A DNA stretch of 64,000 bases from contig NC_058339.1 in NCBI RefSeq assembly GCF_905475395.1, positions 56,987,172 to 57,051,171 of the forward strand, in the 5' to 3' direction. Below are positions 1 to 64,000 of the stretch, piece after piece. Position 1 is the first letter of the stretch, and every line of letters begins with the position of its first letter. Source of the stretch: Chrysoperla carnea. Lineage: Eukaryota; Arthropoda; Insecta; Neuroptera; Chrysopidae. The position numbers were made by a program, and so were the translations under genes. The notes under the pieces were generated by a model, which did not search any database, was not told the DNA's origin, and saw nothing but the letters and a program-made list of their open reading frames with translations.

Positions 1-1900
1 ATTATTTGCTCATTTAAGCGACGAATATTTTACTAAGCAGGACCATATGTGATTCATTTTAATAAAAAAGTCAATAATTTCCATATGTAACTCAACACGC
101 CATATTGTATAATGATTTTCCTAACATTATCCTAACTAGCGAATATGTGGTTATCATTTCTCTATAACATTATGCATCATACAAAATAGTATTAAATACT
201 CTTTCTTGTAAATAAAATTTTAATGGTATGTAATACAAAATTTGTTAAAGTTTAAAGTTAATAGTCACTCATAATATAAAACACTTAATTATTTAACAAC
301 AATTTAACAATAAAGCGCAATCTAAAACAAAATTTAGTCCATTGAACGATATTATTGTGGTCATCATGCAATTCGATAATTTGAAATGGATAATAATTTA
401 TTACTTAGATCATTATATGTCTTTTGAAATGGTATAAGAGCTAGCAACCTAACGAAAAAGTTGATTTCAAGAAGGCTGGATTTTGAATATTTCTGTATTT
501 AAGTCTGAAACCTGAGAGCAGTTGCGTTTACTAATTTCATTTCTAATATGAGCTGTGAAAGGACCCCTAAACCTTACCCTAAACCTACCCTAAAATATTC
601 TTTTAACGAATAGTTTTCGAGCTACGGTCGATCAAAGCTACGCATATATTATATTTATAGTACCTATATCACTAGGAAAATGACTTTCTGTGAAACTTGT
701 TCAAACCTATCCCCAAAATATCTTCGGATCGCTCTGATCAAAAGCTTTCGCGGCCACAAAATTTTTTAACGGGTAGTTTTCGAGCTACAAGCTATATAAC
801 CATAATGTATGTGTTGCTTTGATTGTATCTTTGAAAGCCATTTTCTTAGTGACATAATAAATATAATAATAATTATAATAATAATAATAATAATAATAAT
901 GGGGTAAGAAAAACTTTAACAGAAAACCATTTTCCTATCTAATATTGAGCGCTCCTTTGATGATTTTAAAGTCATTTCAAGACAATTATTTATAAATAAA
1001 TTTTCATGTTTTTTAGCAATATTTGCCAATCTTACACCGCGCCAGATATTCTTACAATTTAAAATCCTTTTTAAATAATTTTCGAACGGCTGTTATTTTT
1101 AATATAATTTGGTTGTACAATAAAATAATATAATTTAATTTGCCCGGCAGAAATTTGGTTGTTATACTAGCTCGCATTCAGTGTCCGCTCTCAGGAACGA
1201 AACGTATTTATCAGCCGTGTGTCGTCTTATAGTAAACTCTCGAAAATGCTACCAGTTCTTGTACCAAAAATGATAGCTTATTGTCGATACAAAAAGAGTA
1301 TTTTACCAATATTTCATAATATATCATATAAAGGAGTGTCCTTGTGATTTTTAGGGCTAAAATAACGATAAAAAATGACTATACTTTAAGTAAAATATAT
1401 TGATAGTTATAATAGGGCGTTTTATACATATATGATAAATTGTATTTTTATAAAAATCTATATAAAAATATAAAAAACTCAACTGAAAATAGTACAAAAT
1501 TTTCACTTTTATTTCTTCTATTCGATAAAAATTATAATTGAATTATGTTTGAAAATCTGCCAAAAGGGAGATAACAAATATATGTGTCAAATGTTTATGT
1601 GGGATACTAGGATTAGCTATAATTTAATATATTTTCTTTAATCGTGTAAATCATGAATGAATCTATTGAATATTCTCTAAGATATAATAATTTCCTTTCT
1701 TAAAAGGATATACATTTCTGTATTTTTAGTGTAAGTATTACCCACGATCTTATCTCCATATAAAAAGAAATAACCTACTTCAAATGAAAGACTGTAAAAG
1801 AAACTATGATTAACATTTCAAAAATTTAAATAAAAAACTACATAAACTGCATAGAACCACTTCTAATTTACAACCAAAAATTTCCTTCATTACGACAGTG
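1..1900. other. intergenic, no gene seen
   Basis: AT-rich. It contains a diverged direct repeat of an element with TAGTTTTCGAGCTAC (about 609-624 and 772-786) and an (ATA)n microsatellite at about 857-900. No exon with convincing splice sites or codon pattern was found. Confidence 0.5.
857..900. repeat. AAT-type microsatellite
   Basis: Imperfect then perfect ATA/AAT trinucleotide run. Confidence 0.8.
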
Positions 1901-1914
1901 TTGTTTTATATTGT

Positions 1915-2330
1915 TTAAAAAATGACACAATTTTCGGAAGACATTACAGAATACACGGATTATACTATGTCTTCCTATCTATCAGACATTGAATGCGTAA
2001 ACAGCAGCTAAAATATTTCCTAGAACAAAGTTTGAACGACAAATATTTTGTTTGCCGTTTTTGTACCAAAAAAGTGAAATATTGACAAAAAATGGCACAG
2101 TATTCGGAATACGTGAAAAAATTCATTAATCTGGCATAAGATTTGTAATCAGCGACCAAAAATACCTCTCAGGTGACATTTTGGACGATAAATACTAGTT
2201 TTTGTGCCCAAAGTGGAATTTTTGGTCAAAAATGGCACAATTTTTGGAATATGTGACATTGAATTCACATTCAGGGACCAAAGATACCTTCTAAATGACA
2301 TAATAAACCAAAATAAGCATTTTAAGCTTG
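1915..2330. repeat. diverged tandem repeat, unit about 140 bp
   Basis: Successive copies of a block with TGGCACA, TCGGAATA-like and GACCAAAAATACCTTC-like segments, e.g. 2063 versus 2207 and 2151 versus 2274; a weaker third copy begins near 1920. The small minus-strand ORFs here fall in the repeat. Confidence 0.55.
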
Positions 2331-2389
2331 GGAACCTATTAACACGTTTCAAAAAGTTTCATTAAAATCGTTTTACTAACAGTTCAAAA

Positions 2390-3560
2390 CGTGACTTTTG
2401 ATTTTTGACCACCATTAAGAAAGTTAAAAAAAATTTGGATTCCTTGGAAACAAATCATAAAAATCATTGAACAAATTTTAATCGAATCTTAATGGAATGA
2501 AACCTACTGATGTGTTTTCATGTTGTTGTGGACAAGATATTGCTTATCGAAGATAACATTCTTATTAAAAACGCTAGATAGACCAAGGATATTTCATGAC
2601 TAGAAGACCAAATATATGTATTTGATGCTATGCCATGTAAATTGCACATCGTACACGTAACAATAACAGCCTATTAAAATCACTTAAAGCAAGTATGAAT
2701 TGTAGATTTAAGGAAACAATAAAATTCTTCTACAGATAATTATTCAAATTTCAACATCAATAAATTATGAAAATAAATTTGTGTGTTTTTATAATAACAT
2801 GTTATAACAATACATTTTGACATTTTATTTGAACATACATTAATAACATAAATCTACAACTTATATAAAGAGTGCACTAAAAGCAGCGTTTCTTAGGCTT
2901 TCCTCTAAACGGACAAACAAAAGTAAAACTGAAACTTGGGGCGAAAAAAACATAACTGCAACTTTTTAAGAACTTTTTGGAGACTAGTAATGTATTAGCC
3001 AATGGCTATTACAGTTTCATTTTTGTTTTTTTTTTTTTGCAGTTTTAGTTTTGGTTTTTGTGTGCCCGTTTAGCATAAAACCGGCATAAGATTAGAATTG
3101 ATAGGGAAAAACAAAGAGTTTTTAAAAATGCAGAGCTAGATAAAAAATCATCATGTTTTTATTGCTAATTTTCTATTTTCGAAATGGTGATTAAATTTCA
3201 TTAAATGTGAAAGGGTTTCTTTTGTTTTTAATTTAGAAAGAAACTTAACCATAATTGACCCCTAAAATAAAGGAATTTTTAATTCTCAGTCCGTTGTAAA
3301 GTTTTATCGAGTTTCCGTTTTGTTTTTGTTTGTCCGTTTAGAAAAAAACCGGCATTATAGATAATCTACCTAGCGTTTTTAATAAGAGCCCACATTTTGG
3401 ATAAACACGCTGCTGTTCACAACTTTCTGATTTGGTTAAAAAAAAACAATGTTTTTTATTTTTTGTTTCCAAGGAATCAAAATTGTATTTTTTTAATTCT
3501 CTAAATATTTGTCAAAAAATTTCGAAAATCAAGAAAGTGACATTTTGATTTATCAAAATT
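2390..3560. mobile_element. foldback element with nested inverted-repeat element
   Basis: Left arm (about 2390-2585) and right arm (about 3360-3560) are diverged inverted copies sharing GATTCCTTGGAAACAAA and CTTATTAAAAACGCTAG. Inside, a second system of termini (about 2890-2940, 3035-3092 and 3300-3356) shares CTAAACGGRCA and an adjoining CAAAA-rich block, so one element appears inserted in another. Confidence 0.6.
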
Positions 3561-3569
3561 AGAAATAAA

Positions 3570-6430
3570 TTATTATTTGACATAAATTATTAAAATTTTC
3601 GATTCTTGTTAGTTTTTAAATAAAACACAGCTTTAATTCCGAAGATGATGTATGTATGTATTTGTGACGTTATGGAGTTGAAATCTTAATTTTCCCCCAA
3701 AATCCAATGCCACATATCATATTAGTCCTATAATTTTTAGGACAGCCTATATACTTGTGTAAAATTCCTTAACAAATATACAAGATTTAATTAATTGTAT
3801 ACTGACAGGATGAAATGAATTCTTATTATTATAAAATACATTAATTAATTTAATAACTCATTTGTTGAATTGAATCATCATAATTATTAATTTAATAAAT
3901 TTATACTTGTGTACACGGTCTATCTACCAACCTACGCAAATGAAACTTTTTTAATTAATACGTATTATTAATCCAATTTTAATCACAAAGTATTAATAAA
4001 TTAATAATATTTTCATATTTAATCTGTTTATGGTTCTTGGAAGTTTTATTTACAATATTGGGTAAATCACTAACGACGTCAAGTATTCAATATTATGACA
4101 GTCATAAGCAGGCTGAAATATTCAAAAACAGCAGTAGTCTATGGAATACGCAGACCATTAAAAAAGTGGAAAATTATTTATAAAATAGTTCATTCATACA
4201 AGTTCTATTGAAGTAAAACCTGCTGTAACCCAGATTATGTTATGGCAAAATGATTTTTATAATCACTAATAATATTTAAAAATAAACTTGTATACTCAAT
4301 GATTTGGAAAACTGTTTGCATTGATAAATAGCATGCACCAGTACATTGTCTAGTATATTGATAACTGGGAAATGCAATTTGAGATAATAATTCTTACTAA
4401 TTAAAATCAGAAGAAGACCCGAATTCAGTAGTTACAATTTCGACTACCAGATGACAATACTTGTACTTATCATTTTTTAAGGCCAATAAACATATTCAAT
4501 GTCAAATCAAATAAAAATGTGTACTATTAAACAGGAAGTGGGCAGCTTTTTAAGTAGTTCCAACTTTGACCAACGGATTACTTATCATTTATCAATATTA
4601 ACGAAGCTCATCGACTTTCGATTTCGAGAATTGTAAGGCATTTGCCCTTTTCTTACTTATTCTGAAGACAAAATTACCGCCTATAGAATACGAAAAGACA
4701 AAAGCTTTTCAAATTTCGAAATCTCTCTGTCCGGATATGATATTGAATCACTATCATTAATCAGTTTCAAATAATAAAATTCCTGAAGTTCGAATAATAT
4801 TATGAGAAACAGTTTACTATAGTCTTTATTCAATAAAGTGTGTTGGCCACTTTGTATTTGACAAAGTTCATGTATTGATTAAGGGAAAAATGATTATGGC
4901 AAAAATTATTTTGAAAATTTATACTTAAAACTTGGATTTTGAACATTAATTGGTTTTATTATATTTTTTCATTTTTTCACCTACGATTGACAATATTGTC
5001 ATAAATCGGTGAAAATATTTTCCACTTTTTAAACTGTTAACTTGAAACTTTACTTTTTAAACATTCGAAATTTTGGAAAAAGTTTCAAACAAAAATTGTT
5101 TAAAAAAAACTGTTTTGAAGGCATACTTTTAAATTTCCCCAAAAATTTCCTTTGGCTTCGATTTAATAAAAACTAAGGCCTCTATTTTAGGAACGTATAT
5201 TAATCTATTAGGCTAGACAATTTTATTAAACTAGATTAGGAAAAAGTATGTTGAACACATTCAGTCATTTTAATTGAAATTAAAAATAACATTTTGAGGT
5301 AAGAGAAATATTTTTAAAGAGTAATCTTATAAAACAAACATTCAAGAAATTAATGTTGCAAAATAAATTAGCAACATTTTGATACTATACAAACAGTAGA
5401 ATTTTAAGTATACTTAAATCATTGGCACATTGACAATAACGGTATTTAGAGTATAAAAATTGTGTACTTAAAATACTGTTTTATTTACATGTATACATAC
5501 GTGTTTAGATAATGCAAATACCTCTTAAAAAACAATAAATGATTAACAGAAAGTTTATTCATCTTCTTCAACTTTACTAAAACACTTATTATTAAGAGAC
5601 TGATCGAACAATTTTTTCCGTAAATACTTTTGTAAAATATGTAGCGTTATAATATATCGACCGTAATGTGGCAATAACTTGAATATAAAAGAAAACTGCT
5701 AACCCGAATTCGCATTTTACGCCATATGTGCGGCCAAGTGTTGACTACAAAGAAACAAGGCATCACAACTGAAAATCTAGGGTTAAATCCAGAGCTACAA
5801 TGCGTTTTCACTGTTGACCGTGGTTTAATTTATAATGAAGAGTTAATCTTCATCAAATGTAAAATTATATATTTTGTTTCAAAGTCAGAATTGGCCGCCA
5901 AAATCATATGATTTAATACCGTAGGAAGTTATTCTTTGTAATTTTTCGAACTCAACTTATTCGAACCAAAGCTTATGTTACTAAGCTCGTAACTCGCAAC
6001 CACCCACACCTTTTGAAAGAAATTTTAAGACTGTATCAACGAAATTAAGACACATGCAAAATGCTCGGAGAAAAAATCGATAAAAAGTTAGTTTATATGT
6101 GCCACCAAGTCTTGGACTTTCATACAATTTTACTAGATATGCCCCGTCAATTTTTTCGGATATGGAACCCTAAACTCGCACTTGAAACATATTTAAGAAC
6201 ACTCTCCATTAAATTACCCTTTTTATTAGAGCCTGCTCCAAACTGAAACGATTTTAAGGATCATGCCATATTTTTTAGTTTCAATAGCTAAGATTACACC
6301 CTTTCTTTTAGGCTTCGAGTCGAAAGTTCTCTAAGAAGAGTGCCTTTGCTAGCAATTAACTATCGTTAATAACTAAGGTAAGTCAAACAGCGGAACAAAA
6401 ATTGACCATAGAAACATACAAAAAAGGGCT
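3570..6430. other. intergenic, no gene seen
   Basis: Upstream region of gene 1; strongly AT-rich, with a GTATGTATGTA run near 3650. Two small plus-strand ORFs (5726 and 6061) lack coding character, but 5' untranslated exons of gene 1 could lie here. Confidence 0.4.
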
Positions 6431-6513
6431 CTATATTTATAAAACAAAACAACAATAAACAGACATAAAAAATTAGTACTTATAAATTGGATTTATCAGG
6501 AAACAAACAAAAA

Positions 6514-6636
6514 ATGGTAACGCCATCATCGACAACAACGACTGAAGCTTTTCTACCACCACTAGAGGCGTATAACGTTGAAAGAGATTATAATGTCGTA
6601 CGATGTCTATTAGTCTTAATTGCTTGGTCATCCTTC
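6514..6636 (+). CDS. gene 1 coding exon 1
   Basis: Runs from the ATG to a perfect GTAAGT donor at 6637 and ends in phase 0. It encodes 41 residues: a Thr/Ser-rich stretch (SSTTTTEAFLPPLEAY), then the start of the first membrane span (CLLVLIAWSSF). Base composition is less AT-rich than the surroundings, as expected for an exon. Confidence 0.65.
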
Positions 6637-9600
6637 GTAAGTTCCGTTTTTTAACATTTTTTCTTAATTATTTAGTTCATTTTTAAGCTTTAGGTTTATA
6701 AACAGGTTGAGATTCTAATACTTGCTTTAAAGTTTTTTGCCAATGAGTGGGTTACAAACTGGTTCAGTGTTAACGATCTGATCACTACTCTTCTTTTGAC
6801 CAAGTAAATTATAGTCATAAATTTTTCTCGTAAACAGTATACTAGCTAATATCAGATTTAACGGCTCCCCGATTTAACATTAAAAATATTGGCATGAATA
6901 TATTCAAATAATGTTTTCTTAAACTTTTTTTTAACCCTTTTTTTAAATTTTGTAATATTCTGTAGGTCCAAATTACGCTCAACTGACATTTAGCTCACAA
7001 TCTAGCCAGCTAACTTGATTTTTGAGAAAAGCTTTATTTGGTAATTTATCATTCTTTTTATGAGATGGAATGGGCCAGAATAGTTAATAAACTATTACTA
7101 TTTATAATAAAGAGAACGTTTTTATGTTTTTTCCACATAAAAATTAGATTATGGGTTTTCAATTTTTACAATTGGGTTTTTAATTTTCAATTTTGACTGA
7201 TCCCAATAATACACGGTGAGCCATTTAAATCAATACACCTAAATATCTCGTTTTGTAGTTAACCAATCGAAAAATAACAAAAGTCGAAGAGTTTGATGAG
7301 GGACATCATCAGATGTAGCAATTTAGATAATAAATGGTAAGAGATAGAAAAACACATTAAGTTAGAAAGTTAAGCCTCATAAAAAAATTAATTATTTTTG
7401 TTAAAAACATTTTTTCGACAAACGTTAGCTTTCGGAGGAAATGCGACTTAAAAATGAGTCAGTCAGCGTAACTGCTTTCATATGCAAGACATACGTCATC
7501 CATACCAATAAGTTCCATAAAGAAATCTTATCATAAATTTATTGAGAAATTCGTGTTTTTAGTTTTTATTATTTTAATAAAATCTTATAATTTTTTAGAT
7601 TTGGGATGTTATCGTTATTTTATGTTATATATTCGAAGGTATTTGGACATGTATCAGATACCCAAAATGCTGCGAATGCCTGAGTGTACTAACTTGGAAA
7701 TTTGGATTAGGCTGGCCAAATCCAACATGCGAATGTGTTGTACGAACAAAATTTGGCAAGTCACTTTATAAATTTTGTCGTTTCTTTATCGATACATCCT
7801 GGTTTATCGAAACTATATTCTGAAAACTTTCTTTACGTCTCCCAAGTTAAACACAAGTGTAAAATTAAGTAAAATAATGAAAAATATGGAAAGATAAATA
7901 ATGAAATATATGGACTTAACGTGTATTTAGTTGACTATGCCAATATGTGTTGACTGTGTTAGCCCAAAACTTCCTGTTTTTCCCTTTTTGAACCAAAAGC
8001 TTGGTACGCCCATGAAATGACCAACTTGAATTTTTTTTATTATCCCGTTAAATTCCAGTGATTAAGACTAAGCTTTGATACATTTTGATATTCTATATCC
8101 AATTATGTTTATAGTTTATATATCTCATACAGCATTTCTAAGAAAGAAGTAATTTTATAATATAATAATTTCTGATGAGTATATTTTCAACTAAAAATCA
8201 AAGTATCATGGAATGAGTAAATTGGGAGGTAAAGTGAAAATGTCGAAAAACACAACAACACGACATCAAGCTTATTTTAAAAAAAGTTGTCATTTTTCCA
8301 AATGTAATACAAAAACCAATTTTAAAGTTTTCAATTTTTGCTTTTACTAAAAACATGTTTTGGCGAATACAAAATTTTATTTCTGAATTGAAATTCAAAT
8401 GGGCGATTCGAATACAAAATTATTTGTACTGTGCAGAGGAAATTTGAGAGGTCGTCTTTATTTTGAACTGAAAATGCTGACAAATGCACATTTAATTATT
8501 TAATTGACCTTCCACTCAATTAAAACCCAAACAAAAACTATTGCAACTTTTTCAACTTTTCCTATATGGCTACTCCGCTTTATTTGATTATATCAACAAC
8601 ATTCCTATTTTTTCCACCATTTTCAATACCAATTTTAGACTGAATTACAATACTTTTTTATAATAATTTCTTATCCAATCTAGTAATGAGAGTTGTTTTG
8701 GTAATTAACATCATTGCGACAGTGGCTACTTGTTTCCTACACTTCTTTTTATTCTTCGCAGTTATAAAAGTAAGTTAAACTCCAAATTATTTTTAAAATG
8801 TCATTAAGCTTTCTATAATTCACGTCAGAATAAAAATTGTTTCACTCGCAAAGGGGAATTTTAAGATTTCTAAAATTTAGCTTAGAACTTTAAGAACAAC
8901 AGTTTTAAAATTTTCCCATTTAGAAGAGAGTCTTAACGCGACGAATAAAGTAGTTTAACTTTACAATACTTCCACCATATTTGTATGCTTGTTAATGCTA
9001 TAATATTAGAAAGCGATTAATAATAAAATCTAACAACTGTAATTTCATTTATAGGAATCTATAAAGCTAATGAAAAACATAAAATGGTTTTTGGTTATGT
9101 ATATAATATTATTTGTGAAACTTGTTACTGGTGCCATTGAAGTGCTCGATACACTTACACAATATGGATGGCAATACAAGTTTACACGTCTTGCTGGTGT
9201 TTTGTTGTTGGATATTTTGCACTTCGTAATTTATTTTGGTAAATTGTAAATTTTTTTTAACATGCATTACAATTTATTTCTTACCGCGATCAGTTTAAAA
9301 TGGCCTCCAGACTCTCTACAGCTTTATAAAATTTAGGATATTCCAGGGAAGCACTTCATTTACTTCACTTCAGTGAATATCAGTGCATTCCAAGTGATTG
9401 ACTTATTGAGTTTACAATGACCAGTAAGCTCATTAAGTCATATCATTTGAATATATGATTATTTCGTAATTGCAAACGATCTGAAGCCTTTTTCCACGAA
9501 AAATCATTTATAAGAGCTTTTACATGATCTTGGACATTATTATTTGTCTTTTATTTTAGTTTTAATTGTGCTTATCCGTACCAAAAAAAAATTCTGGGTC

Positions 9601-10789
9601 GTTTAACGGGATTTAATTGGATGATAAAGATCAGAAAATATTCTTAGTATATGAATATATAATTATTATATGATCCCTACAGAATTTTTAAAAAATAGCT
9701 AAAACAGAATTTGTAAAATATGAGAAATTAGTGATCAAAGCTTATAAGCTTTTTGAACTTACTAGGGGTACTTTCAAAGAATCCAAGATCAATCAAAAGT
9801 CACTATTCCATATATCAAAAGATCTATCTATTTCGGTTTCATACAGACCAGAAAGTTCTTATGAGTCAATTTTCTTATGGAACAAGATAATCATATTTTT
9901 CAAATTAAATTAAAAAATTTCTTTGTGTTAACCTTCGCTGAAATGTAATAAAATCTACAAAATGTAGTTCTAGAAATTATCTAGGTCAGATATTTTTTGC
10001 TTTTTTACCCTTTTCTATTTTTTTTAATGTGTCTTAACCCACTTGAATAGGGTAAATAAAGCAAAAAATATCTAACAAAGACATTTTCTGAAATGTGTAC
10101 ATGTAATGAAACTGTAAATGGATGGCCACCAATTTTTGACATTTTAACAATAACACTTAAGTTAAAATTACTGACCCAAATTAAGAAACCAACTCATGAG
10201 GAATTTCTTGTAAATAAGCAATTTCCACCCAATTGGGTCCGGTGGCTTGTTAACATTTTTAGAATAATATTTGAATACTTCTTTCCTTCAAATGATTCGA
10301 GATTAACCATACCATGGTATTCGAAGGATTTAGCCGGGAAGCCGCTATTTTTGTCTCTAGCTTGTGGAGAGACCAAACTGGGGAAAATTAAGAAAATAGA
10401 AAACTTTTACATTTTGTCTATATTTTTCATTAACCAGAAATGTGACAGTAAGCAGCTGTACACTCAGACCTGTTTCAATGCTTTTCCTATGACGTTATAG
10501 TACACGTAAAGGTCATTTTTTGGCGTCAAATCGATACCTTGTCGCCAATTTGACGATTCTCATCGAATTCACCTCTTGTTGTAATTAGGCTGACCGGAAT
10601 CTTGACTATTCGTAGATAATCTTGTTTTTAAAAAGCTCTAGATATAGATGTGTAAAAGATTCAAATAAAATATTTATACCCATTATTTCTGTTTTAGGCA
10701 TAAAACTATTGCTACTATACCTTGTTAACAGTTTTTGTAAATTCGACGCCTGGATAAATAAGACAGCTGGAATTGAAAAAAAGCCTTAA
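6514..10789 (+). CDS. small multi-membrane-span insect protein, five-exon gene model
   Basis: I do not recognise the family. Joining 6514-6636, 7599-7638, 8684-8769, 9055-9238 and 10698-10789 keeps one frame through four GT-AG introns with matching phases (0, 1, 0, 1) and gives 174 residues ending at TAA. The N-terminus is short, hydrophilic and Thr-rich with no signal peptide. Four hydrophobic stretches follow at about residues 31-53, 58-81, 94-113 and 129-155, and the tail is lysine-rich (ends KTAGIEKKP), which suggests an integral membrane protein with both ends on one side. The start has an A-rich context with G at +4. A TATA-like run lies at about 6433-6443 and AATAAA at 10813-10818. The weak point is the short exon 2: its frame stays open past the chosen donor to a stop at 7821-7823, so a 114-residue product, or two separate genes (the second starting at ATG 8686), is also possible. 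Confidence 0.6.
7599..7638 (+). CDS. gene 1 coding exon 2, with alternative extension to 7823
   Basis: The acceptor is a T-run ending in AG at 7597-7598. The exon begins in phase 0 and encodes IWDVIVILCYIFE, completing the first membrane span. The donor chosen is GAAG|GTATTT at 7639, phase 1, which matches the phase of the next acceptor. Reading through the donor stays open for about 60 more codons to TGA at 7821. That stretch is rich in Cys and Trp and less AT-rich than its flanks, so it may be a real alternative 3' end. Confidence 0.5.
8684..8769 (+). CDS. gene 1 coding exon 3
   Basis: Acceptor is a pyrimidine-rich tract ending CTAG at 8680-8683; donor is GTAAGT at 8770. With one base carried over from exon 2 it encodes V followed by MRVVLVINIIATV and a second membrane span ending AVIK. 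The ATG at 8686 could also start a separate shorter protein of 119 residues. Confidence 0.6.
9055..9238 (+). CDS. gene 1 coding exon 4
   Basis: Acceptor is TTTATAG at 9048-9054; donor is G|GTAAAT at 9239, phase 1. It encodes 61 residues with the third span (WFLVMYIILFVKLVTGAIEV), a polar loop (TLTQYGWQYKFTR) and most of the fourth span. Confidence 0.65.
9240..10690. other. intron 4 of gene 1
   Basis: Contains a chance-like 135-codon plus-strand ORF (10093-10500). Its middle part (about 10200-10380), around AGCCGGGAAGCCGC, is less AT-rich and also open on the minus strand, which may mark an old repeat. No domain is recognisable. Confidence 0.35.
10698..10789 (+). CDS. gene 1 terminal coding exon 5
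   Basis: Acceptor is GTTTTAG at 10691-10697. The single base from exon 4 plus GC makes Gly, then IKLLLLYLVNSF completes the last span and the frame ends at TAA (10787-10789) after a basic tail. AATAAA follows 23 bases later. Without this exon, exon 4 would stop three codons after its donor. Confidence 0.6.
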
Positions 10790-10819
10790 GAAATTATTAT
10801 TAATTAGTTAGTAATAAAT

Positions 10820-11880
10820 ATCCCCACCATTACTGCCACAAGAGACATGAGATATTAGTTTAAATTCATAATCATTAAGTGTAAAAGTTTACAAATATAC
10901 TTAGAAGTTAATTTTTATTTAATGTCACTGATGGTGACTTCCGTAATTCCGTTGAATTGTGGTATTATGTCAAGCAATATTACACCCGTAAGTGTCACTG
11001 GGGCAGAAAAATGTGCTCCCTCACTCCAATTATCTTCAATATTTTGTCAAAACAGTTAAATTATGGAGAAAATAAGACGCAAATTATTGCAAATGCTTCT
11101 ACCTCGAGAGTCTCAACACTTAAGCTACTTATATACAAGGAAACTTAAAACCTCTCGCAAATTTTTATCAGTTAATCTTCATTATTACTCTGAATGAAGG
11201 GGGGACATCCTTTTTTGAAAATTTTTTTACTATCAAAAATTTCTTTCGTATTTATCGGTAGACTTTCGGTGATCCACTATAATAAATATATTCCGATACG
11301 TATTTGGCAGTAAATCTGTTAAGATTGCTGAAGGTTGCTGGAAAATATATATGAACATATGCATAATAAATTTTAACCATGACAAACTATGCTAATATAA
11401 AATATTTGTGATATAGCAACGAATTTATTACGGTATCATGAGGCCAGTAGTACAAATCGAGGAAAATTACTAAACTCGATCTCCATTTCAAAGCAGTATA
11501 AGTCAATCAATTTAAAAGATATTTAAAACGATAATCACACAACATTTAAGAATAAAATTTCAAAAAAATTGAAACTTCCTCGCATATAGGTACTAAATTT
11601 TTAGGAAACTGTTTATGGTCTCAATACTTGAACTATTAAAAAGGGAACACTAAAAAATAATTTAATTAAAAATATATTTCTCAATTTATACAATTATTTC
11701 ATAAATATATTAGTATTATAAAAGTTTTAATATAAAAATATATTCAAATCAAAACAAACATGAAACTATGTATATAAAAAATTTACAAACCGGCGAATTA
11801 CGATTTACTTTAAATACATTTAAAGTGTCATTCACCACCAAATAATGCAATTAGATTTAAATTAGATAAACTTAATATTA
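10820..11880. other. intergenic, no gene seen
   Basis: AT-rich spacer between the poly(A) signal of gene 1 and the tandem duplication; one chance ORF (10957-11148). Confidence 0.4.
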
Positions 11881-12705
11881 TTTCCAGTTCAATTACAATT
11901 AAAAACTTTAAGCATTAAATAATCTTATCTTATAGAAATACAAAAAACTATAACGATAGCAATTTTTTCAAGTCTTAAATTTAGATTTGGAAACTTTTTT
12001 TAATTAAGATTGAAATACAATGCTAAATGTAAAGCTTGTTTTTTTTTTTTTTGGAATAATCCCAATTAAACATACTTTTTAATTTTGCTGAACCAAAGTT
12101 TTTCTTTGTGAAATTTGCTTAAAATTTAAAAACTTGTTCGTAAAATTTTTGAAAGCAATTTATCAACAATTTATAAACAAAAATCACAAATTTAATAACA
12201 AAACGTTTGGTTAAAAGTCAAGCAAAAAAAAAAAAATTTACAAACAACCGGTGTCTGTCTTACCTTAATTTTATTTCCAGTTCAATTACAATTAGAAACT
12301 TTAGGTACTAAATAATCTTATCTCATAGAAATACCAAAAACTACAACGATATCAATTTTTTGAAAGTTTTAAATTATTATTTGAAATTTACATTTGAAAA
12401 CTTTTTAAATTAACATTCGAATGCAAAATTTGAAGTTCTTTTTTTTTTAATAATCAAAACCAAACATACCTTTTAATTTTTTGTTGTAGAACCAACTATT
12501 TTTTTTGTGGAATTTGCTTAAATTTTAAAACTTTGTTCGTAAAATTTTTGTAAACAACGTAAGAAATAAAACAAAATAAAAATTTTTTGATTATTAATTT
12601 ATAAAAAAAAAAAAAACAAAAAAAAACACAAATTTAATTACAAACCGTTTGGTTAAAAATCACGCAAAATTTTTTTCACATACAACCGGTGTCTGTCTTA
12701 ACGTG
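11881..12705. repeat. tandem duplication of about 393-430 bp units
   Basis: Copy 1 (11881-12273) and copy 2 (12274-12705) share their starts (TTTCCAGTTCAATTACAATT) and ends (ACCGGTGTCTGTCTTA), and most of the sequence between, with indels mostly in poly-A/T runs. Confidence 0.8.
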
Positions 12706-12945
12706 TTCGTTGTTATACGACGAAATAATTTTCAATAGATTAGCAAGAGAGGAAACGTTCGCGTGAACTCTACTCTCTGTGATACACTACTCAGTGTGTA
12801 TACGATATAAACTGAAACGTAACCGTTACAACGACTGGTAACTTGTGAATATAACGTGGCGTCCATATAGCCATGCCTTCATCAGACGTCGTGGAGGCGC
12901 CGGTATCTGTCGAGCATGCGTCTCTCTAGGTGTTAAACAACTGAC
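12706..12945 (+). promoter_or_regulatory. GC-rich island, candidate promoter / first exon
   Basis: A sharply less AT-rich block holding an arthropod initiator-like TCAGTG (near 12792). A short ORF at about 12871 (MPSSDVVEAP...) has a possible donor CCG|GTATCT inside it; otherwise it stops after 18 codons. This looks like a 5' exon of a plus-strand gene whose other exons I could not find. It could equally be an old TE fragment. Confidence 0.3.
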
Positions 12946-12962
12946 AATATAATGTCCATTTG

Positions 12963-13003
12963 AAATAAATAAATAAATAAATAAATAAGCAGCAGCAGCA
13001 GCA
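12963..13003. repeat. AAAT and GCA microsatellites
   Basis: A run of about six AAAT units followed directly by five GCA units. Confidence 0.85.
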
Positions 13004-13009
13004 TATAGG

Positions 13010-16000
13010 AAAAACTATCTCTGTACGTATTTATGAAATCTGAAAGATACGCATTTGTAATATTAATGTACACTTCTTCTTCTTTTTTTTTTAAATGGCA
13101 TGTCACAATATTATTTTGTTGCAATTTATTATTTAAAAATATTTTATGTTTTGTAAATTGACAACATATACATCAGAGAAGACGAAGGTGAATTTATTTA
13201 AATTTATTTAAATTTGTACCTACTTTGAAAAGTGAATATTTTGATGTCCACAGTGGAGCAGAGAAATCTGTGACTTTGAAAACGTTGTAAAAAGAAATTT
13301 CATCAATTAAGTACGGAAAACAATTGTGTTTTTAAATAAATTTTACTGGGTTTTTAAGTCACTTAAGAAAATTATAAATTATTTTATACCTATTATCCTA
13401 CCATGAAAAGAAGAAGTCGATTAACCATCTCAGAGAGAAGAGCCAGAGAAGACGTTGTGTTTTTAACAAGTTTTAAATACTTCAAGAAAATAACAGAAAA
13501 CTAACTGTTCATTGATGAATTTGTTGAAAAAGTGGAAAAAAATTTGAGTTAAAAAAAAAAAAATTCCGTTCACCTGGCATTGAACAGAAATAACTATAGT
13601 TATGAGTATTGTGGGTGAAGAGAAACTACTGTCTTAGCAAAATTTTCAATAACTCATCGTAGTCTGAATATTGCATGAAAAACAATTGAGTGATGCAACA
13701 TAGAAAAAATTTTACCTGATTTTACTAAAGGCTTTCACTCTTACCACGCATATAATCCAAAACTGTTTGACAATATTGAAGATTAATAGACCATGTTTTT
13801 CTTCTGTCTATCACACTTCCCTGTTATTCTTTCAGTCAAAAGGGCGTGGTAGAAAAAATGTCTTCACCTAGGTGGCCGTTATCATATTGAAGTTAAGGAA
13901 TCGAACGATTTTTGTTGTTATTATTCAAATATATTCATAATAGGATAAAATAAAAAGCGGTTATTCACCAAATTTAAACTTACTCTTCCGATCAAAAATT
14001 TTTTCAACCGCTTGAAAGAGAATGCCCCACTTACAAGAATTTCCGTAGATACAAAAACAGTTAAGGTAATCTTAATTCAGTCACACAGCAAGTATTAATG
14101 TCCATTTGAAGGGCATTCAACTTATTAGGTACATTTATAATAAGACAAGTGAAATTTACAAAATTTAAAAAACGTTTTCAAATATATAAAAAAAATAAAG
14201 TTTTCAAAATTTGCATTTAAGGACTGCCTAGCTTTCAAACGGATAATCTTTGCATAAATATAAGTTGAAATTATTTTGAGGTGTACAATACACGTCAAAG
14301 TATTATTCTAACCTTTTAAGCCACCCTGTATATCAGGAAATTGTAAGCACTTGCAAACCACTTTTGATGTGAACAGTGCGGAACACATTAGATAGAAATT
14401 TTTAGAGCAAATACCTGAGGCTACACTTTCTACCTTAAGTTACGTTCAGTAATATCACTGGCTTATTCAAAGCAAAGAAAATGTTTCCGAACATATCAAG
14501 TTTTCTTCATGAAGAAAGCAATAACATTATTTCTCAACAGTTCCTTCGCACATGTGTTATTCTTTTATACATATGAATAAAATAATATAATATGATTCCT
14601 ATACTTTACCCCTAACGTTAGGTTGTTCAATATTAATCCTACACGTTTTTAAAGGGTGTCCATATTTACACCATATTTGTGTTATTTAACTATTAGCATT
14701 TCGACGATTTGTTACCTTATCTAGGAATATTAATGATACTAGTCTAGACTTCAATGGCTACTACAACATTTGATTTACATGATAAGATAACATAAGGGTA
14801 AGTTTCTCATTAGAAAATTTCATGAGCAATTTTTCAACGCGTATTCATATAGTTGATTGACCAGTGACAGTGAAGGGGTCCATCTTATAGTAAGCACATA
14901 TACTGGTTCAAATCACAGTTGTGATAAACCCGTTTATTAAATATACTACTTGTATAAATTCGAAGTAGTCGAACCAGATAAAAACTTAACATGATGGCGA
15001 CTTGGGGTTTAAATTTAAATTTTTCTTTTAATCACACCAGGAGAAGACCGGATAGTTACGGTTGTACCAATATCTGAAACACATGTTTAAAACGATGTTA
15101 TAATTGATGTTAATTAAAGTCTGAGCCCATCTGTGTTTTTCAGCTTGGTGTAACGCTAAACCGTTTTTTCTCAGGCCCGTTCCAATATTAGCCCGATTAC
15201 TAATTCTCTTTCAGTTGGGAGCTTTTTTACTCCCAGTCACAGGTTAATTAAAAAGTGAAAGTGAATTCAATCGTCGTGTAGTCAGATCATTTTCTTTACT
15301 CGTGTAAACTAGGCTTTTTTAAGGTAGGTTTTCTGAGACAACCTATATATGTATATCAAACCTTACCTATTGAGAAAAGAAACATTTATTTTATTGCTGC
15401 AATATATGTAAAATATCAGGATATTCCATATATAAAGTATATATGTACCTAATAGGGATTCTAAAAATAAAAGTTTGAATATAGTGGAAATTAATAATGG
15501 AAAATCAGTGTATGTACAAAAATAGCTTATTCGAATTCTTTGTAAAATTTACAGGATGATTCATAATTAAGTAGTTAATTGTCTTTGCATATAATCAAGT
15601 ACTTACCTACACTGCTAAAAAAAAAATCAAGGAGGAAAGATATCAATTAAGGAATTTTTCAGTTTGGCTTTGATCTGCTATATAGCTTGAGCCGTTAGCT
15701 TCTGAGGGTGCCGGATACAGCAAAGAATCATTAAGCCTCAGCCAAACAAATATATTCTGTTAATTTTATCTCAATCAATCAAGGCATTTATATTACTAGT
15801 TACATAGATTACAAGAAGACGTACCAACGATTTTATACAGAGTGAGCTTTGAGATCGAATGACTACTTGACTTTTTCCACCTGTATCCTTCCTTTTCCTC
15901 ATATATTTTGTGGTAAGGTTTGTATGAACTTTTCCAGAGAACGAGAAGGAAATTTTTTTTAGATTTTTTCACAGAAATACAAAGAAAGTATATTGTTAAC

Positions 16001-16205
16001 TTACTGATAGGCATCTTTTTATTTTAATTATCATGTTATTAACAATAACACAAAAATTCCATGAAATTTGTTTACTATTTGATGAGACACAACACTTTAA
16101 GAAACAGACGAAGAACTCCAAATAACGTATCCTCTAAGATTATATGTAAGTAAATTTGCTTATATGACGCAGCTTAGTAAAAGATCTATCATTATGTTCG
16201 CACAT
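13010..16205. other. intergenic, no confident gene
   Basis: AT-rich. Features seen: a 33-codon ORF at about 13403 (MKRRSRLTISERRAREDVV) with no support, a CCACCCTGTATAT-type repeat edge near 14320, and slightly GC-richer patches near 15000-15250 and 15660-15740 with no recognisable coding sequence. Confidence 0.35.
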
Positions 16206-16209
16206 TACT

Positions 16210-16712
16210 TTTAGACTATGTATAAATGAAATATACATAGTATATTAAGTTTAGTTCCAAGTTTGTAACACTTAAAAATATTTTCGGTTGTGCGTCCGTC
16301 CGTCCGTTCGTCTGTGAACACGATAAATCTAAAGCGAAAAAAGATATCAAGCTGAAAGCACTTTACAGCGCACTCAGGACGTAAAAAGTGAGGTCGAGTT
16401 CGTAAATGAGCAAACATAGATTAATTGCGTCTTGAGTCTTGAGTCCGTAGGACCCATCATGTAAACCGTTAGAGATAGAACAAAAGCTTAAATGTAAAAA
16501 ATGTTCCTTAACAAAAAATAAACAACTTTTGTTTGAAACATTTTTTTGTAAACATCACTGTTTACTCACGAGGGCATACATTAGATGCAAATTTTATTGT
16601 ATGTATTAATATGGGATTATCAGTTATGTATGTGTGACATGTATAGGCATTGTCTACACATGGTATTTAAACAATTAACTCAGCCAATTGTTTGTTTTCA
16701 CTTTTTTTTTAA
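16210..16712 (+). repeat. R1 family copy 1
   Basis: Begins with a diverged form of the ATACCATGTATA terminus; carries the CGTCCGTCCGT tract, GTGAGGTCGAGTTCGTAAAT, TCCGTAGGACCCAT and CCGTTAGAGATAGAACAAAA landmarks and ends near TTGTTTGTTTTCACTT. Lacks the segment containing CAAAATTTTGGTATAGGT. Confidence 0.8.
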
Positions 16713-16714
16713 GA

Positions 16715-17550
16715 ATATTTATTATTAAAAAATCAAGAAAATATTTAGTTGTCGAATAACATAGAAAACATGAACCCATTGGAGTCCTATTTTCCATTGT
16801 AATTATTATGCCGATAATAAAAATGGGTTATATTATTATACATTTCATATGTTATCAGATGTATAAATGCTATAAATGCTATTTAACAGATCGTAACATT
16901 CAAAACTTTTTCCCAAACACGATAAAAAAAATAACATAGAAGGTTATATTACTAAAAATAACATCTTTATACGGCTATAACAATAATATTGTAAGGATTT
17001 GTGGCTATTTTCATGGTCTACTAATTTAAAGGTTAGTCATTCGACACAAATTATGAATTTTACCCAAATTTCGTTATATTTTTATATACTGTTTTATACA
17101 TCTGCAAACTTTATTTATGGATACAAAAGAAAAATCAGTTTTTTATCCTTACAAAAACTTTGTATTCATATTTTTTGTTATTGCCATTTACAAGTTAACG
17201 TGAAAATCAATTTGTACATTAATGTATACAAATGGAACTAAGATAATATTTTCTAGGTTATATTTGACGGGGGAATTAATGCTCCAACCGTAAAAGGTTA
17301 CAAAATAGAGAACATGCATTAATTTTTTTTTTTGCCACAGATATATAAATAAAATAATAATTCATCTAAAGTATATTTAAGTAATTTTTTTATAAATTAA
17401 TAATTCCATTTTTATTACACCGCCTGTTTTCCTGTTCAGCTCCCCAAAAACGATAACGAGTAACGAGTTGGTACCGATTATATAACGAATTTCCCGAAAA
17501 CTTGGAAAAGACCAATTCTGACACGATATTCGTGCTTGGCGACACCAAAG
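16715..17550. other. intergenic, no gene seen
   Basis: Strongly AT-rich. One 80-codon plus-strand ORF (16999-17241) has no coding signature. Confidence 0.4.
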
Positions 17551-17554
17551 ACCC

Positions 17555-17790
17555 CCATGTATCAGGTTTGGAATCTTTTTCATCACCACTAGCCTAATTG
17601 TGAATTTAGTATATTTACGGTTAATTTAAAATGCAATTACAAAATGCATATTATTTATGCAAATTTCATATTTTTAATTTCTTATAAATCAATTTAGGTC
17701 ACAAAATTTTCTGACGTTCGAACGATTCGAATGTCAAAAACCGCGTTCAAATCCGATTTACTATTCAAATTTTGCTTCGTTTCTGCGAAT
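17555..17790 (-). repeat. R2 dispersed repeat, copy 1 (inverted)
   Basis: The reverse complement of this segment matches 31765-32030 over about 230 bases, sharing GAAACGAAGCAA, AAATTGATTTATAAGAAATT and TTTGCATAAATAATATG. I do not recognise the family. Confidence 0.75.
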
Positions 17791-17799
17791 AAGTAGAGA

Positions 17800-20700
17800 T
17801 AAATTATGTTCATTCATTCAATCATTTTATGATTATACGGATTTTTAAGTTAAAGTAAACAAGAGAAAGATTTCAGATTATTGAATAAAGTAAATGGCCA
17901 CAGATATTTTGCCATCCCTTACAAAAGAAAAAAGAATAACTTGCTACATTTGTTGGTTTATTTCATCAAATTTAATTTTTCTCCTACTCGACAGTTCATT
18001 GAGATACATCTTTTAATATATTTCGCTTTTTTAATGACACTTTCTTCAAATCGTCACATACTAGAGCATATTAAGAATGGAAGAATTTTGACTTGACGAT
18101 TTTCGAATTATTTATATTTATTTTTGAAAACGATAATCTTACATGTTAAAGTTGACATAACAAAGGAAAAGTCTTCTTCTGAATTCTCTTTTGAACTGAT
18201 ATTTCAAATACCGAAATATTCCTTTTATTTTAGAAGAACAATCAATAAAACTTAAGTATAAACAATGTATTATTAAATTGATTTCATCTTAAACATGGAA
18301 AATTTCAATAAAATTTATTCAAAATTTATCAAATGTCAAATAATAATATGTATGAAAATACGCAAGTAAAAATTTTGTTTTCTCTAAAAAAGACATTGAA
18401 TTTCTACACATATGTATATATAAATGATTTATGCGAAGTCTGTTTTTATTCAAATATTTTCACAGTTTTATTTTCGGCTACATAATATTTTTCTTGTGCG
18501 GATCCAGAGATGAATTGCCTGCCATTAATTTTAAAAATCTAATCGATTTAATCGATAGTCAGTATAGCAATATTAATTTATAATAACAATAACAATATTA
18601 ATTTTTATTAAGAAAGTTACAAATAAACTTCGTATGTGTGTGTGTACGCGAACAAAAAGTGATATCGATTTCGTTAAGGTGTCGATCTAAGCGAATTAAC
18701 GGCAATATGATCCCAAAAGAATTTCATAACATATATAAAATGCTGTACGCAACTTAATATCTGACACAATCATTCTTAGCCATCGAAGTCCATACGCATA
18801 ACGGGAGATTTTTTATATAAAATTTGTAACATGCGAATTCTAGCTTAAAACCCAATCGTCGAATGGCATATATTTTTTGATTTTTTTTATCAGTATTAAA
18901 GAAATTTAAAACAATCCTTTGAAAAAATACTTTGGAAAAATCGAATAAAAATTTTGGTTTTTGATTTCCTTAATTTCTATCACTTCAAATCGATTCGGAA
19001 TTTAATTCGCTATTTGTACTGAAGTATAAACAATGTCACTGAAACTATTTATCCAAACCTATAATAGAGTGGATTTTTGAGTTGGATTGGATTAATCTTA
19101 TAAAGTGTTCTTTAACAAAATCGAAGCAAAAACTATATTTTGCGATTGTTTTAAGAGAAAAATTGTAAAAAATTGAAAAGTCGAGTAAAATTTTTTGTAT
19201 CCGAAAACTTAGTTAATTCGGTTTTTTATGAACCAAAACTTCGAAAATTCAATTCATTGAACAATTGAATGAATAGTTTCTTCCTAAACATTTTTTTAAG
19301 AGTTTTGCACATCGATTAAAATCGGACCAGGAGTCACTTGTCGCACAATATTTTCAGCAATATAGTGATTTTCTGCTCTTAATAATTCCCCTCTTTTAAA
19401 CTATCTACCATATCTGCAACGTTGAGAAGATACTTCAAGATCAAATTAAACTATACAACAAAGCTAAAACAAACTTTAGTCTTGTATAACATACTCTTGA
19501 TAAAATACCAAAATATATCTATTGTATATGAATTTCAATAGATCTCTCATGTTGGGTTCTTGAAGTTGATGGTTTATTGTAATGTCATAAGGTCGTAACA
19601 CTCGATCAACAATATTACTTGAATATATACGAATTGAGTAGTGTACCAGACTATATGTATAATAATAACAATAATACTATTACATACTCACTAACATATC
19701 CCAAAATACAACAAAATATATATTATAACATTCATCCTAAATACTAGTACAGTGGCTTAGTTTGGTTTCTTTTTGGATTTTCTGTACCCATTACTCCTTC
19801 TAAGGTTTTCCTTACTTTTATGAATGTTTGTTAATGTAAGAATGTATAATAATTTTTGTATTTTGTCTTATATATTTAAACGAGCAATTCTTGTATATAT
19901 AAACAATCTCGGAAATGAATTAAACAATATTCATTAAATTTAATATGCAGGGGGTATCGGGGACGCAAATAATGACTTTTCCATCAATTGGCGAGAATAT
20001 ACATTGTATGAGATTCGCTTTTTTAGTATTGTATAGTTTAAAGTCTGTGTGCCTTTGTCAGTTTTGATTCATAGATACCTGATGTGATATAAGTATACGT
20101 ATATCGAAATAAAGTACATTACCGGGACATTCAAATTGGTATTTGAGCGGAGACATTTTAAACGGTTCTTATATTAGTGATAAAATTTGCATCTTTTTAA
20201 CTAAAAAAATACCGAGCAAAACTCTAAAACATATAAGTAAGAACTTTTTGACTGAGGTCGCATTGATTTATGCCACGATCGGGAACAGAAGTATGCGTTT
20301 GCACGGAGTGATCTTAAAAAAAACTTTCCATCCTTTTATGTATCGAGAACAAAAATGCCACTTAAGATGAGCCGATACGTGTTTTCGCATTTTAAAGTTT
20401 TCCGCTTTCGAAGTATACCTACGGGTATATACTTTTTAAAAACTGTTCTATATAATCACACGAAAAAAAGCAAATAATACTCAGATTTTTACCATTTTTT
20501 ACTTAATGAAATAGTAACACCTCGCCTAGTCGACCCAGTTTAGGTTTGCGTGAATATTATAGTATAGAAGGTTAAAAATTGATCACCCATAAATAATAAT
20601 ATGTAAGTATTGAACAAGAAGAAGCATCGGCATAAGAGGGTGTTTTTAAAATTGCACTCAGTAAAAACCGCCATATTCAATAATATAGTATCATATAAGG

Positions 20701-20920
20701 ATCAGTTGTTTGTGAGAGTGACTGTACTATAAATTCTAATTCAAATTATACATATTGACACGGCACTGAGTAAAAATGTATGACAATACAAGTTCGATGA
20801 GGTAGAAGTTATTTTATATTCCAATGAAATATATAAAATTAAATTCCAAAATTCTCTGTTTTAAACAGTAACATTTAATGATTATATAAACTTAATTTTT
20901 CTATTTAAAATTGTATTATT
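17800..20920. other. intergenic, no confident gene
   Basis: AT-rich. Near 20135 a TTGGTATTTGAGC sequence resembles a retroelement primer-binding site just after AATAAAG, but no matching LTR or pol was found. Otherwise nothing recognisable. Confidence 0.35.
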
Positions 20921-20929
20921 TGGTAAAAA

Positions 20930-21280
20930 ATGCAGCAGTGATAGCCATCCAAAAGTCGTATAGACTAAAGAAGCGGTTACAATGCCTTACAATAAACAAA
21001 AGAGAAGTATCAGAATCTACACTAATAGTCGTGCATTCCCATGTTTATTAATTCTGCCATGGATTAGAGCGCGACCATCCGGTATTAAGGCATATACTGG
21101 TCGATCAAGCAGTACATGCAGACAATGTGAAGGCTACAGATTCACGACTTCCACCGATCAGCATGTTTAAGAACAATATATAGACGAAATTACAACGTCC
21201 CATACACAAGCAGGCTTAGTAAAACTGCGAGCCCGTTATCTCAAACACTGTGATCCATGATAAATAAAGCCTGGTTAGGG
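20930..21280 (+). pseudogene. decayed coding island, possibly LINE RNase H
   Basis: A GC-richer block. In one frame it reads PWIRARPSGIKAYTG, and after a frame change VDQAVHADNVKATDSRLPPI. This is reminiscent of the W-x-P-x-H-S-G-I ... A-D-x-x-A end of non-LTR retrotransposon RNase H domains. Stops and a frameshift show it is dead. The assignment is an inference and could be wrong. Confidence 0.3.
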
Positions 21281-21289
21281 ATTTTGTAA

Positions 21290-23630
21290 CAAGTATGGTA
21301 GGTCAATAAAGTATAAATCTCTTTTGGGAAGGATGGTACATTTACAAGGTGTAACTTTACACTTAAAATAATGGAACCTGGCCTTTTTCGTGTTTTTTTT
21401 CAAGTTCTCTGGGTTTCATACTTGAAAAATCCGTTTTAGAAATGCACTAACCGATCTTTGCAACGCATTTGTCATATTAATACACGACTAAATATTGGGT
21501 TTTATATCTTTATTCTAATGTTAGCTACCAAACTGGCAAAGCCACCGTACTATATCCAAAGAAATACTAGATAGATTATATCATATAATACAAAAATAAC
21601 AAACTATATTATATATAATATAATGTAAGTTCGTCAAATACGGATCTTGTTATGAGCAAATTCGGCTTTAGTTTTGCTTTTCGTGTAGAAAGAGTTTCAA
21701 GAATTGCAAAATCAAGACCAAGGCATCGTCATGAAGCGCATGATGAGAACGAATACTATAATAAAAAGCTAGACAAAGAACAGGGCCTACCGTTGCGAGA
21801 ATCTTGCGGAATGAGTTTCCTTAGCACACAACAATTGAAATTTAGTTTTGAGTATTCGTTGTATACAAATTAGGTGCAAGGGGCAACTGAATCGGTCGCA
21901 AGGATACTCTCTTATGAAATTGGAAATAAATCACACGTTTTATTTAAAATAAGGTATTACATGTAATTGGTATAGTAAATGTCAAATAAAATTTATTGAA
22001 TAATAACAATTAATTAAACGTGTTAGAAAATGTGAAAATAAAAGACGAATTTAAAAAAATAATATTTCTTAAATGTAAATTAACATTAATAACTTCTTTA
22101 AATTTGTTAAAAAATAGTATTAAATTTTAAATGTAAAACATATATACAAACAATAGACTTATATACACTTCCATAAAATTATATATTAATGAAGCAGTGT
22201 GTTAATACCATGGAAACTCTTAAATAAAACTCATTCACGGTGTTAATACTATTCTCAACTAAATTGGGTTTAGTTTCCACGGTTTAGCTTTTTATTAGGT
22301 TGACTGAATTAAATGAATATATATATACACAAAAAAAACTTTTGTTTTTTTAATAATTTTGGCAGATCCGATGTCATCGGATCATGTTGAACTTGAAATA
22401 CTTGTCATTATAGTCAATTGCAACGGAACAACGTGAAATCTTTAAATTACGAATTACAAAAAAAAAGCATACCAACGCCAGACCTGCTGTCATTATGCAT
22501 TAAACTTCTGGCCTTGGTAAAAATCGATAAAATTGTTGTATCTATTTTCAAAATGAACATTAATAGAATTTATTAGAATTTATCAAAATATGGTTAATTC
22601 ACAAGGACAAACTGAATCAGGGTGAATTCCATTTTCAATGTTTCTAAAACTTTCAGTATGGTAAAGTCTTGTAGCTATGCAAAACTTTCTCCTGATCTAT
22701 CGTTTTATTCTTTTTTTATTTATTTTTTATAAACGAATATAAAAAATGACGTTTTCAATTTTACCTACATTTTTCTATATGAAACCTGAAAAATTGTCGA
22801 ACTGATACTAATATTAAACAATATAAGTTGGCTTTGGTCTGCTTGCCGGGCCCTAAATACTCTTTAACAAATTAAGGTCTTTAAAAGTGGAACAGCTTAC
22901 TTAATTAGTAAACATATAAACGGCGATCCTTTAAAATTTCGAAATATCCATGATTCTTTTTGTCTACGTTTTTGTGAATTGATAAGTAAGTGTGGTACTA
23001 TACAAGTTATTAATAACTTTGGCTCGAGCATCAAATTAATGGAAATCAAATTTTTCAAGTATTACTTGATTCTTGACGAACACGTAGGGAAAAGTTGTTG
23101 GTAATACCTTCCGAGAAAAAACATAACAGCAAGTTTTCAAATATAGAAATGGTTGAAAATAGATTGCAATTGTAAAAAGCAAACTCATTTTTCAACCTTT
23201 GTAACATTTATAAACCTTCTATCATTTTTTTCTACTTTGGCATTGTTAATAACTTTTTTTTAACGTAAGAAAAACGATCGTAAAATTCTATTTGTATAAA
23301 TAGTTAAATATATATACATAAGTAGAAGCAATAGTTATAACTCAAATTTCTTGATATTAAACTTATCGTTATCAATCATCAAAAAGATTGCCAAACAGAC
23401 CTTCCAAACAAATACAATGCTAAAACCACTTTTTTTTATTATATTGCGCTTATACAACATCTAAACCAGGGTAGAATTAGACAACTGAACCAAAACTCAT
23501 CCTACATCGAACATACCTTGTCTAATGCTACCAAGATCTAAACCATGATAGAATTAGGCAATCTAAACCAATAAACAGGGTAAATTAAAAAGTCTAATAT
23601 GTGAAAAAAACGTATTTTAGATTTTATATA
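21290..23630. other. intergenic, no confident gene
   Basis: A 73-codon ORF at 21652-21873 (KSRPRHRHEAHDENEYYN) is less AT-rich but unrecognised. A short direct repeat with period about 78 (TCTAAACCAKGRTAGAATTA) lies at 23459 and 23537. The rest is featureless AT-rich DNA. Confidence 0.35.
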
Positions 23631-23635
23631 GTAAT

Positions 23636-23725
23636 TTACTCCTTTACAACTTTACATTTTACAACAAAACAAGAAATTTTTTTGCGATTTTCATCTTCAA
23701 TTGACAGTTTGATACTGAGTGAGAT
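23636..23725 (-). CDS. Npc2: Npc2 terminal exon 4
   Basis: Acceptor is TTTTATTTCAG in phase 0. It encodes ISLSIKLSIEDENRKK, then ISCFVVKCKVVKE and stop. This is the family's final strand, with the cysteine that pairs with Cys28. Confidence 0.9.
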   Translation of the reverse strand: MSLSIKLSIEDENRKKISCFVVKCKVVKE

Positions 23726-24964
23726 CTGAAATAAAAGAAATGTATTAATTTGTCAACTTCACAATAAAATAAAATTCCCATTTATTAAAAATATTTAGAA
23801 CGTTTTTTGTAGACAAAAAAAATTCGTAGCGTAGAGGCTGCGTTATCTTAGCGAAATCCCGAAAAGATTGGAAAAATAACACATTTATGAGAACTTTTGA
23901 AAAATTAAAAAATCGGATATTGCATTTTTTTCGAAAACTAACTAATTTTTCTAGAATTTTTATTTCGAAAGCTAATCGTCTAGAGAAAAAATCACCTCAG
24001 AACTTTTTTGCTTAGCACTGATCAAAAAATACACAAATATTTTTATTTTGAAAAAATTCAAAATTTCGTACTTTGCGCAAATTTTGTAAATGAATTAAAC
24101 ACACCTGTGGATAGCTTTTGAGAACAGGCATTTCCAAACGATATGTCAATAACTCATTTTGATCAACCGGACAATATCCATTTAACAAACCATTGCATAC
24201 ATTCGGATCTGGTAATTCAAATACACCTTCGATACCAAAAACTATTGGATTCACTTTTGCCCATAATATATCGGAGTTATTTGCTAAAATAAAATAAATA
24301 TTTTTTAATTAATTGATATGCTAGTTTACCGAGTGAATGGAAACAATTTCTTCGATACATAGAATGTATACATTAAAATAATGCAACGTAGTTGTGCGAA
24401 AATAGTTATTTTACCATCTATTATGGTCGAGGTGTGGATGGTTTTCACAAATGCTTACTAACTAACCGAAACTTGAAAAAATTTCTTACTAAATCATAAG
24501 TTTTTCTTTAGTTATCTTTTTATTATCATAAATTATTTTATTATTATCTACGTCCGTTTATTCATGTGATCTGAATTTAGCTCGAATTTTTTTTCAATTT
24601 TATTTTTGTGATATCTTTTCAAAATTTTATTTACTATTATCCAGTGCGTTGCTTTGTTTTATAGTGGCACTGACATTAAAATAGTTCTCATTGTTATGTT
24701 TACTTACGAACGACAAAAGTTAAATCCATTATTGCATTTTGACCGCTTGGCAGTAAGCATGGTTCTTCAGTACAACCTTTTATATCTACATGTACTGGTT
24801 TTGGTGCTTCTACTTTACTACCTAAAAATAATTAATTAATTTGAGAATGATAGAACAATTAAATACCAGAAACTATTTATACATTCTGATACATCAACTG
24901 CAACTAGAATCGTGATCGATTCGATCATAAAAATAAAAGTTATTAATAAAATATTTTTATCCAT
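23636..24964 (-). CDS. Npc2: NPC2 / ML-domain intracellular cholesterol transporter, four exons, complete
   Basis: Small soluble lysosomal or secreted sterol-binding protein of the Niemann-Pick C2 (MD-2-related lipid-recognition) family. In insects the family is expanded and serves sterol homeostasis and binding of lipids or semiochemicals. Joining 24964-24883, 24821-24708, 24283-24105 and 23725-23636 gives 154 residues. Residues 1 to about 24 are a hydrophobic signal peptide (ILLITFIFMIESITILVA). Six cysteines fall in the family pattern at about 28, 44, 49, 95, 103 and 144, predicting disulfides 28-144, 44-49 and 95-103; C149 is an extra. Family hallmarks are FELPDPNVC and the LPVLKSYP-like MPVLKSYPQ. 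One sequon (N67-N-S) is present. Length is normal for NPC2. It stands alone, with no neighbouring paralogue in the window. A possible poly(A) signal (AATAAA on minus) lies at 23435-23440, about 200 bases after the stop. Which insect NPC2 paralogue this is cannot be said. Confidence 0.93.
24105..24283 (-). CDS. Npc2: Npc2 exon 3
   Basis: Acceptor is TTTATTTTAG, donor CAG|GTGTGT, phase 0. It encodes 59 full codons including ILWAKVNPIVFGIEGVFEL, the Cys95/Cys103 pair and MPVLKSYPQ, the most diagnostic part of the ML domain. Confidence 0.95.
24708..24821 (-). CDS. Npc2: Npc2 exon 2
   Basis: Acceptor is TTATTTTTAG; the split codon gives Cys28. It encodes the first beta strands with KGCTEEPC (Cys44, Cys49) and ends at a perfect GTAAGT donor, phase 1. 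Confidence 0.92.
24883..24964 (-). CDS. Npc2: Npc2 exon 1 (signal peptide)
   Basis: Starts at ATG 24964 and encodes MDKN plus the hydrophobic signal core through VDVSE; the first base of the next Cys codon precedes the donor T|GTATAA. Ends in phase 1. Confidence 0.88.
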
Positions 24965-24969
24965 ATTGT

Positions 24970-26020
24970 TTGATATCACTTTACTTCAGTTCAATAACAT
25001 TCTACTATAGTCGTACAAATGATTCGTTTACATAATTTTTTAATTTGAAAAACCGGTATTCTATCAACTACTGATAAGATAAATGCATTTTGATAAGATA
25101 AATTCAATTACTATCAATATTATTTATTAATAATTTTTGTACACCTATAATAGGGTATTTTCCTCTTTTTTTTTTTTTAATTTTTTTAAAATGTTTAAAA
25201 GTGGAACTCAATAATAATTTTGTTTTTGCGTATACAGAATAGTGAAGAATAGTGTGCGATTTTGATAAGAAAATAAAATCTAGTTTAAAAAACTAAAAAT
25301 CACGCTTGTTGCTTGTTCTATATATGTATAGTATGGTCATCGATAGTACAATAAATGTATAAAACTGATGATGCCTGATGCATGGGTATGATATTAGACA
25401 GTTACGTACAAACATACATACATACAAGTGAATATAAGTGTGTTCAAATCACAGCAATTTTTCTAAATTATTAATTTACGGAGTTCATTCGCCGCCAATG
25501 TTTATTAAAAAATATTAGATTACAATAAAATATTTTTTTTATAATAGTTTAAGTCTTTATATATCGTATAGTGAAGTTTCGATCAGAATTTACCGTACAA
25601 ACTTTTTTTGAATTAAACTACCAGTTATCGATTAGATGGAGTGAAAAAAACTGAAAATTAGTTTTTCGAACGATTCAAGTTTCTGAGTTTGCTCTTAAAT
25701 ATATATATAGTTACCGTGAAATTGATTGAGAAATAAATAATAAACTGAAAAAATGATTAACAGGAAAATTTGTTCTCAAGGCAGCAATTGAAAATACTTT
25801 AATTTAAAACAATCTTACTATACTTTAATTTTTAAGTATTCTTTATACTTCAATTTTTAAGAAGACAAATACTTATTTTATTGAACTAAGGAGGTTCATT
25901 CGCAGCCAATTTAAATTTTTTTTAAATGCACATTTTACTTTCATCCCGTGAAATGACTACCTTAAACTACCCAAAAAGACGTAAGCACGTAATTTAAAAT
26001 CCAGTAAGATAACGTTCGCT
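24970..26020. other. intergenic upstream of Npc2
   Basis: AT-rich. A short repeated motif (GTTCATTCGC-GCCAAT) recurs at about 25486 and 25891. No clear TATA box for Npc2 could be placed. Confidence 0.35.
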
Positions 26021-26039
26021 TAGGCGTAGGCATTATTAC

Positions 26040-26192
26040 AGGCTAATCTTAAAGTTATTCATCGCATGACGCAGCATTACAAGTGGAATTAGAACCACTT
26101 GACGAATCTGTTCTTTGAGAACGATATTGTTTTGATCAAATGTTTCCACAACGTAATCGCAATGCGGTAGCTTTATTGTATCTTACTAAATA
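26040..26192 (-). pseudogene. candidate terminal exon or pseudo-exon, minus strand
   Basis: A block less AT-rich than its flanks follows a good minus-strand acceptor (CTATTTAG at 26193-26200). One frame reads RYNKATALRLRCGNI, a TGA, then SKQYRSQRTDSSSGSNSTC to a second stop, which resembles the Ser-rich cytoplasmic tail of a receptor. A different frame is open for about 45 codons. No upstream exon was identified, so this may be a broken gene fragment. Confidence 0.25.
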
Positions 26193-26199
26193 GGAAAAA

Positions 26200-28080
26200 A
26201 ACGTAAAAGAAAACAAGACTTGATTTTCAATACAATTTACTCAATATGTATCTGTATTGTCTTTTTAAAATCTCACAATGCATTGCCTCACAATTAGTTC
26301 TATTACTACTATTTTTGCGTCTTATATTTTTAATTTTTGTATATTTATATTGTAAGAAATGTATTTTCTCGAATCAAATTACAGATGTTTCCTAAGTAAG
26401 AACAAATTTATGAAATACAGGTCACATGAGCATATGTTTCCAAAAGCTTAGTTTCCTTGATACAGAATGTTAATGGTTTCTCACACAAAATCAGAGCCGG
26501 GGGACCATGTACAGAAATGAACTTCACTCAGGGACGCTGGGCAGAAGTGAATCTTCAAAATTTATACAAATACATACATAAATATTTATAATTGATTATG
26601 AATGGCAATAAAATATAACGAATGTTTTATAGGTATAAATTAATTATGCATATTTCCTTCATTTAGAACACGCCACTTTTGAATGGAAAATGGAATTTTT
26701 GTTAATTTTAAGTACACGAGAATCATCTGTGTATGTGAAATAGACTACTATTAAGTTTTAGGGCACGAGTGTTATCGGTGAATGGGAAGAATAAGAAGAG
26801 ACTGAACAGAGTAACAAGTTTCGTAACATTCCAAAGTGATGAACTTGTAAATAAATCCAATAAATATCAAAATTTATTAACATTTATAATTATCCTTACA
26901 ATACTTAGCTTATTATATTTTACATTTCCTAAAGAAAACGCACTAAACTTACGCAGATCCTGCATTCCAAATTTTTGTTATCTAGGAAAACATGTTTGAT
27001 TAATAGCAAGTCGACCACAACATTGCAATAATATTATCATTATTCACCAATGAACTTTGATCATTATTTAATTCTTATGACACACGCGCTTACACTTAAC
27101 AACAATGTTGTGCACTTCACAATATAGCAAAATTTCAAGCATTTAGACAGCAACAACAAGCAAAACTCAAGAAAACAAATTTTCTTTCTTCTAAGAGATT
27201 GAATCAGATTAAATTTGAGGAACTTTAAGTTTAGAAGTTCTGACTACATGTAGTTCTAATCTTTAACAAACATAATAAAAACTAATTTTTGAAACCGGGC
27301 CAATTTGATTTAAGATTTTCAAAATAATATAATAAACCGTTCACATGCTCAAACTCACGGCAAAAGAATATAGAATGTACAGCTAATCTCATATTACAGA
27401 TAATTAACACGATACAGCTAATTAGCTTCTTACGTGGTTTTCCTCTCAACTCACAGCTTAGCTGATGCCTACTGTAAGATTAAGATCTCGGTTTATATCT
27501 TGTTATTTGGTGAGTATGTTTATACGGTTTTGACTCATTTAATATTACTTTGTTAAATTACAAGTAATCGGTATTCGGTACTTAGCTGTCAAAACTTTTC
27601 CAAATCTCCCTTACTATGTAGGATTGTAGACAGTCAGTGATCAATTTCATATCTCAGACATGGATTTTATAAAAGAGAAGAAATCATTATATTTTCTTTA
27701 CTTACGTAACTTACTTTTTAACTTTAAAATATTTAACTGTAAAATAGTAGTAAATTATCTCGCTTTATTTCACTGTTGGCTTTAATCTGGGTGAAATACC
27801 TCAAGCCAATATTTTTTGTTTTTCCTCTCGATATCCTTTCGATTGATAGAAACTCAGAAAAACTCTCATATTTCCTTAGTAAGTCTCATTCTAATGCCAA
27901 CTTTTTTCCACTTGCAACCTTCCTGCCTATTGTTTCCCGATTTTTAGTGAGTCGAATTAAGCTAGTACCATATGAAAATTTCTGTTTTATCTGTTTTATG
28001 AAATAAAAAAATTCTTGATTACAAGTCCCGCATGGCCTAGAATGCAAAAAAAAATAATCAGATAACAATTTTTTACATTT
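26200..28080. other. intergenic, no confident gene
   Basis: Two 76-codon plus-strand ORFs (26769 and 27776) lack recognisable domains and splice context. No other structure seen. Confidence 0.35.
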
Positions 28081-28086
28081 GCATAC

Positions 28087-28306
28087 GAGGTTAGTCGAAA
28101 AATGTAAATTTTGTTCAAGAGTAAAGTACCTTTATTTTTAACACTTTCAACAAGATTTTTTGAGAAATGTTGATCTTTATTAAAAACAAAGGTCAGATAT
28201 CCATTTCATGTTAATACTGAGAGCAGTTACTAAAAATAACAAAATATATTTTTCATGTCTTTCTACTTTGCTCCTAAAAAAAATTTACATTTTTCGACAA
28301 ACCTCA
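28087..28306. mobile_element. short DNA-transposon-like MITE
   Basis: Inverted termini GAGGTTAGTCGAAAAATGTA (left) and the near-complement ending TTTTTCGACAAACCTC (right) bound about 220 bases. CATAC flanks both sides (28082-28086 and 28307-28311) as a likely target duplication. Confidence 0.7.
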
Positions 28307-28319
28307 CATACGTATGCAG

Positions 28320-29310
28320 AAAATTCATATCTGAATATTTTTAAGCCATGGAGAACTTTTTATCAAGGATAACTTTTATTCCATATAAAATTGGCATAGC
28401 CGATAAAATCATACCTATTTCGATATGCTAGCCAAGCGTAACTCCCGCCAATTTTCTTTCTTTTTAGTAAGTACTGATATAGCAAATTGTTTGACTGATT
28501 TAGACACAATTCACATCCATTGTTAAGATACCTTTAAAAGATGTTCAATTTGATTTGTACCAACAATAAAGGCTGAGTTCCGACCCATTTTCAGGCGAAA
28601 GACTCTTCTGTAGTCGTTATCAAAATGAATGAAATGCCATAATAAAGCAAATTATTTAATGTGGTTTAATAATAACTCAAATTTTGTCAGAGAATATTAC
28701 AACCATCTGCCATTCATAAATACAGTACAAAGGAGCAGTATGAAACAGTATACCACAGACTTTATTTGTAACAGATGATTAACTTTTAATTTTCTAAATA
28801 ATTCTATTCATGATTAGTGGCTTAGCTCGAAGGTTTGTTTTAACTTTACTTCTTCTTTCTTTCCTATCATAAAGATGTTATTGTCTTATTGTCTTTCGGT
28901 CTGCATGTAGTTTTTTGCGTCGATTACAGATCACATAAAAAATCATGCACAGATTTTGATTACGTTCAATTTTACGATATTAATTGAATACCGGATATTG
29001 ATATAATAATACTGATCTCAATCCGGCGCCAGTCACAGATAGGTATGATATAGAATACCTTTTCTCACAATTCGTACTAATTATACAAGAATTGTTACAA
29101 CCGGCAAGCAGGTGTTAAAACCAACTGAAAATTAAAGAAAAGCGGAGTGAATGATATTAAATGTAAGTATTTGTTTTTACGAGCTCTAATTTAATTTCAC
29201 TTGCATGTATGAATGTATGCCCTGGAATTTTGCAATCAATATTTCACAAACTTCCACTGAAGCTGAAATTTAGCATATACGTTTGGTTCTCGTGACAATG
29301 CGAGTTTATG
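28320..29310. other. intergenic, no gene seen
   Basis: AT-rich; a slightly GC-richer patch near 29020-29060 (CCGGCGCCAGTCACAG) is unexplained. Confidence 0.35.
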
Positions 29311-29312
29311 AT

Positions 29313-29705
29313 AAGTATAACCTGATTTTCCCACCGCTTCCACCATATTTGATATACACACGTTTTTTTGTTTTAAATTAAAAATTAAAATAAAATAAAA
29401 ACTTTTTAGGAACAAACTGTCATTGTACTATAAAGTAGAAAATAATTTTTCTTATGATTCACTCATACATGACTATTTGTAAATAGGTAAAGGCGCTGCG
29501 AATTATCCTTTAAATTTTAAATCGAGGGTGGCCAGCTTTTACAAAGAGTCATGTATGAGTGACTCATAAGATAAATTATTTTCTACTTTTTGGTACAATA
29601 AAATCTAGTCCTGAAAAAAGTATTTTATATTAAAATTTTATTTAGTTGATATTATCAATCGAAACGAAAGGAAAGGGGTTAGCCTAAGGTAACTTCATAA
29701 AACGT
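29313..29705 (+). mobile_element. R4 MITE copy 1 with internal inverted repeat
   Basis: Shares CCTGATTTTNCCANCGNTTCC with 30953 onward. Two arms (29419-29483 and 29538-29605) are inverted copies centred on TCACTCATACATGACT. No ORF. Confidence 0.7.
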
Positions 29706-30059
29706 GCTTAACATTAAATATACTAAAAAGAAAAGTGTGATTAATTTTGCTTTCCTTTTAAAATATATAAATAATCGCATCAATTTTTTACTAACTTTTC
29801 TTTTTTGCAATTTTTTTGCGTTAAAAACTAAATAATCTCAGTGTAATTAATTAACAAAGGCTTCTCTCAATAATAATGTTTTATTAAGCACTAATTGCTC
29901 ACAATAATTCTAATTTAAAATAATATTTGGTTTTATTTTTTTGGTTAGTTATTGAATCGTAAATAGTTTACAGGTATATATATAATTACCACTTCGTATG
30001 TCTCATTTAATCATAAGTTAATGAAAAAAATAAGGGTTCCTATTTAAAACTATCTCTAT

Positions 30060-30215
30060 CTCTTTTATATTATAAATGCGAAAGTAAGCATGTTTGTTTG
30101 TTTGTTACGCTTACACGCTAAAACTAGCGAATGGTTTTTAATGAAACTGTACAGCAATATTGCTGATATATCAGAATAACACATGAGATATAATTTATAA
30201 AGATTTATTAATAAA
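30060..30215 (+). repeat. R3 insect-wide dispersed repeat, plus copy
   Basis: TATTATAAATGCGAAAGTAA followed by TTTGTTTGTTTGTTACGC, a CACGCTAAAACT block and AGAATAACACATGAG. This is the common insect repeat with a TATAAATGCGAAAGT start. Confidence 0.8.
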
Positions 30216-30952
30216 AAATAAATAAAAAAATTTAATTTGACATTACCATAAATTACAGATTTCTCTAAAAATAGTCAATATGAAATATTTCACGGCTGCT
30301 TTTTTGATATACTCAATGAATAATTACGACTATTATACATTTTAAAAAAAAGAAAACCATACATATATTTTACCTGTGTAAAACAATACTTATCATTATA
30401 TCGAGTGTTATAGAAAGGGGATAAGCGAGAGTAATCTTTATCAATCTTTACTTTTTAACCCAGCGAAGTTTTGTAATTTATTTTAAACAGAACATTGCCA
30501 TTGTTTAAAATAGTTTGAAGCACTAAGTAAATTTCAATTCAAATGAATTATTATTAAAAAACTTTTTTTTATAAAATTTCCTTCTCAGGGAAAATGAGCT
30601 TTTGATATTGTGTCAATGATAAAATTATTGCGCAAAATTGTTCAAATTTCTTAAATACTGAAAAGGACTTTCCTTAAATTTTGCAATTATATTTAAATAC
30701 ATAAATTTTAAAGGGTTATTTCACAGTAAACTTATGACACAGATACAAATGTTAAACTTATGGCACCCCTTTTTTGCGTCAGCCTTAAAAAAAGATTTCT
30801 TGACGCAAAAATATTTTTGTTTTAATCAATAATTTTTTTTCTTGAAATAAGAATTTAAAAGAAAAATATTCTCAGAGCTAAATAAATTCTTTTTTGTCTG
30901 AAGAAAATCTTTTTTTCCTCTTTTAATATGATTGAGCAGAGATTGTTTCCGC

Positions 30953-31250
30953 ATAGTTATGACCTGATTTTACCATCGTTTCCACCAAATTTTTGTAAGG
31001 TTTTAATTTTTAAATAAAAAATTATTTTTAAGGACAAGCTTTTATTGCACTTAAAAGTATAAAATATTTTTTCTTATGGGTCACTCATACATGACTATTT
31101 GCAAAAGCTAAAAGCGATCCGAAACATTCTTCATTTTTTTAGTAATCCAAAAGCTTGTCCCTAAAAAAATATATTTATTTAAAAAAAATTTTTTAACAAC
31201 TATGATTAGGTTACCAAGCAACGACCCTTAACGAGATAACCCTTCATAAA
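30953..31250 (+). mobile_element. R4 MITE copy 2
   Basis: Second copy of the family at 29313, including TCACTCATACATGACTATTTG. Its internal inverted pair is GGACAAGCTTTT / AAAAGCTTGTCC. Confidence 0.7.
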
Positions 31251-31254
31251 TGAC

Positions 31255-31760
31255 AATATTTAATATTTAGAGCTTCGTAGCAATTTTATTTTTATTAGTC
31301 AGAGGGAATTCGCTAACGTAAGTCTTGCGCGATGAATTTACTTTTTTTTAATTACATGCATTATTTAAATAATAAAAACGTACACATGTAATCAATCTCT
31401 CGTACATATTCTAATTGTAGGTAGGTATCTAAGTAATATATAATATTCTATGAAAGTTTATTTGTTTTAATTACTTTAGTTAATTAAAGTAGACAGTACA
31501 CACTACAAAGCATATTAATTAAAAACTATATGTATTCAAATAAAGTACTTACACTTAATGATTTATATTTATTTTATAAGAATCAAGTAAAAAAAATCTC
31601 TAATGATTTCCATGTATTTATTCATAAGTTTAGCAAACTTTTTTCTTATTGTTTTTCATATCGAGCATGAGCCAGTACAGTCGCAGAAACGAAACATCAA
31701 AAATTTTTTACCTTTTGAGGGAAAGAACAATAACCTCGATTGCATCTCTCTGAATTCACG
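31255..31760. other. intergenic, no gene seen
   Basis: AT-rich spacer between R4 copy 2 and R2 copy 2. Confidence 0.4.
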
Positions 31761-31764
31761 CATT

Positions 31765-32030
31765 ACTAGTCCCAGAAACGAAGCAATGAAGTTCGAAAAA
31801 TTTGAACAGTAAGTCGGATTTGAATGCGTTTATTTTCAGCATTCGATTCGTTAGGATATTTTGTAGCCTAAATTGATTTATAAGAAATTAAAAATATGCA
31901 ATTTGCATAAATAATATGTATTTTACAATTGCATTTTAATTATCCGTAAATACCTACACAAATTTCACAATTTGGTTACTAGTGATGAAAATGATTCCAA
32001 ACTAGTTGAATTTCCCTTTTTCGGAGAATA
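31765..32030 (+). repeat. R2 dispersed repeat, copy 2
   Basis: Plus-strand partner of the repeat at 17555-17790, in the same order of landmarks and with small indels. Confidence 0.75.
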
Positions 32031-32599
32031 TCACAACAATATTTCGAATTTTTTTCGCTTTGTTTCGATTTTCGATCAAAATAGGTATTTACTAAAAATC
32101 GTTTCAATACACTCGACAAATTAACATTTTTTTTCTTTAGAAAAACAGTATGGATAATTTAAATAGTGTTAATGGTTAAACCTAAAAAAAAAAAAATACT
32201 CAGGTCAATTGACGAGTATTTTTGCAAATATCTCAAAAATTGCTTCATACTAAAAATTTTTCGATTAGAATTTTTAGCGATATCTCAAAAACGGAGAGTA
32301 AAAATGGTTAAGAATAAATAATTATCTTTTAGTCATGGGAAATTTTTAGGAATATTCATTTAGGGTGAGTATTTTTTGCAAATATCTGTGTAATTTACTT
32401 ATTATGAGCGTACTCGATGAAACTCAATAAAAGAAATACAAAACAGAATTATTTCATGAATAAAATTAATGTATACATCATGCACATTGTTTGTTTTGAA
32501 AGGTCACTAGAGACTTTTAAATTAGCTGTGTATATTTCATCTTTCAAAGTGTGAAGAAAATGCATTTGTAATATTTATTTATAAAATCATGATGTAGAA

Positions 32600-33310
32600 A
32601 TTGATTGAAATTTACAGTTCGTTTTTCTCAGAAAATAGAAAACATGAGCAGAAGCGGATCATCCCTAGAAAAACTAGACACGTGCCTAGTGGCACGCGTG
32701 TAGTTTATATCAACATAAACGATTTAACTTGGGTTGCAAATCGGGCTCACTATCTTTGTAAGATACAACTCGGGCGATGCAAGATTGTAAGAAAGATGAT
32801 GCGATGCGGAGGCAGTAGCTAAGCTACCAGCGCCGAACGAGAGACATGACCTTCAGCTTGGTTTTCATCATTTACACGTACATACTTACATTGTTTACAT
32901 CTCGCAGCGGTATTTGTATGTATTTAATTACAGTAGAGTCTTCATAAGATTGAAAACGCGATGCTCTCGATTCCTGAAATCAAACTTACCGTGGGACTCT
33001 ACCTTTTGTAATGCAGAATACTGTAGAGGCGATAAGCGGTCGTAAGAGAAGTCTGTGAACTCATTGATATTCAAAAATTTTTGAGATAATAAGTCTAAAA
33101 GGATCTTCCATATTTCTGTCCATTTCCCACGATATCGATGCAGTTAGTTATTATATAAGTTGTACTTGAAACTTATATGCCCGCTAGAGGGGCGTCGATG
33201 AGATGCTAGCCTAGGACGCAAGTTTAATCCGTTTCTGTACATGAGAATTCGAAGATTGTACATAAAAATTGGAAGAAGTCCTGTCTTTGCGTGTTCTGCA
33301 CTGCTAATAT
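32600..33310. other. GC-richer island of unknown nature
   Basis: Stands out from AT-rich flanks. Contains a palindrome CGTGCCTAGTGGCACG (about 32681), ACAGTAGAGTC/GGGACTCTAC and TACTGTAGAGGCG echoes. No long ORF with coding features; could be a decayed transposon, a promoter or a non-coding RNA locus. Confidence 0.3.
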
Positions 33311-33659
33311 AAATACATTACATTATCGACTAAAAAAACGTCTAATGAAAAAATTTGAAGGATTCAGCTCAAAAAGCAAGAACAAACACAGTTAAAACCG
33401 AGTTTCAGTTTTAATACATGTAACGGTTTATATCTAGTATGAGTAAATTCTACAAAACCAACACATTGTTAAAGTTCACAAAAAATTTTATTTCAAATTG
33501 TATTATATTATGTACAAGATGACACAAAATTAATCAATCTATTTATTGTTTTATTGTTTACGTTTGTTTCTATCATGTATAAAAATTTTCAAACCGTAAA
33601 AGTCTCTCGATTATCATTGACATTTTTATTATAATACAAGTTAATTAAAGAGAATTGAA

Positions 33660-33740
33660 AAAAATATACTCACGCCAAGACTCGAAAACAGATCTCTTTG
33701 ATTCAAACCAAGCGCCTTAGCTAGCTGGGCCATACGAATT
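33660..33740 (-). mobile_element. tRNA-derived SINE or tRNA pseudogene
   Basis: On minus it has a pol III A-box-like TGGCCCAGCTAGCTAAGGCG and, 30 bases on, a B-box-like TTTTCGAGTCTTGG. The cloverleaf is not intact, so it is a SINE head rather than a working tRNA. Confidence 0.6.
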
Positions 33741-33744
33741 CTAG

Positions 33745-34610
33745 ACACAAAGTGTAATTGTTTTAACTCATCTAAATTTTTTATTTTTTATGAGTCAACA
33801 TTAATAGTCTTAGATCCGAATTAGGGTCTACCTTCACCCATCTGCTTTCAGAATGAAAGTTATTTTTTAGGGAATATAAAATGTTAACAAATATCCCCGC
33901 TATTAATTGTCTAAAAAAATGTGTTCAAGACAGGCTCTTAAATGCATAATAAATTTATTTTTAATTGTTATTTTACCTAAATCCTTAAGCTATTATTAAA
34001 GGTATGACTGGACCGTGACACGAGGTGCTTTAAAGATCACATTAATAATATTATTTTCATTCCATACTAAAAATTTTATAATTGTATCTCAAACTTTGGC
34101 TTTATTAAATGGGTGATTAATTTTGTATCAACTTGTGCAAAAGGAAATTGCTCCGACCACATAAACACAATTCCACAAACAAATAAAGACAATTCTAAAA
34201 AATTTATTCATTATAAGATTAGGGTATACCTAATTAATTGTAAATGAAAAGATAAGAAAAAATTAAAAAAAAAAAAAAAAAAGGAAAATAAAGTGTCTAC
34301 AAATGTAATTTTCTCAAAAAAACGAACTGTAACAGACATATCGATGGACATTTCAACCTATTTCTGCGTCACTGACTTTCTAAATAAATATCACAAATCC
34401 TTTTGTTCTTATTTTGAAATAAGCATTTGTTTCCGATCTTAAGGATACTATTCACTTGGTGTGCAGAAACTCCAATTGCAACTCTTACTTGTTAGAGTTG
34501 CCTACACATTGACTGATTGGTCAGTCGAGCAAGTCCGCGAACCCATTTGGCCATCACATCAGTATGGATTATTGTACAAACAAATATTATAACAATTTTT
34601 ATACGTTATT
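33745..34610. other. intergenic, no gene seen
   Basis: AT-rich with a poly-A run at about 34264-34282; nothing recognisable. Confidence 0.4.
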
Positions 34611-34615
34611 AATCA

Positions 34616-34936
34616 AGGAGCAATTTCACTGAGGCAACATTTAGGCAATATGTAGCATGCGACATGGACGCATGCTACACACAGTCTTTCAATAGAAGGA
34701 ACACAAAGCGACAAATAAATATGTCTCCTTGCGTCTATCCAACAGTGAACGGATCGGTGCGACTTGTAGTATGCAACACTCATGTATGGCAAAGCGCATA
34801 CGACATGGGACAACAAGTCCGCATGTGACATTTAATTGAAGTTTGTGCCACAATATCGCACGCCTACAAGAGGCAACACTTGGCAACAAATATCGAGCGA
34901 CATGTCGTTCAGTGTTGCCTCAGTGGAATTGCGCCT
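34616..34936. mobile_element. MITE with 24-bp terminal inverted repeats
   Basis: Left end AGGAGCAATTTCACTGAGGC and right end GCCTCAGTGGAATTGCGCCT are imperfect inverted copies (22 of 24 match). Interior is relatively GC-rich and carries repeated GGCAACA and GACATG words. The small ORFs here follow from the composition. Confidence 0.65.
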
Positions 34937-34939
34937 GCA

Positions 34940-35160
34940 GTCATCACAGTTATGTGTATACAGTCACAAGACATTTGCGAACATCAACGAGGATGCTCTC
35001 AAGCATGTTGGCGAACTTCTCCGCCAATGTTTGAAGAATCAAATATAGATTCATTCTTTGTAACCAATAATGAATTTAGTAACCTATACCACTTACACAC
35101 GAAACATATTGTAAATAAGTTTAAATTACCAGCGGTTTCTTTTAACAATACTTTTTAATC
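34940..35160. other. GC-richer patch right of the MITE
   Basis: One plus-strand frame reads YSHKTFANINEDALKHVGEL, then RQCLKNQI and stop. It may be a fragment of a mobile-element or host ORF; the family is not recognised. Confidence 0.25.
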
Positions 35161-35178
35161 GAGATTACTTTAAAATAT

Positions 35179-35388
35179 TTATTTTTTAGTTTTTCCACTT
35201 CGGTCCACCAACTTTATAGCTAAGTTAAAACTTACTAGAGAGCAAATCATATTCACTCTTAGAGAATCTTCGACTGTAATTTGCCAAAGTTTGCCACTGA
35301 TCTGTTTAACAACCTTTATTTTCTTTAGTATCATCACTGTGTTATCACTAGCGTCTTCCAGTAATAATATCATGCTGTCATTTCTCAT
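35179..35388 (-). CDS. possible exon, unknown protein
   Basis: An open minus-strand segment (MILLLEDASDNTVMILKKIK, then WQITVEDSLRVNMICSL) followed by a perfect donor CTA|GTAAGT at about 35237. A pyrimidine-rich stretch ending in TAG/CAG precedes it near 35405. Codon content looks more protein-like than neighbouring ORFs. No partner exon found; it may be chance. Confidence 0.2.
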   Translation of the reverse strand: MRNDSMILLLEDASDNTVMILKKIKVVKQISGKLWQITVEDSLRVNMICSLVSFNLAIKLVDRSGKTKK

Positions 35389-35409
35389 AATAAAACACCC
35401 TGACTACGT

Positions 35410-36850
35410 CAATGGAAAACATCAAGAGATGAACAAGCATTTTTTATTACTTGAAATTAATTAAAAGTCTTATATAGTAAAAAATATTAATTTTTTATTC
35501 GGCTTATTAAGGCTATATTCACATAAGAACATACTTTTGAGCATAATTGTTTATACTTTAAATTCATTATACACAAGCAGATACCAAGTGTTTGCCTAAT
35601 GTCTATAAAATTCCTTTAGGGACGTGCTTTCAAGCACAAATGCGTGTCTGAAAATAATCGGACATGCAAATATTATTTTTGTAGAAATGTCTCGTGCAAA
35701 TTTCTTAAAGCAATGTGTGCAATTCGACACACAAAAAATCTTGCCGAAAGTAGGTATTTATTATGCATTTGTAATCAAAAAGCAAGCACGATTGCTCGTA
35801 CTGTAAAGTGTATTGATTATTCTTCGAGAATTCAAGTTCCTTAGCTCTGCTCTCATAAACAATAGACAGTTTTGTGCACTTGTTAAATTAATAATTCAGT
35901 AAAAGCTCACATTAATCCAAAATCTATAAAAGTAGGCACACTGCCTTCTTTATTTTATACAAATATCATTTATGTGTTTACTAAAAACACGTACCTATAC
36001 CCATAAAACTCCCCAAAAAAAGCTATTTTTATTAACTGTAAAATTAATATCGTTAAACACGTTTTATTTATTTTCATTATTAAATGACATACATTAATTT
36101 TAATGTGCAGAAGTTTGTTTTGTAAGTAAAAAAAAGTCAGTAAATATAAGAAAACATTACAAGAATAAATTTATTTTTTGTAAACATTGTTTTTATACTA
36201 TTACCGAATTCGAAAATTAAATTTTAGTATGATTTTTTATTTTTCATTTAAATTAATAATTAAAAACATGAAAACGGTAGGAAATTAGACCGTATCATCT
36301 GGAAAAAGTATCTTGGGTGGCACAGCCGTAACGGGTTAAGATCCTAACGGGTTAGGATCATGTCTGCTATTAGGTACTATTAATATTTTATATAATAAAC
36401 ATTGATAAACCACAGAAATTTGTCTCCATCTGTAGTCAAGTGTTACCCAGAATGACTGAATTCCAAGTACAATACAATAAAATGTTACAAAACAGTATCT
36501 TTCCTGAAGTACCTAAATGTATCATCACAGAAATCAATAAAATGATATAAATATAATGAAATTTTAACGAATAATATTCTTTGTTGAAATGTTTAATAGA
36601 ATTTTACGACGATTCGACAGACAGACGATAATTTAATTTATCGGAAAATATTGCAAATACTAACAGAAGCTTGTACTTGACTTAAAAATTTACCTTTAGG
36701 CAAAAAGATGTGATGAAGATCATTTCTGTCTTCATGCTAAAAAAAAGAATGGTCCGATTTGTATATTTGGCTTCTCTGATCACAAAATTTGTAAAACCAT
36801 ATATAATATCTTTCTTGTCTTGACTTTCTTGTCTTGACGTCTAATAGACG
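35410..36850. other. intergenic, no gene seen
   Basis: AT-rich; two overlapping 60-66-codon ORFs near 35640 are without support. Confidence 0.4.
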
Positions 36851-36852
36851 TT

Positions 36853-37650
36853 GTAAGATTCCAGGGCCTCCAGGCCTTATTTTCTGATGGACAAAATATG
36901 TAGGTACAATAGGATATAGCACGTAAAAAATCCAAGAATCTTAACTTTCTGCTGCTTTGTTAGTAAGCTCCTGAGTCTATGTGGGCGTATATAAAGCAGA
37001 CCGGTCAATTTCGCAATTGACGGGAAAGGGAAAATAAAATTAATAAAATTGAGAAAAATTTCTTCCGCCTACCAAATAAGCTCCCTAATGATCGTACAAA
37101 CATTACATACTGATGGCAGACATTACCCCCCTCTCCCTCCACTCAAACGCCCGAGAGAGAGTAACATGGATTTATTGATACTAGTCGGGAAGAGAATGGG
37201 GATATGCGTAACATTTGTGCGGTCGTTGGGGAACTTATTTGACAAAGAATAGAAGTTTGTTTTCAATTTATTACTCATTTCATTATTACTCATTTTATTT
37301 ACCCATTTCCTTCTATCTCGAAATTGGCCGCTCTGCCATATATATTTATGCAATGAGACAAAATTCTCCAAATCGATTCAGGACTTTATTTACCACAAAG
37401 TTAGGGTTCGTAGATTTTTGTACGTGTGGTATCCTAGAATATATTAGTGTGTACAGTGAACCGATAGTTAATTCTCAGATATCGCGTGCTTTACTTACTT
37501 TACTTACAGTCAGTCTGAGGACTGATTCTTACGTTTTTTGTATGAAATGAAGGAAATACGTTCACTGTACACACTAATATTACTCTATTGTACATATTTT
37601 GTCCATAAAGAAATAAGTAAGGTCTGGGGGCCCAGGAATCTTGGACAGTA
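36853..37650. mobile_element. FB1: large palindromic foldback element
   Basis: Nearly the whole 800 bp is an imperfect inverted repeat. Outer arms share GGACAAAATATGTA next to GATTCC-GGGCC blocks (36853-36925 and 37565-37650). Inner arms of about 150 bases (about 36990-37110 and 37205-37345) share CAAATAAGYTCCC, CGTACAAA/CGCACAAA and GGYCAATTTCG. The ORFs of up to 111 codons inside are by-products. Confidence 0.75.
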
Positions 37651-37654
37651 AATT

Positions 37655-38210
37655 CATTTGGGCGCGGAAAAACAGCAAAACAAACAATTATACAAACATG
37701 TAGATTTAGTTGTAGCATAAAGAATTAATTGCTTAACGTAATGGTTTATGTTTATCCGTAGGTTTTATGATTTATATCCTGAATGTCCTCTAACGCTGTT
37801 AATGCTTTAATTGTAAAATAAACAATAAATATTTCCACGTGTTATCTAAAATAAATATGTTTTATTTATGTAGGTATTAGGAAATATTCATACTATACAT
37901 ATTTCATTGTATACATATTTCGAATTACCATTTGTTATAATATTTCTATTTTTAGTTCAGTCGCTTATGGCAATAAAATTGCCGAGAAATCGATGGCCAC
38001 GATGATCGGATATCTTACCTTCCAAGATCAATACTTTGTCTCGGAGGTCTTTGTCTCGTTTCATACATAGTCCGAGCAAAGTAATTATTTATTTTTAGTT
38101 GATTTTTGTTAAATTCTAAAACGAAAATTATGGGTTTTAAATCTAAAAAGTTTTTTGGAAATCGTACCCTAATAGTACCTGGAAAATTTTATATATTATC
38201 CTGATTTTTA
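37655..38210. other. intergenic, no gene seen
   Basis: AT-rich, nothing recognisable. Confidence 0.4.
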
Positions 38211-38214
38211 TACC

Positions 38215-38280
38215 TATACCAAAATTTTGTTCGTAACATCAATATTTTTAAGCGTTACAAACTTGGGACTAAACTTGTCA
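38215..38280 (-). repeat. R1 family fragment (5' end only)
   Basis: Minus-strand match to the first part of R1: AGTCCCAAGTTTGTAACGCT and CAAAATTTTGGTATAGGT. Confidence 0.7.
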
Positions 38281-38682
38281 GTGAAATCTCAGCAACGTTT
38301 TTCAAACCCTTTTTGCGCTAATATAGGTTTTTATAAGTTTGAGAAACTTCATTTATTTTTAGTCTACTTTTAACTTATTTGTATAAAAATATTGCCTATA
38401 TTTTTTTAACACAAATATGTTTGCAGACTTTTTTGTTTCGAATTTTCTAAAGCATAAATGTATTTTTTTTTATTTTTCAAAAATTTTTAAGAGATACTAG
38501 ATCTCTACTATTTCAGCAAGAAAAACATTTAAAATGCCCATTGCACCAGACCTAAAACTCTAATTTGGGGAAAACTGGTTATAATCCAAATTTCAGAGCG
38601 CCTATTAAATAGATCATCTAGTTTCGTCTTGTCGTGCATTAAAATTTAATTTTTAATGAGTTTCAATGTTTAAATTTTGTTT

Positions 38683-39177
38683 TTATACCATGTATATATG
38701 AAATATACATAGTATATTAAGTTTAGTCCCAAATTTAAACCAAATCACCTAATTAGTCCATTCCGGTTGTCTGTCTGCTTGCCCGTCTATCGTCCGTCTA
38801 TCGTCTGTCTATCGTCCGTCTATCGCCTGTCTGTCCGTCTGTCATCACGATTACTCAAAAATGAAAAGACATATCCAGCTGATTTAGCACGCTATTTTTA
38901 TAGCGTAAAAAGTGAGGTCGAGTTCGTAAGTGAGCAACATAGGTCAATTGTTTAAATGTAAAAAAGTTTAAATGTAAAAAATCATCTTTATAAAAAAATA
39001 TACAACTTTTATTTGAAACATTCTTTCTTTTCTCATTACCCGTAAGAGCGCAAATTATGCGCAAATTGTATAGTATGTATTATATGGGAATATCAGTTAT
39101 ATATGTGTAATGTGACAGAGTAATCAACACTGTCTATACATGGTATTTTAACAATTGTTTGTTTTCACTTGTTTTTT
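38683..39177 (+). repeat. R1 family copy 2, with expanded minisatellite
   Basis: Has the R1 landmarks but lacks the TCCGTAGGACCCAT segment. The CTGTC/CCGTC tract is expanded to about 80 bases (38767-38843) as alternating GTCTGTCTATC / GTCCGTCTATC units. Ends at the R1 3' motif TTGTTTTCACTTG. Confidence 0.85.
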
Positions 39178-39188
39178 TCCTGAAAGAT

Positions 39189-39380
39189 TTATTGCTTCAC
39201 AAGTATGAAGTAAGCAAGCTCATGTGGTTTACTTCGTTTCATTGTTCTAGTGATATCACTTGTATCAAGTAGTCGGGTAGCTTCCTCATTGACGTGAGAT
39301 CTTAGCCGCTGAAGATGACGCACGACTGGTCGCTTTAGAGCTTCATTAATAGCTTCGATATGAAGTTCGGAGGTAAAGGT
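39189..39380 (-). pseudogene. LINE reverse-transcriptase ORF, C-terminal remnant
   Basis: An open minus-strand frame of 63 codons ending in TAA reads SELHIEAINEALKR, VVRHLQRLRSHVNEEATRLL, DTSDITRTMKRSKPHEL. This matches the C-terminal layout of Jockey-like non-LTR retrotransposon ORF2 proteins (R-L-x-x-H-x-N ... L-L-D ... R-x-x-K-R-x-x-P). The frame closes upstream (TGA), so only the 3' end remains. It is GC-richer than its flanks and abuts the end of R1 copy 2. Confidence 0.6.
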
Positions 39381-39384
39381 TCAA

Positions 39385-40700
39385 AAAGAAATAAATTTGG
39401 CCTGACGTATTAAAACCAAATGAAGTAAATTATAAAGCTAAAAGTGGTTAAAGGTACAAAAACTTCCCTTATATGTAACTCAGTGTCTACAATTTCATAG
39501 AATAATAAAAAAAATTTCGTTTCCTTGATAATATAACAATAATGTTTCACAATTTAATTTAATAATAATTCTCGGAATGCTTTTATTATAATTAATTTCT
39601 TGTGTTCCATATATTTGATATATTAAATGTTGACAACAAACCCCTCCTTAATATAAGGTGACTCAACTTTTAATTCGTATTAAAAAGGGATATTAAATAG
39701 AACAAATACAATGCAACAAATATTTTCCAATAACTAGTATTTTATTTTTTTTTCGAAAGCAAAAGATTGCCTCAGACGGATTTACAGTATTTAGTTCATT
39801 CTGATATACAATTTTAAGTCTCAATTGTCCGTGGATGACTACGCTTGAGCAGAAAATCATCTTCAAAATTAGATTTTCAATCTTTTGATAGATGATATTT
39901 TTAAGTTTTCTAGACTTTCATTGAGAAGTTTTCTATATTCCCCAACATCTGGCATATAGGAATTAATTTTGTACACTGGGAATATAATACTAACTTTCTA
40001 TCATTTGATAAACAACCTTAGAGCTCTGAGCGGATAAAACTTTTAGCTATAAAAACGGAGCGAAAGAGAAAACATTCTTTATAGTTAAAACCCACATTTA
40101 TAAAAGTGAAAACTGATGGATAATTGGTAATATCGGATAGTTTTTTAGCTTGACAATACGCTTGAAAATGTTTTTAAAAAAATTGCCTCAAACAAAAAAT
40201 ATTGATTTCGTAGTTGCATAGTACCTACTGAAGAATTCAATCCGACTTTGACAGAAATGGAATGTAAAAAATTACTTTTTTGCGAATTTATTAATTCAAA
40301 TTTAAAAAAAAAATATAAGATAAAGAAAAACTTTAAATACAGTAGCCTTTATAATAACATAAACAATTTTTACTAAGAAAAATTTTGGAAGAGATTCTGC
40401 CTAGATCCCGCGGAAAAAAACAATTTTATGGAAAATTTTCCATTCAGTTTTTGAGTAAATATGAGATTTCTTAAAAAATGTTTCAAACAAAAAATGTTAT
40501 AAGGAACAGCTTTCATTGAACCTGAAAGGCCAGATCTAATATAATTATTACGTAAGATACGCTTATGAGACCAAATTTTTGTTTTATTAATAATTTTTCT
40601 AGATAAAATGGGTTTTTCGATAAAGTTTAAAAGAAGAGGAACTCACTAGGTATTTATTTTAAACATTTAATAATAAATAAAAAACATATGATTTGATTTG
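39385..40700. other. intergenic between LINE remnant and HEPN/TPR gene
   Basis: AT-rich with no ORF, repeat or bacterial-looking gene. No companion gene of the large ORF is visible on this side. Confidence 0.45.
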
Positions 40701-40707
40701 AATTAAT

Positions 40708-40713
40708 TTTATT
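40708..40713 (-). promoter_or_regulatory. possible poly(A) signal of the HEPN/TPR gene
   Basis: AATAAA on minus about 20 bases past the stop at 40733. In DNA this AT-rich the match has limited weight. Confidence 0.3.
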
Positions 40714-40732
40714 AAATTTTTTTCCAATATCT

Positions 40733-43700
40733 TCAAAAATGTTTTAAAATTTTTTCCAGTATATTCTCAGGACAATTTAATTGAGCTAAGCAACACATAA
40801 TTGCAATAAAATTGAAATAAACAAAAATTAATGGTCCACTGTATATTTTAATATTAATTATTATACAATGATTCAATAAATTATTTAATTTTGCTTTAAC
40901 TTGTGAGAAGCCTAATTTTAAAGTATTAAAACCACAATCTTTATCGATTAGTTTAACTATTTCTTGAAGTAAATTAAGTTTCACATAAACAATATTTTGA
41001 TGAAATATCATCAATTTATCATCGAGTATTTGTTTTTCATTTTCTAATACTTGATTCATTTGTTGTATTATTTTTTTATATTCATTTATGAGTTCTAATG
41101 GATTTTCAACTAAATACTTTTTCTTAAATTCAGTTTTTAAAATTAATATATGAAATTTGAAATCTAAGTCGTTTGTATCCATTAAAAAACATCGAAATAA
41201 TTCGTCTAATTCTTTAAATTTATCCCAAATAATATAAATATCAACCAATTCCTCGAATAATATGATTGATTTCAATTTATTTGATTGTAATTGATGATGT
41301 AATCTTGTATACTTTTGAATATTAATTTCAGTAACATTTGCATTTTTTTCTAATTTCGCAATTTCTTCAGATTTTTTAGGTTCTTTATTATTGCTACACG
41401 TCTTTATAATTTCTATCTCTGTTATTATTAATTCTCTTCGTTTTTTTAAATAAAAAATTGCTTTATGTAGAGAATCTTGATATCTATTACCATTTTTCAA
41501 ATTTAAAATTGCTATTCTGTGATAGCTTGCGCCTATGTTATGGTAGATGCCACATTTCTGTGTAAATTTTAAAATATTTAAGTTTTCAAAATTAATTTGT
41601 TCAATATATTCTACTGATTTACAATAGTTTTCCAATGAATATTTATCAAATAATTTATTTTTTAAATGACTATATGAAATAAATTTCTCCCCTAAATACA
41701 AATATTCAGAGCTTAAATCAATTAAAAAATCTACAAACATTTTATAATCTGCAATGTCTTCGTTATTACAAAATGATTTTTTAATAATAAATGGTTTTAA
41801 AATATTTAATCCTTTTTTGTAATAATTTATACGTTTTTCATAGTCAATTTTTGGTATATTAAATCTAATATATCCTTTATAAATTGCTGCTAAATGATAT
41901 GCAGATTGAGATTTAAATGAATGATTCTTCTGAACTTTATTAAAATAATTATGTGCTTTTATTAAAGTTTTTTTAAATTCCTTCTCAACAAATCCTTTGA
42001 CATGAACCATGCATAAACTAAAAAGCAATATAAAATGACAATAAATTTGATTTGATATTTCACTAATATTATTATTAATTATTATTAAATCATTAATAAA
42101 ATTATTAAATTTATCTTCAACTTGTTGTATTTGTAGATTCAAAGAATCTAAACCACAATAATTATTGCCAAGCATTACAATATATGTAAGTAAATCAATT
42201 TCTTTAACAATAAAATCTAGGTAGTAAAAAATATATCTATCACCAACTCTTTGTTTTATTTCTTTTTTATCATTTTTTAATAATTCATTCATTACTAATA
42301 AATTTTTTTTAGATTCATTTATGTATTTTAATGGATCTTCAATTGGCTTTCTTCTTAATATGGAATGTTTTATAAACAAACATTGAATCTTGATGTCCGA
42401 ATACCAAGCATGATTATTTAAATTATGTAAAATAAACTCAATTAATTCTTCTGCTTCTTTGTATTTGTTTAATAGATCATAAGCATAGACTAAATTTAAT
42501 TTATCATGTAAATGATTTGATAATTTTAAAAATCTTACACATTGTTTAATAACTTGTTGATCATAATTTTGATTATTTTTATGATAATATTTTATAATTT
42601 CACCACACATACAATTTAGATATGAATGAAAATCTGGGCTCAAATTATTTGGCTCTTTTATTAATTCAATTTTTTTATAAATTGGTTTGAATAATTCATA
42701 ACTTTTATCAAATTTATTAATTAAGTTATAAACATATAATAAACTTTTTATGAATTTTAAATACAAACTTATATTACACTCAAAGTTTTCCTCTTTATAG
42801 AGTTCCATTTGTGATAAATAATATTCTTGTGTATTAAGTTCTTCTAAATGTTTGATACCTTCTTCATAAAATTTAATAGCTTCATCGTCCATATCCAAAT
42901 CGAAGTAATATTCTCCTAAAGTATAGTGCCTTTGAACATTTATAGTCCCTTTAAAATTAAATGGATATTCATATAAATATATCGTAGATATTTTACAAAA
43001 ATGTTCACATGCAGGTAAAATATATTCTTTAATTTTATATCGTAAGGATTCTCTGTTTAAAGAAAATATATTATGCGCTAATTCACTTGATCGAGCTTTT
43101 TTTGATAAAATACCAGCTTCATAACTAACATTAGTTGGGATTGGTGGAATAAAATTACTGTCAAGTCTTATTACTTTACCATAATAGACATCTTGCAAAT
43201 CTCTGGTATATTGACCAATTAAAGATACAATATGATCCATAATATATTCTTCTTTTTTAGTTTTTATTTTCCGTTGTTCGATTTCTTCTAAATATTTTAT
43301 TTCATATGAAATATTTTTTAAAATATCCTTTAGTTTATAACGTGAGTCGACCAATTCAATGCTTTTATTTTGTTCATCAGTTAAATTTTTCATTGCCTCA
43401 CGTTCCTCCTTCAATTTATTAGCAAGATCAATTATTACTTTCTTGTTTTTTAATAAAGTTTCAGGGTACGATTTTACTATTTTAATTAACTTAACCAAAT
43501 GTGTCTTCTTTTCTATATATTCAATTTCCCCTCTTTTGATACCTTCTTTAATATCTTCTTGATTGTAAATATTTGGTTCTGTACCTTTTAACTTATTTAA
43601 GTTCTTATGATAGTTTATTTTTTCCCATACTTTTTTGTAGCCTTCTTGATAATGATTTTCGGAATCCTCAGTTAATTTTTTTCTAATTTCTTGATAATCT

Positions 43701-44779
43701 AAATCTATTTTATTCAACTTTAATTCAGTAAAATTTGGTAATTTATTAAAAGCATCAGCAGCAAATATTACTAAATTTATTAATTTATTATATAATTTTA
43801 TATGATTATTACAAAAATCCAAATCAGATGTACTAAATATATTTCCATCTTTTTTAACTTTTCTTTTAATAATGTCATTTAATTTTTTGGAATTAATTTT
43901 TAATGACTGCGCAGTTTTTAAGTCGTTCAAGTTAAATGAGAATGTATTATTTTCTTTATTAATATGAATAATTTTTAATAATTCTATTTTTATGTTTAAA
44001 ATATGATTTTCCATTTCCTCTTTAAAATCCACAATGTCTTCAATTTTTTTATGATTATGAATAAATAAATCCCTCGTTCTAATTAAGTTTTTCAAAGCAT
44101 TCCATAATTCAGATTTCTTTTGAATAATTCCATCTTCCAGAATTTCATGTAATAACTCCCCTACGATTATAAAAATTCTTTCTAAGTAATATAAATTATC
44201 TTTTTGGCTTAAATCAACATTTTCGAATGAATTTAACTCTTCTATAATCTTCTCAAGAGCAATTTGTTGGTATTGTTGAGATGATAATTCAATAAGATCC
44301 AACATATTATGCTCTATATGATTGTAATTTATTTCTAAGCGTTTCATTTGTTCTAGTAACTCGACATCAGATGGAAATTGATTTTCTTGACTTACAATAT
44401 GAACAATAATATTTTGTAAATTCCATAGATTATTTATAATTTTTTGTTTTTCAATTTCGTTGAAAATTAAATCTTGTTTTTGATCTTCTAACGCTGATAA
44501 AGTTTGCTTCAATTGATGTAGCTTTTTAAAATGGATTCCACCATTATTAATTTTGATTTGAGATTCGTTAATTCGTTGAATGTATCCGTATTTATTTCGA
44601 ATACATTCATTGTCTTTATTATTGAAAGATATTTCTCCAGCAAAATTTCCGATTCTAATTAATGTATTTATTATTGACTTCGAATCGAATGTGTCCTTTT
44701 CTAATTCATTAATAATTTTAAAAATTTCGAATAATTTTTGTATATCATTTTGTTTTCTTTTAATTTTGAGTTCATCCAT
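40733..44779 (-). CDS. intronless 1348-aa HEPN-like/TPR-like protein, probable acquired bacterial gene
   Basis: An intact ORF far longer than anything else here, with no introns. The start ATG has A at -3 and G at +4; AATAAA on minus follows the stop by about 20 bases (40708-40713). The protein is all-helical, Lys/Asn/Ile-rich and has no signal peptide or clear membrane span. Residues about 30-130 and 195-265 look like HEPN domains: each has a helix like IGNFAGEI or VGELLHEI, then a W-containing helix. The second keeps R236-x4-H241 (RDLFIHNH); the first has Q122-x4-H127 (LQNIIVHI). A third, degenerate unit may lie at 320-400. From about 560 on it reads as TPR-like helix pairs, best at 616-650 (LGEYYFDLDMDDEAIKFYEE). 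Residues about 796-935 and 1206-1346 are an internal duplication (EDPLKYINE / ENPLELINE; NYCGLDSLNLQIQQVEDKFN / DCGFNTLKLGFSQVKAKLN). Such proteins are known mainly from bacteria, including arthropod endosymbionts. Function is unknown; HEPN units often act as RNases or binding modules. Transfer is inferred. Confidence 0.85.
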   Translation of the reverse strand: MDELKIKRKQNDIQKLFEIFKIINELEKDTFDSKSIINTLIRIGNFAGEISFNNKDNECIRNKYGYIQRINESQIKINNGGIHFKKLHQLKQTLSALEDQKQDLIFNEIEKQKIINNLWNLQNIIVHIVSQENQFPSDVELLEQMKRLEINYNHIEHNMLDLIELSSQQYQQIALEKIIEELNSFENVDLSQKDNLYYLERIFIIVGELLHEILEDGIIQKKSELWNALKNLIRTRDLFIHNHKKIEDIVDFKEEMENHILNIKIELLKIIHINKENNTFSFNLNDLKTAQSLKINSKKLNDIIKRKVKKDGNIFSTSDLDFCNNHIKLYNKLINLVIFAADAFNKLPNFTELKLNKIDLDYQEIRKKLTEDSENHYQEGYKKVWEKINYHKNLNKLKGTEPNIYNQEDIKEGIKRGEIEYIEKKTHLVKLIKIVKSYPETLLKNKKVIIDLANKLKEEREAMKNLTDEQNKSIELVDSRYKLKDILKNISYEIKYLEEIEQRKIKTKKEEYIMDHIVSLIGQYTRDLQDVYYGKVIRLDSNFIPPIPTNVSYEAGILSKKARSSELAHNIFSLNRESLRYKIKEYILPACEHFCKISTIYLYEYPFNFKGTINVQRHYTLGEYYFDLDMDDEAIKFYEEGIKHLEELNTQEYYLSQMELYKEENFECNISLYLKFIKSLLYVYNLINKFDKSYELFKPIYKKIELIKEPNNLSPDFHSYLNCMCGEIIKYYHKNNQNYDQQVIKQCVRFLKLSNHLHDKLNLVYAYDLLNKYKEAEELIEFILHNLNNHAWYSDIKIQCLFIKHSILRRKPIEDPLKYINESKKNLLVMNELLKNDKKEIKQRVGDRYIFYYLDFIVKEIDLLTYIVMLGNNYCGLDSLNLQIQQVEDKFNNFINDLIIINNNISEISNQIYCHFILLFSLCMVHVKGFVEKEFKKTLIKAHNYFNKVQKNHSFKSQSAYHLAAIYKGYIRFNIPKIDYEKRINYYKKGLNILKPFIIKKSFCNNEDIADYKMFVDFLIDLSSEYLYLGEKFISYSHLKNKLFDKYSLENYCKSVEYIEQINFENLNILKFTQKCGIYHNIGASYHRIAILNLKNGNRYQDSLHKAIFYLKKRRELIITEIEIIKTCSNNKEPKKSEEIAKLEKNANVTEINIQKYTRLHHQLQSNKLKSIILFEELVDIYIIWDKFKELDELFRCFLMDTNDLDFKFHILILKTEFKKKYLVENPLELINEYKKIIQQMNQVLENEKQILDDKLMIFHQNIVYVKLNLLQEIVKLIDKDCGFNTLKLGFSQVKAKLNNLLNHCIIINIKIYSGPLIFVYFNFIAIMCCLAQLNCPENILEKILKHF

Positions 44780-44911
44780 TTTATTAAATCGAAGGTCAAA
44801 ATCTCTAAGTCGTTTTTAAGAATTTTTCTTCAACTAATATACTAAAAATAAAGCGTAATACAAATGAGTGTACGATTTTAAAAATGCTGTAGAAAGAAAA
44901 CTTATTTTTAC

Positions 44912-45252
44912 AATATCATTAGTAACGTATGAGTTAGTGGCGCAAATGTTTCTATTTAATAATAAACCATAAATGGTCAATTCAATGGAACGGCGCCGGT
45001 TAATGTTAAAGTTGAATTACATAATTAATAAATAGGCAACTTGAACTACGTAAACGTTTTACATGTAAAATAGTCTTCATTTATTTGATAAAAACTTAAC
45101 ATTTGCGTCATACAAGTTGCCTAATTACTATTTTTTTAAGTAAATTTTAACTAAATTCTTTAAATTTTAAGTAAATTCATTGAATTAAAAATTTATTGTT
45201 TATTAACAAATAGAAACATTTGCTCCACTAACTCATGCGTTACTAATGATAT
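44912..45252. mobile_element. hairpin MITE immediately upstream of the HEPN/TPR gene
   Basis: Near-perfect inverted arms of about 47 bases (44912-44958 and 45205-45252; core CATTAGTAACGYATGAGTTA) enclose about 245 bases. A further inner inverted pair is centred on GGCAACTTG / CAAGTTGCC. No ORF inside. It is a non-autonomous foldback DNA element. Its inner edge is 133 bases from the ATG of the large ORF. Confidence 0.75.
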
Positions 45253-45350
45253 TTGACACCTAAGAAACACACTCTATGAGGTTTCAGCATAATATGACCG
45301 ATTTCTTCCATTTTCATTTATTACTCGATTTTTGTAAATCTTTTACTGTA

Positions 45351-45570
45351 CTAAATTAAAACCCGACTGCGCTAAATAAAATCTTAGAAGAAAGAAACAA
45401 ATATAGTAGTTTACATAAATATAACACTTGGGACCCATTATTGGGAAGATTTGAGCCAGTCTATTTATTAATGAGCTACAACTGTTAAAGTCGCTATGTA
45501 AACTACAGGATTTGTTTCTTTCTTTTCTGATTTTATTTAACGCTATCAGGTTTTCGATTTTTTTAATTAT
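45351..45570. mobile_element. second hairpin MITE
   Basis: Inverted arms of about 65 bases (45351-45417 and 45496-45570), sharing GTAGTTTACATA, AAGAAAGAAACAAAT and GCGTTAAATAAAATC-like blocks around an 80-base loop. It is unrelated in sequence to the neighbouring MITE. Confidence 0.7.
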
Positions 45571-45574
45571 TTAT

Positions 45575-46300
45575 ATTATTTTAAGCAACCGTTTTCACAA
45601 TATTTTTTTTAATATTTCAACGCACTTTGTCTAGAAAAAACGCTTTCCCCGTTAATTTTTTTTCGGTTTTCTACCATTTGATGAAGTCCTACTGTTATAA
45701 CTTGAACTAACCTATATAAAACCATTTAAAGTCTTTAAAAAGGATTTAAATTATTATTAAATTGTTTTAAAATTTTTCTTGAACTCTCATTGCGTTTGGA
45801 AAATGTCTTATATCTGGTTTAGTTAATGCACCACACCCCTAAAGTGGCATTTCATTGATTGCAATAGACGAGTATTTTTAATTAAAATATTTTTTAACTG
45901 CAGCAGTTGTTAAAATTTTTATAAATAATGAATTATAAATTAAATTTGTCTAACTTACCGTATATTTTTCAAAAAAAAACATTTGATAATGAAATGTACT
46001 AATCTGACTTCACTTCAGTGACTCTATTCTCTAAATCATTAAGAATAATATAAATATTATATAATACTTGCAATTTCTTTTAGAGATAACATAATATTTG
46101 ATAATTTTTTCGGGTGGTTTTCCTCAATTTCCGATCATTAACCGCAATCATCGTCATCAAGCGTGCCACATATCTTCAACACAAACGTTGGTGATAATAA
46201 ACATGGCAAATTATCTTATCTTTTTTACTCCGTTCATTGGATGGTAAAGTTCCACAGTACTCTTGTTTGTGATCAAGCTGCTTAAGTTACATTTTACCGC
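45575..46300. other. intergenic, no gene seen
   Basis: AT-rich, nothing recognisable. Confidence 0.4.
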
Positions 46301-46307
46301 TCAATAT

Positions 46308-46525
46308 TAGTGATGTGCCGAATATCCATATCCGTATGTGCGGATATCCGTTATAAATAAAAAAAATTCGATCCATACGACGCATCAGAATATACAACTC
46401 TGTTTAAATAAAACGTCTGATCTTATTTAAAAACACATCAAACGAAATTTGTTGCTTCAAATCAAGGATTCGTATACGTATGCTTATCCACGGATCTTCA
46501 TTTTTGCTGACTCGGCACATCACTA
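46308..46525. mobile_element. hAT-like MITE
   Basis: Terminal inverted repeats TAGTGATGTGCCGA (left) and its complement TCGGCACATCACTA (right) bound 218 bases with no ORF. The flanking 8-mers CTCAATAT and GTCAATAA match at 6 of 8 positions, fitting the 8-bp target duplication of hAT elements. Confidence 0.7.
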
Positions 46526-46769
46526 GTCAATAATAAGTTTTCCAATTACCCTTTTCCTGAAGTGCTCTAAGAATTGCCAATGTCTAAATTTTATTGTCTT
46601 TAATAATTATCTCTTTGTACCAACCAGAATTTTTTCTCTGAAATACTTACATAGTTGCAGAGTTTGATAGGGAATATTATGTTATGACATCAGATTGGAC
46701 CTAATTCTTCGAGTTTCTGTAATAGCCAATTTAGACCCTAAACAGTTCGATTGAATCCTATTGCTTTAT

Positions 46770-46918
46770 CTGCTTAATATAGCATGTCTTACCCGGAGAC
46801 GACTCGCTTCCTGGTGACAAGTTGTTCTCAAGGACGCTACAGAAAACCCTTGGTCTAGATCTTAGGGATAAATTTGCTGTACCCCTCCTATGTACTATTA
46901 TTATTATTATTATTATAC
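46770..46918 (+). mobile_element. probable LINE 3' end with (ATT)n tail
   Basis: A GC-richer stretch ending TGCTGTACCCCTCCTATGTA followed by about seven ATT units (46896-46918). A conserved-looking 3' UTR ending in an ATT repeat is typical of insect non-LTR elements. Confidence 0.4.
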
Positions 46919-46919
46919 T

Positions 46920-47890
46920 ATCAACTTTTCAAATCTATTTGCTTTCTAATTTCTTTACATTTTACATAAAACTTGTCATAAATGTCGAAAAATGTGCCAA
47001 CAAACATTAAATTTATACAGAATGTTACAGAACCAATGGCACATAATCTAGTGGGAAATTGGACACATCGAAACAATAATTTTGGTATGTGGACAACATT
47101 TTGAGAACGCTCTTTGAAGCTGCATGTATTTTAAAATTTTTCATGCCGTATCGAATTGCTGCTCCAAATCCCGTAGTTTTTCGAAAAATTATTACGAACA
47201 AATGTTGTTAGTATTGTTATGAGAAATATTTTTGCTCTATTTTGAACATTTCTTCAAACAATTTTGCTGTATCTCTGACAAAACGTTTGGTAGTTAGAAA
47301 AAATATCGTTTCTAAACCTTTTTAAAAGACCTTTTTAACATGCGGTTTTGTCCAAATTTTACAGTTATACTTCGGATTTGTGTAGTTCTAAATTTTTTGT
47401 ACAATTCTTAAAATTATGAACACTGTAATTGTTATTTTACTTATTACAGACGTACCTAAATTAGTGATAATTTGTTCTGATACACTCTGTATAATACCTA
47501 CCACCCTCGAATGTAACGATATTTATAATAGACATCATATTTTATTTGCCTACAACAAGAGTCCGTTATAATGCGGTTTGTATGACTACATGGAAAATTT
47601 ATTGTTGTTGGTAAACAAAAACAAATACTAATACCGGCTTTTCGGCCGCCATTTGTTTTGGTGCTCGAAAATTTTGGAAAAGTATTTTCCAGGATTTTTT
47701 TTCGTCTTTCGATAATGTTTTTCAAGATCATTAGTTGAAGCTTCTTGCAGGTTTTCAACTGCCTATCTTTTATAGTTTTGGAGAAAATGGACACCAAAAT
47801 TTTGTCCTAATTTGCATCCTCACGGGTGATGAAACAATGTTGTTTACGACAAAATATTTCAAACAAAAGAGTTTTAGACTTTTCTTCTAT
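46920..47890. other. intergenic, no gene seen
   Basis: AT-rich; the 99-codon minus-strand ORF at 47498-47797 has no recognisable domain. Confidence 0.35.
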
Positions 47891-47894
47891 CTAT

Positions 47895-48135
47895 AGGGGC
47901 TTACAAGATGGGTCCTACGGACCCAAGACCAAGGATTAATTGATCTGTGTTGCTTATTTACGAACTCAAACTTACTTTTTACGTTCTTTGCACAGTATAA
48001 AAATTTCAGCTTGACATTTCTTTTCGTGATTTGCTTAACACCTATACCAAAATTTTATTTGCATATCATCAATATTTTTAAGCGTTACAAATTACGAACT
48101 GAAATTAGTATACCTTGATATATATGCCATACATG
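47895..48135 (-). repeat. R1 family copy, truncated and inverted
   Basis: Reverse-complement match from the AAGGTATACTAA-like start to GGTCCGTAGGACCCATCTTG. The 3' half is missing. Confidence 0.75.
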
Positions 48136-48139
48136 TAGG

Positions 48140-48985
48140 GTATAATAATATGGTCACAAGTCTAACCACTGTAGTCCCAAATAAAAATCCTTTTTTTAAA
48201 GCTGACTTGAAAAAGCAGCAAAAATTTAAAATGAAACTTTTATCTTTTGATTTGTTTGTCCTTGAAACTAAGGCTGCTAAGGTAGTTCGTAATAGTCTAG
48301 TCCATAAAATCATGATCTTATATTCGTGCTATATTTATAGCAACAGTGACCAATATGTATATATATACCCAATATACACACACAACTGCAAATTTATAAG
48401 AATTTTTTTCCCTATTTTTTCAATAAATCGGGCAAAAAAAGCTTTCTTGGTACCAAATTTTTCGTTCTAAATTATAGAAGTTTGTTCGAGATGTATAGAA
48501 AAGTACCTATCGATTTTTTTTACTCGGTATACCTCCTGCATGTCAATTATGCACATTTTGATTGTAAATATCTCTTTCCACAGAATTTCTTTTTTTTTAA
48601 TCAATACAAAATAATTAAGAAGCTACTTCGCGATTGAACTGCCATAAACGTACCTAGATCATTTTGAATACTTCGTACCTACCTCTAATATTTACAGTAT
48701 TCGGACTTTTAAAGTAACACATATGTTGAATGCATCAATATATTGTATGAATTTTTATTAAAAATTTTCTTTTGCAATTTAAGTTATCAAGATATGAGTT
48801 TCAAAATTGACAGTTTTCATTCAGTGACATTGTGCAACTATTATAGATAAAATTCACATCAAACTAAAATCGATTATGTCTGTCCTGATAAACATGTCCA
48901 AAAAACTGTAAAATAACTATCATTTCAGAGCAGTAAACAATTTTGGATATTTTCATGATTTTCCAATCCATTGAATACAGTGTGA
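48140..48985. other. intergenic, no gene seen
   Basis: Overlapping ORFs on both strands at 48092-48470 lack coding character. Confidence 0.35.
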
Positions 48986-48989
48986 TATT

Positions 48990-49115
48990 ATATTATTTTT
49001 TTAAATTTTTAATAATTTTTAGGGAACAAATTTTTTTGTTGATTCATATTTATGAATAAACAAAAACAAATTATAATTATAATTTCCCTAAAAATTATTA
49101 AAAATTTAAAAAGAT
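48990..49115. repeat. small AT-rich hairpin repeat
   Basis: Arms at about 49001-49025 and 49084-49112 (TTTAGGGA / TCCCTAAA cores with long AT runs) form an inverted repeat around a 58-base loop. Probably a MITE remnant. Confidence 0.55.
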
Positions 49116-49589
49116 AATGAAATAAAAATATTATTTAATAATAAAATAAAATATTAGTTTAAAAAATAAACAGTTTAAATATTCGTTTAAACTTTTTAAC
49201 AATAAAAAAATTGCTAAAATTTTATCGAGCATGTAGTTCCGCCTAGCGTATGTGATGTATGTGTGCATATTCCATTCAAAAAAATTATTATAAATAACTA
49301 GCGTGATATGCGCCCTATTCATTGGGCTTAAAATAAAATTCCCTGCTTAATAGCCTCCAGCTCTCTTGATCTCACTCATCGTGCAGATTCATTTTTCCAT
49401 AACACTCGCAGGTATTTTTACACAGCTAAAATATATGCACAGTATATTAGAAAAGTATATCAGAAAAGATGGCCATGGATTGTTTTACATTTACTATTTT
49501 AAATATTCAAAGAAATCTTCAATTTATGGTTTCAGTAAGATGGCGCAGTAAAATGTCAAGCTAAATTTATTTTTTTTTTTCAATACATC

Positions 49590-49735
49590 TTTATAAATTG
49601 TAGCTCATGTGTTATTCTGATGTATGAGCTGTTTTGTTGTACAGTTTCTTTCAGATCCGTTAGGCAGTTTTTGCGTGAAAGCGTAACAAACAAGCAAACA
49701 AACCTCCTTACTTTCAAATTTATGATACATAGGGA
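49590..49735 (-). repeat. R3 dispersed repeat, minus copy
   Basis: Reverse-complement partner of 30060-30215, with the same CACGCAAAAACT, GAAACTGTACA and CAGAATAACACATGAG blocks. Confidence 0.8.
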
Positions 49736-49739
49736 TAGG

Positions 49740-50500
49740 ATAGGAATATATAGGAATAGGATAGTAATATAGGAAGGAATGCATAACAAGCACATCATGT
49801 TTCGCGTCACGTGATTTTTATGTCATATTGGACCATTTATATTTATTTATTTAAAAATCATATCAAAGAATATATTAAATTAATTTTATGTGCAAAATCA
49901 TTTTCATGAAAATACCCAGTTCTTTAGTAACGCAAATATTCGCTATTGAGTGCTATTGAGATAATTTTGTGTATTTTATACATACTTAAATAAAAGGGTT
50001 TTTCGAAATGAGAACTAATTAGCCACAGCGACTATCATCCCTCTATATCATCAAATTCCGAAATTTTTCTTCCCAACCTTCCAACATTTCTCAAATTTTC
50101 ATTCCATATCGATTATCGAATTCCGTTAAGGGAATTTCAACGGGATGAAAAAACGCTTTAATTAAATGTGAACTAAAAAGTTGAAAATCATGAGTTACTT
50201 TCTACATTTCCCAAAATGTTCTTAGTTTTTCAAACAATAAATTTTAAATTTAAATTATATGTAGTGATTAAGATATATAGTTTTGATAGATGGACGGATA
50301 GACGAATATAAAAATAAATAAACTAGCTATCAAAAGAATAAATAAAATTTCCGATGACGTTTAATCATTTTCATTTAAATATCTAATAAATAACAGTGAA
50401 ATATTATATGTTAGTAGGGTAGAGTTGGATCAGTGATGATACTACTAAGGTGGTGCGAGTAAGCCTCCTGCAACACAATCGAAATGTTTAATTATATAGT
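49740..50500. other. intergenic, no gene seen
   Basis: Contains a GGATAGGATAGGAATATA-like degenerate short repeat at 49732-49770; otherwise AT-rich. Confidence 0.35.
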
Positions 50501-50542
50501 ATTTTCTGTTTATTTTTTAACAAGTACAATGTTCCTATGTTT

Positions 50543-50749
50543 TTACTCAGTTTGTAAAGCTGAATTACGAACAAACGATTGAATAATGGAGAACGAAGAA
50601 CGGTCCACATGAACTCTAGCCCTACTTTTAAAACTTGTAAGGGCAGCCCTTGATTTGGACAATAATGAACGTTTAATTTTATTGAAGAGATGTGGAACTA
50701 AAGAAAATGTTTTTTTGATGATTTTCATTTCTAAATTGAGCTTACGCAT
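50543..50749 (-). CDS. possible small basic protein, 68 aa
   Basis: Minus-strand ORF with many Lys/Arg/Ser (FNKIKRSLLSKSRAAL, SFKSRARVHVDRSSF), in a locally less AT-rich block. AATAAA on minus at 50509-50514 lies about 30 bases after the stop, and the ATG has A at -3. No homology recognised; the chance explanation is not excluded. Confidence 0.2.
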   Translation of the reverse strand: MRKLNLEMKIIKKTFSLVPHLFNKIKRSLLSKSRAALTSFKSRARVHVDRSSFSIIQSFVRNSALQTE

Positions 50750-50957
50750 TTTTCTTTATTTAATTTCACTTTTTTTTTGTTGCCTACTCGAAATGTATTA
50801 GATATAATATTTAGAGTTAACAACAGATTTTTTTTCGAATTCACTATAATACAAACTTCCCACATACATATATGTATACTAAAATATATTAATAGCAAAT
50901 AATTCGTGAGCTGCCCAGCTCCATTACTAAGATCATATTTTCTCGTCATCAGATTCT

Positions 50958-51465
50958 TTTTATACCATGTATATGAAATATACCAAGGTATACTAAATTT
51001 AGTCTCAAGTTTGTAACGCTTAAAAATATTGATGCTATGAACAAAATTTTGGTATAGGTGTTCACAAAATCACCTATCATTTTCGGTTGTATGTCTGTTG
51101 TCTGTCGTCTGTCATCATGGTTACTCAAAAACGAAAAGAGATATCAAGCTGAAAGTTTAAAAGCGTGCTGAGGACGTAAAAAATGAGGTCAAGTTCGTAA
51201 ATGAGCAGCATCTTGTAAACCGTTAGAGATAGAACAAAAGTTTAAATGTAAAAAATGTTCCTTATAAAAAAATAAACAATTTTTGTTTGAAACATTTTTT
51301 CAAAACAATTTTTGTTTTAAACAAATTGTATAGTATGTATTATATGGGAATATCAGTTATATATGTGTAACATGTATGTATGTGTAATGTGGCAGAGTAA
51401 TCAATACTGTTTATACATGGTATTTCAACAAATAAATCAGTCAATTGTTTGTTTTCGCTTGTTAT
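50958..51465 (+). repeat. R1 family copy 3
   Basis: Starts ATACCATGTATATGAAATA and ends past TTTATACATGGTATTTC, so the two ends carry the inverted pair ATACCATGTATA / TATACATGGTAT. Internally deleted around the TCCGTAGGACCCAT segment and the TTTACTC region. Confidence 0.85.
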
Positions 51466-51469
51466 TATT

Positions 51470-52430
51470 AGATACTTTTAATTTAAGGTAGCCCGACTTT
51501 TAGAGCAAGTACGGTGAATGCTTTTTTTTGGCTGTAGATGATAGTTCAAAGTGCCTTGATCACAATAAACACAGTTTTGGAGCCTTTTGCAAAATTTTGA
51601 ATTATTTCATTTTAAAATTATGTGATTTTTAACACAGTAACGTATGGAAGAACTCATCGGTGATTGAACTTCAAAAAAGTTTCCATCATGAAGAAAATTT
51701 ATCACCGATTCTGTTTATGCAAAAAACCATACCTTATGGCGCTTTCCAAAAAGAAAACATAAAAAAACTGTGATTTTGAAGCTTTTAGTCTAGTTGACTA
51801 GTTGACTAGTCACGTGACGGTCGGATTACTTAAAATAGCGCGGACTACTGTCTTATCTGATTTTTTAAACTATGAAAAAACATAAAAGGGCCAAAAGAGG
51901 GGCTGTGGAGTTGACGCTATCAAAAGGCACTTATCTTACCCCTGCCATAGCACAATTGGCAAACTAATTTTAAACCCTGCAAATCAATTTTATGAGACCG
52001 GTGATTTTATGACATTGTTCTGCCAAATAAACAACCCATTCTATCGGAAAAGACCAATCCCACTTTTCCCCGTTGTACATCCGGAACAGTGCATTGGTTT
52101 ACATTTTCGGAGAAAATGTTATAAAAAAAATTTATTACAATACATATTATATAACATGACACTAAATCTGGGGGTAATTTTTCACTCATGACAGCAATAA
52201 AACAGACACACAACAATACGGTATATACAGATATAGATTGTGAATTTCATTTTGCACGAGCAACAACCGCAAGACTAAAATACTCTTTATATTAATCAAT
52301 CATATTTTTGATAATATTTATAATAAATATAAAATTACAATTTGCATAATTTATTTTATATATGGTATATATTAAATATTAATTCTGACATTTACGAATT
52401 AATAAAGGCTGTTTTATAAATAGATCGGGC
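51470..52430. other. intergenic with possible decayed elements
   Basis: Includes a short tandem CTAGTTGACTAGTTGACTAG at about 51793-51811 followed by TCACGTGAC. Otherwise no identifiable feature. Confidence 0.35.
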
Positions 52431-52450
52431 GATTTTAACAGAAAAGACTG

Positions 52451-52615
52451 GTCAAGTGCGAGCCAGAATCGTACACGAAGGTAGAATACCATCGTACCAT
52501 CGTACAAGATATAACAATATGTACTTTTTATTAAATACTTTTGTAAAAAAAAAAGGTTAAGAAGTAGTAATAGGGTTTCGTTGGTTACCCTTTGGGTACG
52601 AAGTCCTAGAAATGG
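52451..52615 (+). mobile_element. R5 retroelement 3' end, internally deleted copy
   Basis: Starts TGGTCAAGTGCGAGCCAGAA and ends TACCCTTTGGGTACGAAGTC. This is the common insect repeat running from AAGTGCGAG to a GGGTTCCGT...GGTACGGAACCC tail; the middle is missing. Confidence 0.65.
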
Positions 52616-52909
52616 ATTGGCAAATTATACCTACAATATGTCCTTTTGAATACTGAAAGTAGAAACAGTTCTGAATACGAAATTGAATGTTTGTAACTGG
52701 TAAAAGAATAAACTCCTTTTGGTCGAAACATTGAGCTTATTCAGCCAAAATTGGGGGCTTAGAGGGCATTCGCTTAAATGCATATGTTTTATGCCTAACA
52801 TAAAATTCAAGTGAATGGCAAATCTATTTTTTTTTAATTCGGTTCCGTTGAATTTATTAAATTAAATTTATGAACATATATTTCTATTTCTAACAAATGC
52901 AATTGATTA

Positions 52910-53450
52910 CTTGATGAAAAACTAGCAGTTACCAACCCGCTTCGCTGGGTAATTTCAATTTTAAATACATTCAAGTATGTAAAAAATAACTCCATACTTA
53001 ATAGTTTTATATAAACTTTCACCCCTATTTTATCTCCTTTAAAGAATGAATTTTTATCCAAAAAAAGTATTAGTAGTTACAGCAAACTTTTGTCTCAAAC
53101 CATAAGCACACATCAATTTTTACATTTCTAACTTCAAAAATGACCCAATTTCTTGAAATTTTGCATGTTTGTAACTGGAAAATTTTACCCCCTTACTTTT
53201 GTTTTGAGCCATGGACTCATATATCATTTTTTACATTTGTAACTACAAAATTGACCAAGTTTCATACAAACATTCAACCCTCATTTTAATCCTTAAAGGG
53301 ATGCATTTTCAAAAATCCCTTCTTATTGCATACTTACGTCAGTTAAAGAATGTTTGTGCAAAATTTCATTCTTCTAGACCGAGCGGTTTCAGCTGTGCGT
53401 TGATTTATCAGTCAATCGTCTAGTCAGTTAATCATTTTACATATATATTT
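52910..53450 (+). mobile_element. insect-wide repeat with CCCGCTTCGCTGGGT
   Basis: Begins near ACTAGC...CCCGCTTCGCTGGGT and ends with GAGCGGTTTCAGCTGTGCGT followed by tandem CAGTCAATCGTCTAGTCAGT. This is the layout of a retroelement-derived repeat known from many insects; it also holds CTTAAAGGGATGCATTTTCA and a diverged internal duplication. Confidence 0.7.
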
Positions 53451-53454
53451 ATTA

Positions 53455-54220
53455 CCAATATGAACTCTTTCATAATCCTATCCTGCGTTATGTAACACCT
53501 ACAACTGCGTAAAATTTCACATTCTGTATTAAGATCTATCTCTGCATTAAGATTTATTTTCAGTATCGAAGGGCCACATTTTCAGTATTCAGTATTAATA
53601 GGACAGACTTATAATTTTCCCGTTGTACTTGTTCTATTAAAATATCCCATATCTAAAATGATGAAGAATATTAGTTATGCCATAAGCACTTATGAATATA
53701 ATTTTCCATTTTCATTTTACGTGTTGCTTTTTATTTATGAATAATAATTTTATTTTAATGAATATGGAAAAAAAATGCCATACATTCAATCGTAATGGCG
53801 ATGTATTAAAATAATGTAGTCCACATATATCATTAGTACACGGAAATAAATGAATTTGCAATTTTATTTAGGATATGTTTAATTATTCATGAATTTTTTA
53901 ATTCTCAATGTAATCAAATATTTCAATTAAATATAAAATATTATAAATTTTATGATAATCAATATCAACATAAATAAATTATAGAGAGTGGTTCAATGGT
54001 ATAACAGCAAGACTTCATCATCAATTGGTAGAAATAGTACTTTTCGAGTGTATTGAAATTTTGGAATTTTGGTTATAAATTTTAGAGATAAAAATAACTC
54101 TAGAAGATCAATTTTGTAAATCAGAGACATACAAAATTTATCGAATTTTTTCAATTTTCTAACCCTTTAAAAAAAATTGAAAAATTTACAAAATAAAATT
54201 CGCTTCAGTATTTGACAAAA
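53455..54220. other. intergenic, no gene seen
   Basis: AT-rich, nothing recognisable. Confidence 0.4.
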
Positions 54221-54222
54221 CA

Positions 54223-54797
54223 TTTTTATACCATGTATATGAAATATACGAAGGTATATTAAGTTTAGTCCCAAGTTTGTAACGCCTAAAAATATTGATA
54301 CCATGAACATAATTTTGGTATAGGTGTTCATAAAATCACCTAATTAGTCCATTTCCGGTTGTCTGTCGGTCGTCTGTCGTCTGTCGACTGTCTGTCATCG
54401 CGATTACTCAAAAATGAGAAGATATATCAAGTTGAAATTTTAAAGCGTGCTGAGGACGTAAAAAGTGAGGTCGAGTTCGTAAATGAGCAACATAGGTCAA
54501 TTGGGTCTTGGGTCCGTAGGACCCATCTTGTAAACCGTTAGAGATAGAACAAAAGTTTAAATGTAAAAAATGTTCCTTATAAAAAATAAATAACTTTTGC
54601 TTGAAATATTTTTTCGTAAACGTCACTGTTTACTCGTGAGAGCGCAAATTATGCGCAAATTGTATAGTATGCGTGTTATGGTTATATAAATTATATATGT
54701 GTGACATGTATGTATGTGTAATGTGACAGAGTAATCAACACTGTTTATACATGGTATTTTTACAATTAACTCAGTCAATTGTTTGTTTTCACTTGTA
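54223..54797 (+). repeat. R1 family copy 4, fullest copy
   Basis: About 575 bases with all R1 landmarks in order, from ATACCATGTATATGAAATA to TTGTTTTCACTTGT. No ORF of note inside. A 12-base inverted terminus pair lies at the start and about 40 bases before the end. Confidence 0.85.
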
Positions 54798-54799
54798 CA

Positions 54800-55960
54800 T
54801 ATTAATTTCGATTTCAAAAATACAAACTTTTGGTATATTTAACAATTGGGTGAACAGTTTTTGAGGTATTGTAAAATCCCAAACGAAAAATTTTTTACTC
54901 TATTTAATCGAAAAAAAACGAAAGGTTGGCGGATTTTGCTCAAATAACTTTCTGAGGTATCGACTGTAAACTAGCACTGATATATCACCCCTTAAAATAC
55001 ACCTTTAATCAATACCTCAGAAGTCAGAAACCACTCGTTGAATCATCAAAAGGACACGATTTTTGCTTTATTTAGGATCAATGTATTTAAAAAAAAATGC
55101 ATTTTATCCAAATCGCAAACGAAAAAGATTTTCCCAAATATTACAGTTTTCTAAAGTGTTATCCTTCGAAAAATTTGAGAAAATCATTAACCGTTTTTCT
55201 CCGGCTAGTAATTTTTACCCAAAAATTGGATACATTTAACGATTGGATAAGTAATTTTGACATATCGTCCAAAATCTTTTATGAAGTCTTTTATTTTCGA
55301 TTCAAAAGTAATCTAGAAACGTTTTTATCTTATCTTTAAATGAGGAGGATTTATGCTTTTTGGAATTAGATCCAAATTTCTCTAAATAATTAAAGGCACA
55401 AAAATCAAGTAAATTGTTGAGTTGATCTTGTAAAAATCATGAATCGATGTACCTACATAAGACATTTTTACTGCTCTTAATCCAACCTTTATTTATTATT
55501 GTTAACAATAAATTTGATCAGCCATAAAGTACATAAAATAACCAATAACAAATAATATAATTTTGTTCAAAGCACATTAAATTACATCCTGTAAATATGT
55601 TGCTCGTTTTGTTCAACGATTTAAGCTCGAACATTAGACAATCCAATTGGTTGGTTATAACATTGGATGAGAAGAAAACTTTTACTATCACTGAATGAAC
55701 GATTACTTTGAAACTCTCATGTGAATTTTCGTTACACTGTATCTTATTGTATATCGAATAGTCGAATAAATAAGCTGAAAAATACTGTAAAATGTTGAAA
55801 ACCTGTCGGACAACACCGATTTCAAAAATTCTTTCTTCTACGTGTTTCCTAGACGTTTAGGAATATTTATCACCACTAATATCTTCCTTAATTTAAAAAT
55901 TGGGGAAGTTTAACGACACTAGAAAGAAATCGTCTTTAAAATGAATATTTTGCCTGCAGA
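54800..55960. other. intergenic, no gene seen
   Basis: AT-rich; an 80-codon plus-strand ORF at 55097 has no support. Confidence 0.4.
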
Positions 55961-55965
55961 AGTGG

Positions 55966-56300
55966 CTCCAGGGGAAAAAAACTCATTTTGTATTCGAAAA
56001 TTGAACTATAAATATTTGCTGCTTTTTTTTTGTCTCTGGTAACGAATCCGGGGTCAAAATTCCATGATACTTTACTCCACTAGGGGATTCATGCCAAAAA
56101 ACTTAGTTTTTTGGGCGATAATTGAGATATAAATATTTTACTACGAAAATGTCTCTCTGGGGTTTTTTTGGTCGCCGATCACAAATCTGGAGTCTAAATT
56201 CCACAATACCATAATCCAGTACGGGATTCATGCCATTTTTGTTCAAAAAACTTACTTTTTTGGGAAAATATTGATATACGTGCATTTTGTTGTATTCTAG
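55966..56300. repeat. diverged tandem repeat, unit about 130 bp
   Basis: Two successive units share TATAAATATTT, GTCTCT, AAATTCCA-ATAC, GGGATTCATGCCA and CAAAAAACTTA. It leads directly into the second FB1 copy and may be part of it. Confidence 0.55.
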
Positions 56301-56304
56301 GCTA

Positions 56305-56830
56305 TGACGCGTAAAGCAATCCATGAACGCTAAGTTTCTGCCGTCGGGTAAATAAACTGCTAAGTCGAATTGGAGCATTTTGTCTCATAAGATATATGGC
56401 AACGCCCATTTTTGAAATAGAGGGAGGCGTGTAGAAATCTAGGGAAAAAGTGGATCCTAACCGTCTGGAAGCAACGGTAAGTCAAAGCATTCGTTTTTTA
56501 TAAACTGGGAAAAATTGTGGCAGGCAAAACTTTATTGTGGCTAAAAAAAAGTAGACCCTAACATATACTTTTATGGAAAAATAGTGGCAAACACCGCAGA
56601 CTATCAGTATGACGGTAATTTGAAATCAAACGTGGGAGAATTCCTGAAAACTGCTGTAAAACAAAGTAAGAAAAATGTAAAAACTGAAAAAAATTTCTGC
56701 CGCTTGCCAAATAACATCCATAACGACCGTACAAATGTTGCACATTATTGGCAGACATTTCCAGTTCATGGATTTGTTTACGTGCCATATCCTAGAATAC
56801 TGGAAAAATTTTATAAATGTTCCTAAAGCT
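56305..56830. mobile_element. FB1 second, diverged copy
   Basis: Shares the FB1 segments TTTTGTCTCAT next to ATATATGGCA, AATTTCTGCCGC, CCAAATAACATCC, CGACCGTACAAATGTT and TATCCTAGAATA. The palindromic layout is less complete. Confidence 0.65.
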
Positions 56831-57344
56831 CCAAGGAACACGTAAAAAAATAATTTTTGAAATCAGTACTGTCCGATAGGTTTTCAACATTTTCGAGCTT
56901 ATTAATTCGACTAGAACTAAACATAGTGAGAGAGCATTGTTTGTTCAATTTGTCTCATGAGACACATATAAACTTGTATACTTGGTAAATGGTACCTACG
57001 ATATAATATCTATAAACTATAAAATTATATGATTGATATCATCACATGACCATCAAACGGTGGCCAAAAAAAAGGAAATTGTTTAAAAAACCATAATTGA
57101 ATGTTTTTTCGGTTGTTGCACTAAAAGTTTAAATAGCTTTTAAAACAAATTTCATTGAAAATTGTAATTTTTCCATTAAAAATACAAGATTACTAAGCGG
57201 AAAAAGCAAAATTAATTAATTTAAAATATTTTAATGAAAAATGAATTTTCATAAATTTCGACTCGGAGTAACAAACATTTTAAATAGTTGGCCCAACAAA
57301 CTACATAGAAAATAATTAATTTCTATTGTTTTAAAGCAAATCGA

Positions 57345-57625
57345 ACAAGTGTAAGGCGGACATTGTACCATCAGGGTTCCGTACCATCCTACAAGATATG
57401 TACAATTTTTATATTTTTATAAAAGAAACGAGGGAGGCGCTATAACATCGAAATTTTTTTTATACTTACAAGACTGCCATTTTGGAATATGGTAGATTTT
57501 GTTATCGCCCGCGCCATCTTAGTTTTTGTATTTGCCTTACTATTTCGGTTTATGAAATACAGCCAGATGACAAACAGACAGGCGGACAATGGAGTTATTA
57601 TTAGAGTTCCGTAAAGCAAGCTAAA
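57345..57625 (+). mobile_element. R5 retroelement 3' end, longer copy
   Basis: Has AAGTGTAAGGCGGAC, GGGTTCCGTACCAT, TTTATGAAATACAGCC, GACAAACAGACAGGCGGACA and AGAGTTCCGT in the family order. Confidence 0.7.
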
Positions 57626-57629
57626 CTTT

Positions 57630-60600
57630 ACACAGATTGGTCCAATTTATAATTTACTTCAATCAAATGGTATATGTTAAAATAATGAAATTTCTTAACC
57701 TACCTGTGTCCTGTACTAGACACAGGTTTTTGAAATTTTAAAAACAGGATATTATTGTGAGTGAAGAAAATTTCTTTAGGTACTGTGAAAACACTATAAT
57801 GAATACCGAAAAAAAGGATGTACGTATTTATGTACGCTCGTAAGAAGTTACAATTCTTTTGATGACACTAAATCTATCATTTATTTATCCTTGTCTATTC
57901 AATTGTAAGTAATATTTCGTTTATCGAATAACTTCATCCTTCATGGTGTTAAAAAATTGTTAATTAACCAAAACATGTAGTTTTCGCGTCACCCTGTACG
58001 CGCGAATAGTAAAAACTTCATTGAAATTTATGATACAACTATACAAATCCTTGGACAAATTAATATATTATAAAATTCTTAGGACATTTCTATCAATATT
58101 CGGTAATACATTATCATGGTTAATATTCAAAAAGTGTCAGCGGAAGAGTATACGAAATTTGATCATCCTTCTTTCCACATCTGTTGAGCTTGTTTTCAAT
58201 ACTCAATGCAATCTTGGCAAATAGCTTAATAGATATTTTTACCGATTCGCTTTTCAAACAGCACTGTTTGACAAAGATTGGAGATATATTATTTATTTGA
58301 ACAGTTTTTTGACGTACTGCCCGAAACAAAGAATGGTATAAATTATTCGAGGACGTGTGATGGTTTCTTATCCGGTTTACTCAAGCGAGCTCTGAGCAGA
58401 TATGAAACCTTAATTATCAAAGTTTCATTTTATTCACAGATTAGTTTTTAATTTAAAAAAATTATAATCTGTGATTTTATTAGTGTTCTTCGAATGAAAA
58501 ATATATGAAAGAATCAATAATGCCATCTAACATTTACTATAAGAAATGTGTATACATAATAGAACTTTTGTCTCTGCTTCATGAAGTAGACGCGCTAAAA
58601 GGATGCGAATTCATCTATTTTCTAGATAGATGTCGAATAATTAATGAATGATGTTAATTCCATGATACCTTTGTTTATATTTCGTCAGAATGCAGTGTCT
58701 CTACGTTAGAAAGGTTTCATTCATTTCATATAAGTCTATTAACCTTGAATGTTTTATTCTCAGTTTGTTCTTTATAACCTTCATGGTTTGTAGAATAAAT
58801 CCATAATAATCCATAATTATACAAGAGAGACTATATCAGTAAAACTTTACCGATATATTCTCTGTTATACAACTAGTGCGTTAAATTGTCAATTGAATAC
58901 GAGAGTGGAGTTACGAATGTACCAGTCCTCTTTTTCTGCACTATTTGTTGCACGGAAAACTGAAGAAAAATTTGCGTTAAACACTCGTAGTATAAAATCA
59001 AATTGGACATAAATTTTATTTTTTCAATTAAGAGAGCAGAAATTAACAATCCAGCACACAACCACCGTATAACTCACAAAGTGCTATAAACCATAACTTT
59101 ATCTGGCAAATTGTTTTATACTTCTCCAAACCACCCTTATAATACAAATCAGGAAAAGAGGAGCTATATTTCATAAACACGTCAACTAAACAAAGTTTTG
59201 GTTTATTTGGTAACCATAATCTGCCTGGGTGGTTCTGTTAATTTCGTCAAATAATACAAATATATTCTACCACTTTATTGTTTATTGTAAGTTTCTTAAG
59301 AGAGAAAATTTCAATTTTTACGGTATATTTGATTACCTTTAATTCTGGAAATCAAATCTAGCTATTCCCCAAGAAATAAAAAAAAAATGTCACAAATATA
59401 AATGGCATAGGATAAATAAAACAAGCAATTTATTCATATTATTATGCAAAAAGAAAGCACAAGTATTTTTATTTTATATTTTAAAATGTAAAATAAAGAT
59501 AAAAACAAATAGTAATTTACAAAATGGAGCAGCTATATACAAAATATACTAAAGTAATAATAATATCAACGTCAATTATATCGAATGAAGAAAAAAGAAA
59601 AAAAATCTTCATTTTATATTTTATATATCACAAATTTAAGATATTTTTGACTAAAAAATTTTATAATTTAAAAAAAAAAATATATCAGAAACTAAAAATA
59701 TTCGAAAAATAAATTACGACTATTTTATATATTTACAATTAAATCTTAAATTCTGTATACAATTGTAAATTACAAAATTAAAAAAGAAGAAACAGATTCC
59801 TTAGGATTATTATGCCTCGTTCCTGTGATTCAAGACTCCAAGCACTTTTTTCCAGTAGAACTAATATCAATAAAATCGAGCAACAGTGTTTTTTAAATAA
59901 AACTTTTAATTTGGCAGATCTAAATACCCTTCTATTTATTTTTTACTTTTTTGTACACATTCGACTATCTCCTTAATTTTGATTCACTGTTTTGTTAGGA
60001 GTCTGGTAAGAGATATTTATAATGATTTCATCTTAATTTGAATGAATAATGACAACCTTAAAATAATAAGGATATGCTAAGCAGCAAACGATTTTTCCTG
60101 TCGCGTCTAAGAACTATATAATTTTTATATCACAAAATCCAAGAAGTCATAGCTACCTTTAAGCGTAATATTTATTTTATTAAATATACTTATAGAAGTT
60201 ACAGACTCTTTGTTTTAAAATATTTTCGTGAAAGCTGGAGCTACCGTATTATTTTTTTGTGGCTTGGATTATTATTTATTTTGAAAAAAACTTTAATATT
60301 TAGAAATTTCCTTCAAAATATTCATTATTATTTTAATGTTCGGAACAAAAATATGCTGAAAAGTACGCTTGGTACAAAAAAACGAATCAAAATTGCTTAT
60401 TATAAGGAAAAAAGAGACAAATTGAATATTTCCAAATATTTTAAAAATTATCATGTTTGTACAATAAATTTTCTAAGCTTGCTTAATAATAAAAATATTT
60501 TATCAAAAGGTTATAATTTTCTAACTTTCATTCCTTAAAAATAAAAATTCATGGTTCAAATCAAGATAATTTTTCAGAATGTGTTTAATATAATAAACTC

Positions 60601-61285
60601 AGTTTTGCTTTTTTAGAAATGGGATACTATGGCAATGATTAGATTTTCTTTTTGAAGATTTCTTATTAACAAGAAATACAATGTTACATTTTATTGCCTG
60701 CGTTGAAGCCACTTATCACCAACCCCCTAACTAAGCCAAGAATCACACATTCAATAACTAGTGACTATCATCTCGAACCACAGAAACACGATTTTAAAAA
60801 GGTAATTGTCATATGACTTGTCGTTTTTCATAAAATATTATTGTTTGAGTTCCTTAATTAAAATCATTACGCTATATACTTTAACTACTATATAAAAATT
60901 TTAGTCATTGGTTTGCACTGATGCAGTGCAGAGGAATTTTAAGAAATTGTAAAATATGCTTGGTTTTTAATAGAGCTAGCAATAGATATTCTTTACTCAA
61001 TTCTTACGACACGACACTACCTTATACTTTGATTTTGTATCAATGAATTATGAAATAAAATTATCAATTTTGAATGTATAACTTGTAACGTTTAGGTACC
61101 AGTAATATTTTTTTATAATTACAATGTGCAATATTTGAGAGAAGCTAAGAATAAATAATTCATAGAAATTTGATTTAATATGAAAAAGAAAAAAAATAAA
61201 TAAATTTTTATTTAAAAAACATTTATGGTATATCTTCTAAAACTTAAAGAGATACTAAGAATTTTTAAAAACGCCATGGAAGGGA
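57630..61285. other. intergenic, no confident gene
   Basis: AT-rich throughout. ORFs of 62-93 codons (58021, 59524, 60257) are AT-driven. A 22-base imperfect palindrome around TTTTCTAGATAGATG lies near 58616. This is the 3' flank of RALGPS. Confidence 0.4.
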
Positions 61286-61289
61286 ATAA

Positions 61290-61295
61290 TTTATT
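61290..61295 (-). promoter_or_regulatory. poly(A) signal of RALGPS
   Basis: AATAAA on the minus strand about 50 bases after the RALGPS stop codon. It is the first canonical signal in a suitable place. Confidence 0.5.
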
Positions 61296-61341
61296 TATGT
61301 GTATAACATATTCTTTGTTGTTTTTAAATTCTACTTATAAT

Positions 61342-61466
61342 CTAATCGAATAACATTAAATTTGCAGGTAGCGGTTTCTGATCAGTCTGTGATGATGCAA
61401 GTTGAATGTGTCGGCACCATTTTTCGGCTTTCGCTTTTGTACCGGCTCGGAATTTATATACATTTC
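61342..61466 (-). CDS. RALGPS: RALGPS terminal exon: end of PH domain
   Basis: Acceptor is TTATTTTTAG. It encodes NVYKFRAGTKAEAEKWC and the end of the amphipathic helix, then PLPANLMLFD and TAG. The next AATAAA on minus is about 50 bases downstream. Confidence 0.9.
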
Positions 61467-63916
61467 CTAAAAATAAATATAAATATTAAGTAAATATTTT
61501 TTTATTAATGGCATCTTGAATATCGTCACGATACTTACTTTTTTGTGGATCCAATAGTTGGAATAGATCTGGTTGTAAAGCATTTTCACCCATAACCGCT
61601 GTCCAACCTACAATATCAACCATTTTACATGGTTCCCGTTTAAAATCGGATCGTGAATTTCTACAAATCAAAAATTCCGTTAAAAATGTTAGTAAGAAAA
61701 GAATTATTTAGTTTTAGTACTTACCCTTTAAAACTTTTTGGAGAAAAATATACAAGTGATGAAGCCCATATTTGTATCCAATATCTTTGCCATGAAGATA
61801 CTGTGGGCTTTTTATTTTCTTTTAACACAGTTTTTCGACGAACACAACCTTGCATAGACGTTTCGCTGCCATCCTCCGATAAATCATCGTCATCAAGTGA
61901 CTGAAGTAATAAATTACATTGATCCTCACTGGCAAACGATGGTACACGGGATATAGTAGCTATTGAAGATGTCTCACCAATACTATCTGTTTCAATTGAT
62001 AATGTTTCTTCCATAACAGAATCATCCAACAAATGTATGGTTTTGGGACAACCATCTTTTAGATCAACCGAAACTTGCTGTTGATGACATTTATGAAAAA
62101 TACTGAAAAAATACAATAAAAATATTAGTATTATTCATGAAATATAATTTTCAATTTATTACACATATTAGGCATACAAAATAAAAATTTTGTTTTAAAA
62201 AGCAATTTCTTACAAAAGTGCTGTACAAAAAAGGGCATGCCATTGATTTTATGAATATGTAAAAATGAATATGAATGAACCATGGATAAAATACGGAGAA
62301 AATACTTAATGTGTTAGTAGACTCGTAATTAACCATTGATTTAATTAAAGGATTTAATTAAATAGTAAGTTATGAGAGACTTTGTGTTTATTATTTAGAA
62401 AATACAATAGGGGATCGGACTCAAGTGAAGTTGGTTTATAAAAATTCTTTACTAGTATGCAAGATATGAACGTTTAAAATTCCTAACTAAACAAAGAGGG
62501 AGATACCCACTAGTGACGTCATACGTGGGTATCGCCATACAGATTCTATTATAAAACTTTGTTTTGCTAAAAGTAGATAGGCAAGCTTTGAATGCAATCT
62601 TTGATTGCTTATAACTTCTTCGTATTTTAATCAATTTTAATTTCACTTTCAAATTTTGTCATGGTATCCAGTCTAATTTTACATTTTTATGGATAATATG
62701 GCCAATTCGACATCAGAATTATCCCCTATTCGAATAATTTTTAATTATTTATTTAAAAAACTACACTTCCAGCCAAAAATCAAATTACGGACAAAAAATA
62801 AGAACCAACCAACTGTAAATTTCCTGAAATTGGTTAAAACTGTTCACCAGGTAAGCGGTATTACTACAAGTAGATAAAACATACCCACAAAATGTCAATT
62901 GTTACATCCGTATTTTACCCATTTTTAGATACAAATAAATAAAAATAATTTTTATATTATGTAATTTGTTAAATATTGTTATTGATTATCCTAAAAGAAA
63001 ATGATTTAATGTAAAATATTTACAAACATGAAGGGAAATAAAACCGTGCGAATTTTCATGTTCTTTGGAATCAATATTTTTATTTCAAACCAAATAAAAA
63101 ATCATGCCAAAAAATAATGAAAAATATATTAGTACAAGATAAGGACGAAACTACCGATGTGTTTTTCGTGCATATCAGGAGGAGAACAAATTTATAACGG
63201 CTAAAAAAAATTATTTTTTCTGATTTTGATGTAACTAACTTTAACTAACTGCAACATTCTTTAATGTTGGATATATCTCTAGTATTTGTCAAAAACAAGC
63301 TTTTTAATACATCGTATCTGACGACTATAAACTTCCAGTAGGTACATAAGCTTAAAAGTTAAGCAAAAAAAAATTATATATAAATTTATTCAATTCACAA
63401 TGAGATTTCCTAGAAAAAAATAAAGACGGTTTTCTTTTACTAATCACAGCTTATTAGAATTGAACTCACTCCTTAAAGCCTCGTCTTACTTCTTTCCCCC
63501 ACTTTAATTTTAAAAGTTTGAAAAATACAAAACAGACAATATAAATTATATCTGTTTTCAAATGATATGACTAATCCATACTACTGTCATCAATTGAGCA
63601 AATAAAAATTAGAAAACAAAAACTAATTTATAAATTTCACAATTAAAAATAATTTAGAAAAAAAAGCAATAATTTCTAAAATTAAAAAAAAAAATCGTAG
63701 AGTAATAATTCCAAAATATAATATTTACAATTTGTACTGAACAATCATGCGATGCCAACCAATATGATTATTAGATATTTTTAATTACGTAATGGACGGT
63801 TAAAATTTGCGATATACAGAGAGATAACTCACCCACCACAGGTTGGGGCGATACCAATTGTGCCACAAGGTCCCACCTGTTTATGAAAGTTTCGTGGAAG
63901 ACTTGTACTACGGAAT
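61342..63916 (-). CDS. RALGPS: RALGPS (Ral GEF with PH domain), C-terminal four exons, gene continues past right edge
   Basis: Ral guanine-nucleotide exchange factor with PH domain and SH3-binding motif; it activates the small GTPase Ral at membranes. Exons 63916-63833, 62102-61725, 61660-61539 and 61466-61342 join with matching phases (2, 2, 1) and end at TAG. In order they encode a basic/Ser linker (FRSTSLPRNFHKQ), an acidic low-complexity segment (SLDDDDLSEDGSETSM), and the PH domain from GCVRRKTVLKE through SSWQRYWIQIWASSLVYF, CKMVDIVGW and DLFQLLDP to NVYKFRAGTK and the C-terminal helix AEKWCRHIQLASS with its conserved Trp. The last residues, PLPANLMLFD, also match the family. The RasGEF catalytic domain lies upstream, outside the window. 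A poly(A) signal (AATAAA on minus) lies at 61290-61295. Confidence 0.9.
61539..61660 (-). CDS. RALGPS: RALGPS exon: middle of PH domain
   Basis: Acceptor is GATTTGTAG; donor is A|GTAAGT. It encodes 40 full codons (DFKREPCKMVDIVGW, then DLFQLLDPQK), the central strands of the PH domain. Confidence 0.92.
61725..62102 (-). CDS. RALGPS: RALGPS exon: acidic linker and start of PH domain
   Basis: Acceptor is TATTTTTTCAG; donor is GG|GTAAGT. It has 125 full codons: a Gln/Val region, an acidic Ser-rich stretch and the first beta strands of the PH domain (RRKTVLKENKKP, SSWQRYWIQIW, SLVYFSPKSFK). Confidence 0.9.
62103..63832. other. RALGPS intron with repeat fragments
   Basis: Between the linker exon and the PH-domain exon. 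A segment at about 62450-62680 holds GATACCCAC...GTGGGTATC, an inverted pair around GTGACGTCAT. A stretch near 62830 (AAATTGGTTAAAACTGTTCA) resembles the tail of a common retroelement. The 62-codon plus ORF at 62689 falls in this repeat. Confidence 0.45.
63833..63916 (-). CDS. RALGPS: RALGPS linker exon
   Basis: Acceptor is CTCTACTTCAG; donor is GG|GTGAGT. It encodes 27 full codons (FRSTSLPRNFHKQ, then VGPCGTIGIAPTCG). The two bases left over combine with the first base of the next exon to give Gly, which fixes the frame. Confidence 0.8.
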
Positions 63917-64000
63917 CTGAAGTAGAGTATATACAAAATGTTTTTGAATACCGTGTTTGTTCATATTTTTATTACAAAATTTAACAAAATATTTCCCTCA

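Follow-up and report, generated by a model that had tools for sequence, protein, structure and literature searches.

The described proteins closest to the gene reported here are TPR solenoid proteins such as LGN/GPSM2 and the Rap-type regulators, the HEPN-domain proteins, and the large TPR proteins of Rickettsia-type endosymbionts. Like the TPR solenoid proteins, the product of this 1348-codon gene is predicted to be mostly helical and carries one sub-threshold TPR match, and the low-confidence model of its C-terminal half bears a loose structural resemblance to LGN, Scc4 and Rap chains. Unlike them, it has no TPR above the Pfam cut-off and its rows in the PDB by sequence are marginal. The signature motif of HEPN is RX4-6H. 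The protein resembles HEPN-domain proteins in having an RX4H motif at aa 236 but differs from them in lacking a HEPN profile match and in a motif count that is within chance.

TPR genes are listed for Rickettsia, with the R. felis plasmid among them, in a published account (PMC2635572). The 1348-codon protein is like the large TPR proteins of such endosymbionts in being TPR-like, encoded at low G+C and presumably host-interacting. It is unlike them in that neither the plasmid collection, searched at E up to 1, nor the genome contigs or protein collection that were searched contain a match to it.

The open reading frame and its surroundings

The gene was found in the window, by which we mean the whole 64-kb stretch of DNA that was analysed. 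A frame scan places it on the minus strand as a single-exon open reading frame of 1348 codons, from ATG to TGA (40733..44779), with no intron inside. The original prediction had an uninterrupted, intronless frame of this length at this place, which is borne out; it had not stated the strand. Measured from stop to stop, the frame has 1360 codons, and the runner-up among stop-free frames in the window has 146. Given how often stops occur in the window (6.9%), an open frame of 1360 codons would arise by chance with a probability of about 4e-43. G+C at codon positions 1/2/3 is 33.0/17.6/15.7%, and the encoded protein is rich in Lys, Ile and Asn. The frame is a true coding sequence, past or present. 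AATAAA, a candidate polyadenylation signal that is weak in such AT-rich DNA, was read by eye about 20 nt past the stop (40708..40713, minus strand), and inspection by eye before the ATG revealed no ribosome-binding site. When further pieces of the gene were sought across the window by tblastn, the lone match had an E of 3.4.

How long such a frame would last without selection was simulated with 400 runs per divergence level and an assumed 0.08 frame-breaking indels per substitution. The fraction of frames left intact was 0.27 at 0.2% neutral divergence, dropped to 0.06 at 0.5% and reached 0 at 1%. Because 0 of 400 simulated frames were intact at 1% divergence, the frame is either kept by selection or very young. 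The earlier proposal that selection has kept it open is therefore upheld insofar as decay is expected by 1% neutral divergence, but a very recent arrival also fits the simulations.

Copies of the repeat family R1 stand on both sides of the gene, as had been proposed. Those on the left (38212..39177) match sequence at 16.2-16.7 kb and, to the right of the gene, at 47.9-48.1, 51.0-51.5 and 54.2-54.8 kb. Two palindromic MITE-like elements lie upstream. The first (44912..45253) lies some 130 bp from the ATG and has 87-nt arms (44901-44987 and 45178-45264) that are 85% complementary; the second occupies 45358..45554. No further long copies of either were found in the window by blastn. An exon encoding an ML (lipid-recognition) domain is present at 24012..24308 on the minus strand (Pfam PF02221, E 2.4e-07); it was the one match among 10 pieces of other window frames compared with Pfam at E up to 0.1. 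A second set of window frames gave weak rows for 4 of 8 pieces, all below cut-off. With a piece of human RALGPS1 as query, a RalGPS-like gene was located by its C-terminal end at 61345..61653 (minus strand; tblastn E 8e-14, filters off). An exon at 61721-62065 (minus strand), which Pfam does not recognise, we tentatively take to belong to the same RalGPS-like gene. That the 1348-codon frame lies inside the RalGPS gene was considered and rejected; the C-terminal end of RalGPS at 61345-61653 is on the same strand and upstream of it. No tRNA genes, and no Rfam families at gathering score, were found in the window. We also observed an exon-like frame of 63 codons with 42% G+C at 39192-39380 (minus strand), which had no family match above cut-off, and a tandem repeat at 11871-12626 consisting of about 1.9 copies of a 393-base unit with 74% matches. 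The 1348-codon gene appears to be embedded in repeat-bearing DNA of animal type, probably that of an insect.

Domain content and internal duplication

The top TPR-like match is that of Pfam TPR_8 to aa 618-643 (42851..42928, minus strand; E 0.00088), which at 19.7 bits does not reach the curated cut-off of 25.7. Weaker Pfam matches to TPR_2, TPR_1 and TPR_14 fall in the same place (around aa 618-644), and curated profiles do not pick out a series of 34-residue TPR units in the protein. The C-terminal half was also scanned with a TPR consensus. Three strong sites were found, starting at residues 615, 747 and 1016, a result equalled in 5 of 500 shuffles; at two looser thresholds the count was reached by 42/500 and 105/500 shuffles. 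Single-sequence models of the protein are of low confidence and mostly helical. Loose structure matches of the C-terminal half model, itself of low confidence, return TPR proteins repeatedly (LGN, Scc4, Rap chains). Comparison with the PDB by sequence (E up to 1) gave nine rows, the top one a PPR protein at E 0.00085, with no single stretch passing alone. The C-terminal half is weakly TPR-like. The predicted TPR-like repeats thus persist as a faint signal in that half, carried by the TPR_8 match and the three strong consensus sites, with no curated cut-off reached. The remaining profile rows are Pfam DUF952 (E 0.16) and two PHROGs families of unknown function (E 0.08 and 0.13); NCBIfam and PADLOC profiles gave zero rows.

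The N-terminus had been predicted to contain HEPN-like units, and these find no support. No HEPN family profile in Pfam, NCBIfam, PHROGs or PADLOC matches the protein at E up to 1. It has six RX4-6H motifs, and as many occur in 72 of 1000 shuffles. Between the two proposed units, aa 1-150 and aa 151-300, the similarity is at chance level (91/500 shuffles). The suggestion of HEPN likely originated from the RX4H motif at aa 236-241 (44057..44074, minus strand), which is not significant by motif scan and shuffles. HEPN-named entries are absent among the 50 of 555 matches listed from a structure search with the N-terminal half, a search that says little given the poor model. Repeated units within the N-terminal region are at most tentative: aa 1-300 aligned to aa 301-560 with a score of 96, which 1 of 300 shuffles also attained, but the best pair there in the block-pair scan described below had z 3.5.

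The C-terminal half contains an internal duplication, found by local alignment of the two copies to each other. Copy A spans aa 626-939 (41963..42904, minus strand) and copy B spans aa 1018-1345 (40745..41728, minus strand). Their alignment scores 216, whereas 500 shuffles average 63.6 and never exceed 102. The core is still recognisable in the DNA (blastn, 67% over 280 nt), and hhalign of the two duplicated segments gives a probability of 96.5% with 36% identity over 135 columns. A scan of 120 pairs of 150-residue blocks, with 60 shuffles per pair, placed four pairs at the top with z 13.6, 12.5, 11.4 and 6.7, all from this repeat; the next had z 3.5.

Over the 91 core codons of the two copies, pS is 0.292 and pN 0.330, a ratio of 1.13. 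Simulations at omega 1 under three mutation settings gave mean ratios of 1.07, 1.01 and 0.88, and the observed ratio was reached in 15/40, 10/40 and 2/40 runs. At omega 0.5, it was reached in 1/40, 1/40 and 0/40. Longer alignments give pS 0.409 and pN 0.394 over 168 codons, and pS 0.442 and pN 0.450 over all 293 aligned codons, where saturation is likely. Core differences are least frequent at the second codon position (0.253, vs 0.407 and 0.308 at the other two), which speaks against a fully unconstrained reading. Silent and replacement changes at about equal rate, in a frame that is open, suggest fast evolution of the protein; this comes from one pair of copies, and the changes may predate arrival in the present genome.

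Composition, relatives and origin of the gene

G+C is 22.1% in the frame and 26.1% in its near flanks, so that the gene forms an island of lower G+C, and the value climbs fairly sharply just beyond the ATG side. G+C3 is 212/1349 in the frame vs 62/260 in host exon pieces (p 0.002) before amino-acid matching. With amino acids matched, synonymous G+C3 comes to 14.3%, where the host codons of the window (n=260) predict 17.3%. Matched in this way, codon usage of the gene is close to what the small set of host exons shows (260 codons). Composition therefore gives little evidence of foreign origin. The observed/expected ratio of CpG stands at 0.89 for the frame, compared with 1.07 for the remainder of the window. 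A scan of 40200-45300 for bacterial promoters returned 53 promoter-like sites, which is chance level (47.8, sd 7.8, in shuffles). Bacterial terminators numbered zero in the same interval; their absence says little because just 0.4 are expected by chance.

Searches among about 5.8 billion proteins recovered no relative of the 1348-codon protein. With the whole protein as query, 7991 candidates sharing most words were scored (E up to 0.01). The queries aa 490-700 and aa 1-300 led to 509 and 4263 scored candidates respectively, both at E up to 10. Genome-contig scans (20 and 588 pattern-matching stretches), viral-contig scans and the phage collection yielded no relative, and the plasmid collection, searched as a whole at E up to 1, yielded no match. 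The protein and contig searches depend on exact matches of short words and reach mainly fairly close relatives, so that distant ones could escape. Among the literature titles listed, none describes such a gene. The bacterial donor of the original prediction thus finds no support among proteins, contigs, plasmids or phages, and with searches of this reach its transfer is not refuted.

We consider this to be a real, intact, fast-evolving single-exon gene in animal chromosomal DNA, whose product is a helical-repeat scaffold protein, and give that reading about an even chance. Transfer from an AT-rich endosymbiotic bacterium (one of the Rickettsiales, Cardinium or the like), with the insect keeping a fast-evolving TPR-type host-interaction protein, is a tentative and rather unlikely alternative. 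It would account for an intron-free orphan that is Lys/Ile/Asn-rich and has a weak TPR signal, and Rickettsia has TPR genes, the R. felis plasmid included, according to the published account (PMC2635572). The searched proteins, genome contigs and plasmids nevertheless contain no bacterial relative, HEPN is not supported, and codon usage is near the host's. The promoter-like sites are at chance number, terminators are at 0 (0.4 expected), a ribosome-binding site was not seen, and there is no second long frame alongside.

We think it improbable that the frame is a recent non-functional insertion in which decay has not yet begun. Such an insertion agrees with the 0.27 of 400 simulated frames still intact at 0.2% neutral divergence, but codon usage, once matched for amino acids, already resembles the host's and the searches gave no near-identical donor. 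Two MITE-like elements directly upstream may also count against it.

Insect genomes are known to carry single genes left behind by AT-rich insect DNA viruses. An endogenous viral gene from such a source would be a long, intron-free and AT-rich frame, as seen here. The viral-contig scans are without a relative and the window holds no other stop-free frame of more than 146 codons, and we see little likelihood in a viral source. An assembly chimera, in which symbiont or contaminant sequence was joined to an insect contig, would fit the low-G+C island (22.1% vs 26.1% in near flanks) and the fairly sharp rise beyond the ATG side, but it is very improbable in view of the R1 copies on both sides and of a low-G+C stretch that coincides with a single gene, unaccompanied by any bacterial neighbour.

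Proposed product and meaning of the gene

The open frame, its coding-type composition, the duplication in the C-terminal half and a place among repeats that recur in the window are shown directly. On the reading we favour, the product of the gene would be a mostly helical protein of roughly 160 kDa, as estimated from the residue count. The C-terminal half would fold as a TPR-like solenoid and bind partner proteins as a scaffold. The solenoid may have been lengthened when a unit of about 390-410 residues was duplicated. The amino acids would have changed quickly while the frame stayed open, as in genes that track a moving partner. The length of the gene, its lack of introns and the absence of recognised relatives make us lean slightly to capture from an unsampled AT-rich symbiont or virus rather than to a lineage-specific host gene. 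A more elaborate version, to which we attach little credence, is that a gene of an unsampled symbiont or virus lineage was domesticated and, under diversifying selection and repeat-unit duplication, became part of a conflict system; that system would be one of symbiont control, antiviral defence or a selfish element.

If related species conserve the frame, insects would have here a long gene that lacks introns, evolves fast and has no recognised relatives. A conserved frame, if true, would make it either a rare instance of capture of a very large gene or a scaffold gene specific to its lineage.
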